From Symbiodinium sp. CCMP2592 (lineage: Eukaryota > Sar > Dinophyceae > Suessiales > Symbiodiniaceae): a stretch of 64,000 nt of DNA. Position numbers and translations under genes: made by a program. Position 1 is the first letter of the stretch. Every line of letters begins with the position of its first letter. The stretch is from NCBI GenBank assembly GCA_905221615.1, contig CAJNDT010001324.1, positions 601,001 through 665,000 on the forward strand. The letters are read 5' to 3'. Of the stretch, positions 1 to 64,000 are shown in pieces. The notes beneath the pieces were generated by a model. It made no database searches. It saw only the letters and a program-made list of their open reading frames with translations, and was not told the DNA's origin.

Positions 1-600
1 TATTTGGGAGTATTTGCGGTTGCTGTGATTGCAGGGTTGTATGTCACTGTGAACCGCAGTATGAAGTGTCCAGGTCAAAGTCGTCATGAGAACGTGGACG
101 AAGCTGGCGAAGCCGTGGAGGCTTTAGACTGCCTGGAAGTCTCTGCGAGCACAGCAGAGGACACAGAGGCCAACAGCACCTTGCGAGATGTCCACCCTGA
201 GACCGGCGGTGAGATCAGTGCTTTCGAGATTTCCACCAGCCTCTCGGAGATCCGAGTGGTTTCTCCCACGGCCAGCGACTCGAAGGAGCCCGAGCCGGCG
301 CTCGCCGAGCTTGAGCTCAGGGACCTCCCTCCGGTGCCCCCGTGCCCGTGGCCCAAGCAGCGCGTGGAGGCCCCAACTTCAACTCCACTCCGATCCATCT
401 TGCGTTCTGTGCCTTCGCCATCGAGATCTCGGTCTGCCTCATTGGCATCCGATGATTCGAAGCAAGGTACGCCGGAAGCAGACAGCTCAAGCAGCGTCCG
501 TATCGGCAAGTTGGGCGCCGTGGTGCAGTGGCCCTGCACTGCGCTTCAGCGGGCGTCCAAATCTCAGCGACGTGCCAGTCAGACGGAATCTCGATCATAA
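1..600 (+). CDS. Partial ORF, probable single-pass membrane protein with Ser-rich tail
   Basis: The frame is open at the left edge and ends at a TAA at 598-600, so the N-terminus lies outside the window. No ATG occurs before codon 21, so a start inside the window is unlikely. The first 15 residues (VFAVAVIAGLYVTV) form a hydrophobic stretch that fits a transmembrane helix. An acidic region follows, rich in Glu, Ala and Ser, then a proline-rich patch and a basic Ser/Arg segment (SPSRSRSASLASDD, about residues 138-151) like a phosphorylated tail. I do not recognise a family. It could be the last exon of a longer gene. Coding character is supported by the long open frame with little overlapping competition, but not proven. 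Confidence 0.45.
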   Translation, partial: YLGVFAVAVIAGLYVTVNRSMKCPGQSRHENVDEAGEAVEALDCLEVSASTAEDTEANSTLRDVHPETGGEISAFEISTSLSEIRVVSPTASDSKEPEPALAELELRDLPPVPPCPWPKQRVEAPTSTPLRSILRSVPSPSRSRSASLASDDSKQGTPEADSSSSVRIGKLGAVVQWPCTALQRASKSQRRASQTESRS

Positions 601-904
601 TTATGATGTTCAAGAGTCTCGTGTTTTCGGACGGCGCAGCCCTTGAAAAGAGAAGCACAGTCTTTCTCCTGAAATCATCGCTTTTGTCCGCAGGGCATTC
701 TGCGAAGACGCGCCCTGGTCTTGACCATCAAGCACTGGCAGGCGTCACTTGCCTGACCTTGGCTCCCACCTGCATGGGGTTCTCTATGTTCTCTGAAGGT
801 CGAAAGACTCCAGTGCCATGCTGGGATTTACTCACGAAAGCTAGCTCCTTGGAGCTTGCGGGAGTTGTTGTTTACATCGGGGGCGGGGCCGGCTCCACCC
901 CGAC

Positions 905-1420
905 TGAAAGGCCCCATCCATGGGACCCGATGCTGCTAGGCCAGGCTAGGCAAAACCATGGCTTTGGGCAACTGCGCTGTTGCTCTGCTGCCAACGTAGC
1001 CGCGGGAGAACTTATTTGACAACACTCTGTGCTTGTCGCGCGGAGGTGTTTACGCCACAGACCTGATGCTACTAGGTCAGCTGGCAGCATGGCATGGCAA
1101 CTTCGCACTTCCTCTACTGCCGCCAACTATTCGGCAACACTCCATGCTGGTCGCGCGAAGGCGTTTACGCCACGAGCCCAATGCTAGCTAGCAGCATGGC
1201 CGCCGTCACGCCCGACCCATTTTTGTGGGAAGCAGGGCCTCCGAATCTACAGAAAGGCTGCAAGGGCCTAGTTCCAAAACATTGCCGGGCCGGGAACTTA
1301 TTCGCAAACACCACGGCTTTGGGCAACTTCGTACTTGCTCTACTGCTAACATCTGGCAGCGTGGACGCAGTCAGGCGGGAACTTATTCGGCAACACCGTG
1401 CCTCTATGCGGTCAGACTAA
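905..1420. repeat. Diverged tandem repeat, unit about 120-150 bp, 3-4 copies
   Basis: Recurring blocks are CATGGCTTTGGGCAACT / CACGGCTTTGGGCAACTT, GGGAACTTATTCG-CAACAC, TGTCGCGCGGAGGTGTTTACGCCAC / GGTCGCGCGAAGGCGTTTACGCCAC, and CCTGATGCTACTAGG / CCCAATGCTAGCTAGC. They occur in the same order several times between about 930 and 1420 with many substitutions. The ORFs here are short and overlap the repeats, so I read this as non-coding. Confidence 0.6.
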
Positions 1421-4400
1421 CAAGACCGCCGCAAGACCTTGGAGCAGAGACACCAAGAGACAAGCCAGTGGCGAATCACCCAAAACCCTCCCCGTTCCCC
1501 GTGCCTCAACCCGCCGCTGTCCGCGACCCTACCTTTCGTTCGCCCTGCGCTCCAGTCTGCTTGATGGGAAGCCTGCGCTTTGTTTAGTTTTATCTGAGCT
1601 TGGGCGAGGCTCGGTGCTACCGCAGCGACTGCCCCTACAGGGTTTCAGATGTTTGCGGATGCCTCACGACCGAGGTTTCGAAGAGGTTGCCATCAACTTC
1701 GCCTCGCTTGGCGAGCGACTTGCCTTTAGTTCCTTCCAGCTAGAGATACTGTGTCTGCCCTGAAACTTCTACAGCAATAGTTCTAAGCATGCTTTGCCCA
1801 GCTTTGGAATCGCTGAATCGGAGTGTTGGAGCGAATTTGCAAGCTTCGCAACCCATCATGCACCGACCCCTGTTGCAGTGACCTCGCCACCGCCCGTTTC
1901 AGAAGTATCCAGTGCCGAAGCAAGAACGAGAACACCTGCCCCACCAGCATCATCCAACAAGAACCAAGATATGGGGCCAAGGCGTGGCGAGCGGAGCTCC
2001 AACATGGGATAGACGCATGCTCGCGCCACTCGGCAGTCCACATGCAACGACATCTACGCTGTGTGCCAAACCTGCTTGCCGCTTGAAAGCCCAAAAGGCC
2101 GCGCTGTTCACGAGAAGCGGCTCCTCCGCCGGGCCTTCCACGGCCTCTGCCCGGTAGCACCGAAGCACTCGGCAGAGCTCCGGCGGCAGCTGGCTTTGCA
2201 GGCGGCGCTTCTGTGCCTTGACATGGAAGCGACCTTTCTTACCTCCGCAGGCTTCCAAGGGATCGTCCTCACCCGAGCGCTGGGGAGGTAAGAACCCGTC
2301 TCTACGAGGGCGAGCCTCCCTGGGCTCTCGGGCTTGCGGATGGCTGAGGCTTTGTTCCATACGGAGGCATAAACAAGAGGTATAAATAAACAAGTCCCGC
2401 TTCTCTTGAATCGGCACCAACGCACGGCCTTCGAAATTTCAGTTTTGAGCTTCTCGTGGCACAAGTATGCGTGCAGAACACACTGTTGCACGGCTCCTCG
2501 ATGCTCCTCGATTGTGTGGCACCTCACGCCAACGACAACTACAGGCAACTGCTTCTCAGCAGATCTACGTAACATGCGGAGCCGCCGGTTTTGCAGCGAG
2601 GCTCCAGTCCGTCCTTCGCGGCTGGCACCGGCGCTGTGAAGACGCCGCCCGGCTCAGCACCGGCTGTTGGCTTTGGAAGAAAAGGGGAGGTTTAGTGCTT
2701 TGGCCGTGCCTGGGCTGGCGGCAGCTGCAAGTAGCCTCGCCTCGCGTGCGAAGCCAAAGCTCAGGTGCAGCGTGCGGGCAAAGTTCTCCGGGCTGCGGCT
2801 TCCAGGTGGCGAGGCTGCAGTGCCGAATGCCACCGTCATGTGACCGGCTGCCCTACGCATGCCAAGGTGGCGCCTTGGGGTTTGCTGGACCCTGTGGTGT
2901 GAGCTCGCTCAAAGAGCAGAGAAAGCACCCACAGTCTCATGGGAGATCTCTGCAATTTCGACAGCGCCTGGACTGCGATTGGGGTCTTGTGAATTCCTCC
3001 ACTCGCCATTCTTGCGCCGAAGGTGACAGGTCCCTCACAATAGATGTGGTGTCCCTCCTCGAATTCAGCACGCAATCCAATCACTCCACAGCCAGTCCTC
3101 AAGCTTGAGCAAGTCTGCGCCCTGAACACACAATGGCAAGCGTCTTTGGCATGTCTTCGGCCTTGACCGTAGACACACCAAGCTCCCCACAATCATTCTG
3201 AGCAGTTGTGCAAGGCCAATCGCAGTGAAAGCCTTTCGAAGTGAACCGCCTCAGCCACAATCCTACGTAACCTCCTAGATCCTACAGTAACCTTAACATT
3301 GATTTAACGACCTTCACTTTCACTTCTTCACTTTACCGTCTGTGGCGACAGTGACTGTCGCAACGAAGCGAGAGGTTCTCCCCAAGTGTAAGTGCCCCCC
3401 GCGGTCGAGCTTACCTCAACTCTGCACGCTCATGCAATGCTGTGGGGCCTTAACGGTTAACGACCTTCAAGCCCTGAAGCTGAAAACAAAAGACGGCGAC
3501 TCGATCATTGAAAGGACTCCGGCTCTGCTTTGGAGCGCAGCCGGGCCTCTGCCTCTCAGCGATCCGAGGGTCGCCCGGCCTGAGACCTTTGCAGTCGTAG
3601 TCTTTGCGGCGACAGCAAACACCATGACGCCGAACGCAGTGTGGATAGAATTGGTAGTCACTGCGAAATGAACAGTAGTTGCATTTATAGTGATCTAGCC
3701 GTATGACAGCTTCGGTCTCATGAGGTCATCAACACGAAGCTACGGACTGCAGACCCCAAAGCAGTGCAGCAGCACAGAAGAGAAGAAAGCGGGTTCTCGA
3801 AGCACTGTTGCAGTTTCTCCTTGGAAGAACAAGTTTGCAAAGCAGGGCTGAATCTTAGACTTTGACCCGCTGTCGAAAGGTCTGGGGCGTGGTGGGAGCA
3901 GCTGCTCGGAGCTCTTTGTGGAGACGCGGATGCGTCAAGTGCCTCCTGTTTGAAATCAGTTTCGAACTGAAGGCCGGACGGACAGCCGTCCCTTTGGGAC
4001 TTGGGGGAATGACGGCGAGACGATTGCAGGGTCTCTACAAGTACAGTTTGAGTGATCCTTTCAGAACATCGCCCACTACTACAGCCAAGCCGAGATCGCG
4101 TGTGGCCGACGGGCTTCGGCTGCGCGCCGCTGCGGCGGCGCGGCACTCGGCGCAGCTCCTTCGTGCTTGGCGTCAGGCCGTGGATTGTGCTTTGGTCGAC
4201 AGCATGTCGCATGTGTTGCAAGTAGGGTGCCCATGTAGGCCATTATTTCGATATATTATTCGAGCCAGCTGAACGTGTCAGAGCGGAGGGGTGCTGCCAA
4301 AGAACACTTGCCTTGCCAATCCAGGTCAAGGAGTTGCAGGGTGTAAGTGGGATGAACAGGGTAGCCCCAATCCAGCACGAGCCACTACACTGCGGGAGGT

Positions 4401-7400
4401 CTTGAGGGCGAAGCGCTTCGACATGCGAAAGGCAGCACGCCATCGGGAGGCCCCAATGGGGCAGACTGCTGTTGAGTCTGGGAGTTCCAGTTCAGGTCTT
4501 GGGCTTTGTGAGGTTTGGAGAGCTATTGGAAGCACGCGGAGTTTCTATGTTTCAGGAACTTTAGGGAGTAGATCTGAAGGGTTGGACTGTTTCAAATTGG
4601 TGAGAACGGAACTGGGAAGCACCGGACAATCTGAAGGGCCGGGAGGGGTATTAGGAGCTTGGGCAGAGGGTCCACCTTCGACAGAGTCGCCGAGGATGCC
4701 CTACAATCTTTGCTCTGCTGGCAATCCGCCACTTGTTTGTTTCGCCGACTGCGCTGCCTCACGTTGGAGCGGAGGCAGGGGGAAGGAGGCAAAGTTTGAC
4801 GTTCCGAGTTGTGGGTCATGAGCTTGACATGTGTTCAAAGGGGCCGTTGTAAAGTGCTTGTAGCCAGGTAGGCTCATTGGATATGATATGGTGGCTTAAG
4901 AACTTCCATCTGTGGTTGTTGTCCGGTCAAATCAGCGACATCAAGTCGTCTGCTCGTAACAGCTGCATGAGGGTCCCATGTCTGCAGGAACCTCCTGCTG
5001 AAAGAAAGCTTTACCACTTGGTGGCAGCGCCGGGGGTGGCGCTTGGCAGCGAGTCAGCTGTGGCATGCGGCGGGACAGCGCATCCTGAGGAAGGCAGATC
5101 TCTGCTGAGATGCCGCAGCATCTGCATATGAAACTCAATTCCTAGAGCGACACTGCGAACAAGGCATTAGTGCGTACGGGCCAAATAAGTACTACAAGGC
5201 TGTGTATCTGCTTCTAGTGTTTTGGTGCAAGCCACGCACAATCATGACTTTTCCATATCTTGACTTTCCGGCTTGATCCTGGATGCCACATCCGCATCTG
5301 AGCGCTGTCGTGCTTCGCGTGCTTCTTCTTGCAGGGGCGAGCACCGCAACACTTCCCGTCCGAGTCTTCTCCATACTTTATGGCACAGTCTTCATCACTC
5401 GTCACTCGTCTCTCTCACGGACAGGCGGCATGCTGCTGGCGTCAGCATTTCCTTGCAGGCGTTTTCTGCATGGCATAAGGCTAAGATTTCGGGGCACGAG
5501 GTTGGAGAGCTCGCACTTTGCAGCTGATGGATAGTTGTCCCGTGATGTCAAATGCCTCGAGCACAGCCCAAGCACGCCGAAAGCCGAGCTGCACCGAAGA
5601 TGCCTTTGTATTCTCCAGGACAGCTTCGCCTGAACGGATTCCTTGCAGCTGAGAGGAAGGCGGCGGGTTGGAAGGCTTGGTGCCTTGCAGCCCGGTGCCC
5701 AGGGAGCCCTGAAGCTGAGGGAATCCAAGAGCCCAGTTTCAGTACTACCGGACACAGCTCAAAGCAGAACGGAGGCTTGGGCAGGGTCCACGCCAAGGTT
5801 CGCATCTCGCGTGGGCAGCGCCGGAGCAAACGGCTGTTCTTTTTCTGGCCGCTCGAACGAAACTGGACTTGGATATTGATTCGAGGATGGAATCAACGAA
5901 AGTAGTTGAATTTAAGCATCTTCGTTTCGTCCCAGCCAAAATGTTTGCCTTTGACTGCACCGCTTTGCAGAACATCTCAGGCGTGCAAAGCTCCAGGCGG
6001 CCGGGGCCCAGATGGCAGTCTTGTCGTATTGTAACCGAAGGGTCAGGGCCACAAGAATGCTCCTGAGGCAACTAGATGCGTCACACTTTTGCATACAGCT
6101 CAGCTGAGACGTGTCTGTCTTCACAAGGGTGCTGGAAGGAGGTTGCCTTCTTTGCCTTTCCTACGCTGTCATCAGGGGAACGGTGCAGAGTCTGTATGAG
6201 GCCTCGAGGGCGACGTTCCTGGCGGAAGCTATCAGCAAGGCTTCAAAGACATGGAAGCTATCAAGTTCTGAAGCCCCTAGATCCGAAGAGCTATCGTCCA
6301 AGTCTAAGTCTGTTTTTCAGTCTTCCAAATTCGCAAATGTTTGGTTCGTGTCGAAGTAACACGGTGAGAGGCAAGAAGCGCGAGAAATGCACAGCTCATG
6401 ACATGTATACTAACGATATCAAAGACTTTATGTGTTGCATGCAGGTGCACAAATAAACGTGTGCATATCATACATACATGCGCCGGGTACGTAGAGAAAG
6501 CAAGCTCCGGCCGACATGCAGTATTTTTTGCACTTGGAAGTGCTGAAGTCTGACAGCGATGTAATGAACCCAAGGCCCGCAGGTGCAAGTTGCGACGCTG
6601 CGTCCGCGCCTGGGTCGGATGCAGCCGTGGTCGTGGCGCTCTCGCCAGGCTTGCGCCCTAATGCGGTGGTGGCTGGAGGGCCTTGCTCGGACTTTGGGTT
6701 AAGGGACAAGGTAATTGTAATGGCTTGCAGGCTTCAGCACTATAATACAGAATATACAGATTGATTGCCCATGCAAGTTTACACAGTAACATCAGAGTGA
6801 TGATAAGCGGGTTCTTGATCGGTTCAATCCTAAGTTCATCATTCCAAGACACTCATCCCCGTTTGTGCCCATGCGCTGTCTGCCAAGATAGCCCGTCGGA
6901 AGCCGGTCTGGTCCAGGTCGGCCTTTCGCTGCTGGCGTGCCCTCTTCTGCGGAGCCCAGTGTCGCGCTGAGACTTTCGTCGGGGCTGGACTTGAGGTCGC
7001 CACATCTCGAGCTCGAGGCTAAGGCTTATAGGCCTTTGGATGAGAACGTTGCAGGCAGCGCAGGCTGGAGCTCAGCTTTGAGGGGTGGCGGCGGCATCAC
7101 CAGGTCCGATGGGCTTGCCAGGGGTGGTGTGGATGGTCGCCGCAGCAACAGCTTTGAGCAATAGCCATCTTATGCAGGTTACGTGTCTAATTTGCTTCAC
7201 AACGGAGAGTGTGGCTCCTGCATGCGAAGCATGTTTGGGCACGCTGTCCTGCCAGGCCTTCAAGCGGGCCAGCACGATGGCAATCCTCACCAGGTGACTT
7301 CGGGATGGTGAAGGTAGAGAAGCTTGTTCTGGGCTCCAACCTGTGCAGAAGGCTTCATCTACCCTCTCTCCTGCCCCTGCGTGTGATGCGAGGACCAGGC

Positions 7401-9200
7401 GCAGCCATCTGGCCTGGAAGGCATGGCAGCGGCTTCTGCGTCGCACGGCCGAACTGAAGATGCGACAGGATTTACGGGCCACGGGCTGTTTGTGCTGTTG
7501 TTCGCCTCTGTAGGGTAGCGTCACCAAGGCCTCCGTCATGGCTGGAATGCAGCTCGGGAGCTGTCTGGGGGCTCCCGCGCGCGCCAGGCTGGTGCTATAG
7601 CATTGGCGATGTGGTACATTCAGGCTGTAGACTAGTGGTCAAGAGGGTGGCACGCAGGCATACAGATGCTTGGGTCCAGGCTTCAAGGGCTTTCGGGGGC
7701 TTTCGTGGATTCGTGGATGTCCCAAGACAGCCAGGCTTTTGCTTCATGGCACCGTGCGTCGCGGCACCGAGCAATCTGCTGCTGGCCCGCGAAGCTTCGA
7801 GATGTAGAGAGAAGGCGAGCTCTGACCCACCCTTGCTGCCTCTGTTAGTTGCCCACCAAGGTTATTTGGAGCTCAAGCAGCTCGGGCATGCTTCTTTGCA
7901 ACTATGGCGCTGTGCCGCCTGGAACCTGGTGCGGGAAACTCTGGCCAAGGGGAGAAGATAGCCGCAGTTCTGAGGTTTTTGAGCCGTAAGCAGCAGATTT
8001 GAGCGAACTTCTGTGAGAACTGTTTCGGGTACGCATCAGACATGTTGCAAGGGCAGTGCACAGACTCCATTCCTACTCGTATGTAGTGCGCAGCCACAGC
8101 AAGCTGCCTAGTTTCGAAACTGAACGGGCTCCTGCGGCTGACATCGCAAGTCGCTTTGGCCAGTTGTCCTCATTCCTTCCGTGCCGGCAATGTGCCGATT
8201 AAATTTGTTGCGCTGCACGTGGGCCGAGCGACACATTCAAAGTGCAGAGAAGAAGTGTTGGGAGAACGTAGGTCGACCGGCTTGCGCAGCTTGTGACACT
8301 TTATAGCGCCGATGTACAGCGGCAAGGGCCCCCTTTGCCTTTCCCCCGAGGCCCATGTGGAACAGCGAGGACGGGCAAAGATGCGCTCAGCTCTGGCATG
8401 CTGGATTGCTGCAGTCAGCAGGGTCGGAGCCTCGTGCCGACTGTCAGGGCTTCGTCGTGCCAGGGTCATAGATATGTCATAGAGTCATGGAGCAGCCGGA
8501 CTTGAGATTTCTTGGCTGATGGTTGCGGTTCCAGGTCAGATGCCAGGGCTAGTTAGGCTAGTTGAAGGCGCAAGCAATGCATGTCAGGTGCAAACTAGGC
8601 AGCTCGGCCTGAGTCTTCGTGCCTGGCGACAGTGGGCCGGGTCAAGAAGCAAGCTGAGGCCTAATGGTGGAAGGGGACGAAAGTCGTGATGCGTGCCAGG
8701 ATAGCTCAGAAAGCAGGGAGCACACTGTCACAGAAGCGACATCCCATTGCTGGGCCCGGGCAGCAGGTCCCATCTTCAGCTTTGGAATCTCTTCCGGACG
8801 AAGTCGAGGTTGGGCGAGGGCAGGCTTCTGGATTTGACAAGCTTCGAGGATTGGTTTGAGTGAGGCCGCATGATTCGGGATAGAAAGTATGTGGACTGCG
8901 TCATGATCTTGAGCTGGGTAAATATGTTCAGGTCAGGCTTCAGGGTTTGCGCATCTATGGCGAGTTCTGAAGTGGTGAGGCAGCTGCGCCTGTCTCTTCG
9001 ACTGCGTCGATGGAGCTTCCTCGCAAAGGCTCCAGCAGCACATCTCAGACTCAGACCCTGTGCTCCTGAACTCAGCTTGCCACTTGGTGCAAGGCTGGTG
9101 CCTGGGACCGCCAGCATGTCGTCTGGGGCCTGAGAGACTCTTCGAGCTTTCTTTCGGGCAAATCGGAGCTGTCAGAAGATCTTGACAGCAGTGTGTGGAT
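1421..9200. other. Long stretch with no supportable gene
   Basis: Only short overlapping frames occur on both strands (mostly under 130 codons). None shows a recognisable domain or a convincing acceptor-exon-donor structure. There is no low-complexity tract or internal repeat of note. Small exons could be hidden here, because exons elsewhere in the window are often under 100 nt. Confidence 0.5.
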
Positions 9201-9210
9201 AGCCTCCGAG

Positions 9211-9243
9211 CAGTCAGAGATAGTCAGAGATAGTCAGAGACAG
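9211..9243. repeat. Short tandem repeat, TAGTCAGAGA x3
   Basis: Three near-perfect copies of a 10-11 bp unit (AGTCAGAGAT) in a row, in otherwise non-coding sequence. No gene is recognised between this repeat and the candidate exon at 10.9 kb. Confidence 0.8.
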
Positions 9244-10928
9244 CAGCCAACCTTCCTACGTTCTGGGCTCCCTCGTCTCAGCCTTCATGCATGCCTAGCC
9301 GACGTCATTTCCGCCAGAAAAGGCACGGCTGCTGCGCGCCTGGATGCGTGAGTTTGGGCTCCCAGTGTCGTGTCTGCGGCTCCAGCTCCGGTGCAATTTC
9401 AGCCCTGGCATCACCCCAAATGAAACCACCTGACGCCTTTTGGTTGCCTGTCGCTGGCTCGACCAGTCCAGAAATTCTGGTGAGGTGTTCGCTCACAGAG
9501 GCCCTGGTACGGGAGACCACGCTGCGGCGCTTGCTCCTTGCATGGCGCTGTGTGAAGCACTTAGATGGCGGTGCTGAAATGTGCTGATTGCATCTTGATA
9601 AGGCGGCGCAGGCAGTCTGAGCGGACATTTCATCCCTGCAGCCGTGAGCCAAGATCGAGCCTCTTGGGGTAGGACCCTCAAAGCAGCATGGTCGACGTGA
9701 TGGCACCGGCAGAGCCGCTTGTCGCCACACTGGCGGCATCGCCCATCGACATGGGACACCAGGCTAGGGCTAGCTAGGGCAACCCTTCGTCCGATTGCGT
9801 GGCGTGGATCATTACATGAGATTTCTTGATCAGGCATAGACAAGCGAGCAATACAATATCCGACCAGGAGATGGCCCAGTTCGTGAATGAGCTCGAAGAT
9901 ATTTTTCAGGCTATTCACGCTGGGATCCGCTGCTCGTCACGCAGCCGGTATGGCCATGGCCGTGACGCTTTGTATATAAATTGACTTGAACATCGAAATT
10001 AGCAGATGTCCTCGTGTCCAATCGGGGGTGACGTTGCGACTCGTGATCCGTCATCAGTCGTTGCGTTGCGATACCAGCCTTCCGGTGTATTCAGGAGAAG
10101 ACTACGCTGTGGCGTTGTCCGCCATCACCTGCAACCTCTGTGTCAGCTTGGGCTACGAGGACGAGGACGAACTCGAAGAGGTTGGGTAACCGTGTAAGAT
10201 CTGCAGTTAGCAGCGACGCTATGTGCCTTTGCAGCTGGAGGTGCCCTTAAAGCTTCAAGCCCACCCTCCCTTGGGTACACAACTCTGTTGTCCTCAGCAT
10301 TCCTCAGGATGAGAGAGGGCAGTCGGAGAGTGAGCCTTGTGAATGTTGGAGGCGTTGGGTGGCCCCCTCGTGCAATTTCTGGACGCATTGCTTCTTGACC
10401 AGCACTGCAGGGCTTGACAAGCCTGTACAAGTCTGAGTCACTGTCAAAAAGAGGCAAACGAAACAGGGTAATGACTACCCCACAAACTCCAATTTGGCTT
10501 GCATGCGGAAACTCTAGGCAGAGGTGCAGACGGGCCTCTGGAGACGTGCAGAGGTCAACAAACCGATAGCAACTCCTATCATTAGCCCTTGTTCCTACTG
10601 CGATAGTTGAGGCCCCATTTCGAGGTGCAGCGGCCTGGCGAGGACGCCGAGGACGTGGGGGCACACTCAAGCAGTTTCTTACGGGGTCTTCGGGGTGGAT
10701 GCCGCGCTCCGTCGTGGCTGAATCCTGCAGCAACAGCTGCCGGACACATGCGTCGTTTCCTGGGCATCTGGCTGATAATCATGACGATGGGCAGCCTCAG
10801 CCGCCTCCAGCACTGCTCCCACCACCACAGCTTCTGCCACGACCACGGAGGGCAAGCCCTTGTCCTTTCGATTCCTTAACTTTGTGGTGAGCTGGTCCGA
10901 CGCCTATGTTGGGCCCACCTCGGAGCAG

Positions 10929-11206
10929 GACATGCAATCAAGGTTCCAACCGCGGCAAGCAGCACAGACTACGAGAACTATGGAGACGACACGAAGGAGA
11001 TTCCATCCGGAATTTCCAGGCAACAGTTGCCGATTTTATGGCCAACGAAGAACGGAAACTGGACATAGAGTACGTGGTGGCAGCAGTTCGTTGCAAGCTG
11101 GAGGAGCCAACGCCGGATAATGATCTGGAATGGTGCAGGTCCTTGGTGGATTGGAAGCTACCCACTCACCACCGCATGCTGCAGGCAGCGCAACAGGCAA
11201 TTTTGG
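10929..11206 (+). CDS. Candidate exon, charged helical protein, unknown
   Basis: The segment follows a plausible acceptor (CGGAGCAG at 10921-10928) and stays open through a charged, helix-favouring stretch that includes RELWRRHEGDSIRNFQ, VADFMANEERKLDIEYVVAA and LEWCRSLVDWKLPTHHRML. The reading then runs into a GTGGT/AGTAGT triplet tract, where a GT at 11207 could serve as donor. Composition changes sharply from mixed protein-like to poly-Val/Gly at that point, which supports an exon end there. No family is recognised. A proline-rich open segment just upstream (about 10770-10880) could be a preceding exon. Confidence 0.4.
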
Positions 11207-11312
11207 GTCGTGGTCGTGATAGTGGTAATGGTAGTGGTAGTGAAGAAGAAGTAGTAGTGGTGGTGATGGTAGCAGTAGTAGCAGTAGTAGTAGGAGGAGG
11301 AGCACGAGGATT
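11205..11312. repeat. Interrupted triplet tract (GGT/AGT/GAA)
   Basis: A run of GTG, AGT, GAA and GGA triplets, with reverse-complement ACC/ACT, giving poly-Val or poly-Tyr/Leu in the various frames. It directly follows the candidate exon ending at 11206. Confidence 0.8.
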
Positions 11313-12620
11313 GGGAATTTGAGTGGCGACAGCAATAGCAGTCGGCTGCGGCTGCTGCTGCTACTGCCACAGCTCGTCGCGATGTAGTTGAATTGTAGCA
11401 TGACATCGCGATCAGCATCCAGAGTCGTCTGCAGGATTCAGAGATCCGTGTCCTTATGAGACCGGTGCCCCAGGAGGATGATCTCCGGAGACTTGGCAGC
11501 TTTGGTAAGGCCACAGTAGCCCGGTTGTATTGCATTTCGGTATCTACGTTCGCCAGCGCTGCTAGTGGTGTCGGTCCTTGCACTACTGTAAGACCAGGGT
11601 TTTGCGCAGCATCGAATTGAGTGTTTACGCCGCCTGCGAGGCCGGGCATGGGGCAGTCCCTCACCTTCCCTGTCTCGGAGCGGGGGTTCTGGCGGCGGGT
11701 CCGGAAGTTGATCTGGAACCATCAGATGCTGTGACCATGTTGCATATCCACTTTGGAGCCAAGTCCTTGTGCTTTTGCTTGTTGTGCCAGCAGATATGAT
11801 AGTGAGTGAAAACGCAGACATGCGGCAAGCACATGTAATCCAACCAAAGCACCTGGGTTAGATGATTTGACGTATCCCAAAACGTGGCAGCTCCGCCCCT
11901 TCCCCAGCATCTCCGAGAGGAGCGCGAGCACCTCTGGCGGGTCGTACTGCTCGGGCCACGAGCGCAGGCAAGGCGCCGGTTCTATCGCAGATTGAATGGC
12001 CCCATTGCAGTTCTCGGACTTCCGCAAGGAACAGGATTGCGTAGTACCCAATGGCGATTGTGTATGAATGCTCGCAGTAGCAGCAGCAGCAGCAAAGAGC
12101 AACGCATTTGACCAGTGTAGCAAGAGTGAATGTCAACAACATCTCCAGCAACACAAACAGTACGAAGCGATCGCTATACATGAGAAGAGGGTGAACGGTG
12201 AGGGTATGGATCGACCTGATGGAAGGACTGCTGGGGATAGGAAGGCAACAGAAATACTACAAATCGTAGTATTTGTATTGCTACCAGTAGAAAGAGCTAA
12301 TCGTCCCTGACCATTCCCGCGAACAAGGAATAGCTTTGAGTCGCTGCAGCACTACAGCCAGCTCATGAGTCATGGCAAGTAGCAACTGCACATCGGACAA
12401 GACGAACGAGACCATAAGACTTGAGGTCGGTCCTCCGTGGTTTTTCTAGGTGGGAGTATTGTTTGCCCGGGCTTAAGTTCGAGGTCCTTCATGCCGAGTC
12501 TTGCACTAACATAAGTGTACCCGATTTGTGAGATCACCAGTCCGGCACAGGTGGAGATCCCGGAGATCCAGTTTCTCATCCAGCCAAAGAGCCGGCGAAG
12601 TGTCGACACAATTTACAACC
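11313..12620. other. No supportable gene; one small hairpin
   Basis: Short overlapping frames only. A perfect 9-bp stem, AAATACTAC-AAATC-GTAGTATTT, lies at about 12251-12274, with no obvious function. Confidence 0.5.
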
Positions 12621-12941
12621 TGAGCCATGGGTGCAGGCTTGTGGAGAACACACAATAGCGTGACGTCAACTAAAGGGTGCTGGATGCTGGCATTCGCTCT
12701 CTGTTTTGACTTCTGCAAGCCAGTCCAGTATGAAGTGCCACCCAAAGCGAAGCCACAGCAAAGGATCGCCGCGGCCATCTTCAACTTGGGCGATCATGTT
12801 TGCTGGCTGATCTTCAAGTTCGGGATCACCACGGTGTCAACTTTATACACGACTCGCCTCCGTACTTCTAGGGCTCTAGGCAGTGTGGGTTGCAAGAGTC
12901 TGCTCCCAGTGTGGCAATCGTTCCTGCGGGAAGAATCACAG

Positions 12942-13067
12942 GTCCAGAAGAACCGCCGCATGGGTGGCGCCATCAGCGAGGAAGAGTTGGCCCGGATCTG
13001 CGAGAAGATCGACCAGCTCAACACCCTGTCGCTTGCCTGGCTATGGGGCTTGGGATATCGGATATGA
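12942..13067 (+). CDS. Candidate exon, short helical segment
   Basis: After a good acceptor (GAAGAATCACAG ending at 12941) the frame reads VQKNRRMGGAISEEELARIC and then EKIDQLNTLSLAWLWG before a TGA at 13065-13067. The ISEEELARICEKIDQLNTLS stretch is clearly helix-like with balanced acidic and basic residues, unlike neighbouring frames. It may be a terminal exon, or may splice out before the stop. The open frame upstream of 12942 looks less protein-like. Family not recognised. Confidence 0.35.
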   Translation, partial: VQKNRRMGGAISEEELARICEKIDQLNTLSLAWLWGLGYRI

Positions 13068-13099
13068 TTGCACTTGACAGCTGCTTGCCTTAAACACGG

Positions 13100-15840
13100 T
13101 TCAGGACAGCGAAAGGCAGTTGCTAATGCAGACGTGGTGCTTTGCATGCGTGCTGCTGGCATCAAAGGCTGGACGTGGAGCAGCCTTTCACCTTCCGTGT
13201 GCAAGACAAACAAGGCCTGTGCTGCAATGCATGCATGTGCTCGACCGCTCCCCAAGACAGAATCCGTAGACACTGCGCCTGAAGCCCATGGTGCTCGAGA
13301 TGCCCTCTCAGATCCGAGCTACGTGATCCTGCTAAACCCGTACCCAGGCTCTACACCTCCGCACCTCAAGCTCCGCATTGCCAGCTGAGCCCCGAAGGCT
13401 TGTCGGAGTTCAAGCCTGCTCACGGCGTGGTGGTCTTGCCGGTGGCGGATGATGCCCCACCGCTGGGTGAAGACTACGACTAAGGGCCTGCTGCAGGGTT
13501 ATGTACAAAGGAGGAACGAAGACTCACCTTACTCACTTTATTGGCAATGTAGGCCGTTCGGGCTCCAGGGTCCACCGACCAGACTCGTGGGCTACAGTTA
13601 GGCGCAAGTAGGGTGAGGATGAGTCTAAGCGATGTACTTAAAAAGCCGCCGGAGCTTGGGACGCTGCTTCGAATGTTTTTGTCAAAGCTACATTTCCGGT
13701 CCCAACCTCAAGCGTTTAGCGATAAGCCGCTACCGGCTCCCCACATGGCATAGCCATGGAGATGCCCAGCGCGTCCCACCATCAAAAAAGATCGCAGGAG
13801 CTCGACACTGCGTGGAAGAGGGCTGCAGGTGTTCGGATTACCTTGGGTTCCTTAAGCAGAACGCTGGCAGGTGTTCCCTGGGACCGCTTAAAAGGGTCCA
13901 AAGACGAGGTCCCCCTGCGCTCGCGAGCCGCTCGCCGTCTCTTGGCCGTGGCCCTGGGCGCCCTCCGGGCCGCCGCTCTGCTTGGCCGTGCCGGGGCCCT
14001 GCGGTTAGGGGCTCCGACAACTTGAAGGAGGAAGCTGGTTCTAAGGTTAGACCGAAGCAACAGTCATCCGGTCGGATATGAGACCCCAAAGCTTCGAACC
14101 AACACCATGGGTTTCTCATTCCGCAGTTGTGCCGCAACTTGTCATGTTACGATGTTTGTGGCAGCTGCATGCTCCCACCTGCGCCACCTCCCTTGACGCA
14201 AGATGCGTGCACTTTCGCGTGGCGCTGGCTCCAAGAATCAACTTATAAAACATAGAAAGTCCTGTCGATCCTGGGCGCATTCCTGCACCTGGCACACAGC
14301 GCAGCAAGAGCCTGCCATGTTCCAGGAGCCGCTGTTGTTTGGTTTGATGGATTGGGGTTTTTGGGCCCGGGAACATGGAGTTTATCATGGAAGTCTTCCC
14401 CAGGAGAACACAGCGTTTATCAGGTCAAAACCCTTGCACCGATCCAGTAGGAGAAGGTTCCCAAACCAAAAGCTATTAGCAGTACAGAAAACTTGACACT
14501 GAAGCCGATGCGTCAAACTCGATCACACCGCCGGGATCTTTGCTGAGAATGTCCAAAACGCCCACCAGCTTCTCTTTTCCAGGAAGCGTTGGAGCAGCTG
14601 ATTTTACAGCTCCCCGGCCAGATTTTCTCTTCATGGAGGTGTTGACCAAACGCAGCAAGACTGCCGATGCAGTGGCCCGGAGCCGCCCGAGAGGCAAAGC
14701 TAAAACTGCTCGCAGAAAGCCGGGGAGGTCGGTGCCCCAATGACTCAGGTGCCTGAATCCTTATTTGGAGGGCATCAACCTGGGGTCCCTGCACAGAGGC
14801 CAGTTGCCGGGGTTACCGACTTTGAGACTCGGGGCTTCGGGCTCCATTGTACTGCCAGCTGCGGATGTATCGGGTTCTTGGTGTAGAGGGGCGCGCGATG
14901 CACGCTTCGAGGGTCAAAGCCCATCGCTGCAGGCATCTACAACGGCTGCATCGAGCTCCAAGAGCTCAAGGTAAAGCCCGAGGCGCCCCGGGATTCCGGC
15001 ATGCACAGGTAGGGATTTTGCAGCCTCCATCGCTATCATTCCTTCACGGCAGTATCCACCAGCAAGTAGTCAAAACGTGCATTGACAAATGTACTCTTGC
15101 AACTTGCGCGATGGTGCTCCATGGTACTCAAAAGATGACTGAAAGGATGAAGATGCATGTGGGACTTGGGTGCGTCCGCTTGACGGAACTTCCGTCTGAA
15201 GTACGAACTTGTATCACAGCGGTGCTCGTTGTCAGCATCCATTGTGGCCGAGAGCTCGAAGCTGTGCGGCGAAGCCTTTTAATAACATCGTATGTCTAGT
15301 TGCATACAACATCTCAAGCTAACCTGTGAGAGGTTCTTGCACTGCTTGGCGTGCCCGGATTCAGCGTACAGCGCGGCTACCTCCAGCTGATCAGGCCTTT
15401 CAGGGCTCAGGGGGGGGCGTGGCCGTGGTCTCAAACTACGAACCGTCTTCATTCACCCCTTGGGGACATGCAAGGCTGCAGATTCCTTGGTCCAGTTTGG
15501 CCTCCGGAAAGATTGCGCTGGAGGCACACAGCCGGCAAGACGGACCGAGCACGCTGTTTTTATTCCGAGATTTAAGATCGGGATCTTCACAGAAAGACTT
15601 CAGCCATAAGCCGTCAGTTCAGGTGTTTCGATTTTGCTGGTTCCTGTATTCTGGCAGAGCCCAAATCGTTGTGCCCACCCTGGCAAGATGATCATGCAGA
15701 TTCAGAGCTGCGCGCAAGCTTGGGCGCATTCCCATGTGCAGGTCCGCGGCGTTCACATCGAGGCAGCAACCCAGAATTATTTTGCAGGATGTAGGATGCG
15801 GAAGTTCCGCATGTCCGCTATAGCCCCTGCAGAGACCCTG
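13100..15840. other. No supportable gene
   Basis: Only short frames on both strands with no recognised domain. The segment at about 13900-14020 is very GC-rich (repeated GGCCGTGGCCC-like blocks), which creates long accidental frames on both strands. Confidence 0.45.
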
Positions 15841-15845
15841 TGCAG

Positions 15846-15910
15846 AGATCAAGGTGGACCAGATCGCCGATGGGCGCACCAAGGAAGAGCTTATCAAGCA
15901 GATGCGCGAG
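15846..15910 (+). CDS. Candidate exon, coiled-coil-like segment (first of two)
   Basis: The segment lies between an acceptor (CCCTGTGCAG ending at 15845) and a GAG|GTTGGG donor at 15911. The frame reads IKVDQIADGRTKEELIKQMR followed by E. If not spliced it would read V-G-N-R and stop at 15923-15925, so a terminal exon is the alternative. The heptad-like helix pattern and codon choice differ from the surrounding shadow frames. The donor is phase 0 and matches the next candidate exon. Confidence 0.45.
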
Positions 15911-16025
15911 GTTGGGAATCGATAGTTTGTGAGCGCAAGCGGTCTGTTGTAGCACAACACGCGGAGAAGACTTCAGCCGCTTTGAACTACAGTCTTGGTG
16001 AAAGCTTCCCTAAAGACGTGGCCAG

Positions 16026-16110
16026 GTGAAACAGCAGGCCATCCAGCTCCGAATGGACCAGGCAGGAGTCATGGATTCCAGTCGAAAGATCCTTAAGGGA
16101 ATCCACAAGT
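16026..16110 (+). CDS. Candidate exon, coiled-coil-like segment (second of two)
   Basis: It begins after an acceptor (GTGGCCAG ending at 16025) in phase 0 and reads VKQQAIQLRMDQAGVMDSSR then KILKGIHKL, continuing the helix of the exon at 15846. The likely end is a CG|GTGCCG donor near 16111, since the frame stops soon after. Weaker helix-like pieces further on (SPLLESLQVKNLLEQQRK near 16340-16390, and VFEAKYQVSFSFSSKALGIG near 16864-16923) may be more exons of the same unknown gene. Confidence 0.4.
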
Positions 16111-17199
16111 TGCGGTGCCGGGCAGGCTGACTGCCGACAAGCGCGGGGGAGGGTTTCGGGTGGGGAGTTTCAACTACAAGTCTCGATGCACACGCCCAAG
16201 GAGGCCGCATTTTGGAAGCATGCCAGGGGTTTACGTCAGGGTTGCACGTCCTTGAACGGACCTCGGCCAATCGGAGTGCCACAAGAGGAATCGCGGTCGT
16301 CCCTTGACCTCTTTCTTCCCCTGTTCGAAGGCCCGAGCCCCCTGCTGGAAAGCCTGCAGGTCAAGAATCTGCTGGAGCAGCAGCGAAAAGTGCCTCAGTG
16401 AAAGATGTCGCAGAAGCGGTCGATAAGTCTGCGACTGGAAGCTGGAGACAGAAACTGCATCGACTGATGTAATCGCTTCGAAGGCGCCGCACTATAGCCG
16501 CTTCCGGTTGAATCCGTTTCACCAGGGCTGAAGACATGCGGGGTCTCCCCCCTATTGCTCGGCTTGCACCTGCCTGCAGATCCGAGGCCGCAGCGGACCT
16601 CGCCTCTGCCGACGAGGGCTTCGCGATGAAGTTTGCACGGAGGCGGAACTGTGAAGGAGAAGCAAGTCGAAGCGGGCGGAAACCCGGGTCCTCTCAGCGC
16701 AGCTTTACAACCCGGGAGGTTCATCAACAACCTCACAGTGTCAATCGAAGATGAACCTTGCCTGCATCGGGGAAGAGTTGACGTCAGCCAACGACTTTCG
16801 CAAAGGTGTGGGCTTGGAGTGACAATGTGACAGAAGGGTGCCAGGTTGCAGATTGGATCTGAGTGTTCGAAGCAAAGTATCAGGTCTCCTTCAGCTTCAG
16901 CAGCAAGGCCCTGGGCATCGGAGCCAAGCTGGAGAGCCGAGGGCTGTGCCGTTCTGTGTTGACGGCGCTCATCTGCTTTTGCCAACATCTAGATCCTAGA
17001 TCCAGGGATGAGCGAGACGTCTTGAACGGTGCCCATCCTGTCCGGCTCTTGCGCTTCGCCTATGCGATGTTTCCAGGAGCTGCCCCGCCTGGCAGTGCTC
17101 TCCACGGATGAATCCTTCAAGGCTCCGAGAGAAGGTTTGGGAGATTTTGGAGAAGGCCGTTTTGGGGCTGAGAAGCCCGTGCTGTTCGTCTCTGGTGAA

Positions 17200-18598
17200 A
17201 TGCAATGCTGGCTCTGGGCACAGTGGCCTCTTCAAGAGCTGTTTGAGCAGGAGCCTGTCAAGGGCGAGACCGTCAACATCGCTCCTTGGCTCGAACCTCT
17301 CCAGGGCAGAAAGAGTCAGAGGGTTCCATCCCCCCAGAAAAAGCGCTGTTTCTTGTCGGGGGTTTGCTCAACGAGGTTTGGCCTTCCGATTTTACATGTG
17401 GCATGCACCAGTACCCATATTGATATTGGATAGGCTCGCAGCGGAACGCGACATGCCTGTTTGACAGATCCTATTGATTTTGCAAAGTTCATTATTCCTG
17501 CACTGCAGGCAGACGACTCCATGTACAAAGTTGTGAGGCAGGGACTCGCGAAGCAAAGGATGGCTCAGAATCGCAGAGACTTGTAACACCTTGTTCATGT
17601 TTGAAGCATGACAGCCACATCATGCTGCTCAGCTCTCAGCGTACCTGCAGTATCAATCACCGTTTAGGAAGCCTGTGATGGGTGGGAAATGGTGGCAAGT
17701 TATGAGTTGCAGGGGGATTCAGATGCAAGCTTCGCTAGTAGCCCCCAGGCGTGTGGAGCTCTGTGCTGGTTTCCTCGACTCTTCGCAGGATCGAAGGCTT
17801 TGCTGCACAGCTCTACCAGCCTGGGAATCCCACCGCAGCGACGTATGTGCTGCCAGGGTCTCAGAGCTCTTCGAGAATTTGGGAGGGGCTTTGCAAGTCA
17901 CGAATGCAGTGCTGTGCGACCGCCTTCCGGCGTCAGTATATGTTGTAATGGTGATAACATGGTGGCTCCGCATCCAAAGGAGCCCGACGGGCGCGAGCCT
18001 GAATTTGGCCCACCTTCCGCGGGAGCAGCGCATTTTCCTTGAGTTGGACTTGGGCTTGTCGAAGCCCAGTGAGGCCGGCCGGCTTCAGGGCTGAGACAAT
18101 GCATCTGCAGATATCCACACTCCAACTTCAGAAGCAGCTGAGAACTCTCAGTTCCATAATACATATCAGTGAAGCGCTGCTAGACACCCCCTTCCCCCGA
18201 CCGCGTGGTAGACCCCCTCCCCCACCCCACCCGCCACGCCATGCCACGCCCTGTGGTTCTCCGTGGTGTGGATTCTGCCCCGTGCCCATGCCGCGAAGAT
18301 GGTGATCATGATCTCCGTCCGCACCCTTGCTCAAAAGTCCTGCATGAAAGTCATTCAAGCAAATGCCCGGGCTGACTTTTGACGCACCTCACCGAAAGTG
18401 TGCATAGAATGACAGTCGATACAGCAGGCCACAGAAGCTATTGAAACAAGCAGAAGCAAAGCACATGCGGTACCCAAGAGGTAGTAAGACCTCAACAGCA
18501 GAAGAGCAGTGGTACAACGAACAGTCGCACTCGGCATACCAGAATGCACCGAGTACATCAGCGCCATTGTTCTCAGCATCATCGCCATCATTCTCATC

Positions 18599-18635
<37 letters not shown>

Positions 18636-19200
18636 GTGTGGCGGGGGGCGGGGGGAGGGGTGGGGGTGACAGGGAGTTCCAAAACACGTCGACAGCTACG
18701 AGGATGATGACTCGAAGGAGCACCCTCCATGTGACTCTTTGCTCGGATGAGAGGCCTGGCCAGGCTGCTGCGGGGGAAGGGGGCGGGGGCATACCATGGC
18801 GGGGTTGGGAGTGGGACTGCACCGATGCAGCGACGAAGGACCACATATAAGCCAGTCTCAGTGCTGGAGGTAGCCGGCAACGCCATCATCGCACATATGG
18901 GTGATTCTAGCTCGGAAGTACCCTCCTACCACGCAAGCCACTTTTCCTTGGCGAAAGGTGCAGCTGCTTCGCTCGCAGGCTCTCTGATGAAGTTGTGTAT
19001 CTCGGTATCGGGCTGTCAGTTTTTGTGTCAACATGTACAGGGCCCAGGTGCATTGCAGGTGTGGAAGTTTAGATGTGGATGGCTAGCATGCATGTGTACA
19101 GCGAGATACAGCGAGTGTACAGCGGGTGCCTAGCCATCAGCATGCCTGTGCGACCTGGAACGTGAGCAGCCTGCATCGGTTTTGCTAGACAGACTCTTAG
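17200..19200. other. No supportable gene; TCTG microsatellite
   Basis: Short frames only. A (TCTG)n microsatellite lies within it and is listed separately. G/C-rich runs flank the microsatellite. Confidence 0.5.
18598..18634. repeat. (TCTG)n microsatellite
   Basis: About nine uninterrupted TCTG units, followed by a G-rich run (GCGGGGGGCGGGGGGAGGGG). Confidence 0.95.
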
Positions 19201-19216
19201 ACTTAGACTTCTGTTT

Positions 19217-19345
19217 TGGAAACATTGCAACCTTTGGAGGTGAAGCAGCTGATGCAGGCCGGAGAGGCCCTGGCTGCAGAGGCCCGGTCCGCCCGTTCTC
19301 GGGCTCCAGGCTCAAGTTCTCCAGCTCTGAAGCCGCAAGTCACCG
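19217..19345 (+). CDS. Candidate exon, Ala/Ser-rich helical segment
   Basis: The frame reads ETLQPLEVKQLMQAGEALAA, then EARSARSRAPGSSSPALKP, a plausible helix with a disordered tail. It begins near a pyrimidine-rich stretch (CTTCTGTTTTG) and runs on to the GGTGGGCTC tandem repeat, where it becomes low complexity. No family is recognised. Confidence 0.3.
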
Positions 19346-19403
19346 CTTCCGGCAGCTCCGACCGATCCCAAGAGGATGCTCGCCGCTCGCTCTGTGGCCT
19401 TGG

Positions 19404-19452
19404 GCTCGGTGGGCTCGGTGGGCTCGGTGGGCTCGGTGGGCTCGGTGGGCTT
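19404..19452. repeat. Tandem repeat, GGTGGGCTC x5
   Basis: Five near-identical 9-10 bp units. Translated they give GLGGLGG or PPSPPS patterns, which explains the long low-complexity frames on both strands. Confidence 0.9.
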
Positions 19453-19669
19453 GGGTGCTGCCTGCTGACTTCCTGCTCGTCGCGACTGCTGGTCTTGATT
19501 TGTTCCATTTTATGGGGTCTCGAGCCCCATCAAATCTCATAAACACCATGAGGATGCGTGTGGGCCCATCATCGGAAACCTTGCTTGAACCTGAAAATGT
19601 GCGGGCTGATGACTCTTTCTTGTTTTTTCTTTGCCTTTTGCTTAGTTTCTCTTCAACTGACTGCAGTTA

Positions 19670-22600
19670 GCACGCCCACCGACTGGTTAGGCTAGGTGGA
19701 AAGCTGGCAAGCAAATAAGCGAAGAAGCGTTCTGCGAGGTTTGGGCCAAGGCAAGGTATTCTCCGTAACGGGAACAGGCTGTCCGTACAAGGTGCTGGTA
19801 ACAGGAACACTGCTGGAGGGCGTAACAACCCGACAGCCTCGGAACGGGCCCTGAAGCTTTTCTTGGCTGCTGAACTTGGAGACCGCTTTCCGGTCCCTGA
19901 CCTGCTGGGACCTACGATTACAGCATGTCTACCTCCAGACCCAAAATCTTCAAACGACCCTGAAACCCGGAAGCCTCAAGCCTAAAACTGGCTTTCCATG
20001 AGTTTCTGGTTATCGCTGAGCCCTTAGTCTTGGACTTCTCGCGCTGCACTGCAGCCTTGGCTTCAAAGTGTTAGGGCTGAGGGTTGCAGGGTTTAGGGTT
20101 GAGAGTTTCGGATGCAGGGTTTAGAGGTTTATGTTTATCGGGTTTGGGGGTTTAGGGGTTTAGGCACTTCACCTGGATGACAAGCAAATACGCACCCATG
20201 AAGAGACATATGAACGTATCTGCAATCAGTTCAATCTTACCTGCATTACTTTGAACCTGTGAAGTTGCAGAGAATGCAAATTGCCATTGTCAGCCTGCCT
20301 GCCTGTCTGTCAGTTTCTGCCGGCATGTGGCAAACACGCATGAGATCGGTTCTGTGAACCCGCTGAGTAACCATGTATCAGCACACCCACGTGTGTGCGT
20401 GTGCGCGTGTCCCAATGCGTCGATATCCTTCTGTATTCCTACCTAATTACGTGAGGCTTGCCCGTCGGGGGACTGGTTTTCGGTCCCCCACTTTAAGAGC
20501 AAAAAAGCCTTGGGCCCACGGCTTCTTCCGATGACGGTTCCGGTTCGGTGGTTGTTCGTGTTACGCTCGTCACCTGGTTGCTTTTGCCGCGGCCGTGTCC
20601 GCTTCCGTTACAGTGTGTGCGACCGGTTTCCGTTACTCCCCAAAGCGGTTTCCGTTGCTCCCCACACTCGTCAAGGCATGATGATTTGGGAATGACGCGC
20701 GATTTGCGTACCGCTTGTGGTTCTTCACGTTGGTGCTTCGGCAGAGGCCTTACTACGCTTTATTTACTGTTACAGGTGGATTGAGTGATTGAGTGAGCAC
20801 TCGCGATGTTAACTCCAGTGCAGGACGCCAGGCTGAAGGCTTTGCTGATCCCAGCCGAGTTGGGCTCCCTTGCTGCAGTTCGGGCAAGGGCCAGGGTCGA
20901 GGCTTTCGTTGGTGCTTGAACTTGTGTTGACCTGTACTGTCGATGGCGGTGTGGAGATGCTGCCCCAAGAAGCATAAGAACCCAGACACCCCAAAGATGT
21001 AGCATGCAATCAGACTCAAGCAGCAGGCGCTGCTGATCAGTCACTGATCACGTCGCGGTCAGCGATTACTCAATAGCAGCAGTTTTACGTCGTCACAGAG
21101 TTCCAGGTACAGTGAACTGATCAACTCTGCATACGACCTTGGTGGACACACAATCAACGATTCCGAGCTTCCCTCAACAGCACTGCTTGATACCAGTTGC
21201 ACTGTTAACATGGCATCGAAAATGCTCGTAGCCAAAAACAACTCCATTCCAGCTCAGCTTAAACTGGGAACCGAATCGACAATCCGCAATTGCACAGAAG
21301 CGGTGTCCTACAAAAACCACAGCTCGATGGCTGATGCGCCCAAGCATGGAATTGCAGGAGAAGCCGCAGTGCTCATGGAAGAGGCCGCCAGACCGCTCTG
21401 GAGCCGGGCTTTTCAGGGCTTGTATCGTTCATGAACGGGATTTACCACCAACAGACAGGAACGGGCTGTTTTTCTGTTTTTCTGCGGAGTGACTATGTGG
21501 ACCATCATGCTGACAAGGGTTTTCTGCAACCGTTCCAAGATGCAGGGCGGAGTTGGTCGAGTGAGCCCGTGAGCCGTACTGTGACAAAAGTACGCAGTAC
21601 ACACATCAACCATTCGCCAGTGATGGAAGGCCTTGTATAAGGGTAAACTTAATGTTTGCCTATGCCATGGTTCGCAACGTTTCCGAGACGAGCACTCTGA
21701 AATTGACCAATTGACCAATTGTCCTTGATCTTGTGTATGATTCAGCACTTTCCCACGCCCGGTAGCGAAGTCTTGTTGCCCGGCTACTATTCTTCCAGCC
21801 GTCGAACTTGTCGGAGTCCTTTCTCCAGGCGCTGAAAACCGAGTATGGTCAGCTTTTCGTGCGGCGGCTGCTGAACGAGCAAGGGTGCTTGGCCTGGCAT
21901 TTTTTGGAGATGTTTGGAGCCTGGGGCGGTGTCGCTGAGTTGGGCCGGAACGCATCCGTCACAACACAACATGGCAACATGGAGCCCTCCTGCATCTTCC
22001 CTGCCCAGGTTGGCTTTTGCCGACGAAGGGCTGCTGGACGACGACGAGCAGAGGCAGCAGTGGGGAGCAAACATCTCTCGGATTCCCCGCAGGGGCGGAC
22101 TCTCGCAGGGTGCGGGGCATGGATTCACTTTCTACAGACGTGTGCTTTTTACGCGTGGCAGGCGGCTGAAGCTGCTCGAAGAGCCCGGGCAGCAACGGTT
22201 TGGGCCCGGGCAGTGGAGGGCCACAGCTTTCTTTCGTTGCCCCGACTTCCTCGCAGGATCACCAAAGCCTCGGCCTCGAACCGAAGTGCGGGCTCAAGAA
22301 CCTCACAGCCAAGAAATGCCAGTCATGGACATACGAGCCATGAGGTTTGGCAGCAAGGGGTAAGAGAGTGCGACAGAAGTTTCGAAGCCCAGGACGCTTT
22401 GCCGGTGGAGCCTTTGGCCGCCCAGCGCCTTGCAGCCTTTGAGCTCGCCGAGACCCGAAAGCAGAAGCGGCCAGGCCAGGACGGCCAGGAGTCCGGCGGA
22501 CTCGAGGGGGGACGGGTTTTGAGATGGTGGGAGGTCTGGGAGTCCTGGCTTGCAATCTTTCCCTCTAGCCGGGAGGGAAGTTCCCTTGGAGGCTTCTTCA

Positions 22601-22700
22601 GTGCCTTCTTCGGACAGATGTGCTGCGCCGCGCCGCCCGCTGCACGCGTGGGTATGGAGGACGCGTGCATGAAGACTAGAATCTAGAACCAGCTCTCGTC
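19670..22700. other. No supportable gene; telomere-like tract and hairpin
   Basis: The longest frame (21808-22686, 292 codons) shows no domain and is shadowed by long frames on the other strand, as expected of stop-poor GC-rich DNA. A 7-bp stem GGGGGAC-TGGTTTTCG-GTCCCCC lies at about 20467-20488. A near-duplicate CGGTTTCCGTTACTCCCC / CGGTTTCCGTTGCTCCCC lies at about 20626-20665. Confidence 0.45.
20070..20165. repeat. Degenerate TTTAGGG telomere-like tract
   Basis: Repeated GGGTTTAGGG, GGGTTTGGGGG and TTTAGGGGTTTAGG units with interruptions. TTTAGGG is the telomere repeat reported for dinoflagellates and plants. It lies inside the sequence, so it is interstitial. Confidence 0.7.
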
Positions 22701-22739
22701 TAATGGGGTTCAGTTGTGCGCACAAACTCGCGAGGAGCT

Positions 22740-22934
22740 CCAGGATGCCACGGAGTTCGAAGCCGTGGAGGCTCCACAGAACATCCTTGCAGAGGCCGGA
22801 GGACGGGAGACGGCTGTGTGCAGGCGTGCGCTTGCCCTTCGAAGAGCTGAGGTGCGCTTCGGCGACATGGGTGTGCGCCTCGTGGACGACTCCAAAGAGG
22901 ACACGGAGGATGCAGAGGTGCACTTTTTGATGGG
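22740..22934 (+). CDS. Candidate exon upstream of the retroelement
   Basis: The frame reads EELQDATEFEAVEAPQNILA then RRAEVRFGDMGVRLVDDSKE and ends near an ATGGG|GTAACT donor-like site at 22935. The VRFGDMGVRLVDD stretch with alternating hydrophobic residues fits a beta-groove protein such as VPS13, but this is weak evidence on its own. A direct repeat (GGTGTGCGCC at 22869 and GGTGTGCACC at 22951) suggests that part of this may be spliced differently. The join to the next exon is not resolved: the gap is only 17 nt. Confidence 0.35.
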
Positions 22935-22951
22935 GTAACTTCAGAAGCAAG

Positions 22952-23100
22952 GTGTGCACCGGAAATCCAGCAGGTGTTGCGGCTCTTCATCCACAGCACG
23001 GAGCTGACGGCGACCGTCGCAACTGGCCTCGACTACCGTGGAAAGTCCTCTGCCAACCTCAAAATAGCAGGCCGGCAGGGGCAGTTTTCGGAGGCAGAGA
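22952..23100 (+). CDS. Probable exon, possible VPS13-like protein (last exon before the retroelement)
   Basis: It follows GCAAG and ends at a strong AGAGAG|GTGACT donor (GT at 23101). The frame reads EIQQVLRLFIHSTELTATVA then TGLDYRGKSSANLKIAG. The helix followed by alternating hydrophobic strands ending in a Y-x-G-K type turn is the kind of repeat seen in bridge-like lipid transfer proteins. The retroelement begins 51 nt into the following intron. Assignment to the same gene as the C-terminal VPS13 exons at 58-59 kb is inference from strand, style and pattern. Confidence 0.45.
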
Positions 23101-23151
23101 GGTGACTGGCCGGCTATCGCACGAGGTTTCGCAAACCGGGGTTCGGACACA

Positions 23152-23268
23152 GTAGTAACTTGCTACCAAGGCTTGCCGACTTGCAAGACTTATGTCAGGA
23201 GACGTCTGCCAAAATGGCTCTGCCATTTTGGCCCAAGATCGTGGACCGTGGGTCCTTCTAAATTTGTT
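23152..23268 (+). repeat. Split direct repeat A1
   Basis: From the T of TAGTAAC to ATTTGTTA. From 23157 on it is identical to A2 (28791-28902) over 112 bp. It holds two stems: GCCAAAATGG/CCATTTTGGC (23207-23216 with 23222-23231) and GGACC-GTG-GGTCC. It ends about 35 nt before the ATG of the gag-like ORF, so it may act as its leader. Confidence 0.9.
23221..23236 (+). promoter_or_regulatory. DinoSL-like sequence in A1
   Basis: GCCATTTTGGCCCAAG matches the last 16 nt of the dinoflagellate spliced leader (GCCATTTTGGCTCAAG) with one mismatch. It could be a relic of a trans-spliced leader captured by reverse transcription. The inverted partner GCCAAAATGG stands 15 nt upstream, so the match forms one arm of a stem. 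Confidence 0.6.
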
Positions 23269-23302
23269 ATCGCTCCCGCTTTTTCCCTTGCGACTGTCGA
23301 CC

Positions 23303-24360
23303 ATGGCACTCACCCCCGTTGCTAATGTCGATGACGTCCTTGTCTCCAGCATGGAGACGGTTGAGAGTTTGATCCCCGCACGCGATACAGGGGACAGTGA
23401 TCCGGAATGGGAGAAGCCTGACGATGACGTTGCCTTGGCCCGTGCTACCTTGGCACACAATGTTCATGCCCACGAGGATGAGACAGCAAACACCGCCCTG
23501 GCTTCCTTCACGGCTCTGGAGGTGGATGACACCAGCATGGCTCTTCGGCTCCAGGAAATGGAAGCGGCCATGTCCCGCCTCTTGGCAAAGGGCGATGAGA
23601 TGGTGGCTGTCACTGGCCACAGGTGACTTTGTCCCTGAGGAAGGTGCTCCTGATGATCCCATGGGAAGCGAGGATGTGCCAACCAGGTGACTTTGTCCCT
23701 GAGAGAGGTTCTTCTAATAACCCAAATAACCACGCCAACAAGACCAGACCTTACTCTGCCCTACCCGCCGGCACCCTGGAGGAGAAGGTCTTTCACATCG
23801 AGGGCTTCCCTGAGGACTTCCCGGGCATCGGCAAGAAGAGTGCGGACTTGGCCCAGCAGTTGACAAAGGAGGAGATCGCATCCTTGTTCTCCAAGCTCAA
23901 ATCGGAGCAGTGGAATCGCCCGGCCGTGGAGAGGGTCCTGGAGGTGTATCATATCTACAAGCGCCAGTTGGCCCAGGAGAAGATGCTGGCTGCCCCCTAC
24001 AACCGTGCTCGCAGAGGGGTCGGACACAGCAGCATGGGTCAGCTGGACCGTGGCAGCACTGGGGCTACCCTCATGTGCCCTAACTGCTTTTCGGATTGGC
24101 AACGGCAGGACAACAAGGTCGAGGGGAAGTGCAAGCTCTGCCAGAAGTCCGTCATTGCAGTGGACAAGGGCCCACCCTCGGCCGAGATCAAGCTCGGCTC
24201 GTCTTCCTGGCGGATGTTTTGTGGCCCCAGAGGTGTCACAGAAGGAAGCTGCCTCCGTGGACATTGGCTCGTGGGCCCAGCCTCCTCCCAGGCCAACAAA
24301 CAGACCAGAAGGAGCTCAGCTTTGCCGACCAGGTGCCTATGGCCCTGAGGCTTAGCCTGG
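23303..24360 (+). CDS. Gag-like ORF, N-terminal part with zinc finger (frame-broken)
   Basis: The likely start is the ATG at 23303, 35 nt after A1 (MALTPVANVDDVLVSSMETV). This frame runs to a TGA inside hairpin core H1 (23624). After H2 the coding character moves to another frame: GTLEEKVFHIEGFPEDFPGI, then a helix-rich stretch with KRQLAQEKMLAAPYNRARRG. A CPNC-x16-CKLC zinc-finger-like motif lies at 24076-24141. Near 24200 the best frame shifts again, to FVAPEVSQKEAASVDIGSW, which runs into hairpin core H3. The position after the A leader and the Cys motif suggest a nucleic-acid-binding Gag protein, but I recognise no specific family. Frame changes at or near the hairpins could mean splicing of mini-introns or decay. 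Confidence 0.5.
23620..23637. repeat. Hairpin core H1 (GAC/GTC variant)
   Basis: CAGGTGACTTTGTCCCTG: a 7-bp stem with bulged T and TTT loop. It sits where the first Gag frame meets TGA. The change GCC to GAC is matched by GGC to GTC. Confidence 0.85.
23684..23701. repeat. Hairpin core H2 (GAC/GTC variant)
   Basis: The same 18-nt core as H1, 64 nt downstream, so the two give different reading frames. The arms pair only weakly. Confidence 0.85.
24330..24347. repeat. Hairpin core H3
   Basis: CAGGTGCC-TAT-GGCCCTG. The left arm GAGCTCAGCTTTGCC pairs imperfectly with the right arm GGCTTAGCCTGGCTC. The Gag frame changes here. Confidence 0.85.
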
Positions 24361-25351
24361 CTCACACGGTGGCAACCCAACCCTTCGACGAGGTGACGTT
24401 TGCCAACAAGGAGGCGGGAGAAAGACCCCACCTCAGAGACGACTGGCAGCCGAGCCAGGAGACAAGGGCTTTCCACCCTCAGCTGTCGGCCGCAATGGAC
24501 ATCACGAAGAAGAGCTCGGGCCCAGTCGATAAAGACGCCAAGAAGCCCACGGAGGAAGAGTTCCTGGACCACATCAACCCCCAGCTGGATGTAATCGTCG
24601 AAATGCAAGCGGGCGCCCAGAGTGTCGAAGAGGCCAAGGGCGCGTCAATCCTTCGCCAGCTCGACACAGAGAAGCTTCGCTCCCTTCTGAAGCGAAACTA
24701 CCTCCAGGGCCCCGGGAATCAGGGAGAGGAGTTTTTCTCTGCACAGACTACCTTGGAAAAGGCCAAGGCCTCTAACAAGCGCATGCAGGATGAGGGATCC
24801 CAGCGCTCCCAACTCCTCCGGCCTGTGGCCGATTCTATCGATACTTGGGGTACCCAGTTGCGCGCGGCCCTCGAGATGAACGTTTTCAATCCGGAGAGCC
24901 CGCTCAAGGAGATGGAGCTTGATGACATTGAGGCCATGAAGGAAAGGTACATGAACACAAAATTCCTGCTGAATCAGAGCAGGAATCCTTTCCCTGCCTC
25001 TTTGCTGCAGAACGAGTCGCCCGGGACTCCGGCGAGGGGCTGTCGTCCACAGGTGCCTTTGGCCCTGAGGAGCAGTCCCCGGAGGCAGTTCTGGGAGTTC
25101 CAGTGGGCTCGGTCGAGTTCCAGATCCTGCGCCTCAAACGTATCATCGAGTTGCACATGGGGGAGCAGCGCATGATCGGGGGCAAATGGAAGCAGCTGCC
25201 TGGACCCCTCGAGGCCCCGATGTGGGCAAAGCCTCTCCCCGAAGGGGAAAAGCTCATGCTGGAGATGATCCGATTACTATCAGGGCCCACAAAAGAGGGG
25301 CCAAGAACAAGCAACAGAACCTGCAGCGACGAGATGACCATCGCGAATTGA
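24361..25351 (+). CDS. Gag-like ORF, middle part
   Basis: A clearly coding, highly charged helical stretch: MDITKKSSGPVDKDAKKPTE, HINPQLDVIVEMQAGAQSVE, LRQLDTEKLRSLLKRNYLQG, LEMNVFNPESPLKEMELDDI. It reads in one frame from about 24360 to 24960. The frame then changes before 25010, where a strong acceptor-like site (CCTCTTTGCTGCAG) and a small palindrome (ATTCCTGCT-GAATCAG-AGCAGGAAT, 24962-24986) occur. It continues through hairpin core H4 as VGSVEFQILRLKRIIELHMG and EQRMIGGKWKQLPGPLEAPM, ending at TGA 25349-25351. No known domain. It is probably one Gag protein with the parts on either side. Confidence 0.5.
25050..25067. repeat. Hairpin core H4
   Basis: CAGGTGCC-TTT-GGCCCTG. The left arm CTCCGGCGAGGGGCTGTC pairs with the right arm AGCAGTCCCCGGAG. 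The frame is the same on both sides. Confidence 0.85.
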
Positions 25352-26385
25352 TGAAGGAGGCCAAAGAGTTTGTGATTCTGCATGACCTTCCGGTGCCTAC
25401 GACGAACCAGGAGTGGAAGCAGCTCTACCGTGAAATCGGATCATTTTTCGCTGCCAAGGTCTTCATCAACCGTACGCCGCAGGTGGTCCTAGACCTCCCT
25501 GTAGCTGACATCCATGACTCCAAGCAGCACATGCGACTGCGAGCCGTATGTGATGCAAGGATCACCCTGCCGTTGAAGGCCTTCCGTGACTTCCCGGAGA
25601 TCTACAACTCGCTCTCCCACTCTTTGGGGCAGGACTCGGTGGTGGAGATCAAGATGGCGTGGCGCTGCAACACCGTGCAGTGGTGGACAGCCCGCCTCAA
25701 GCCGGAGTACGCCGGCCCCATCTACCGGAAGCTTGGCTACTCGGAGAGCCACATCAAAGGCTTGGGGGACATGGACGCCTCAGCTGCCTTTGGCGCTGAA
25801 AGGATCCCTCTGGACCCCGGGTCGGAGCAGGAGCGCTCCCTCCCGCCCATCACTCCAGACAACGTTTCGAGTGTGGCCTCGGACGACTACAAGAGGAAGA
25901 ACGTGGGAGACAAGACTGCCCACGTGTTCTGGGCCAAGATGGAGTGTGGCCTGGTCCTCAGCTCCGTTTCCCCGTGGGAGATTGTTGACAAGAAGAAGGG
26001 TGAGACTCGTGGGGGCTACGTTTGCCGCCACTGCAAAGGATTCTGGCGAAGTGGCAGAGGGGCCAGCCGTTTCCTTCTCATCACGGGGGAGCACAAAGGG
26101 AAGTCCGCCCAGCTCCAGCTCATCTTGGACGAGCCCCCTCAGCGCCTCTGCGAGGCCTGGGTGAAGGACCGGATCGAGTTATAGAAGAGGGTGGAGCCCA
26201 CGGCGGCCCCTCGCGATCGCTCCCTTCGTGTCAACCCCAGCCTCAGCTCCAGGCTCCGGTTCAGCAAGACGAACCTCATGGGCCAGGTCTCCGACATGAT
26301 CTGGTCGGTGGTGCTCTCCAACCCGGAACGGGATGGCCTCAAGAACATCCATGAGCTTGCGGCATCCCGGGTCCGTCCGGCCTGA
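25260..26385 (+). CDS. Gag-like ORF, C-terminal part with Cys motif and internal stop
   Basis: This is the longest clean reading in ORF1: ELMKEAKEFVILHDLPVPTT, KVFINRTPQVVLDLPVADIH, MAWRCNTVQWWTARLKPEYA, and a possible zinc motif CGLVLSSV...YVCRHCKGFW (CxxC near 26023). The frame meets a TAG at 26182-26184, but the same frame goes on protein-like for another 67 codons (SLSSRLRFSKTNLMGQVSDM) to a TGA at 26383-26385. The TAG may be a single mutation or a suppressed stop. It overlaps the preceding part because a frame change lies between about 25260 and 25340. Function unknown. It could be a Gag C-terminus or a structural protein. Confidence 0.5.
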
Positions 26386-26430
26386 GCCCTGCCCCTTTTT
26401 GAAGAAGGCACGTGGAGGGGAAACCCCTTC

Positions 26431-26448
26431 CAGGTGCCTATGGCCCTG
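26431..26448. repeat. Hairpin core H5 (longest palindrome)
   Basis: CAGGTGCC-TAT-GGCCCTG flanked by GGAGGGGAAACCCCTT and AAGGGGGTTTCCTCTCC, giving a nearly perfect palindrome from about 26414 to 26466. A pyrimidine-rich run and GGAG|G (26494) follow, like a splice acceptor. Confidence 0.92.
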
Positions 26449-26497
26449 AAGGGGGTTTCCTCTCCCTTCGGGTTGCTGTTGCTTTTCTTTGGAGGTC

Positions 26498-26515
26498 TTT
26501 GTGCCTTTGGCCCTG
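26498..26515. repeat. Hairpin core H6 (degenerate)
   Basis: TTTGTGCC-TTT-GGCCCTG: the inner stem is kept but CAGG is replaced by TTTG. Outer GGTC/GACC can still pair. Confidence 0.65.
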
Positions 26516-26622
26516 AGGTGACCGGTATTAGTGATAGTACCTACAGTGCTCAGGACTCGGGCCATGTCACAGGCCTTTTCTTCGGCAAGAGGAATACCCA
26601 TTGCGGGAAGGGGAGGGACTTC

Positions 26623-26640
26623 CAGGTGCCTTTGGCCCTG
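26623..26640. repeat. Hairpin core H7
   Basis: CAGGTGCC-TTT-GGCCCTG with left arm GGAAGGGGAGGGACTTC and right arm ATGGTTCCCCCCCCTTTTCC, which pair over about 16 bp with mismatches. Confidence 0.88.
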
Positions 26641-26750
26641 ATGGTTCCCCCCCCTTTTCCTCAAAAAGGGGAAGGACTACTTGCTCGACCTGCCGGCCTA
26701 CAGACCATCGCCTCGTGCGAAAACAAGGGCACTTGGATTGCATTGGGCTG

Positions 26751-26754
<4 letters not shown>

Positions 26755-26811
<57 letters not shown>
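26755..26811. repeat. (CT)n microsatellite
   Basis: About 27 CT units without interruption, 75 nt before the recombinase reading frame. The tract is pyrimidine-rich on this strand and could serve as a polypyrimidine tract. Confidence 0.97.
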
Positions 26812-26812
<1 letters not shown>

Positions 26813-26884
26813 GTAGTCTCCTCGGCTCAGGATGACTGCTTTTGTATTTTGCTGCCCGTCCCCTTTTGGGCGGGCCTTGGTTAG

Positions 26885-28407
26885 GTCATCTCTGCTACCA
26901 ACCAGCGGGCCCTGGAACGTGGCCTGCGTGAGAAGTGGGGGGAAAGGCTCCTCTCGTACCTCCTGCCGGCTGCAGGGCGGATCCCGCATATGGCGGCCAT
27001 AATGCCCTTGGGTACCACGCTCGTCTCTCTTGAGCTCAAGGGGGAGTTCATGGATCTCTTAGGAGATGCTAGGTTCCGCACTCTCAGGATGCGATGCCTC
27101 TCCTATGAAGAGCTCAGGCGCCTTGGATTCACGGCCATACCCTGGAAGGAACAGGATGTTCGTTCTCTCCTCAACACTCTCCGGGCTCAGGAGGTGTCCC
27201 CTCACAAGCTTCAGCAGGTGTGGGACACTCTCAAGTGGTTTGGTAAAAAGTTCGGGCTCCTTGCGGTCCTTTGTGGTTCAGGCGGAAGAGGTGGCGGCTC
27301 GCCCGCTCTCTAGCTCGGCCACAAGAATCGAGCTCATGGATGCCTTCATCTGCGGCATTGCAAGGTTCCAGCTCGGTTCCAGTGCCCGCTTTAGTGACCT
27401 CCAACATACCAGCCCGGATACCCTCAAGGTGACCTCCTCCACCATCGAGTTTTCAGCATGGCAGACCAAGACCCATTCGGCAGTGGCGATTCTCACAAGA
27501 AGCCCGTCCCCCTCATCTGCCCCAAGTACTCCTTCTCGGGCAAGGACTGGTGGACTCCTCTCCTCTCCACTTGGCGCAAGCTTGCGGCGACCCCCATGTT
27601 CGATGCCATGGACTACCTCATCCCGACAGTGGGTAAGGATTATGACGGCTTCATCGCCAGACCCGCCACCTCGCAGCGCGCTCTGAACTGGTTGCGCTCG
27701 GCCATGTCCAGACAGGAAATCGACAAGGCCCTGTGGGAGGGCCTCACATGGCACTCCTTCCGTGTGTTCATGCCGGACTGCGCCTTTCAAGCCCACGTCC
27801 CTCGTGACCAACGACAATACCTTGGGAACTGGATGGCTGAGAGTACTGCGCATGTCTACACCCGGGAGAAGAGGAATGTGGTCTGCGCCATCTGGGAAAA
27901 GGTCACCTCAAACCTGGACAATATCGACACGGCGGGCACCCGCACTTCTGTCATCGACCTCTCTCGCGAAGAACCGCAGCACCCCCACCCTGCAGCTGTT
28001 GGGCTCCCAGTCGCAGGTGCCATCGGCCCTGAGGGGGGGAGCCCTCCTCGTCCATTGCAGGGCTCATCCCCTCACTCTCACAATGCAGACAGCCCGGCAT
28101 CGACTCAGATACCAGCGGCGAAGTGCCTCCGCCCCAAGGGCCTCTCACTCCAGTGGCTACTAAGGCGGCCCGAGGCAACAGAAAGCGGATCCATCTTCTG
28201 AACCAGGACCTCCGCGCTGTGGGCTGCGGCTGGAGCCCTTCCATGGACAAGGTGGAGGCCCTGAACGCCATCGACTACCAGGGCGACGTGGATTCTTACA
28301 ACCTGTGTGCTAGGTGCTTCCTTCAGTTCTCTTTGCCGGCAGAGTTTCGAGTGGAAGATCCCCTTTTGCGGGAGATTCCAGTGAATCAGCCTCCTCAAGT
28401 AGCCTGA
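26885..28407 (+). CDS. Tyrosine recombinase (YR), two frame changes
   Basis: The catalytic set is complete across frames. The first Arg is in SSARFSDL (codon 27387) and the Lys in WQTKTH (codon 27468). HxxR is in WHSFR (His 27752, Arg 27761), the Trp in LGNWM (27830) and the Tyr in HVYTR (27857). The order and the 35-residue H-to-Y spacing fit DIRS-type recombinases, which integrate circular DNA. The N-terminal part (NQRALERGLREKWGERLLSY, VRSLLNTLRAQEVSPHKLQQ) looks like a core-binding domain. Frame changes lie at about 27255-27275 and 27472-27490. After hairpin core H8 the frame changes again and continues as GIDSDTSGEVPPPQGPLTPV to a TGA at 28405-28407. If 28017-28060 is removed as an intron the join is in frame. 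Confidence 0.75.
28014..28031. repeat. Hairpin core H8 / candidate 44-nt intron
   Basis: CAGGTGCC-ATC-GGCCCTG. GGGCTCCC on the left pairs with GGGAGCCC on the right. GCAG|GTGCC (donor) and CCATTGCAG|G (acceptor at 28060) flank 28017-28060, whose removal restores one frame through the end of the recombinase ORF. Confidence 0.85.
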
Positions 28408-28541
28408 CTGACCACGGCCTCGGAGGCAGAGAAGGTCACCTACCAGGACCTTGACAAGGCTCTGGCCTCCCAAGGCCAACCGTAGATGGACGACATCTTT
28501 CAGTTTTGGGGGTTCATTTGTGCCGCCCATCCTTCGGCTTC

Positions 28542-28785
28542 GGCTTCTTTCTGGACGGCACAAAATTTTGGGACTCTTTTCTGTACAAGGAGGGTTCCCG
28601 ATCCCCAGGTGCCGTAGGCCCTGAAGGAGGGGACCCTCCTCTGTTTCGAAACGACCTCTTTCTAGACAGAGGTCTTCGACCGAAGGAACATCCCGGGAGT
28701 CGGCAGCCACACCAATCCACCATGCAAAAGAGGGCTTGTGAGCATGGTGCTTTTGGTGTTCCATTTTCATGCGGATTTCTGACAT
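28542..28785 (+). repeat. Split direct repeat B1
   Basis: 244 bp matching B2 (32622-32865) with one difference (T/G at 28760/32840). It contains hairpin core H9 with long arms, and a second stem GACCTCT-TTCTAGAC-AGAGGTC. The end GACAT abuts the TAGTTAC core and A2. Confidence 0.92.
28606..28623. repeat. Hairpin core H9 in B1
   Basis: CAGGTGCC-GTA-GGCCCTG. Arms GGAGGGTTCCC and GGGACCCTCC pair almost perfectly. It lies in a terminal repeat, so it is copied with the element. Confidence 0.9.
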
Positions 28786-28902
28786 TAGTTACTTGCTACC
28801 AAGGCTTGCCGACTTGCAAGACTTATGTCAGGAGACGTCTGCCAAAATGGCTCTGCCATTTTGGCCCAAGATCGTGGACCGTGGGTCCTTCTAAATTTGT
28901 TA
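28786..28902 (+). repeat. Split direct repeat A2
   Basis: Identical to A1 from 28791 on. It is fused directly to B1 through TAGTTAC, giving the B1-A2 junction expected to bridge the element ends during circle formation. It ends 17 nt before the ATG of the second ORF block. Confidence 0.92.
28855..28870 (+). promoter_or_regulatory. DinoSL-like sequence in A2
   Basis: Same 16-nt near match as in A1. Its presence before the second ORF block suggests that both blocks carry the same leader. Confidence 0.6.
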
Positions 28903-28919
28903 CCCGCCCGCCCTTCCCG

Positions 28920-29158
28920 ATGGCTGCTGCAGTTACTCTGGCCAAACCCCCTGAGGCCATCCCGGATGCTTATGCCGACAACATTGCCGAGCTCCACTCG
29001 TCTGTGGCCACTCTGTTTGCAAGGAAGCAGATCCCCTACTCGGTCCAGGCAACTGTCCCGGCAACTGTGGACGCTCCCACAACTGTCCTGTCACCAAGGA
29101 CGGCTGGGTGTGCAATGCCCATAGTCCTGACAACTGTCCCTACAAGTGAGGACCTCCA
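28920..29158 (+). CDS. Start of second ORF block; Cys-rich alternative frame
   Basis: An ATG at 28920, 17 nt after A2, opens MAAAVTLAKPPEAIPDAYAD then NIAELHSSVATLFARKQIPY, much as the first ORF starts after A1. From about 28955 a second frame (not from this ATG) is very rich in Cys and His (GNCPGNCGRSHNCPVTKDGW, VCNAHSPDNCPYK) and would make a zinc-knuckle-like domain, ending at TGA 29147-29149. The repeats of CAACTGTCC (four copies at 29050-29140) drive both readings. I cannot tell which is used. Hairpin cores H10 and H11 follow at once. Confidence 0.35.
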
Positions 29159-29162
29159 GTCC

Positions 29163-29180
29163 CAGGTGCCTTCGGCCCTG
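29163..29180. repeat. Hairpin core H10
   Basis: CAGGTGCC-TTC-GGCCCTG with weak arms. It follows the first reading of the second ORF block, which ends shortly after it. Confidence 0.85.
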
Positions 29181-29228
29181 AACTAGGGGAAGTGTCGGAG
29201 TCGGTGACACACGTCGCCCCCTCCACAT

Positions 29229-29246
29229 CAGGTGCCCTTGGCCCTG
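29229..29246. repeat. Hairpin core H11
   Basis: CAGGTGCC-CTT-GGCCCTG, 66 nt after H10. Arms pair moderately (ACGTG with CACG). It separates the Cys-rich start from the methyltransferase-like ORF. Confidence 0.85.
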
Positions 29247-29289
29247 AACACGAGAACAAGCACGGGACAGATCGCGATCCCCCCATATT

Positions 29290-30045
29290 ATGAAGCCTGT
29301 CTCCATGCCAGGTGGGAACGCCACGCATGCGGGCCTGCAGCCCTCCACTATTGCTCTCTCGGATGACAAGCCCTTCTCTCTCGGGCCTTGGATTGAGAAA
29401 CATTACCCGGGCTCTCTGCCTGCAAACTGTTCTCCTGAATGGCTGAATGGAGTCCCTGACCGCCTGGCCCAGAGACTCCTTTGGTCTCCTTCCGAGTGCA
29501 CTGCCAGCATTCCTCATGGTGCCATCATTTTGCCATTCGCGGGTCGGGAAGATGCCTCCTCTCTGGAAGCGATCCTCCATGCTCAAGCCCCGGAACTCTC
29601 CTCGCGTGTTCTGGCTTTTGATTCCTCTAGGAAACCCTCGGGTAAGGACCTCCTTAACGACACCCTGTTTGGGTCTCTCTGTGCCTCGGCGCTGCAAGGA
29701 AACATCTCCTTTGTGGGAGGATGTCCGGATCTCAAAACCTGGGGGTTGGATAGATGGTTCCAGGATTCAGGTACTTTCCACGCACTTAGGGCCCGCTCTG
29801 CAGAGAATGCCTGGGGCATTGCCGCCCTTCCTGCGGCGACACTCCACTTGGCGGATGAGGAAAGCACCCTTCTCCTTAGGTTTCTTCTGCTTGTATGGCT
29901 CGCCTTCAAGGCGACCTCGCCCAGTGCTTCTCCTAAGGTCTTCTGCTTCCTGGAGCTGAGGATCCAGCTCGGGGAGCCACTTCCCCATCCAAGAGACGCT
30001 CCTCTTCGGCCTGGGCCACTCCGGCCCTGCATGCTTGGACCTTAG
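29290..30045 (+). CDS. Methyltransferase-like domain ahead of RT (degenerate motif)
   Basis: The ORF reads VLAFDSSRKPSGKDLLNDTL, then ALQGNISFVGGCPDLKTWGL, then a helical segment (LLLRFLLLVWLAFKA) and VFCFLE. An aspartate after a hydrophobic strand, a GG-x-P loop followed by TW-x-x-R, and a later FLE strand recall the cytosine-methyltransferase-like domain found in dinoflagellate retroelement proteins, where the loop reads GGPPC. Here the loop is GGCPD, so the catalytic Cys context is altered. The start codon is uncertain and the product may be part of a polyprotein with RT. It could also be a distant unrelated domain. Confidence 0.4.
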   Translation: MKPVSMPGGNATHAGLQPSTIALSDDKPFSLGPWIEKHYPGSLPANCSPEWLNGVPDRLAQRLLWSPSECTASIPHGAIILPFAGREDASSLEAILHAQAPELSSRVLAFDSSRKPSGKDLLNDTLFGSLCASALQGNISFVGGCPDLKTWGLDRWFQDSGTFHALRARSAENAWGIAALPAATLHLADEESTLLLRFLLLVWLAFKATSPSASPKVFCFLELRIQLGEPLPHPRDAPLRPGPLRPCMLGP

Positions 30046-30191
30046 ACCTAGGCCTTGGGGTTCTGCACTTTGATCTTTGTTCCTTTGGTTGGGTTATTAG
30101 TCGTCCCTCTAGAGCGGTCACGAACCTTCCCCTCCAATCCTGGGAGGGGAAGATCTGCACACACACTCATCACCCTAAACCGGATCGTCCC

Positions 30192-31200
30192 GTGCCTGGG
30201 GACGCCCGACGACCTGAAGCCATGCTACAGAGTGTCGCATCGGCGTTGGCCGAAAGTCTTCGCGACACCGGTGTTTCAGTGAAGGATTCGCCATCAGGTC
30301 TAGCCTCCGAACGCGTTGCTGATCCCTCGCTGGGACAGGAGCGTCCTCACTGGGCGGCTCAAGGGTCAGCACCCCTCGGGGCGGCTGTTCAACCCTCCCT
30401 ACCCTCGCCGGGTGCAGGTACCCATGCAGGCGATCACTTGCTCGCTGCTACCCCTATGGTCGGGTGTGATCGGCCTTCGACGCTGCCTCTCTTTGAGAAG
30501 CTTACCCTTGACGATGCAACAATGCGTGTGGCACACGGCTTTAAGGTTAGGCCCCTAAGGGGTGGAGGAGGCAAGACCTCTCCGGGTAGGACCCCTCCAC
30601 ACCTGCGCAGAGGACTGACGGCTCCTGCTCTGGGTAAGTTCATTCGAGAAAAGGCGGGACCCTTGGTCCCCTCTTTTCTAGCCTCCACGGCCGCGGGTGC
30701 CAAGCAACACCCTTTCCCAGAGTCAGTTCTCAAGGAGATTCGTGATTTCATCATGCCCAAACATTCCCAACCGGATGCAGGACAGCCCTTTCACTTGGAC
30801 GTGATCAGGAAACTCCTGTGTGACATCCAGGATGTCGATTCTGAGTACCCACTGATACTCAAAGAAGGTGTCCCTTTGGGAGTGGATACCCCTACTCTCC
30901 AATCTCCGGGCGTTTGGCCTCTTACCTTCGTAGAAGAAACTCCCCTGGGCATGGTTATTGGACCATGCACACGCGCGGAAGCAGCAGCGCACTGTCAGTG
31001 TGCGGAGGAAGAGCTCTGCCCCTGCCCCATGGCGGGAATTGATGAGTCGGATAAGATCCGTTCCATCTTTGATGGGTCCAAGGGAGGTGCTAATCTCCGC
31101 ATACAGCAGAATACAGTTGAGAAAACCACGGCTCCCACTGTCATGGACTGCGTCCAATGCCTACACTGGCTCCGGGCATCCCGTTCTCGTGGGAAGCCAG
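30192..31200 (+). CDS. Reverse transcriptase, N-terminal part (fingers)
   Basis: The frame is open from about 30192 to TGA at 31368, but the RT-like part ends near hairpin core H12. It includes EYPLILKEGVPLGVDTPTLQ, then a Cys-rich loop (CQCAEEELCPCPMAG), then DESDKIRSIFDGSKGGANLR and EKTTAPTVMDCVQCLHWL. KIRSIFDGS-x-G-N corresponds to the R-x-I-x-D-x-S fingers motif of DIRS and LTR-type reverse transcriptases. The upstream 150 residues are of low complexity. Beyond H12 this frame loses protein character. The palm continues in another frame. Confidence 0.7.
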
Positions 31201-31215
31201 GTGCCTATGGCCCTG
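31198..31215. repeat. Hairpin core H12 / candidate intron in RT
   Basis: CAGGTGCC-TAT-GGCCCTG. Outer CTCGTG/CATGAG and GGGC/GCC blocks can pair. RT fingers lie upstream in one frame and the palm downstream in another. Removing 31201-31292 (CAG|GTGCC to GGAAG|AC) joins them in frame. Confidence 0.88.
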
Positions 31216-31270
31216 ACCCTGGGGAGCATGAGACCTCGGTTGCCTCGGGGTCCCGTGAAACCGCCCCTAG

Positions 31271-32599
31271 GATGATCTTTCTGAAAAGGAAGACTCCAGC
31301 GCCGGTTCCGACCGACCCTGGAGCTTTCCGGGCTCTGATGAGGATTGGATCTTACTCAAAGCTGATGTGACTAAGGCGCACAGGAGAATCAAGATTCTCC
31401 TACGAGAGTGGCGTTACCAAGTTGCCCAGCTTGGTGAAGAATGGTGGGTCAACACCGTAGGCACCTATGGAATGGCCAGTGCCCAGCTTTACTGGGGAAG
31501 GATGGCTGCCATCCTTCTTAGGATTGTTTATGCCGTGTTTCCAGAGGTCGACTGGGGTTTTGTTTTTGTCGACGACTTTGCCTGGCTACTCCGTAAATCG
31601 AATTCCCCTCTGCTGGCAACAGCAATTTGCTTGCTGCTACTTGCTCTCGGCACTCCTCTGAGCTGGAAGAAAACCCTGCTTGCTGAGGTCAATACGTGGC
31701 TTGGCTTTGTCATTGACCCAAAAGGACCCTGTGTGCAGATGGCCCGAGACAAGCACCTGCTTGTCATCGGCATTCTTGAAGAACTAAAAAGCGGTAAAGT
31801 CATGTCGGCTTCTCAGATCGCTAGCGCTTTGGGTAGGCTGCAGTGGGCGACAACGGCCTGCCCCCTCACTAAGCCTTTCCTCCAACCCTTTTGGGCTTGG
31901 AAGAAGGCCTGCCTGACTGCAGGACGTCCGGGTAAGCTTATCCGTGCACTCTCAGCTCTGCTCCTCTCTCTTTTTGACCAGAAGTTCAGACAAGCATCGC
32001 CGTATGCCCCGCTTGCCATTTGGTCGGGGGCAACTGATGCCAGTGCCTCAGATGATGGCAGCGCCTATGTGGGCGGCTGGCTTTCCAACGTGGACTCCCC
32101 GTCCAAGTCGGAAGTCTTCTGGTTCCACTACCAGGTCACTGCAGAGCGACACCCATGGGCCTTTGACAAGGGCTGCCCGAAGAAGCGCATCGCCGCCCTC
32201 GAGATGTTTGGCACCCTAATCCTTTCTCACTTTCTCATGGAGAAGGCACCGGCGTTCATCCCGAACCTCAGGCTCCCCCTGGTCAGCGACAACCAAGGGA
32301 ATGTTTACTCGCTCCTGAACGATAAGTCCAAGAGGATGCCAACGTCTGTCATCCTCATGGAAGTACTGTTCCAGCTGCACCGACATGGTATGCAGCTCGC
32401 TCCCTCCCACGTCAAGCGTGACTTCAACACGTGGGCTGATGATCTGACTCATCCCAACTTTCAAGGTTTCACCCCATCTCTCTGCTTGCCGGTGGAACCC
32501 GTGCTCAAGCATTTTTCCCTAATCCGCTCTATCCTGGAAGATCGTATTTTCGACGATCCTTCTGACCTCACCCATGGGCCCGCGCAGGGCGCCCGGTGA
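31271..32599 (+). CDS. Reverse transcriptase palm and RNase H
   Basis: In this frame (TAG at 31268-31270 just before) motif A is WILLKADVTKAHRRI with Asp at 31364, and motif C is FVFVDDFAWL with the two Asp codons at 31571 and 31574. RNase H follows: Asp in GATDASASD (32036), Glu in AALEMFG (32201), Asp in LVSDNQGN (32288), Asp in WADDLT (32438). All catalytic residues are present. The stop TGA at 32597-32599 lies 22 nt before B2. The first in-frame ATG (31367) falls after motif A, so translation must enter from the upstream part, either by removal of 31201-31292 (which joins the frames) or by frameshifting. Confidence 0.85.
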   Translation, partial: DDLSEKEDSSAGSDRPWSFPGSDEDWILLKADVTKAHRRIKILLREWRYQVAQLGEEWWVNTVGTYGMASAQLYWGRMAAILLRIVYAVFPEVDWGFVFVDDFAWLLRKSNSPLLATAICLLLLALGTPLSWKKTLLAEVNTWLGFVIDPKGPCVQMARDKHLLVIGILEELKSGKVMSASQIASALGRLQWATTACPLTKPFLQPFWAWKKACLTAGRPGKLIRALSALLLSLFDQKFRQASPYAPLAIWSGATDASASDDGSAYVGGWLSNVDSPSKSEVFWFHYQVTAERHPWAFDKGCPKKRIAALEMFGTLILSHFLMEKAPAFIPNLRLPLVSDNQGNVYSLLNDKSKRMPTSVILMEVLFQLHRHGMQLAPSHVKRDFNTWADDLTHPNFQGFTPSLCLPVEPVLKHFSLIRSILEDRIFDDPSDLTHGPAQGAR

Positions 32600-32621
32600 G
32601 GATGTGGTTGCCTCCTGTACA

Positions 32622-32865
32622 GGCTTCTTTCTGGACGGCACAAAATTTTGGGACTCTTTTCTGTACAAGGAGGGTTCCCGATCCCCAGGTGCCGTAGGCC
32701 CTGAAGGAGGGGACCCTCCTCTGTTTCGAAACGACCTCTTTCTAGACAGAGGTCTTCGACCGAAGGAACATCCCGGGAGTCGGCAGCCACACCAATCCAC
32801 CATGCAAAAGAGGGCTTGTGAGCATGGTGCTTTTGGTGTGCCATTTTCATGCGGATTTCTGACAT
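32622..32865 (+). repeat. Split direct repeat B2 (right end)
   Basis: Second copy of B. It ends GACA-TAGTGAC and then unique flanking DNA (TAACATGG). The RT/RNase H stop lies 22 nt before it, so B2 would be the 3' end of that transcript. Confidence 0.92.
32686..32703. repeat. Hairpin core H9 copy in B2
   Basis: Same sequence and arms as in B1. Confidence 0.9.
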
Positions 32866-33150
32866 AGTGACTAACATGGTGCTTACGTACACGACTCAGA
32901 CTGTCAATCGCTTTCCTTTGAAGACAGGTCGTCTGGGTGGTGTGGAGGCCACGCACATGAAGCAGGATGTCATCAAGCAACTTGACATGACTTTGTTCTC
33001 AGTCGGTGTAGGCGGGATCATCCAAGATAAGTCTGTGTTGTTCCATCCGACTCGGATCCATGTCCAATCCTTCTTGCCTGCTTACTGTGCTGCAGAGTTC
33101 CATTGTCCTCACGCCGGTCTTAAAGGCAAGTAGAGGGCAGGGAATTAAGT

Positions 33151-33172
33151 GTAGTGTAGCAGTGTAGCAGTG
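33151..33172. repeat. Short GTGTAGCA repeat
   Basis: GTGTAGTGTAGCAGTGTAGCAGTG, three short units near the right flank of the retroelement. Confidence 0.7.
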
Positions 33173-33779
33173 CTCTGGGAGAGACCGAAGCTCCGAAGTC
33201 GAGGATCCTGGATGCTGGAGCCGACAAGGCGGGTGCGGCCAAGTTTGCCTTGGAGACCCCGGGCGGCAGAAACCCGAGGCTCCGAGGTCAGCAAGGCACA
33301 GCGTAGCCCGGCGCAGCCCGGCGAAGCCCGAAGCAGAGGGCGGAGGGTTCTTGTCGCTGAAGTTGCATGTGTCTTTTGGCAGAACCCTGTCAGGGTGAGA
33401 TTGAAAGCCTCCCGTCACGATTCGAGAATCTCCCGGTCGGCTGAGGAACAAGCTTGAGGAGACCTGCAACGTTTTGCCACTCGGCCAACTGGTTTTCTTC
33501 TTGGGAAGCTGCGCTTCGGGTTTGAAGAGCCCTGTTCGGCCACAGTCATTCGACCACTCTCGGCTGACTGAGCCGATGGAGGAGGAGTGGTAAGCCAGAA
33601 GACTCTGAGTCTGCGAGGTCCGTGATGTTTCACACGGCGCCGATCGAAGTCTTCTTCATCCCCAGCCGCCCGGCCCGAGCAGCGGCCGAGTATGGCCGAG
33701 AGCTTTTCACTGTCTCCGCTGAAAGCTTGCCCAGCCGCTTGGAAAGCCGCTCACGAGTAGCCGCTTGTAAGCTCTAGGC

Positions 33780-34193
33780 ATGGTGCCGAAGCTCCTGGAC
33801 TTCGTTGCGCCGCCAGCTGCAGCAGCGCGGGAACCGACACCGAAGGCGGCCAAGACGCCGTCACGTGGCAAAACTCCTCTGTCACAGAGCTCGAGTCCTG
33901 TTGCTGGCGCAGGCCAGTCCTTGGGTTCTAATCACACGGCCGCTTCAGTATCGCCCGCCTGTGCCCGCCCCACGGAGCCAAGGAAGACACCGAAGTCGGA
34001 CATCGCCTCCCCAAGGAGCATCATGAGCCGGACGGCAGCTGGGCGAAGCTTAAGGCTTAAAAGGCTTTGGACGGACTTGGCTTTGAGGATGCAGGGGCCG
34101 CCGGTAGCCGGCGATCGGGAAATGACTCAACTGCTTAAGGTGCCGAGCTGTTTTGAGATCGGAGCTGCGCCACCACCCTGTTGGACATCTTGA
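33780..34193 (+). CDS. Candidate ORF, Ser/Pro/Lys-rich, unknown
   Basis: ATG-start frame of 137 codons: MVPKLLDFVAPPAAAAREPT, then a basic Ser/Pro-rich region (PKAAKTPSRGKTPLSQSSSP) and LKRLWTDLALRMQGPPVAGD. It looks like a disordered basic protein or an exon. No domain is recognised, and the relation to the flanking gene is unclear. Confidence 0.3.
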   Translation: MVPKLLDFVAPPAAAAREPTPKAAKTPSRGKTPLSQSSSPVAGAGQSLGSNHTAASVSPACARPTEPRKTPKSDIASPRSIMSRTAAGRSLRLKRLWTDLALRMQGPPVAGDREMTQLLKVPSCFEIGAAPPPCWTS

Positions 34194-35272
34194 GTGGCTG
34201 AGAGCGGTTCTGTTCCGTTACTGTTACCCTCATATCGCGGCGGTTGCTATGCTCAAGCTTTGACCCGTCGGCATCTTGACAAGGCCCAGGCATAGAACAG
34301 AAAACATCACCCTCCAAAGAAGAAGCGCACCAACATGAGAAGAGTTGAACGGGTTTGATGAGCTGCCGAGCCAGGCAGATGCACAGGGAGCGGTGCAGCA
34401 ATTGTTGGGCAAGGAGGGCGACGTCGGCCAGTCGCTTGGAAAGAGACCTGCGCAGGGTTCCTTGCTGTGCAGCTCTTCGATTATGATTATAATATCATCA
34501 CATGACAGCACGACCCAAGTGCCTCAATTCGTCGCAGCTCCGCTGTCTTAAGGAACTGTCGCTTGCCCTTGCCGTCGATGTCAATCTGCTGCAGCCGAGG
34601 TACGCTGATGCCGCGTACGACCGTGTTCCCGACCAGGCATGCTTGACATCCTATATTTTTCCTAGACACATGGCTTCGCTGCACGTAAGCCGGCAGATTC
34701 CTCTTGAGCGTTGCTTCCAGCTGGGTTGAGGTTTGTGGCCGTTTAGTTGAGCGGGACGGAGGCATGCTGCATGCTTTGCTTTGGCATATCGACAGGTGCA
34801 TTTTGATGTCCATCTGGCCTCCCCAACGATCCACTTGCCCGTCCGGGACATCGGCAAGGTTGGGCACACGAAGCCATGAGCAAAGGCTCAGGACTCGGGA
34901 GTCCGGTTTCGCAGGGTTCTGAGATTGAAGACGAAAACACCTCCGCACGAAATGATGGACCTCATTGAAAAAAGACGGAAGATTCTTTTGTATTCACTAG
35001 AATCTTGAGACTTGCGCCGAAACGATTCCGCTGGTAGGATCCATTGCATCCACCCGGTTGCAACCACAGCTTGTTTGGACAGAGCATCCCATATGCCATC
35101 CTCGAAACATTCCCACACTCGGACTCCCCAGCGCTTGAAGGTGGTGGTGAACCTCGGTTCCCTGACACTGCTGACACCAGAGGTTTGCTCCATGAAGGCC
35201 GTGAGGTGGGCCCCCGCGGGGTCGCCCGGGGTTGCAATTTTTGACTAACGTTGGATGCGGAGTGGCTTGCAG

Positions 35273-35430
35273 CGGCTGTAGGAGAAGGGCTTCGGCGATC
35301 CGCGGCCCAGCACATGGAGCGTTTGATGAGAGTCACTGAGAGTCCTGCTTACAGGCTGGGAGTCTCCCTGGAGGACACCATGCTGAAGGTGGCGACCAAG
35401 CGGGACCGGCAACAAAGAATGGCGAAAAGA
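35273..35430 (+). CDS. Candidate exon, helical segment
   Basis: It follows an acceptor (GGCTTGCAG ending 35272) and reads AVGEGLRRSAAQHMERLMRV then TESPAYRLGVSLEDTMLKVA and TKRDRQQRMAKR before a TAA. The amphipathic pattern is convincing. The donor is not clear (non-GT possible). It probably belongs to the multi-exon gene that follows. Confidence 0.45.
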
Positions 35431-35618
35431 TAAAGAAACCCGAACATCTTCATGACCTACTTCCCTCGCGCAGCACACTTCATGGGGGGAGGTTGAATTT
35501 TCTAGATGAGATACTTAGCTAGTGAAGGAATGCGATCAGGTCCATCCCCCCCGAAGATCCAAAACGCAGATGCTGCGAAACTTCCAAGCAGTTGTAGGTC
35601 CCACCTTCACCGTCGCAG

Positions 35619-35684
35619 GAAGAGTTCAACGTGATCTCGCCCCTCCCGATTGACATCAAGCTAAACCACAACGAGGACGACGAG
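35619..35684 (+). CDS. Probable exon, beta-strand segment
   Basis: A 66-nt exon between ACCGTCGCAG and GAG|GTGCTG, in phase 0 at both ends. It reads EEFNVISPLPIDIKLNHNED then DE. The N-x-[IL]-x-PLPI-x-I pattern resembles beta-strand repeats of the VPS13 adaptor-binding region. Splice sites are good on both sides. Confidence 0.5.
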
Positions 35685-36180
35685 GTGCTGAAGGCCGGAT
35701 GTCGGATACACTCTCAGGGAAGACGGCCTGTCCGTCCGGAGTTTCCAATCTTGGAGGTGGGGACGGATCTGCGGTCCAGTGCAGAAGTCGTCCATCCTCT
35801 TGCCCGGAATTGAAGCCGATGACCCATTCTGCCCAATGACAACCACTGGAAAAGGATCTGAGAGCATGCGCCTGCATGAAGTCGTTGAGCGGTCCAATTA
35901 GGCAGGACCTCCCAGACCTGAGCAGGACGAAGAAGTGCGTCAAAACAGACCTTTCAGCGCACTTCCCCAGATAGTTCTCAACAAGCCTCAGCCAACCCCC
36001 TCTCTTCAAGCAGCTCCCTTCAACCTCAGCTCCGAAGCCTGCTCCGTAAAGCCTAAACCTCTAAACTGCCTAAACTTGAATTTCGAAAAAAGGTCCCCGT
36101 TGGATCAGGTGCTGGGAGTTTAGGCTGATCAAACTTGAGAGCCACGACCGCACTCTCAACAGCCGCCTTAGCATCCCAGC

Positions 36181-36356
36181 CTTGAGGCCGAGGTGAAGCT
36201 CACCACTGGAGACCTCATCCTCACCGCGGCTCCGCAGGCAGTGGCCCGGAGGCGAAGTGAAGACGATGCGTCGAGACTTCGGGGAGCTTGAGGCCCTAAT
36301 CTCGAGGAATCCCTTTGTACACCCCTTGAGAGCTACGGTAGATGCGGATTGCCGAG
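36181..36356 (+). CDS. Candidate exon with strong GTGAGT donor
   Basis: It starts after ATCCCAG and ends at GCCGAG|GTGAGT (36357). One frame begins LEAEVKLTTGDLILTAAPQA. Another, later, reads VKTMRRDFGELEALISRNPF. I cannot decide which frame is used. There may be a small intron inside. Confidence 0.35.
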
Positions 36357-37549
36357 GTGAGTGTGCTTGCGGCTCTGCCGGACGTGTTTGCAGAGCTGGC
36401 CCCGCCCAGCCAGGAAGTTTGAGTGACTATCTGGGACACGGTACACGACACGCCTGCTTCGCAGATCGCAGACACTTCTTATCTCTTCTCTCACCCCACA
36501 CACGATTCGAACATACTCGAATGCTTCCAGACTGTCAGCCCGCGAGAGGATGCGAAGACAGTGGAGCAGGGCGAGGAGTCGCTTGAGGAGCGAAGTTGTG
36601 GGGAAGTCGCTACAGCTTCAGCCTTCAGCTTTGGATTTCTGTTGCTAGCTGCGACAACACCAGCAAATCCCGAGATCTCGGAACCCTCCGCTGTCAACAT
36701 TCAACATTCTCTAGCCCTGCGGCATTCTTCTGGCACCTTCTGGCGCCAGGATGCCCTGGAGGACGTCGAGACAACCCAAGACCAGGCACCTTCCCTTCTG
36801 GTGTCGGGCAAATCGGGGCCTTCGGGGGTCGGGAGCTCTGAAGCTTTCGAGCTGTGGGCGAACTGAGCTTCTGAACCTGCAGCAACTGTGTGCTGGGCGA
36901 CGAGCGTGTAAGTAAGCTGTTGTAGCGTCGTGCTCGGCTCATATCCAGGCCCGGATCCTGAAATCCCCAGTCCGAACTTCCACATCAACGCACAGCCACA
37001 TCCCTAGACGCATCATGGATCACGTCGCCGTCATAGGTGACCAGGAAACCTAACTTGAAGACGAATGAGATGTCGTCCAGTGCATATATATGGAACATCA
37101 TGCATTGGCTGACTGGAGACATTGGCAATCGAAGCAGACGTTCTCAGCCAAGACCCATTGGGAAGATCCAATCCGGCCCTACACCGCTTGCAGGTCTAGC
37201 CTCTCTAGACTCGCGCAGACCCAAGCAGACTCAAGCACGTCGAAACCTCAGCCTCTCCTAGCTCCGGGCTGACCTTGACCTGCCAGGGGAGCGGGGCGCT
37301 CGCGAGCTCGGTTGGGCAGTCGGAGGCCTGTGGGAATTCGTTGAGCCTTTCGGATCTTTCGCGTGCACCCTCTAACGTCAAAGCGTGCCCCATGAATTAT
37401 GCGCCTGTCAATGCTATATGAGGCGAGTTGATTCCCAGTACCCCGGCTGCATCCCCAGCACTATCTAAACGATGCAATCTCAACAAGTGCACGTGCAGCA
37501 CTGTGCCTTCTAGCAGTGTGTAGTGCAGGGGTGTGCGGTGATGATGGTC

Positions 37550-37715
37550 CGCTCTCACCCAGCACCTCCCTCACCCTTCCCCCGCCCTCACAGTGAGTCT
37601 CACCGGGACACCCCCTCACCTTTAATCTCATCCTCACTCTCACCCTCACACTGATCCTCTCACCCTCACCCTGATCCTCACCGTCACTCTCACCCTAAAC
37701 CCTAATCCCTCACAA
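37550..37715. repeat. CCCTCACCCTAA-rich tract, telomere-like
   Basis: Repeated CTCACCCTCA and TGATCCTCACC units ending in CACCCTAAACCCTAATCCC, the reverse of TTTAGGG-type repeats. It lies between candidate exons, so it is probably intronic. It also explains the Ser/Pro frames here. Confidence 0.7.
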
Positions 37716-37895
37716 CTTGTGCGCTGGCACGGATATTTCGCTGGTGAGGCCATGCAGGCTGCCACGAAGCGTGCAAAAGAGCTGACGGCTACTCGGGTCG
37801 GACTGCGGGCTACTGTCTCTAAAGCGCACTTCGCTCGCCTGTTTGACGGATTTCTTGCAGCCGATCCCGTTCAGCATGTGTTGAGCTTTTGTCAG

Positions 37896-38050
37896 CCAAG
37901 GAGAAAAGATTGCAACTCGACGTCGTTGCCCAGCTCGGAAAGCTCGAAGTGTCTCTTGGCACAGCTTTGCGCCATAAAGGATTTAATAGTGGCCGACTTC
38001 TCTCGAACTTGCAGGAATCTTCTGAGGATTCGCATGAAAGGAACCAGGCG
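37896..38050 (+). CDS. Probable exon, beta-strand segment
   Basis: After GCTTTTGTCAG it reads AKEKRLQLDVVAQLGKLEVS, LGTALRHKGFNSGRLLSNLQ and ESSEDSHERNQA, and it ends near GCG|GTTGGG. Alternating hydrophobic residues (LQLDVVAQLGKLEVSL) suit a beta-groove repeat of a bridge-like lipid transfer protein. The helix after it is less specific. Confidence 0.5.
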
Positions 38051-38241
38051 GTTGGGAGCTGAGGGCTTCAGGAATCTTCTGGTGCTCACGGCTCAGGGCC
38101 GTCCTGGACATGCTGCATCCCGTTGTCACCGTGCAGTGCCAAGTGCTTGGCCCCGGGATCCAGCTCTGCCACAACAGCCTCATGAGTCCTGGCAGCTATT
38201 TCCGTGAAAGCCATACCAGGTTTGACCCCTTCATGCCATGG

Positions 38242-38270
38242 GGCCTAGGGCCTAGGGCCTAGGGCCTAGA
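38242..38270. repeat. Tandem GGGCCTA x4
   Basis: Four copies of a 7-bp unit in a row between candidate exons. Confidence 0.9.
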
Positions 38271-38351
38271 CGATGTCCCGCCAATCACAATGGAAATTGA
38301 CAAAGACAGATAAGAAATCGTGTTTCGTAGAAGCCCAGGACCGGCCAAGAC

Positions 38352-38420
38352 ATGTCGACGAGCGTCAAGCTGGAGAACCTGGCGCTCAAGGCGTTCGCCA
38401 AGTGCCCGCGCTCGCATGTG
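38352..38420 (+). CDS. Candidate exon, SVKLENLALK segment
   Basis: Frame MSTSVKLENLALKAFAKCPR then SHVAG. V-x-LENL-x-LK recalls the chorein N-terminus of VPS13 proteins, but it lies downstream of exons that look internal. It may be a chance match, or a second gene may start here. The right end runs into a CTCTCTCT tract, so the donor is unclear. Confidence 0.35.
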
Positions 38421-38439
38421 GCTGGGCAGAGCTCTCTCT

Positions 38440-41400
38440 CTCTCTCACTGTGTGATCTCATGGCTAAGACGCTGACAGCGGCTAACCGGCCTGTCAGAAT
38501 CGGGAGCCCAGGAGTGGGAGCCCCTCCTGGAGCCCTTCCACATCGGGGCCTCCGCAGCTGGATCGGGTTAATGGTCTTTGTCAGTCCCAGATCGAAGGGC
38601 CAAGGAACAAGAGGATCTAGATTCAGACTCTAGATTCCTTCATGTGAGCTCAGTTCACTCACAGCACAGAATCTTTTGCTCAGTCAGGTGAGTGGTTCGA
38701 GGTTCAGGTGAAGGCAGTAACCCACATCACTTGTCAAGGCACCATCAGGTCAAAGATGCTGGCTGTGCGAGCTTTCCACGATCGGCCCGAGTACGTATGT
38801 AAGATCTTGAGATGTGCCTGAGGTGAAGCTCCAATCTGTTTCCAAGACCTCATCGGCTGTGGGCACCAAAGTGCCCGATGCTTAGGTTAGATGGGCAGAA
38901 ACGACTCAACACTGGTTCCTGCTATGTCAGAGAAGATGCGATAGCCATGCTCGGAGTGAGGAAACTGTCTTTTTTCTGTATGCGCATCATCGTTCGTTGC
39001 ATTATGTACTGCAAGATGGATGGTCGGTGGCGGTCCGAATGTTGTAGATCATGGGCATGCGCTTGAGTCTGACATTGTTATGTCCTGCGAGGTCCATCAA
39101 TGCACACAAACCCTTGCTCCTGAACGTTGCCTCACCGTCGTTGTCGAGGACGGGGCTGTGGAGGGAGGGCAGCGAGTCTTCCAGTCTTTTGTTTGCTCGT
39201 GGTCAGCTTGTGGCGCCCATCTCCTTGTGGTCGAAAGCTCGAGCAGCATTGTGAGACTGCGAGGCTTGCTCAGCTCGGCCCAGTCTACGCCGCCAGCATC
39301 GAGCGCAAGAGCGACTCCGCTTCCTCTCGGTACAGCTGCAGCCTCGGATTCAAGGTTCTACAATCCTTTACTCTAACCGCCCTTTTCAACGAGCTACCCA
39401 CTGAGTTTTGAGCCGACGAACAGAGTCCTGAGAGCAGCTCCAAGTCTTATGACTCAGGTGTCTGATTTCTGAGTGCTCATGTGAGGACTTTGAATAAGAC
39501 GGGGAGAGGATTTAACGTCTGGAGTTGGGCAATTCGTGTGCCCTCATCTCTCGAAAAGGCGTGGTCAATCTGTTCGGCCAGCCGATGGTGCTTGAGTTCC
39601 ATTGCCCCGGCCACTCGGAGCGGAAGAGAGTTCAGCATTTCATGGGCTGAGCTCCATGAATGGTCGAGCGTCATCCCTGGCTTTTGCGGTTTGACGCTCG
39701 ACTAGCTTATAGTAGCTCCAATTCCGATGCATGTGCTGGGGTCTCAATGAAAGGAGCGACTGGGAGTAAATAAAGCGGCAGAAGCCAGCATGCCCCCTCT
39801 CCGGCCGTTTTTCAGGTCTCGTAGGTCTTTTCAGGCGGAAAATGGCGGAAATATCGGAGTCCAAAGGTTCATGAAGCGAGTCCATGTTAGGCTGGTCGCA
39901 CACTGTCAGTACCTCTCCAACTTTATTCCAGACACTTTCATTTTCATGGTAGCCACATGTTCCAATGCAGATGTGGATGTTGCTAGGTCAAGCCACACAC
40001 GAAGTGTAACTTGCAGGTAAACGCGTAGAAAGACGCCACACATTTGCAAAGCTTGCAAGGCCAATCTGCTGTCAAACGTAATGCGAAAGTTGCTGTCTTA
40101 GACACTGGTATCGGTAGCTTTGTGGCGTGAAGAGGATGCATGGCTGGAATTCCTTATGACTTCTTCTTCGTCGGGCTGTAGTTCTGCAAGCAGCACGTCC
40201 CTAGCAAACCGAATTCGGTGAAACGCAGGCTTGGAACTCCAAAAAGAGACTGTGCCGCTTCGCGGTCCTTCATTTGAACGGCGCTCGATGAAGGACTCAG
40301 TCCAGGCTAAAAAGGAAGGGGCGGAGCGATAAAGCCGGAACAACACGGACAAGTCCAAGTCCTCGCGGCGGACTTCGATATGCTGTGACGCAGTGAGGCA
40401 CTCAAGGCCATCACCCGGAACGGTCGGGAGCGTCGGGGCATATGCTGCCAATTGGTCCGTTTTTCCAGCTTGCAGGTACACCCCTCCTCCGCCTCCACCT
40501 CCTTAACACTGCAACTTGCGACAATGCGGTAGCACTCTTCAGGCTGCCTTGACCTTCAACGCCCGCCATATTGGGAGTCCTGACCTGCCTCGATCAGGGT
40601 GTACAATGAGGCAGGCGCCTGGAGGACAACACCGACGTCGGGCAGGCAAAGGGCAGCCACCTAGAGCTGTCCAAGCCGGGATGCGGAAACCCAGCCAGAT
40701 CCAAGCGACCTCGCAAAGCTAGCAACTGCCTTCAAGAAGCCAGCAGCTGTTGAGATGGAGCAGCCATTTGCAGTTGCTGGGATGAAGCAGCCAACTGTTC
40801 CATAAGGAATCGCTGCCCGGCGTCATGTGCAGCATAACTTTTAACATGCAAGTGCATTACACAAAGCAGCCATCTCTTCCACAGAATCGCTGCTAATCAG
40901 ATGTGCTATTCGGCCGATCAGTGCCTGCAAAGCCTGCGAAAACTGGATTTCTTTGCCAGAGCTCCATCAAGTCCAGCTTCGAACTGACCTTACTGTGAAT
41001 GTCGAAAGGGTCGGCTTACTCAGCGAACACTATACTTCGAGGCCACCGGCAAAGGCATCGTACATGCCAAACGACTCTGGCTAACCAAGCATCACGTCTG
41101 TTTAATTCCGAGAATTTCTGCGTAAATTTACCTGGTAGCAATTAGATTCGAGGCAGTGTTTGTCATCCTTTCTTGGCTTGCCACGTCCATGGCATCCGCG
41201 GCATTTGCCTAGTACTTGCTTGCCTAACAGGGGCCGAGCCAGCTGAAAGTAAGTAAGCTCAAAGATTCACGCTGAAGGATCGTTTGGCTGCAACCCTCCA
41301 AATGGCTCCGGACTTGAGATAAAGCATTGTCTGTGCTGCCATTGAGGTGGGGTTGTCCACAAAACGATTCCGGCCAGCGGTGAAAAGGCTGGGTCAATGC

Positions 41401-44400
41401 GGTTTGCTTCTTGTGCGGTCCGGTGGACAGAGGCAGCCTGGGAATGTGTCGTCGGTTTTGCAAAGCTCTGCCAGCAGAAGGTTTGCCTCGAGGACGAGAT
41501 CTTCCTCCACAGGCCAAGACAACTTTTTCGAGGTTTGCAAAAGACTGGGAAGGTACGTGTTGAGGCTCTTTGGTGGACTATAGTCTATAGTGATATGGGC
41601 TTCGAGTGGTAGCCGGACCCGTAGTCCAGAGCTAAGACGTCGGCGCACAGGGGACAGCTCTCACACCACCACCCTTAATGCGTGTGTTTGCACTCTGGTC
41701 GTGGGCTTCTGATTCCTGCATACGGCATCATCACATCTGCATGTTGGGCAGGGCCAGCGAAGTTGCAGTCCGCTTCCAAGAGGCACCGAGGGCATTCCAA
41801 AAGGGCTCCATGTGTGCCATTGGACCTCCCGCCCTGGTTTGAGAGTAGAGGAGTTGAACTTGACAGGAGTAGGGGGCTCGGTAGTTGTTTTGAAGTGTGC
41901 CCTGAACACATCTCTGCCGCACCCGAACTCTCGATCTGAGCCGTGAGACCTAGAAATCCCCGCGTATCCCGACAAGCACTCCTCCTCATTCACAGGGTGA
42001 CAACCTGGAGAGCTCCAGGCGGGTTCCGCGACTGTGTTTGGAGAGGGCCATGCCGCAGCTTGCAAGAGAGATTCTAAAGGTGGAGGAGCGTTGAACTTTT
42101 GCTCTTCGGGAGTTTAGACTCTCACGGTTGCCGGCTGCTAGCGGAGTTATGAGGCGATGTGATTCCAAAGACGACTCCGCAATCTCACAGGCTAGACAGG
42201 CACTTGTGCCATCAGCAAGGTCCCTTGCTTGTGCTACGTGTGTAGGCTGCGATCGGTCACCGTTAGCAAGGGCATGTGCCAGTGCTTGCCGGGGCTGGGC
42301 AGTCACAGATGTGACGGCACTCCGCCGGCCAATTTCCTGTGACCGGAGAGCCCTGATCGTGTAGTGGAGGCACATGGAGACTTGTTCGTAGCTGTTTGGC
42401 CTTCACTAGCGTACACTTTCATACACTCACATGTGGTGCACCGTGAGCTTCACAGCTACCTACTAGCAAGCAGGCCACTTTCCATCGAGTGCACGGAGAC
42501 AGCTTCTTGGCGTCGGCTTGCAAGATTTCTCAGTAGCCATACTATGAAGGCGCAGCTAGAGAAGTAATTGGACATGCACGAGTGGTGCCTTCGGCAAACT
42601 TTGACACGCCTGTTGCATGTGCTGGTCAGAAACGAAGAGTTCGGCCTAAACCGGCAGGCGGCCCTCCCTCCAAATGCCGTTCGTCTAGCTGCGAACACTG
42701 GAGCCCGGGCCCTCAGGTGCTGGTGCCCGGAAGTCTCTGCGTTGCCGAGATGATGGCTCCCGAGCCAGGACTGCGAACCGTATACACTTCGGGTGTTTCT
42801 GGAGTTTCGGGATGCTGGAGCCAGAGGAGATTTTGTGTCCAATCTTCGCAGGATCCCGCTTGCTTCTCTTGGCCTCGCCGCTGCGTGTGCACAACACCTG
42901 TGTCTCAGACCGCAGTCGCATGTTTGCGAGGGCCGTTTTGGTACGCACGGCTACAGTATCTCGCGATACACCGTGTACGGATATTTAGAGTAGGCAGAAC
43001 CGACCGTCGCCGTTCGTGAAGCCAGAGGCCAGAGGGCCCTCCCCAAACTGTTCCATGGTGCCCAGGCGATGTCCCATTGCAGCTCTCCTTTCCTGGACAA
43101 AAGGCCGGGGGAAGCGGTTTTGCACGCTGCCCTGCACCGGCGCGACTTCGGTCCCTGCCTTGTACTCGAGGCCAGGCCGAGCGGAGCCTTCAGCTGCCAA
43201 GCCGCTTTGCTGGGTGGCTCGGCGAACAGCGGCTTGAAGAGCCTTAGACCGCCTCGGGCCTGAGCCGCACTCGGGCCCTTTAGAGGCTTTCCAGAAGCAT
43301 TCGTTTCATGGTGGAGCTTTGTGGCTGTAGCCGTGCAGCTCGAGGCCATGCAGCGCCGATCTACCGCATGGAGAGCCATCTGCCGGAGGGGGAGCCACAA
43401 GACCGACAAGTGACTGTCATGCCCAATGCCGCTCGCCAGAAAATCTGGCACTGTAAGGCCCGCGACCTTAAAGCAACCACCACTGTCATGTCGTGCTGGT
43501 GAAGCTCTGCACCCCAATGCTACTCGTTTCACTGGCAGAGGAGATAGGTGCAAGGCTAGGACCTAGGATGGACTCTTGGCACTGGCAGCCTCGTGTGTGT
43601 TTTAAGCACTGGCAGCCTCATGTGTTTTTTAAGCCGCCGCAGCAATTCAGGAAATCTTTGCCGTCCCAGCGCAACTGGTGCGGCAAGAGGCCCGGCACCT
43701 CGAAACCGCGTCGACTTTGCTGACTTGGTGCGCAGCTTCCCGACTCTGAGCACAAGCTCTCCGATAGAGTCCCTAGATGCTAGTGTAGCAAGCTCAATTG
43801 TGCCGATTGGGCAGGCGGGATACTGCGCTGCAACAGTGCGAGGACGCTTCGGCCTGGGGGATGCTTTTGAATGGAGAGCCTGGGCGGCACCGAAACAGAT
43901 TTCAGCTTCTTCGACTTCGCAGCGGGTATCCACCTCAGTCTGGCACTGAGGCACCCCCTTCGAGCTCTCCTCCAAAGGAGCCTCTGCCCCGGAGGACTTT
44001 ATCCTCTCCTGTGCCAGAAAAGCCGAGGCTTGGTTCCGGGGTGCAGTGATTAGATCATGGGCGTCAGGGTTGAATGTTGACTACTTGTACAAGGTGTGCC
44101 GATTGCCTCCATGCTGCAGCTTGCGTTCCTGAGAGCCAGGACGTGCTGAGACTTGTTGAGCCTCTCAAGTGGTCTTCAAATTCCAAGCCTAGAATTCTGG
44201 AGTCCTAGAACATACGGTTGGACTAGTGCCGGGGAAGCAACAGTGCAAGATGCAGCTCAAACTCAAGCGGTGCAGGGATCGGTGGTGCTTCCTACACTCC
44301 TGGCAGCGCAGCCGCAGGTCCACGATCTGAAGGCACAGCGAATGCAGAAGAGATCTGGTAGAACCGAGACTTAAACCTCCGCTTCGTTCATAATCCGTGG

Positions 44401-47130
44401 AGCTTCACTCGTCATGGGCTTGGCTGTAGATCCGTGAGAAATAAGTTCAAGCTTCTAGGATTTTGACTCGGCAGCGGAGCGGAATCCAGCCTCGTCCAAT
44501 GTTTGCACTCCCTTTTCTTGCCTACGCCTAAAGTTCGTGAAGCCGAGCAGGATGCGAAACCAAGATCCGACGTCTCCTTCTAAACGTGATTGCACGAGGC
44601 GGCTCCGGTGCCGAAGCCACGCTTTCGCAACCTGCGAACGGACATGCTGGTGGAGGTCGGTGACATCCATTAACAAGAGTAAGTCCAGGCAGAATCAAGA
44701 AAAGCATCAGGAGGAGTCGTGCAGTAGCAGCAGCCGTAGTTGCACGTTTCCGTAGAGGGAGCGGTGTAGCGGTAGCAGCATAGCGGGAGTGGGAGCAGGA
44801 GCGGGAGGAGGAGGAGGAGGAGGAGGTCGTTGTTGTTGTTGCTGCTGCTGCTGCTGCTGTTTTGCTGCCACCGCCTTGCGGCGGCGGTAGTTCTGGTGTT
44901 GGCGATAGCAGCAGCAGTAACAGCAACAGCATCACAACAGCAGCGGCTGCCGCTGTTCGCTATATGGTCATGTGCGTCTGCAGGACCATGACATCAACAG
45001 TATCGGCACTAGCCGGCAAAAAATGTTTGACTGTTGAACACGACACAAGGAACCGCGGAAGAAGCATTCAAGAACGGGACCAGCTGCTCCCTAAATCGCC
45101 AGACTTGCTTTCCGATTTGCAATTTCGAGGATGCCATTAAGCCGGCCCAGAAGAAGAAAGCCCCGTGCTGTGGGCCACGGCCTTAGCTCTCAAAACTGCA
45201 TCTGAGCACCATTGACATGTTATTCATCCTTTCATGCCTTTTCTGGCGTTGTTTGTATCCCTCGTAATTTTCTCAACATTCGTTTTTGTTATTGTTGATT
45301 TGCCAGCTTGTGTTCTCGTCCTTGTTCTAGTTTTTGTGATGCTGCTGGTTCAGCCTTGATGCGCATCTTCACGTGACACATTCTGTTACTGTCCAGCCAA
45401 AGCAATGCGGAGCAACAAAACAGGACATGTCATGGCGAAACCAACAGTCTCTACTTGGAGCATACTCGTAAATCGTAAGCGCCCTGCTTTACTCCACAGC
45501 CTATGCAGCAAGACAGCTGACTATCTCCTGGGCTCCCTTCAGCATGATAGCATCTAGACAGTTCATGACTGTTCACTTCAGTGCCAAGGGCTACCTGGCA
45601 GTGCACTTTGCATCTAGAGTCAGAGTCTTCAACGACACCAAGACATGCCACTAAGACTAGGTCATAGCTCGCGTGTTCTGGACGCCCAAAACGTGCTTGC
45701 ACTTCCACTACTTGTGAGAAGCTCAGGGGGGCGCCGCGCGTGTCGGAGCCAGAGGCTGCCAGTCGGGCGATGGGGGATGGGGGGACTTTCAGAGGTGTGG
45801 AGGTTCGCTGTCGCAAGCCCTCTTGAATGTAGCAGTAACGCTTAAACAACGGGGGCTGAAAGTCACTTTGACCAGACTCTTGGCCCTGAACACGCACTCT
45901 GAGCGTTAGGAATCAATGACAAGCACCACATGTCAGAAAATCCCCTGATTGCAGGAGGCTGCAGAGCAGCTGCCAGCAGCGTGCATGTTGATTATTGAAC
46001 AGGGCCTAGGCTAGGCACCTGTGCAGACATCCGAGTTGAAATGTGCCAAGTGGTTCTTTGCAGAACCTTGGGTTATGTGATTCTCGCCAGATGCCAGTAG
46101 ACTTGTTGAAGACTTCGCTTTCCTTCGTGTCCTTCGCCTACCGGCCGAGCCGCACACCTTCACCATCTTTCACCATCTTTTCTGTCACCGAAGGGGGGGT
46201 AAGGGTAAGTCTGAGAAACTCAGCACACACTCTGTAGGAGTCGAAGATAGGGAAAGGGCCTCCGAGCGAGAACGGGTCGAATCTGAGGAGGATGCTGCAC
46301 ACATGTCTGGACGTTTCTGGCAAAGCGGCAAGCTTCGTGAGACAGGCAATGTGACGATGCTTCTTGGCCGCTTCTGGCAACGTTAGGAGACACTGCTTGT
46401 CATCGGAAGCCTCTGTGGCCATTGCTTCCCGACACGCCCGAACCCCGCCGTTCCGAGGCTCGTCCTTCGGCCCATGCTCTCGCTGTTGAACGCCCTGCCC
46501 GAAGGGGCAGTGACTCTGGCCTACCGTGCGCGATCCAAGGCTCTCCGCCCTGCGGACACTGTCGGTGTCCTTTTGTTCAGTTCTACCCACTCCGACTGTT
46601 GAAAGCAGTGCGGCGATCCTGTGTTCCGGTCGTCACTGGAACCACTGAGTTTGATGCATGTGTTTCCCTTGAATCTTCTCGCCAACGGCTTTCGCTTGCC
46701 GAAGAAAACCAGCTTGTGGGGTTGAGTGCCTCCAGTGGTTGGTGGCCTGGATCAGGCCATGATCCGCACGGGCGTCCTGAGAGACGCGACGGCCTGGCAG
46801 GAGGCTGGCTGCAAACCGTAGGTCGACTCCGATGTCGACTCCGTTCAAGTGAAAAGGTCACATTGACATGTGCACTCCAGCAGGAAGGAAGTCCGAGGGC
46901 GTTATGGATTCATGTTTAGTGGGGCATGTGATTTTCCAAGTAAGTATGCAGGCACCCGGAGACAGCCCAAAGTGGCTACATCCGGCTTCTCGTGGGATGA
47001 TCTGAAACACCGAATGGTTCGTGCTCAGGTGGAGATTCCCAGCATGGTGGCCTGTCCCGGTTGGACTCAGCGAATTCATCTCATGGCGTTTCGAGTTGGG
47101 GTCGCATTTGGCTACGAATTTGCCCCGAAG
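38440..47130. other. Spacer with few supportable exons
   Basis: One possible exon ends at a strong GGGAAG|GTACGTG donor (41552), reading VCLEDEIFLHRPRQLFRGLQ then KTGK. Otherwise only short frames and triplet tracts (44800-44940). The distance is long for one intron, so exons may be missed. Confidence 0.35.
44795..44865. repeat. Triplet tract (GGA)n-(TTG)n-(CTG)n
   Basis: Consecutive runs of GGA, TTG and CTG triplets, giving poly-Gly, poly-Leu or poly-Cys frames. Confidence 0.9.
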
Positions 47131-47139
47131 CCATGGCAG

Positions 47140-47234
47140 CCAAGGCTTGCGTCAATGTCTACGACCTGAGCCTGGATGCCCTGACAGCGGGCGCCGAGGT
47201 CAAGGCTCGTTTGGGCCCGGAGCTAAGACGCGGA
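47140..47234 (+). CDS. Probable exon, beta-strand segment
   Basis: It follows CATGGCAG and ends at CGCGGA|GTGAGT (a strong donor). It reads KACVNVYDLSLDALTAGAEV then KARLGPELRRG. The V-x-V-x-x-L-x-L-x-x-L pattern fits a beta-groove strand pair. Codons are GC-ending and unlike the neighbouring frames. Confidence 0.5.
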
Positions 47235-48131
47235 GTGAGTGGGCATCCCGCTTGCTGCTCTTTGACCACAGTTGCCCCTCTGCCGCGGAGCATTTGCCTG
47301 TAACGGCTTTGCTGCAGGTTTTTAAGATCTCCCCTACAAAAGACGAAATCGGCCCAAATCCATGACGAGAGCCCCGGTCTCCTGGACATCCTCCAGCCTC
47401 ATCATCCAAAGTCACGGCACCCAGGCGACGCAGGTGTCGCGTGGTCTGCGGCCAGCGTGTTGCGTCCAGCAGCTCTTCGCAGCTCGGATGAGTTGACTGC
47501 GATTCTGTGAAGCTCTGGGTGGGTGATCAATGGTGATCATATCTTGGAGTATCTTGGAAGTCGTATACCATTTCCTGTGGCTGACTCTGAACAGCAAGCG
47601 CATTGTCCAAGGCTACGAAGCAGAGATGCTGGAGATGGATGTACGCCAGACGGCTGCAGGCGCATTGCGTGAGAATGGCCTACATGGACCTCCAACCAGT
47701 ATTCACTGCACAGCCAGCCTCCGAATTCAGTTTTCACAGAGATAACTGAGATGATAGCTTTTGTTGTTCTTGCACCGCGGTCGCCAGCGCCCGAGGCGCC
47801 GCCTGTGGCCTCGTAGCCCAGCCGCTCGGGGATGGTCGGCTCAGGAGCAAAGGGGACGCCCCCCGGAAGCTCAAAGCTTTGTGTCATGGCCAGGATCTCT
47901 TGCCCTCGCATCTTCACACACCGGCTGGACCGGGGGGAGGGGGGGGTGACTTCCAGGTTTCAGCTTCCAGGAGCAGGTTGCCGACATGCTGGAGACATGG
48001 GGGCTGTCGGGGGGCCATGTGTGCCCTTACGCACTCTGAGTCACAGCAGGATTTGGGCCCCGAGGATGTTGAAGTGCTGCCTCTCGGCACGGCAGACGAC
48101 ATGCTTAGGCCCGCAGGTTTGTTTCTTGCAG

Positions 48132-48221
48132 GTTGGGCATAGAGCACCGGGCTACACGAATTCAGGCGTCCTTTTCGATGTCGCATCCTTGGAAATCCAC
48201 TACGAGTGCCCTCCTGCCAAG
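48132..48221 (+). CDS. Probable exon, 30 codons
   Basis: Good acceptor (GTTTCTTGCAG) and AAG|GTATCG donor, phase 0 at both ends. It reads VGHRAPGYTNSGVLFDVASL then EIHYECPPAK. GVLFDVASLEIHYE alternates hydrophobic residues as in the neighbouring exons. Confidence 0.5.
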
Positions 48222-48774
48222 GTATCGTGGCGAGCGGCTCCCCTCTATGGCCGGGTTGACGATGCTCCCTCACAACTGTGAGACGAAGAAGTGCGAGGCC
48301 ATCTTGGCATGTGCAGAACACGAGTGTGTCGCAAAAGAAGACGTGCGGGAGAATTCTGTTTCGTCTGCCATCTGGGGTTTGGCGCCGCCGAGGTGGTGGT
48401 CAAACGTCCGGGGGCGGATGCCGTCAAGAACAGCCTCGTCATGCCGGCTTTTTGGCTTATGTGAGGTGCTCCCGAACTGCAGGAAAGTGGAGCACATCTA
48501 GGAGAGCAACCAGCGTAATATTTCCACCTAGACATGGTTCGACGCCTATGCGTTCTGATGCGATTGATGTATGGAGCGTTGCACGTTGCTGAAGCTCATA
48601 TACGTGAATAAGATTGTGTGTGTGTGTGTGTTGCACCTGCGCATTTGCAGTATGTCAGTATGTTCACATACATATGCAAACAACTCTTCACGACATCAAT
48701 ATGTAGACAGTATGTGGGTATACACAGACACGACCCCTTCGCTGAATGAGCCAGCCTGTACCGTAGATGCGACA

Positions 48775-48906
48775 CCACCACCACCACCACCGCCACCGCC
48801 ACCGCCACCGCCGCCACCGCCACCGCCGCCGCCGCCACCGCCACCACCGCCACCGCCACCGCCGCCGCCGCCGCCACCACCACGACCACCACCACCACCA
48901 CCACCT
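48775..48906. repeat. (CCA/CCG)n triplet tract
   Basis: About 44 CCA or CCG triplets, giving poly-Pro, poly-His or poly-Val/Ala frames on the two strands. It ends 25 nt before the acceptor of the next exon, so it is most likely intronic. Confidence 0.95.
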
Positions 48907-48931
48907 ATGCGGCAGTGTCCTTCCTCTGCAG

Positions 48932-49074
48932 CCCTTCAGAGTGACAGCTAAGGCCAGTTTCGACACCGTTGACTGGAAAACGCCAGCCGGCACAGAGTAT
49001 TACTGCGTGCAGTCCGAGGAGCTCCAGCTATCGACTTATGCTTTGGCCACTCTAGATCAGAACAGATCATCTTG
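48932..49074 (+). CDS. Probable exon, beta-strand segment
   Basis: The acceptor is strong (TGTCCTTCCTCTGCAG). The frame reads PFRVTAKASFDTVDWKTPAG then TEYYCVQSEELQLSTYALAT and LDQN. The donor is CTTG|GTGACC at 49075, or an earlier site near GATCAG. FRVTAKASFDTVDW suggests beta strands. Confidence 0.5.
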
Positions 49075-49521
49075 GTGACCGGTAGCTCGGAATTAGATGA
49101 TGTCCAGCGGCTGCCCCGGTCCGGGCAGGATCTGGCCCCCTCCGGCCTCCTGGGTGCCAGCTGCAAGGCCACAAACGGGTGTTGGATCAGATCTTCGGCG
49201 CTTAAAGCTCCGAGCTTTCCAACAAGCTCGAGGTCGAGGTTCAAGGGTTTATCTCGTAGTTCAGCACCTTTCACTGACTGCAGGTTTTGCAGCTGACCCC
49301 AGCTGTCCTAGTAAAGCTCCGAGCTTGATAATGCTGGGGTTGTTGGAGACTACAAGCATGCGCACAGTGGATGAGGAATTCCCCGATGTGTCGCATCCAA
49401 ACATAGCCCGAACACGTAGACAGGAGCAGAGCCTGCGTTTTTCGAGTCCGTAGCCCTGGAGCCAGCGGTAGCCCGTTGCTCTCTGCAGCATCGAGCGCGG
49501 TCGGGGATGGTCGGAGGTCTC

Positions 49522-49608
49522 AGTCCTGCGACCACGCCTTGTGGTGACCAACGACTCCGGCCCCATGACTGTCCTTACATTTGGTGGCCCTTTGTCGATG
49601 TTCCGGGA
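49522..49608 (+). CDS. Candidate exon, RLVVTNDSGPMTVLTFGG segment
   Basis: It follows GGTCTCAG and reads VLRPRLVVTNDSGPMTVLTF then GGPLSMFR. The D-x-GP-x-x-VL pattern recalls VPS13 SHR-binding repeats (x-DGPT-x-VL). The right limit is unclear because the frame stays open. Confidence 0.45.
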
Positions 49609-49734
49609 ATCAGATCTTGGCTCCATTGGGACCTCGGGTGGGGATGCGCACGTTGCAATTGTCCGAAGCGCCAGCCGGAAGCCATTTGGATCCTACTTTA
49701 TCCACGGAGCAGCAAAAGCAGCCTTCCCGAGATC

Positions 49735-49810
49735 ACGGCGTGGAGCTGCTATCGCCAGAGGGCAAGGTCTTGACTCTTGCGGCCAAGGACCCAGAAAGAA
49801 TGGCATGCAG
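49735..49810 (+). CDS. Candidate exon, VELLSPEGKVLTLAAKDPER segment
   Basis: A short open segment, HGVELLSPEGKVLTLAAKDP then ERMACRQMA. It is protein-like, but its boundaries are not certain. Confidence 0.35.
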
Positions 49811-49933
49811 ACAGATGGCTAGGTCAACCCTCAATTTCATGCAGCAAGACCTCCCTCATGCAGGCATGCCTATTCAGTCTATTTGTTAACTGCAGGCAGC
49901 CTGTCTGCCTGCCGATCGGTCAGTCTGCTTGCC

Positions 49934-49961
49934 TGCATGCATGCATGCATGCATGCATGCG
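49934..49961. repeat. (TGCA)n microsatellite
   Basis: About seven TGCA units. Confidence 0.95.
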
Positions 49962-51881
49962 TCTTATCTAAGTAGGTCGCAGCTGCAGGCAATGTAGTGC
50001 CATGCATGGCATGGCACGGCATTGCCTGGCAAAGTAGGGTATGCTATGTGATTGTTGCAGATTTGCATACTTCGGACTTATGCGTCTGGCTTGTTCTCAA
50101 TGTATGTAGGGGTAGGCAACCAGGCAGACGGGTAGCATGGCACGCATGTATGCGTGAAAGCAATCTGCATTTCCACATCTTTCCCCTTGGTTGCTACACT
50201 CAGAAGTGCTTGACAGAGCAGTGCAGCACAGAAGAAACTCTCGACGCCTAGGGCCTAGGAGATCCCGGGAGTCTTTGCAAGCAGGAGATCTGAACAGCGA
50301 ATCGCCTCACCGGTTGCAGGAGTCTCGGCCGTACCACTGGCATGTGCCCACCAATGCCAAGGACGGTCATGGGCCAGGGTAGGATACACATGACATGAGA
50401 AAACACAAAAGCGGCTAAGCGCCTGAGGGGGCTCCGGAGCTGAAGTTGCGTCCAGCTGGAGGCCTTCGCCTTCATCGCTTTGAATCCGCTTGAGGGTGCA
50501 GAAGAGAAGAGTTCCCGGATCTGCGGGATGTGGGGCTTCCAGAGCCGTCACACCAAGCCCTGTGAAGCTGGCTCCATGTGCCTTCAGGTGCCGGAAAGGT
50601 GGATTGGTCGCCGGCCATTCCCTGCTGCGCCTCTGGGCTCAGTCCAGGCCCACGGGTTCCATTCGTTTTGTCGATCTCGGACCCTCAGGAGCAAGCTGCG
50701 GGCTCCTCCTCCATGCTGCTGACTGCGACGGACACTTGCTGCAAATGTTGTGAGGAGGGAGAGGTGTCCCCCAATCCCGATTTCGAGGCACTGGGCGCGT
50801 CGCGGTCTTCAGATGTATGCTCGCAGACCGGTATGCGACTCTCGTTCCAAACCCCTGGCAGCTTTCGTATCATATCTCAGGAGGAGACAGCCATGCCCTT
50901 GGTGTGGACTGCCTCGCTCGCCCCATCGAGCGGTGCTTTCGCCATTGTCCTGAAGCACTTGGGCTGCAGGGGCTAGGTCAAGGCTGAATGGTGGTGGCCT
51001 GTAGCTTCCGTAACGGTCGTGATTCTCATAGCCGCTCAGTCCATTCAGCAAGTGCCCTATCCGTACATGTCGATGCTCTTTCAATCTTTCAACACGCCCC
51101 CTCCGTCGGACGTTGCAAGTCAAACTCAGACTATGGCACCCCCTCAAACCTTGGAGAATCGATCACCTTCAAGCACACAGGCACTGAAAGCTTACAGTTT
51201 GATGGCTCGCTGATCGCACTGGGTTAAAGAGTCTGGAACCCTTAGCCGTAGCCCTAAGCTCAAGAGTCAAGAGCCCTGCAGCGGTCAGATGCGGTTCCAC
51301 CTGCCTCGCCTCGAATCGTGCCACGCAGGCCAAGGCCAGCAAAGCATTCGGGGCTACTTTCATGTTTGTATACCCGGGCTGCACTTGCCTTTGTTTGGTG
51401 ATTGCTGTGACGACGACCGTGGCGAACCACGCTATCATTGAAACAACCGAACCTAGCCTGTGCAGGAGGCGGCAGCTGCTTACCTGAGAGTATCAGTATC
51501 AGATACTGGCGGTACTGTTGCAAAGTGGCGAGAAGGTCCTTGTCCAGGCTCATGCTTAAATGCCACCAATCAAGCAACCATCACCCTAATCCATGGACCA
51601 CCCGCAGCCCCAAGCCTGAATCTACCGCAAGGCCGAGATGATGGTGCTGCCCGGAGATGCGAACCGTGTCGGCATATTCTGAAGGGTTGAGGGATTCATC
51701 AAAGGCTTCGGGTCTCAAGAGGCCTTGAAGCAGTTGCAACAATAGAGCTGATGAGCTGAGACGGGCTGCTCAGTCTGCAGTGCATGCTACAGGAAAGCGA
51801 ACACCGTGCCAACCTCCGCGAGGGCCGGCAAAGGTGAGGTTCCCATCGGCTGGGCCGCTCGCCGGCAGCTCCTCACAGTAG

Positions 51882-51978
51882 CACTATCTCTTTGTGCATC
51901 TCGACGCTCAATCGGTGCCCAGGATCGTAGAGTGGTTCATGCTTGCAAAGCCTGTTCAAGTCAGGAAGGAGTTTGCAG
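51882..51978 (+). CDS. Probable exon, HYLFVHLDAQSVPRIVEWF segment
   Basis: Between CAGTAG and TTTGCAG|GTGTAG. It reads HYLFVHLDAQSVPRIVEWFM then LAKPVQVRKEFA. A strand (YLFVHLDA) followed by an amphipathic helix with VEWF fits VPS13-like repeats. If the helix-strand order is right it may lie in the N-terminal half of such proteins, which does not fit well with its place here. So the gene identity is less sure than the exon itself. Confidence 0.5.
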
Positions 51979-52198
51979 GTGTAGATGACATCTGGAGTGG
52001 AGGAGTCCCAGAGCAGAGACGTGTTGACAGGTCAACCCATTTGCCAATGAGCCGCTCAGCTTCGGAGAACTTCGGAGACGGCTTCGCATCACATGTAGGC
52101 TGAAGGGTACCATCGACAGCCCAGGAAGGCAGCTCTGCGTGTCTCCGTCGATGGGGAAGAGATCGTGATTAAGGCTCGGGCGTTGAGAGCTCCTCAGA

Positions 52199-52246
52199 GG
52201 AACTGCGGGAGACTGACACGAGAGGAACTGCGGGAGACTGACACGG
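52199..52246. repeat. Tandem duplication of 24 bp
   Basis: AGGAACTGCGGGAGACTGAC-ACG-A/G is repeated twice without a gap. Confidence 0.9.
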
Positions 52247-53065
52247 GATGCTGGATGTCCTAGCTCTTCTGCCTCTCTGCAAGCCGCCGAGTGTCGATTG
52301 CAGCTTCTACCAGAGAACTTTGAAACAGGCTTACCCAGCATTCCTTATCCACACAGCGCGATTTCTTCGGTCAAGATATGTCAGGCACAGGATAAAGGTC
52401 CACGAGACGCACACCGAAGGCTCTGCACTCCAAAAGCCCTGAAACCGGGAACTTCCGACCGGCCTGGGTGACGAAGTACCTGCAAGCGTGCACTGCAGTA
52501 GCACGGAAGTGGGAACCCAAAAAGATCTCTCCGAATGTGGCGACCTCTTCTAAACTCGGATGCGTGACACGGTTCGTGGAACGACGATGTCTTAGCCGCA
52601 GCCTTTAAAAACAACATCGCAAACGTCTAAACGAAACCTCCAATCTCCACGGAAAGTAATCGACAGAACATATCACTAAACACTAAACCGCTCCAAACGC
52701 AGAAAAAGCCCGATGAGACTCGCCATAACTCCTTCTTACACGGTCTAGCATGAATCTTGAGTTTCGAAACAGAAGCTCACTCCGTTGAATCACCCTCTCC
52801 CTAGCCCTAGACGTCCCATGTAATGAATCAACAACCGCACAGTCACTTGGAAGCCTGCAAACCTTGTACCCCGACGACCTTCAGCTGGACCCTATTAAAA
52901 CGAGAATGCGCAGTCGAGAGGATGTTGGACGCAAGGCAGAGATCCCGCTCAAGGCTCGCAGTCCAAACTGCCAGCCTCCGCAAGGATTCGGTGACTGCTG
53001 GGTTGTGTCGCTGTCCGTGTTTGGGGGCGTTTGGGGTTGGCTTCTCCATGGGTGCTTGCCTGCAG

Positions 53066-53140
53066 GCAAAGAAGCTGAAGCTTTCTGTTTCGCGCGTGGG
53101 CGAGAACACGGTGGCAACTTGGACGTACAGTGCAGATGGG
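53066..53140 (+). CDS. Candidate exon, KKLKLSVSRVGENTVATW segment
   Basis: After GCCTGCAG it reads AKKLKLSVSRVGENTVATWT then YSADG. KLKLSVSRVG looks like a beta strand. The donor is not clear. Confidence 0.45.
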
Positions 53141-53587
53141 ATTTCGGCTTCAGCCATCCGTGCCCCTGCAACATACGCATGTTCTGCCCGCCCTCTCAGG
53201 TGGCCCTAGATGACCTTTCTTCCGGGCTCGGCGTCCTCGAAAGGGCCACGAGCGAATCATGCCTTGCACATGTTTCCCTTGGAGGGTGTAGCAGTTGCTC
53301 TCGTCTGACGCCGGTAGCCGTTCTTGGCACTTGCCAAAGGAAAGCGAAGCCGGACCGTTTGGTTGCCCAAGCAGTAACAACTCCTAAGCACTGCAGCCCG
53401 TGAAGACCGGCAATGGCAAAGCCAATCACGTGAAGCACCTTAGCCAATGTCAGTCTCACGCCACCAAAGTCCCGGCACCCCGACTTGTAGTCATTCTAGT
53501 TGTGTGTCCAGGGCCAGACGTCGTTACAGTAGAGCTCTTGAAGTCTTGCTGCCTCGTTCCACCTCACTGCCCACCATCCAAGTTCAG

Positions 53588-53690
53588 GAACAGTCAGTGG
53601 GATCCAACGAGGAGTCGGTGGTTGAAGTCGATCTCCGGCTCGGCCAGATCGGCGCAGCTCTGATGCCAATACCACTCTGGGAAAATTCCC
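53588..53690 (+). CDS. Candidate exon, VVEVDLRLGQIGAALMPIPL segment
   Basis: After CCAAGTTCAG it reads EQSVGSNEESVVEVDLRLGQ then IGAALMPIPLWENSP. The strand followed by x-PIPL recalls the VPS13 adaptor-binding domain (lx-PL turns). The donor near 53690 is not strong. Confidence 0.45.
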
Positions 53691-53962
53691 CGTCAAAGTT
53701 AATCTAAAGCCACAGAGTTCAGTGGGTGCCGCGGACAGCACCCGGCAAAACAAGAGGGCTAGATCCAAAACTCTGAGCCAGCCGAAAGGCCCTCAGCCCT
53801 ATGCCATAAGCCCGAACCCGGTAAGTCCGAAGCTCCGAACCGTAAAATGTAGACCCTAAGCCTTCAGCCCGAAGCTTCAAGTCACGAGCCCTCAAACAGT
53901 TTTAGCAGTTGGGCGGCTGGATCCCGGAAGGGTTCCCCACGAAACGGAATATCGATCATGCC

Positions 53963-54020
53963 TCCCTCTCTCTCTCTCTCGCGGTCTCTCTCACAGTCAG
54001 GCTCTCTCTTTCTTTCTCCG
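53963..54020. repeat. CT/GA-rich tract
   Basis: CTCTCTCT runs with interruptions, giving RERERE frames on the other strand. Confidence 0.85.
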
Positions 54021-54939
54021 GTGGATGCAGTGAAAGCCATCCTCCACTGAGGCTCACCTGAGCATCTGCAGGATTTGCCCCAATCTAGACAAAGACGCAA
54101 GCCAGGAAACCAATCGCCATCCGAGGTGTCCCTTGTGGACGATGTGCCCACAGCTCATGAGCTCATTTTCCTCCACATCGGTGACATCCACGTGTAGCTC
54201 GTTGCAATTTGCAGCACAATTCCACAGCCTGCTGCATCATGCATAGTCATAGTTTCCAAGAGCAGAGCTGATTTGCAGTCAAAGGAACTACGTCCAGAAC
54301 GCCGATGCTGACTCGGAGCAGCCTCCTGGCAGCAGTTGATCCCCCTGCTGGGCAGACTGAGCACCAAACAGTGCTGGACTTGACCAGACAGAGGTTGCGC
54401 TTCCTGGTCGGCGAAATCCAGGACAGGTCTTCCTGAAACATGCGGTCTGGATCCGCATCCGATTTCGTTGGCGAAGTTCATCATGCCGACAAGCTGTAGT
54501 TGCACAGGCTTCTTTGTGTTCCTGCACTATTCCTCAAAGAGCTCTGGCTGTGACCCATAAGTTGCCAGATGTCGATTTCGCAGGGCATCTGCCAGCTGCC
54601 GGATCGCACAGATGGCTCCATGCTGTCGAAAAAGCATCAGCAACTGGTCATCCGAGAAGCCTTTGTTCCTGTTTTGGGAGCGCAGATCCCCGGTCAAGAT
54701 TCAGACCAGTGCGGCAGCCAGTAGATGCCTGGATTTCTCAGTGCTTCTTAGACCAACCAAGGCACAAAGCCGGAGTACTTCGCCAGGACATTGGGGCTAA
54801 GCAGCACTGGACAGGGTCATCGCAGTGCTGAGGGATGCATCACCAGTTGCTTGGATTCTGCGAGACATCTCGAAACCGTGGACTCGTGCAGCAGCAGTTC
54901 TCAGCTGAATCCTCTGAATTCCACGCATGCATGTTGCAG

Positions 54940-55024
54940 GGTGATTTTGTACAGGAGCAGCCGGCCGTGATCCTGGCAAATCACGGCGAGAAGGGAGCGC
55001 ACTTCCTGGACATCCAAATCACCC
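54940..55024 (+). CDS. Probable exon, GDFVQEQPAVILANHGEKG segment
   Basis: Acceptor ATGTTGCAG and donor ATCACCC|GTGAAG. It reads GDFVQEQPAVILANHGEKGA then HFLDIQIT. It has a clear strand-loop-strand pattern (PAVILANHG...HFLDIQI). Confidence 0.55.
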
Positions 55025-55126
55025 GTGAAGCCACCTCATCCCAGGCCGGAGCAGTTGCACGCCAGCTCAGAAAGAGGCGTAGAGGCAGGGGAACCATGTG
55101 AGGATTTTAAAGATCCGCCGGCACAG

Positions 55127-55210
55127 GATCTGGTCTTGCCCAAGGCAGAGGTAATCATGGATAAGCTGGATGTGACAGTGGACAATGCCTCGGGGCCAAA
55201 AATCAAAGAG
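55127..55210 (+). CDS. Probable exon, DLVLPKAEVIMDKLDVTVD segment
   Basis: After GGCACAG it reads DLVLPKAEVIMDKLDVTVDN then AS. Alternating hydrophobic residues make a beta strand pair. The right end lies near AAAGAG or TCAGAG. The exon fits just before the C-terminal VPS13 exons. Confidence 0.5.
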
Positions 55211-57938
55211 TTCAGAGGAGGGATGGCTTGGAGTTCTCTCGTTAAACCGTTCTGTCCGGGTTTGGGGCTGAACCTGATCAAGGTCACGGAAATTGGAGCG
55301 AGGTTGAACTTCGAACCACAGCGGGGGAAGCTGTGCAATCCTGCACCGGGATTCGGAGTCACTGATATCACTGGCAGAAGATCCTGGGTTTGTTCTTGCA
55401 CCGAAACTCACCATGCCTTGCCGGGGTGCCTTGAGGACTGGCTCGCCCCACTCCTCAGCTGGCTGCAGAGGGCGATCCCACAAGAGCCTCGCCTGCGGAG
55501 TCGGTAGGGCGCTCGCGACATCCTTCGGCTTGCGTCTTCCGTTTGTGGGAAGGTCCTTGTTTCCCCACTGTTGTGATGGTAGAGCAGCATGCCGCAGACC
55601 TCAGTGTGATGGTGGCATGGGAAGGGACATGGCACGCACGGCCAGCGCCTCTGGTGTGGCGAGCTTCGGTTTCCCATGTTACGTGTAATGTAAGTGTCTG
55701 CGTGGCCTGAGGAAGCTATTGACGTGGGCCTGCAGTGGGATGAAGTCAAGCAGCGAGCTGGAAGGCTTCCGAGAGCAGTGCAGTGCAGAACGGACAGTGA
55801 ACTTTTTGGAGGGTTGTGCGAAGACTGTGCTCTCACTTACTCTGGCGCAGGGCCATCGTGGCGGAAGGTTACACTCCGCCCGCGGTGCCAGCAATCGTGT
55901 CTGTCGTGGCTCAGTCGAATCAATTCCGATTGAAATGTCAGACCCTGCGGAAACGTCATAACCTTAGGTTGAGAGATCCCCTTCGAATTAGTCGCCCGCT
56001 CACTTTGTGCCTTTCTGAAGCGGCATCATGCCTTTATCAGAGGCCTGCGACTATGATTATGAGGAATTATGAGTTTAACTTGTGGGCAACTTCGCAAACT
56101 CCCCCGAAACGTGGAACTTGACGTCTGCATTGTCAGGATTGCAGTTGCTTTTGCTCTGTATCTCTCATCAGACTTGAGCTTTCAGGTCGGGCTGTACATG
56201 TTTCCTTTCAAGTGTCACTTCGAGATGACGGCAACTGTGCCAAGGAGAAGTTGAAACTGTCGGAGATCAACCTCACTGTGTGGTGCCACTTTGCTCACCA
56301 GATGGCTCGTTCGAGAACATACAAGCCCGTTTCAGACAGGAGGCTACTAACAGACAGGTTGAAGCCAGGTAGGTTTTTGCATAGGGCAACAGGTAAGGTG
56401 TTTGCTAACGCTTTCCAGTACAGTTGCCAGTTGCGACTCAGATGACACCGAAGCTAGATTAGCTGCGGCTCAACACGGAAAATCTGATTCCAGCTGCTTT
56501 CATGGGCCGAAGGCAGTCACAAGAGACTTCTGCTTTCGAGGCAGGCTCCCTGTCTCCAGTCTCGACTTCCTGCCAGCACCGGTGCGTGCGGTGCTACGCG
56601 TGGTGTCCGTTGGAAGCAGCGGAGCTCAATTAGTGTTTTTCCTGCCGCGGCCAGGGATTGAGCTGAAGTTCTTTGGAGACTCGAATTGGGCTACCTAATC
56701 AAGCAGTCGTTGAGACATTGGCACGATCTCGAGTGAGCTGATGCATCCACGCTTTCAGTCTTCAGTGGATGTACAGCGACTCTGTAAAGCACGGGACATG
56801 CCGGCGATTCATGAATTCGGGCCGGAGCATCCCAAGAAACCCGAGCATGCCGTCCATCTCCTGGTGAGGCAACTTCACCTTGAATGGTGCAGGTATCCGC
56901 CTTCCAGAGACGCTGTGCTGCATTGGTATACTTTGCTTGAGAACAGGCAAGCGCTCGCGTAGTAGGATGCAGGCACTGCTGTGTCACATCCCGGCCCTGA
57001 GGAAGAAGCTTCCCTCCCATCGAGGGTCGGTGGAGGACTATGCCATCAGCATCGGCCTCGAGTATGCGAGCCTTGGCTGAAAGGGGGCCATGTGGGGTTC
57101 TGCTCGAAGCTTGATTTTCTGTGGACAGCATTGCTCATGGCACGCTCCAGAACTCCATGCATCATGCAGGTCCTCGTTGATGCAGATCGCCCTCTGTCGG
57201 CATTTAGCCCAGGCTTGCAGACATGGTTGCGTCATGGATGGTGATGACGATGAGGAGGAAGGTGATGGCGAGATGACACTTGGGGCACTTGCAGGAAAGC
57301 AGGTTCGGGGATTGGTGCCAACATCCTCGGAGCTCTTCGGATGCGTTGGGTGCCACCATACATAGTTCTGCAAGTAGCCGTGGACGGCCTCCTTGCACCT
57401 GTGCGGATAAGCCCGAGCAGGACCATTGCCTGAAGCTCCAATTCAACCGCTGTCACGTTTCGGATCTGAGACACTGAAACACAAAATCCGCTTGTCGCCT
57501 CAGGTGCTGTCTCTGTTGGGCAAGAGCTCTCTCTTGAATGGCGGCGCCATACCCTTGGCCATGGGCCCGGGTCTGAGCTTTCGCCCACGGTGACTGGTGC
57601 AGAAGCCCCTCCTGCCCCGGCCCCATTGACGGCAAAGACAAAAGGCGGCACTGCTGTTTCCATGGTCACCGACGGCGTGGGCACGACTCTTGAAAGCACT
57701 GCTTGACTCCCTTGTCATGTGGGAATCAGAGAGTTGAACGGGTATACTAAGGACCATCCGGGGAGGTGCTGGCATGCTTCAACACCTAGCCATGGACGAG
57801 GACAAGATCTCAAACGTTTCACAGCAAACCGGCCTACAGGGTGCAGCAAGCGCATGCGCGGTTTGCATTGATGGGCACGAAGTCAGGAAGTCCTGTGTCA
57901 GGGCCGCAAGGTGCAGCAGAAAAATATAAAACCTTGAG

Positions 57939-58021
57939 AAGCTCTGGAGGACTACGTTCAGCAGCAGCAGATCCACCAGGAGATGAAAGAGATCAACGGC
58001 GCCGTCGACGGCCTCAAAGAG
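57939..58021 (+). CDS. VPS13-like exon, helix before the C-terminal motif
   Basis: Acceptor CCTTGAG and donor AAAGAG|GTGCAG. It reads EALEDYVQQQQIHQEMKEIN then GAVDGLKE. In VPS13 proteins a helix with Y-x-x-Q precedes a turn and then the Gly-rich C-terminal motif. It joins the next exon in phase 0. Confidence 0.55.
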
Positions 58022-58531
58022 GTGCAGGGAAAGTATAGAGTGGAGTCTTGAAGCGGGGACAAGGGGTACCCCGCAGAAAGCTAACCAGCTTGATCAGTCA
58101 ACCTGGCCCAGCGCTCGTCTCCCATCAGCGTGGTCGATTATTAGCCTTCCAGCGCCAAAGACAGAGCTGCTCAACGAACTTATGCTGGTTTCCTGTACAA
58201 AGAGGGATCGCGACGAGCCAGGGAGGGCGTTTGGGGATTGTTTTGCAGCAGCAAATGCTTAACACACCTGGAGCTTTCGGGTTTAAGACTAAGACTTATT
58301 TTCGTGCTGCACTGGCTGGGGGGAGGCCCCTTGGCATCACGTGCCCGTTGGAGGCTGGCAAATCTCTTGCCACCGGCATGGACGGTGCATTGGAAGCTTG
58401 GGCACGAAATACTCCGGCAGCGTTGTGTTGTTGACGGGTGTTGATGGGGTCTTAGAACTCCAAAGGGTTTGGGGCATTTGCCCAGCCACTGCAACGTGCC
58501 TGGCCCCAACCCCGCCCCGACCCCCCCTCAG

Positions 58532-58606
58532 AGCCTGAGCAACATCGGCAGCCGATTCTCGGCGCCTGCTGAGGACATCTTCCGAAAGCCGGTGGAGGGT
58601 GCCAAG
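58532..58606 (+). CDS. VPS13-like exon, SLSNIGSRFSAPAEDIFRKP
   Basis: The acceptor is pyrimidine-rich (CCCCCCCTCAG). It reads SLSNIGSRFSAPAEDIFRKP then VEGAK and ends at AAG|GAGGAG, a GA-type donor, as known from dinoflagellates. A TTT-loop hairpin (AGGAGC-TTT-GCTCCT) spans the donor. It joins the next exon as VEGAK-EGVRGF. Confidence 0.65.
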
Positions 58607-58675
58607 GAGGAGCTTTGCTCCTGAGGGAGGGATGGGAGCAGCTCCGTGGAACACCAAGTCTTATCCAAACGTCAG

Positions 58676-58721
58676 GAGGGCGTCCGTGGCTTCGCCAAGG
58701 GCGTGGGTACCGGAATCGCAG
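58676..58721 (+). CDS. VPS13-like exon, EGVRGFAKGVGTGIAG
   Basis: 46 nt between CCAAACGTCAG and GCAG|GCACTT (a GC donor). It reads EGVRGFAKGVGTGIA then a split Gly. The G-V-x-GF-x-x-G-x-G-x-G-x-x-G pattern is typical of the VPS13 C-terminus. AGGCACT occurs at this donor and at the next acceptor. Confidence 0.68.
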
Positions 58722-59036
58722 GCACTTTACGTGCAATCTTAGCTTGAGTTTTCGGCGACATGCTCTAGAGGTGGGAGGTGGGGCAGTGGGTCGCACTGAC
58801 ATGAATGATGTGATAACGAGTGGGCCGAACTCGCAGTTAGCGGCAAGAAACGGATGCGAAGCTCGCGTTGTGGGAGGTTGGCTCGGCTTCTGAACAGCAT
58901 CAGCAGCCGAGTCCGTCCACGACGTCGTCGTTGTCGTCGCCGATAATGTCTCTGCTAAGGTTCATAAGGTGCCTGAGGAGTTTGCGTGATTTCAAGCTTC
59001 TGCGTGAGGATTTCCAGCATGTGACATCCTGGGGAG

Positions 59037-59108
59037 GCACTGTGATCAAGCCCATCGTCGGCGTTGGGCAAGCGACCTCTGACATAATCACAGGCAACGT
59101 GGCCAAAG
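59037..59108 (+). CDS. VPS13-like exon, TVIKPIVGVGQATSDIITGN
   Basis: It follows CTGGGGAG and continues the split Gly as TVIKPIVGVGQATSDIITGN then VAK. GT-x-x-KP-x-x-G-x-x-x-x-x-S-x matches the VPS13 C-terminal motif directly after the Gly-rich loop. It ends at CCAAAG|GTTGGG. CAAAGG is repeated at the next acceptor. Confidence 0.7.
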
Positions 59109-59225
59109 GTTGGGATCGGCAGCTGTTCTCTGACCTGACGTGCTCTCTGTATGTTCGAACGTATGTCCAGCAGTCTCGACTCAGTGCAAAACCATGGCCG
59201 GCCAAAACTGCCGCGCGCAGCAAAG

Positions 59226-59300
59226 GCATCTCCGCCGTGGCAACCATGGACTCTACAGCCAAGCGGCGACGTGAGGAGCTCGGTGCCGGTTTAGAAGCAG
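59226..59300 (+). CDS. VPS13-like exon, GISAVATMDSTAKRRREELG
   Basis: After CGCAGCAAAG it reads GISAVATMDSTAKRRREELG then AGLEA and ends at GAAGCAG|GTGAAG. In phase with the preceding exon. If the donor is unused the frame stops at 59345. A further possible exon (KFRAHAPSLLKETIEKAMKS, 59301-59370) follows. Confidence 0.6.
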
Positions 59301-59559
59301 GTGAAGTTCCGCGCCCATGCTCCATCACTGCTGAAAGAGACCATTGAGAAAGCCATGAAATCTCCAGTGTCTACATCTTGGTTGAAACATATTGAAAATA
59401 TCTACATCCATGTGACATCGCCGCACGACTGCCTCTGTCAATCTCAGGTCGCGAGCGCTGCCGTCGTCGCGGACCGCGCATGCTCTTTGGCAAGTGCCTT
59501 GGCGGCCGGAGCCGGGGTCTCCCATGGCTCGATGGGTTTAGGACTTGCGTAGGTTGCTT

Positions 59560-61990
59560 TGTCCCGGCTTGGGGATGGAGGTGCTGGGGGTGGCTCAGTC
59601 TCGCACCGTTCTGGAGATACATTACGAGTTAGCATTCTGGAGACGAGCCTGGCATGCAATCAGGCTGCTTGAAAGCACTTGCCGGTTGAGCCTCCACACT
59701 GTTTTGTTTTTTCCGCGCCGGGCACGGCACACTTCCGTGCTCCTCCGAAATGTCCACCGATTTGCAGACAGCAATGAGGTTTAGCATGTCGGACCCGCAC
59801 TGCAATGCTTTAGTTGGTTCTGCATCGGCGCTGGTTTCATTGGTTGGGTTCCATGTTGAAGCCCAACTTTGCAGACGTTCCAGCTTGGGCAGCCACGATT
59901 AGCGCATGTCCTCGTGCAGGTTCGCTTGGCGTGTGAATGTCGGTCGTTATGCCCTGAAGAGGGCTTCGCAAATCACCGCTCTGTGGGGGGATCTTCTCTA
60001 AGGCTCGGAAACTGCAGCAAGGCACCAGCACCGCCGCCACCACCAGCAACAGCAAACCGTCTTCTGCGGGATTCGCTGACAAAACCAATTAAAGAAACAG
60101 GTAACCGCGCCAATAGCTCAACTTCTACGAGGTTTCGCTGGGTTTTGAAGCTTCTGGCATGGAGAACAAAATGCAGCTTCCAGACTTCTTGTATTCATTT
60201 CATTCCAGGCCCTTTTTGATGGCGATTTGGGACCTGGGCCAGATGGGCTCGAGCAGAAACGGTAGTGCTTCCAGAGCGTGGCGTTCACTTAGAAGTTGGA
60301 AGCATCAACGCGTCGTAGAGTCGTAGATCCGGCGCCTTGGGCTGGTTTAGCCGCTTAGCCAATGTTTCACTAAGTTTGGTCTGAAGAGAAATTGATCCTG
60401 AAGGTACGGCACCATCCGCACCTGGAGCCATACCCATGCAGAGATCTCGCAGCAGCTGGGGATCGTAGCAGAAGGAATCCAGGCGCCTTGATGGCTGCTC
60501 GAGGGACTTGGAGTCGTTGATCAGGGATGGATTTGGATGATGCTATGCGAATCACGTCGAATCGCGTTTGCACATACCATCTACAATTGAATCAGACTGA
60601 TTTAGAATCTAGAACCTAAGTCAGACCGAAACGCATCACTTCCACTGTGTGTCTCATCGTGGTGACAGAGCGAAGATGCTGAGCAACCGCGCAGCAAGTC
60701 AGCATCAGAACCACAAGCCAAGCGACCTGTCTGAATAGGAGATTGTCCCGCTTGCTTCGGATGGCTTCCATGCCGGCGTCCTGCTTCTGTACCCCGCCGC
60801 TTGACCTGCACGCATGTCATCAACACCAAATACCTCTCCGGCACCTTGCACCAGAGAAGACGACGCCCCATCCATATGCATGGTTATTATACAAGTACTT
60901 AAGCAGCCTGAGCTGCCATGACAACGCTACACTGGTTGCCTGCTTCTCTACAGAACACCGTGAATGTCACCCACTTCCAAGGCGAGACAGCATCCTTTCA
61001 TGTTCCGGTGTGTGCAGGATCTTTGAGCCTGTGTCGTCGCAGTTGGAAAGCAAGCCTATGACAAGCGCAGGGACCACGAATCCGCAACACCCAAGCCCCA
61101 GCGCTCTAAAATTTCAGTATTTCGAGCTACCTGGACCCTCCAAGCGCCTTTGGCACTGAGGACAAGCTTCTCCTGACCAAGGCAGAGAGGGTTTGAGAAC
61201 AGGAGCAGAGCTACAAGATAGCACGCACTTGTTCGGACTTGGCTGATATCGATCATCCGAGCCGAAACCAGGTGATGCTGGTTTCGCTGCATAGTATCGT
61301 TCGGGCTAAAGCAACCACGTGTGACGAAAGGCGAAGGACAACACTGGGTCAATCCTGGGCTTTTGAAAGCTTTTGAGAGTCTGGAGCCGCAGTGCCCAGC
61401 GTAGAATCCTGCGAACACCGTACCCGTCGTACCCTGCGCAAGCTCAAGGCCCTAGAGGCCCTAGACCCGCCACGAAAGGTGAAACTTCACCCTCTCGATG
61501 CGGCAAGCCGGCTCGGCAGCGAACTGAGCTGCGACAAGGTGGCGGTCTTGGGACCGTGACGGATTCAAAGGGCCACTGGGTTCTGGTCTTTGAAGGCTCA
61601 GTGCCCATGGCCCATGGGTACAGGAAGCTTCAAATGTGCTGCTTTCTTCGTACTCTTGGTGGGTTGACAGGGCTATGTCTCGTGTCATCAAGCACAGCGA
61701 GTGTGTTTTGTCTTGAGATGGTGCGAGAACTCAGCACAGATACACCGTGAGACCAAAAGCTTGAGCAAGGCCCAGCCAGATCTCCTCTAAGATGTTGCTT
61801 GTGCGGTTGAAGCATCGGCAATTCACTCAATGTTTCAGCCCAAGTGTGCTTTGCTTGAACATGGTGCAGTCTACAACTCTTCACCTCATGCCTCGAACCC
61901 CTTCGCTGCCAGATATTGACAGGCCTTCTCCAATCAAGATGCAGGTGGGGCATGCAGTGTCTGTTTAGAGCCATCGTCTTGATGGTCCGG
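59560..61990. other. No supportable gene
   Basis: Short overlapping frames only, on both strands. No splice-bounded segment looks protein-like. Confidence 0.45.
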
Positions 61991-62029
61991 AGGCCTCTGC
62001 CTATGCGTGTGTCTGTGTGTACATGCGTT

Positions 62030-62052
62030 TCCGTGCTGTGTGTGTGTGTGCA
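62030..62052. repeat. (GT)n microsatellite
   Basis: About eight GT units with one interruption. Confidence 0.85.
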
Positions 62053-62065
62053 CCAACTCGTCCAT

Positions 62066-62337
62066 GGCCCAACCATGACAACGTGCATGGTCGAATGTTC
62101 TGAAGCGTAAGCATCCAAGGCCCATGCGTTCTCAGGAAGAGCATCCAAATGCCAAACATGATAACATCCATGGTCGAACGTGTTCTCGGAGACCATGGCC
62201 CAACCATGACAACGCCCGTGGTCTCATGCGTTCTGAGACAAGAGCATTCTTGGCCCAACCATGATAACGTCCATGGTCCAATGCCTTTTGAGGACCGAGC
62301 ACCCATGGTCCAACCATGATGACGTGCATGGTCGACA
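62066..62337. repeat. 55-bp minisatellite, about five copies
   Basis: Units start GGCCCAACCATGA-AACG and continue CATGGTC, then TTCTGAG and GAGCA. The last three copies start at 62197, 62252 and 62307 (period 55); the first two are more diverged. Each holds CCATGG-type palindromes. Confidence 0.85.
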
Positions 62338-62509
62338 CGGAAGAAGATTGCATGACTGCGGCTTTTTTCCGCATTGATCTGTGACTTAGTAAGGCCGAAG
62401 TACAACCTCGTCAGGCGTTGAGATTTGAGCCTTTCCAGGCGTTTCCAGCCCTCAGGCCCGCAGTACATCTCGGGCCGTCAGACTCGCATTTGGAGGAAGA
62501 AACAACCGT

Positions 62510-62690
62510 TAGGTAATCATGGTTTCTGGTTTCCCAATGACGTGTCCGGTTTTGTAATCAGCCATTCTGGCTACCGAATCGAATCACGATGTGGTTTCCG
62601 AGTCAGCCGTCATGGTTTCCGAATCAGCCGTTTTGGTTTTCGAACCATGGCTGGTTTCCGATTCAGCCGTTTGGGTTTCCGATTTTTTCG
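62510..62690. repeat. 20-bp minisatellite, TGGTTTCCGAATCAGCCGT
   Basis: Seven or eight diverged copies in a row. One frame gives RISRFGFR-type repeats (inside a 214-codon open frame), another gives FPNQPFWF. Both are side effects of the repeat. Confidence 0.85.
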
Positions 62691-62978
62691 CCCACCGGCC
62701 CTGATGCCCCGACAGACTCGTTGCAGACTCTCGTTCCGAATGTCAGGAACCAGCAGCAAAACATACAGGCACTGTTACTGGATCGGTCTTCCCTTCGTAC
62801 ATTCGTTCGTTCGCATTCAAGGAGCACTCCAAGGAAGTCTTGAGAGCATTCCCAACGCTGGAATATGTAGATGCCGGAATGTTCAGCCAACCTTTCAGAG
62901 CACATGGGAAGGCCCTGGCGACCGATCCAGCCGGCACCGTCTGAGACGAATTGAGCCCCGTTTGATTTCAGCAGCCTT

Positions 62979-63404
62979 TTGCGACGAGGTGTCCTTAGGA
63001 AGAGGGAACTCCGACAGGCCAAGCGAGCTCCGAAGCGCAAACCACAAACTTCCGCTGCCAGCGGCATGAGATTTAAAGCGCATGAGTTGAACTGCGGAGT
63101 AGACTTCGATATGTTAGCCGATATGTTCAAGTCCTACCAAACCCGAAGCCCGCAAGAGCTGAGAAAGTTGACGCCAACGAGCCAAGGACCGGGAATTCCC
63201 ACAGTTGCTGTCGCCTTTGGAAGAGGTGCTGAGCAGGCCCACGGCACGTTCTTCGTGCGGCGGTACGGAGATGATCGACTTTGTGTCTTGAGGGTTTCAA
63301 GCACGAAGCTTCATGGAGCAAGGAGTCTGAGAATGCCTGTGCATATTCCTCGTCCTCACAAGGGGTTTTGGGATCGGACTTCGCCTAGGCTTCCGTGCTC
63401 GTGA
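62979..63404 (+). CDS. Candidate exon or ORF, unknown
   Basis: Frame of 141 codons starting MRRGVLRKRELRQAKRAPKR, with a more convincing middle: DFDMLADMFKSYQTRSPQEL, RKLTPTSQGPGIPTVAVAFG and GTFFVRRYGDDRLCVLRVSS. The strand-rich part resembles a small globular domain, but no family is recognised. The likely exon is about 63060-63300. Confidence 0.35.
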   Translation: MRRGVLRKRELRQAKRAPKRKPQTSAASGMRFKAHELNCGVDFDMLADMFKSYQTRSPQELRKLTPTSQGPGIPTVAVAFGRGAEQAHGTFFVRRYGDDRLCVLRVSSTKLHGARSLRMPVHIPRPHKGFWDRTSPRLPCS

Positions 63405-63419
63405 TGTGGAGCCTCGATC

Positions 63420-64000
63420 ATAAACCCTGCCCTTCCTGAGCCCTAGGGTAGCATCCTTTCCTCCAGCTTTCAGGTCGACCAGCGGTGATCTTGCAGAGTG
63501 CCCGCGCCGTGGTTGCAAACAGGACTCCTCCCAAAAGAAGCAGATGTGGTGAGAGGCTCGGAGTGCTAATTTTAGAGCCTGCAGTTTGGCATGAGATCAG
63601 TGCTTCAACGATTAGGATTGGTTGCAGGCCTGTGGCAGAAGCCTGCCTGGTTTTCGACATGGAGTGCTTGAGAAACAGGGATCTCAAGACACAGTTCCAC
63701 TGTAGAGGCAGGTGGGGTAACGCATGCAAGAACCCCGAGCCATAAGATCCGTTCGTTTTCGCAAAGGCAGAATGTCAGCGAAATCGCTCGGGGCCTCTCC
63801 TTTGCGGACATGAAGCATGCAGAGCTCGAAGGCCAGAGCCCTGGCAATGAGGGCGGTGTGATATTACGCGATCTTGCGGCATGTAGCCGTTTCCGGAAGA
63901 TTTGCAGTGAGAGCTTGGGCTTGAGCCAGGCAAGTCGTATGAAGCCTTTGTAGCAAAACCGCGGTCCGAAGCCTCGAGCCCCGCCGCAGAAAGTGGGGAG
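63420..64000. other. No supportable gene at the right edge
   Basis: Short frames only, and no repeat of note. Confidence 0.4.

Follow-up and report, generated by a model that had tools for sequence, protein, structure and literature searches.

Compensated U-bulged hairpins dispersed through a dinoflagellate DIRS-like retrotransposon

Hairpins scattered through a DIRS-like retrotransposon of Symbiodinium sp. CCMP2592 are a selected nucleic-acid structure, a conclusion held here with near certainty. Their stems are nearly constant while the flanks differ, changes in the stems are compensated, and the surrounding arms pair as a set; therefore, it is the structure that has been selected, and it is that of the sense-strand RNA (or cDNA). 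As the best explanation, with a rough probability of 0.47, the hairpins may constitute a single cis-acting RNA family of the sense strand, whose members are spread along the genomic RNA of dinoflagellate DIRS-like elements and are read by an element protein.

The element and its hairpins

The window, namely the whole stretch of 64,000 nucleotides that was analysed, contains the host of the hairpins at 23149–32865. This is a Symbiodiniaceae-type DIRS-like (tyrosine-recombinase) retrotransposon; repeat comparison within the window revealed split direct repeats in the order A..B-A..B. Its parts are as follows.

23149–23269, + strand: repeat A1, the 5' leader unit (98% identity with 28782–28902)
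25069–26184, + strand: gag-like open frame (stop to stop)
27398–28201, + strand: tyrosine recombinase open frame, whose homolog P0160 (70% identical) folds like FLP, Cre and XerH
28542–28785, + strand: repeat B1 (100% identity with 32622–32865)
28782–28902, + strand: repeat A2 (98% identity with A1)
31271–32599, + strand: reverse transcriptase (RT)/RNase H open frame, RNase H being assigned by eye
32622–32865, + strand: repeat B2 (100% identity with B1)

The structural model of P0160 (pLDDT 72, pTM 0.63) points to a tyrosine recombinase as opposed to a DDE integrase, with fold matches to FLP (1.8e-4) and Cre (4.1e-4) at a probability of 1.00 and TM-scores of about 0.3–0.45; Pfam and PDB profile searches detected no tyrosine recombinase. 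Reverse transcriptase was recognised by RVT_1 in 12 of 28 aligned members (E ≤0.1; best 3.1e-5), and the window's own RT protein had no RVT_1 match in Pfam. The gag-like frame gave no sequence match in Pfam or PDB, the AlphaFold model of a gag homolog was poor (mean pLDDT 58.9), and zinc-finger-like motifs were noticed in Gag by eye. Sequence searches of the PDB with RT, recombinase and gag yielded zero matches, and when viral and genome contigs were screened with RT and gag, no relatives came up. The element shares with SymbioDIRS, as described by de Mendoza 2018 (PMC5890265), its occurrence in Symbiodiniaceae, the split A/B repeats, the tyrosine recombinase and an RT poorly seen by Pfam, but differs in having coding sequence in both A–B intervals. 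The word "hairpin" does not occur in the main text of that paper.

Each hairpin is built of 4 bp, a bulged T, 3 bp and a 3-nt loop, and is then followed by an A. In total, the element carries 13 fully paired hairpins and one decayed copy, every one on the sense strand.

23620–23637, + strand: H1, GAC/GTC core variant (pattern and structure scans)
23684–23701, + strand: H2, GAC/GTC core variant with poor arm pairing (pattern and structure scans)
24313–24364, + strand: H3 with arms, core 24330–24347 (folding, arm pairing)
25030–25086, + strand: H4 with arms, core 25050–25067, gag linker (folding, arm pairing; phase 1 in homolog P0122)
25755–25825, + strand: X with compensated CAGC/GCTG stem, core 25781–25798 (folding, structure scan)
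26412–26466, + strand: H5 with arms, core 26431–26448, 3' of the gag frame (arm pairing; best fold deviates at 74 nt)
26498–26515, + strand: decayed copy, outer left stem lost (full hairpin here in one genome copy and in the P0123 peptide)
26604–26661, + strand: H6 with arms, core 26623–26640 (folding, arm pairing)
27996–28048, + strand: H7 with arms, core 28014–28031, 3' of the recombinase domain, in phase 1 of the open frame
28588–28642, + strand: H8 with arms, core 28606–28623, inside repeat B1 (folding, arm pairing)
29163–29180, + strand: H9 core, weak arms (pattern scan)
29229–29246, + strand: H10 core, arms unpaired (pattern scan)
31178–31236, + strand: H11 with arms, core 31198–31215, RT linker (folding, arm pairing)
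32668–32722, + strand: H12 with arms, core 32686–32703, inside repeat B2, identical in sequence to H8 (folding)

The exact core CAGGTGCC-NNN-GGCCCTG is present at 10 sites and its GAC/GTC form at 2 (23620, 23684), all on the + strand within 23620–32703, which bears out the family of covarying hairpins described in the initial annotation. All 12 sites listed there were found again; the site at 25781 had been overlooked, where CAGC-T-GCC-TTT-GGC-GCTG carries a compensated G:C to C:G change, the second compensatory type in the window besides GAC/GTC. Altogether, 2 pairs and 3 cells are doubly changed in the window, against 0.3 each in shuffles.

The core had also been reported absent from the rest of the window, and indeed a pattern scan of the 64 kb found zero sites with two or fewer mismatches outside the element. 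At up to three mismatches there were 25 matches in the window against 4.4 (sd 2.1) in shuffles; nine of these fall outside the element, all of them at three mismatches. A scan for structure only (4 bp, 1 nt, 3 bp and a 3-nt loop, Watson-Crick) returned 13 + strand sites and no − strand site in the element, and 7 (+) and 10 (−) in the rest of the window, all with at most 13 of 18 core letters. The bulged nucleotide is T in all 13 element sites, as previously claimed, and the base directly 3' of the core is A in 13/13. When G-U pairs were permitted, 10 extra + strand element sites appeared, all with a bulge other than T (total 23, of which 13 have T). With 28-nt flanks, 12 of 14 segments folded into the expected core in RNAfold, the exceptions being H5, which turned into a different pair of hairpins at 74 nt, and 26498, where the outer stem was gone. 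The only match of Rfam covariance models to 22900–33100 scored 15.7 bits, where the gathering score is 90.

Strongly folded 80-nt windows (z<-3, + strand) account for 4.2% of 455 in the element and 1.1% of 2706 in the rest of the window. Since several of them lie outside the element, folding energy alone is no marker of the hairpin family.

The arms were tested at 12 sites, with the duplicate B copy and the half copy omitted. Re-dealt arms equalled the real pairing in 2, 2, 3 and 0 of 20000 permutations at arm lengths of 12, 16, 20 and 26 nt, respectively, shuffled arms in 0/2000, and random points of the element in 0/20000. Thus, the proposal that structure and not arm sequence is conserved stands for the set. 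Per site, pairing is strong at H3, H4, H5, H6, H7 and H8, clear at H11, limited to short arms at H1 and to long arms at X, weak at H2 and H9, and absent at H10; accordingly, the paired sites named earlier hold for H3, H4, H5, H7, H8 and H12, with H9 being weak. Over all sites, window arms given random substitutions paired as well as those of the genome copies in 0/200, and in the copies pairing is lost at H5 and H9.

Copies in the genome and in related proteins

DNA comparisons concern one genome, and variants elsewhere are read from protein sequences. Genome-wide, the exact core had 417 matches, the other compensated stem 65 exact matches and a half-changed stem 8, with controls of 1, 1 and 3, respectively. 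Around the first 100 of the 417 listed core places, 26 stretches on 15 contigs were gathered, and for these the confinement to the element family holds. Neither outcome that the initial annotation had named as refuting was encountered in the material covered, which takes in roughly one quarter of the 417 places. They contain 117 distinct core-like hairpins (121 including overlaps); among the 121, 109 could be assigned to window sites by their flanks, and 12 had offset flank matches in the same element. The hairpins lie on one strand only in 26/26 stretches, with both strands used on 0/15 contigs, which is not the pattern of Rickettsia palindromic or MITE-like inserts placed in either orientation. 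At least 120 stretches in IMG/VR also have the exact core; as tblastn of 120 RT homologs against these found no match, they are taken as background.

At 100 distinct copy-sites, the stem differs in 4/1400 bases, compared with 11/100 in the bulge, 35/300 in the loop, 319/3139 in the arms, and 646/4629 and 1431/14102 (about 10–14%) in the flanks. Stem divergence in the pooled copies is therefore 35–48 fold below flank divergence. Copies of H11 and H12 were additionally gathered by RT protein, omitting the window's own and pattern-picked ones. For H11 (21 copies) the stem differs in 0/294 and the flank in 664/4280 bases; for H12 in the 3' repeat (22 copies) the values are 3/261 and 189/3844, only 4–5 fold steadier. 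Two distant DIRS families of this genome, with RT identities of about 43% and 30%, were each represented by one copy; in both copies the RT linker is short and the hairpin is absent.

The base pairs can also be read through codons. In 277 homologous proteins, 120 fully complementary 7-mers were found against 26.8 shuffled and 16 reversed, and half-complementary ones were at background level. The 120 include NP.GF (7) and LK.FS (3), which are located in conserved domains and are not taken to be hairpins. A full match is present in 24 of 37 longer RT linkers (2000 shuffles gave 0.9 on average and never more than 5) and missing from 13, near misses among them; relatives with RT linkers shorter than 10 residues (7/44) lack the hairpin. 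By group-type, 29/38 are compensated against 8.3 expected (0/200000), and inside one protein stems agree in 19/26 (9.2 expected) and loops in 11/20 (2.7), 0/20000 each; copies and proteins share ancestry, so that all such counts exaggerate independence. Pair 7–13 was compensated in 54 cases and not in 32, many of them in conserved domains, and pair 4–15 was far cleaner. Residue sets co-vary as base pairs would (GA.GP, AA.GA, TA.GV, GT.GP, PA.GG, VA.GT, SA.GD), and compensated stems occupy matching sites of very different elements. The TA.GV stem is known from proteins alone, because it has 1 match in this genome against 4 in the control.

Possible roles and origins

Even in diverged elements, the hairpins are found in equivalent linkers of gag, recombinase and RT, and those within coding sequence mostly share one phase. 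In the preferred explanation, the U-bulged stem would be bound by an RNA-binding protein that the element encodes, most probably Gag, and the many copies would jointly act as dispersed recognition or packaging signals, through which the element would single out its own RNA and compact it. Stem and loop would be specific to each element lineage, because hairpin and protein would co-evolve. Judged from sequence, recognition by protein and a packaging step for these putative signals have somewhat less than an even chance.

Dispersed packaging signals are described for RNA viruses (PMC6281560), with examples in MS2 (PMC4751978), STNV (PMC3593212), parechovirus (PMC5431903) and HBV (PMC7612645), and their relevance is questioned in places (PMC6475782). 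As in these descriptions, the genome RNA is dotted with numerous short stem-loops built on a common motif. Unlike the viral signals, the present hairpins reside in a DIRS retrotransposon, have a motif in which the stem is U-bulged and the loop free, switch stem letters by element with compensation, and have Gag as a candidate protein partner.

Some observations weigh against the preferred explanation: agreement of stem and loop within an element is also expected from copying; arm pairing falters at H2, H9 and H10 and, in the copies, is lost at H5 and H9; the two distant DIRS families and relatives with short RT linkers do without the hairpin; and pair 7–13 and the H12 stem are less clean-cut. 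Only tentatively do we extend it to a self-recognition code, in which about a dozen near-identical bulged hairpins would mark the own RNA of each dinoflagellate DIRS lineage. Stem, loop and reading protein would switch jointly, the RNAs of co-resident families would be kept apart, and codon-constrained linkers of all three genes would be the docking sites.

It is doubtful that the hairpin merely proliferates as a miniature insert inside the element, perhaps via template switching in reverse transcription, with the linkers tolerating its copies. Rickettsia palindromic elements are short palindromes situated in frame within coding genes, a feature shared by these hairpins. Such spreading would suit the stem and loop agreement within proteins, the several copies in one linker of P0028, P0073 and P0096, and a single pair, P0161 and P0160, which differ by presence or absence (net 14 residues). 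However, P0160 looks like a loss, since the hairpin peptide is present in its relatives P0163, P0173 and P0269 and, in decayed form, in P0162. Furthermore, stems at corresponding sites are steadier than flanks, which would be unexpected for inert inserts, window copies have the core and not the arms in common, and a single strand is used. In contrast to the Rickettsia elements, the hairpins were observed in just one family of mobile elements and on one strand, with a constrained stem and arms unrelated between copies. Hairpin insertion or snap-back copying, suggested in the initial annotation, may be the origin but by itself gives no account of the 35–48 fold steadier stem; together with the compensated stems found at equivalent positions in very different elements, this stem constancy favours function as the explanation.

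Improbably, the hairpins could act independently of Gag, either through contacts between RNAs or on the cDNA, with roles in genome dimerisation, strand transfer or the folding of cDNA for the recombinase. DIRS replication involves unusual DNA intermediates, identical self-complementary stems of one element could pair between molecules, and the hairpins are confined to the sense strand; the variable loop argues against this role. Long imperfect stems with internal loops might recall a host-directed structure, such as a small-RNA precursor, a decoy or a shield against silencing, but the fixed bulge, 3-nt loop, following A and element-specific stems would serve no obvious need there, making it very improbable.

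Mini-introns or hairpin-guided introns, another early suggestion, are highly unlikely, even though the core starts with CAG|GT and hairpins within genes are described as introner elements in the dinoflagellate Amoebophrya (PMC7789003). Those elements carry direct repeats and are removed by splicing, whereas the reading frames of homologs continue through the present cores (EukProt gene models P0015, P0049, P0058 and P0067 among them), codon-level compensation is located in translated linkers, and 39 of 46 recognised GA.GP-stem peptides are in phase 1 against 7 in phase 2, though both phases are open. A selected peptide motif, xGAxGP[DE], would fit the preference for phase 1 but is the unlikeliest reading, as residues co-vary as base pairs, the core is also retained in B repeats and 3' of the gag frame, and synonymous drift in the stem is near zero.

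To our knowledge, it is largely open how retrotransposons discriminate their own RNA from host RNA, apart from a handful of cases in yeast and retroviruses, and little work has addressed DIRS elements. The hairpins may represent an undescribed RNA signal, one that may allow the element to identify its own transcript. Naturally compensated variants exist, and the base pairs are legible in protein sequences too; the host elements belong to ecologically central algae of the coral-symbiont type. This family would make own-RNA recognition testable, and it offers a route to coding-region RNA structures from protein sequence alone.

Layout of the host element

The hairpins are carried by a DIRS-like (tyrosine-recombinase) retrotransposon at 23149-32865, bounded and divided by split direct repeats, A and B.

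23149-23269, + strand: repeat A1, element start
28542-28785, + strand: repeat B1
28782-28902, + strand: repeat A2
32622-32865, + strand: repeat B2, element end

The first A-B interval holds gag and recombinase, and the second the reverse transcriptase (RT). Protein matches of the RT frame are found in Symbiodinium and other Symbiodiniaceae, pointing to a dinoflagellate host from this family, and RVT_1 is matched in 12 of 28 relatives of this frame. A gag-like frame is present, and the recombinase frame has a 70% identical homolog (P0160) whose model (mean pLDDT 72) resembles FLP, Cre, and XerH in fold (prob 1.00, TM-scores about 0.3-0.45). Layout and genes agree with SymbioDIRS, for which de Mendoza et al. 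(PMC5890265) describe an RT poorly scored by Pfam, a shuffled integrase/Pol order, and an A-coding-B-A-B plan. The present element, in contrast, has coding sequence in both A-B intervals, as if it consisted of a pair of modules, both led by an A repeat and closed by a B repeat.

Several other features were observed. A candidate zinc-finger-like motif was picked out by eye in the gag region, at about 24074-24150, and a long CT microsatellite (26757-26812) separates the gag and recombinase frames. The frame upstream of RT is strongly folded at 30641-30720 (z -4.7) without a bulged core, and the strongest fold outside the element lies at 44701-44960 (z down to -6.5). Both A repeats contain GCCATTTTGGCCCAAG (23222-23237, 28855-28870), with one mismatch to the 3' part of the dinoflagellate spliced leader; upstream of it stands an inverted copy of the leader's first part. 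This may be a remnant of the leader, or an imitation of it, within the 5' unit of the element. One gag homolog (P0141) is filed under Marinobacter adhaerens, perhaps as algal DNA within a bacterial assembly, and two proteins (P0122, P0123) are named ppsC although gag-like by homology. The same genome also harbours a second DIRS family (42-45% RT identity) and a third (about 30%), at C1879:915706, C21:333509, and other places; in the one copy examined of each, the RT linker is without a hairpin.

Hairpin shape and constancy of the stem

The initial annotation had described a hairpin family within the element, and 10 exact cores plus 2 GAC/GTC cores were indeed recovered. A thirteenth core, compensated at the fourth pair, lies at 25781 (site X), and a further, half-decayed one at 26498. 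A structure-only scan of the element returned 13 Watson-Crick hairpins, all on the + strand, and 0 of core shape on the - strand. The T, said to be always unpaired, is bulged in 13/13; A directly follows the stem in 13/13 cores, and the loop ends are able to pair in 0/13. The proposed stem covariation holds, with double changes at 2 pairs and 3 cells versus 0.3 in shuffles (13 rows, counting the half copy but not the duplicate B copy). The expected core appeared in the best fold of 12/14 segments with 28-nt flanks. The arms, proposed to pair with each other, do so beyond chance as a set, but not at every site.

Across the genome (1.098 Gb, 5383 contigs; window = C1324:601001-665000), the exact core has 210+207 matches versus 1 for the pattern read backwards. 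The compensated CAGC/GCTG core has 33+32 (control 1), 47 of these 65 with the TTT loop of site X, and the half-changed CAGG/GCTG core 2+6 (control 2+1). Around the first 100 of 417 core places, 26 stretches on 15 contigs were fetched (133,119 distinct bases). They contain 117 distinct core-like hairpins (121 with overlaps counted twice; bulge T 100, C 9, X type 8) and 24 others of the same shape with bulge C or G (27 with overlaps counted twice). Hairpins occupy a single strand in 26/26 stretches and likewise in each contig. The restriction to one strand, and a bulge on one side only, are evidence against a site in double-stranded DNA.

Alignment of copies with the window covered ten sites (no copies were obtained for H1 and H2, the GAC/GTC cores) and yielded 100 distinct copy-sites; only rows with an ungapped core were kept, and H8 counts both B repeats of a copy. 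Differences from the window amount to 4/1400 stem bases, 11/100 bulges, 35/300 loop bases, 1/99 following A, 319/3139 arm bases, and 646/4629 and 1431/14102 flank bases; 2 of the 4 stem changes keep a G-U pair. The pattern used to find the 26 stretches fixes stem and bulge alike, and because the bulge still varied, ascertainment alone is not the source of stem constancy. Furthermore, 30 copies were found by RT protein, from which the window itself and 7 on pattern-picked stretches were left out. At H11, in the RT linker, 21 such copies differ at 0/294 stem, 664/4280 flank, and 118/672 arm bases. At H12, in a B repeat, 22 copies differ at 3/261, 189/3844, and 15/590, respectively, a contrast of only 4-5 fold, and the core is cut in one copy.

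Over all sites, the arms of copies pair at -644.9 versus -561.8 (sd 16.2) for window arms given random substitutions of equal number and kind (0/200); H6 and H10 contributed no rows, and H5 and H9 run in the opposite direction.

Compensation read from proteins

Where it overlaps coding sequence, the core lies predominantly in phase 1 (NCA GGT GCC NNN GGC CCT GAN) and is translated as [SPTA]-G-A-x-G-P-[DE]; the codons reveal which bases stand at pairs 4-15 and 7-13. Stems of other species were read in this way, DNA being taken from this one genome. The phase preference, together with read-through, opposes the mini-introns suggested at first.

Among 277 homologs in the matches listed (RT part, 120 of 288), pair 4-15 is compensated as G/P 36, A/A 23, V/T 3, and D/S 1, and uncompensated as G/A 1, G/S 1, and D/P 1; grouped by flanks, 26/28 groups are compensated (0/200000 permutations). 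Pair 7-13, taken without flank conditions, is less clean, with 54 compensated (A/G 43, D/V 6, V/D 3, G/A 2) against 32 uncompensated cases, and conserved domains hold many of either kind. With every codon-compatible stem allowed, 7-mers complementary in both halves number 120 in 90 proteins, compared with 26.8 over 20 shuffles (at most 35) and 16 when the sequences are reversed; 7-mers with just one complementary half stay at background level (117 vs 133; 423 vs 479). Some of the 120 are conserved-domain coincidence. Matches to [SPTA]bA.Gf[DE] are compensated in 76/90 cases, 6 of the 14 others being one conserved recombinase stretch, and by group and type in 29/38 versus 8.3 (0/200000).

The RT linker was delimitable in 44 of the 120 listed RT proteins; 24 of the 37 linkers with at least 10 residues hold a fully complementary 7-mer (2000 shuffles: mean 0.9, maximum 5). 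The further stem types were first spotted by eye in this set and the rule coded later, the table being fixed by the genetic code. At gag site X, the same alignment columns hold AA.GA in the window clade (P0136) or GA.GP in homologs P0127 and P0129. A peptide motif, as another reading of the hairpin peptides, is unlikely because compensation runs across coding sites.

Agreement within elements and the meaning of the hairpins

Among 18 proteins with at least 2 hairpin peptides, the stem type is shared by 19/26 pairs, where chance predicts 9.2, and the loop residue by 11/20, where it predicts 2.7 (0/20000 permutations each). This set includes the close relatives P0028/P0060 and P0058/P0067, and 3 conserved-domain matches were excluded by hand, of which the patterns would have caught 1. 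For instance, P0096 has three GTSGP, P0234 three GD.VP, and P0061 two GTFGP; P0073 contains both AA.GA and DA.GS, every one of them compensated.

In the openly licensed literature, no title or abstract start describing these hairpins was found, and four spellings of the core had no match in the papers searched. By analogy, the hairpins may resemble packaging signals (PMC6281560).

With the other readings set aside, this leaves a structure under selection, either in the sense RNA or in the cDNA copied from it. That stem and loop agree throughout an element is consistent with a co-evolving reader or with copying of the core within the element. Of these two, the co-evolving reader is favoured by the constraint seen at corresponding sites.
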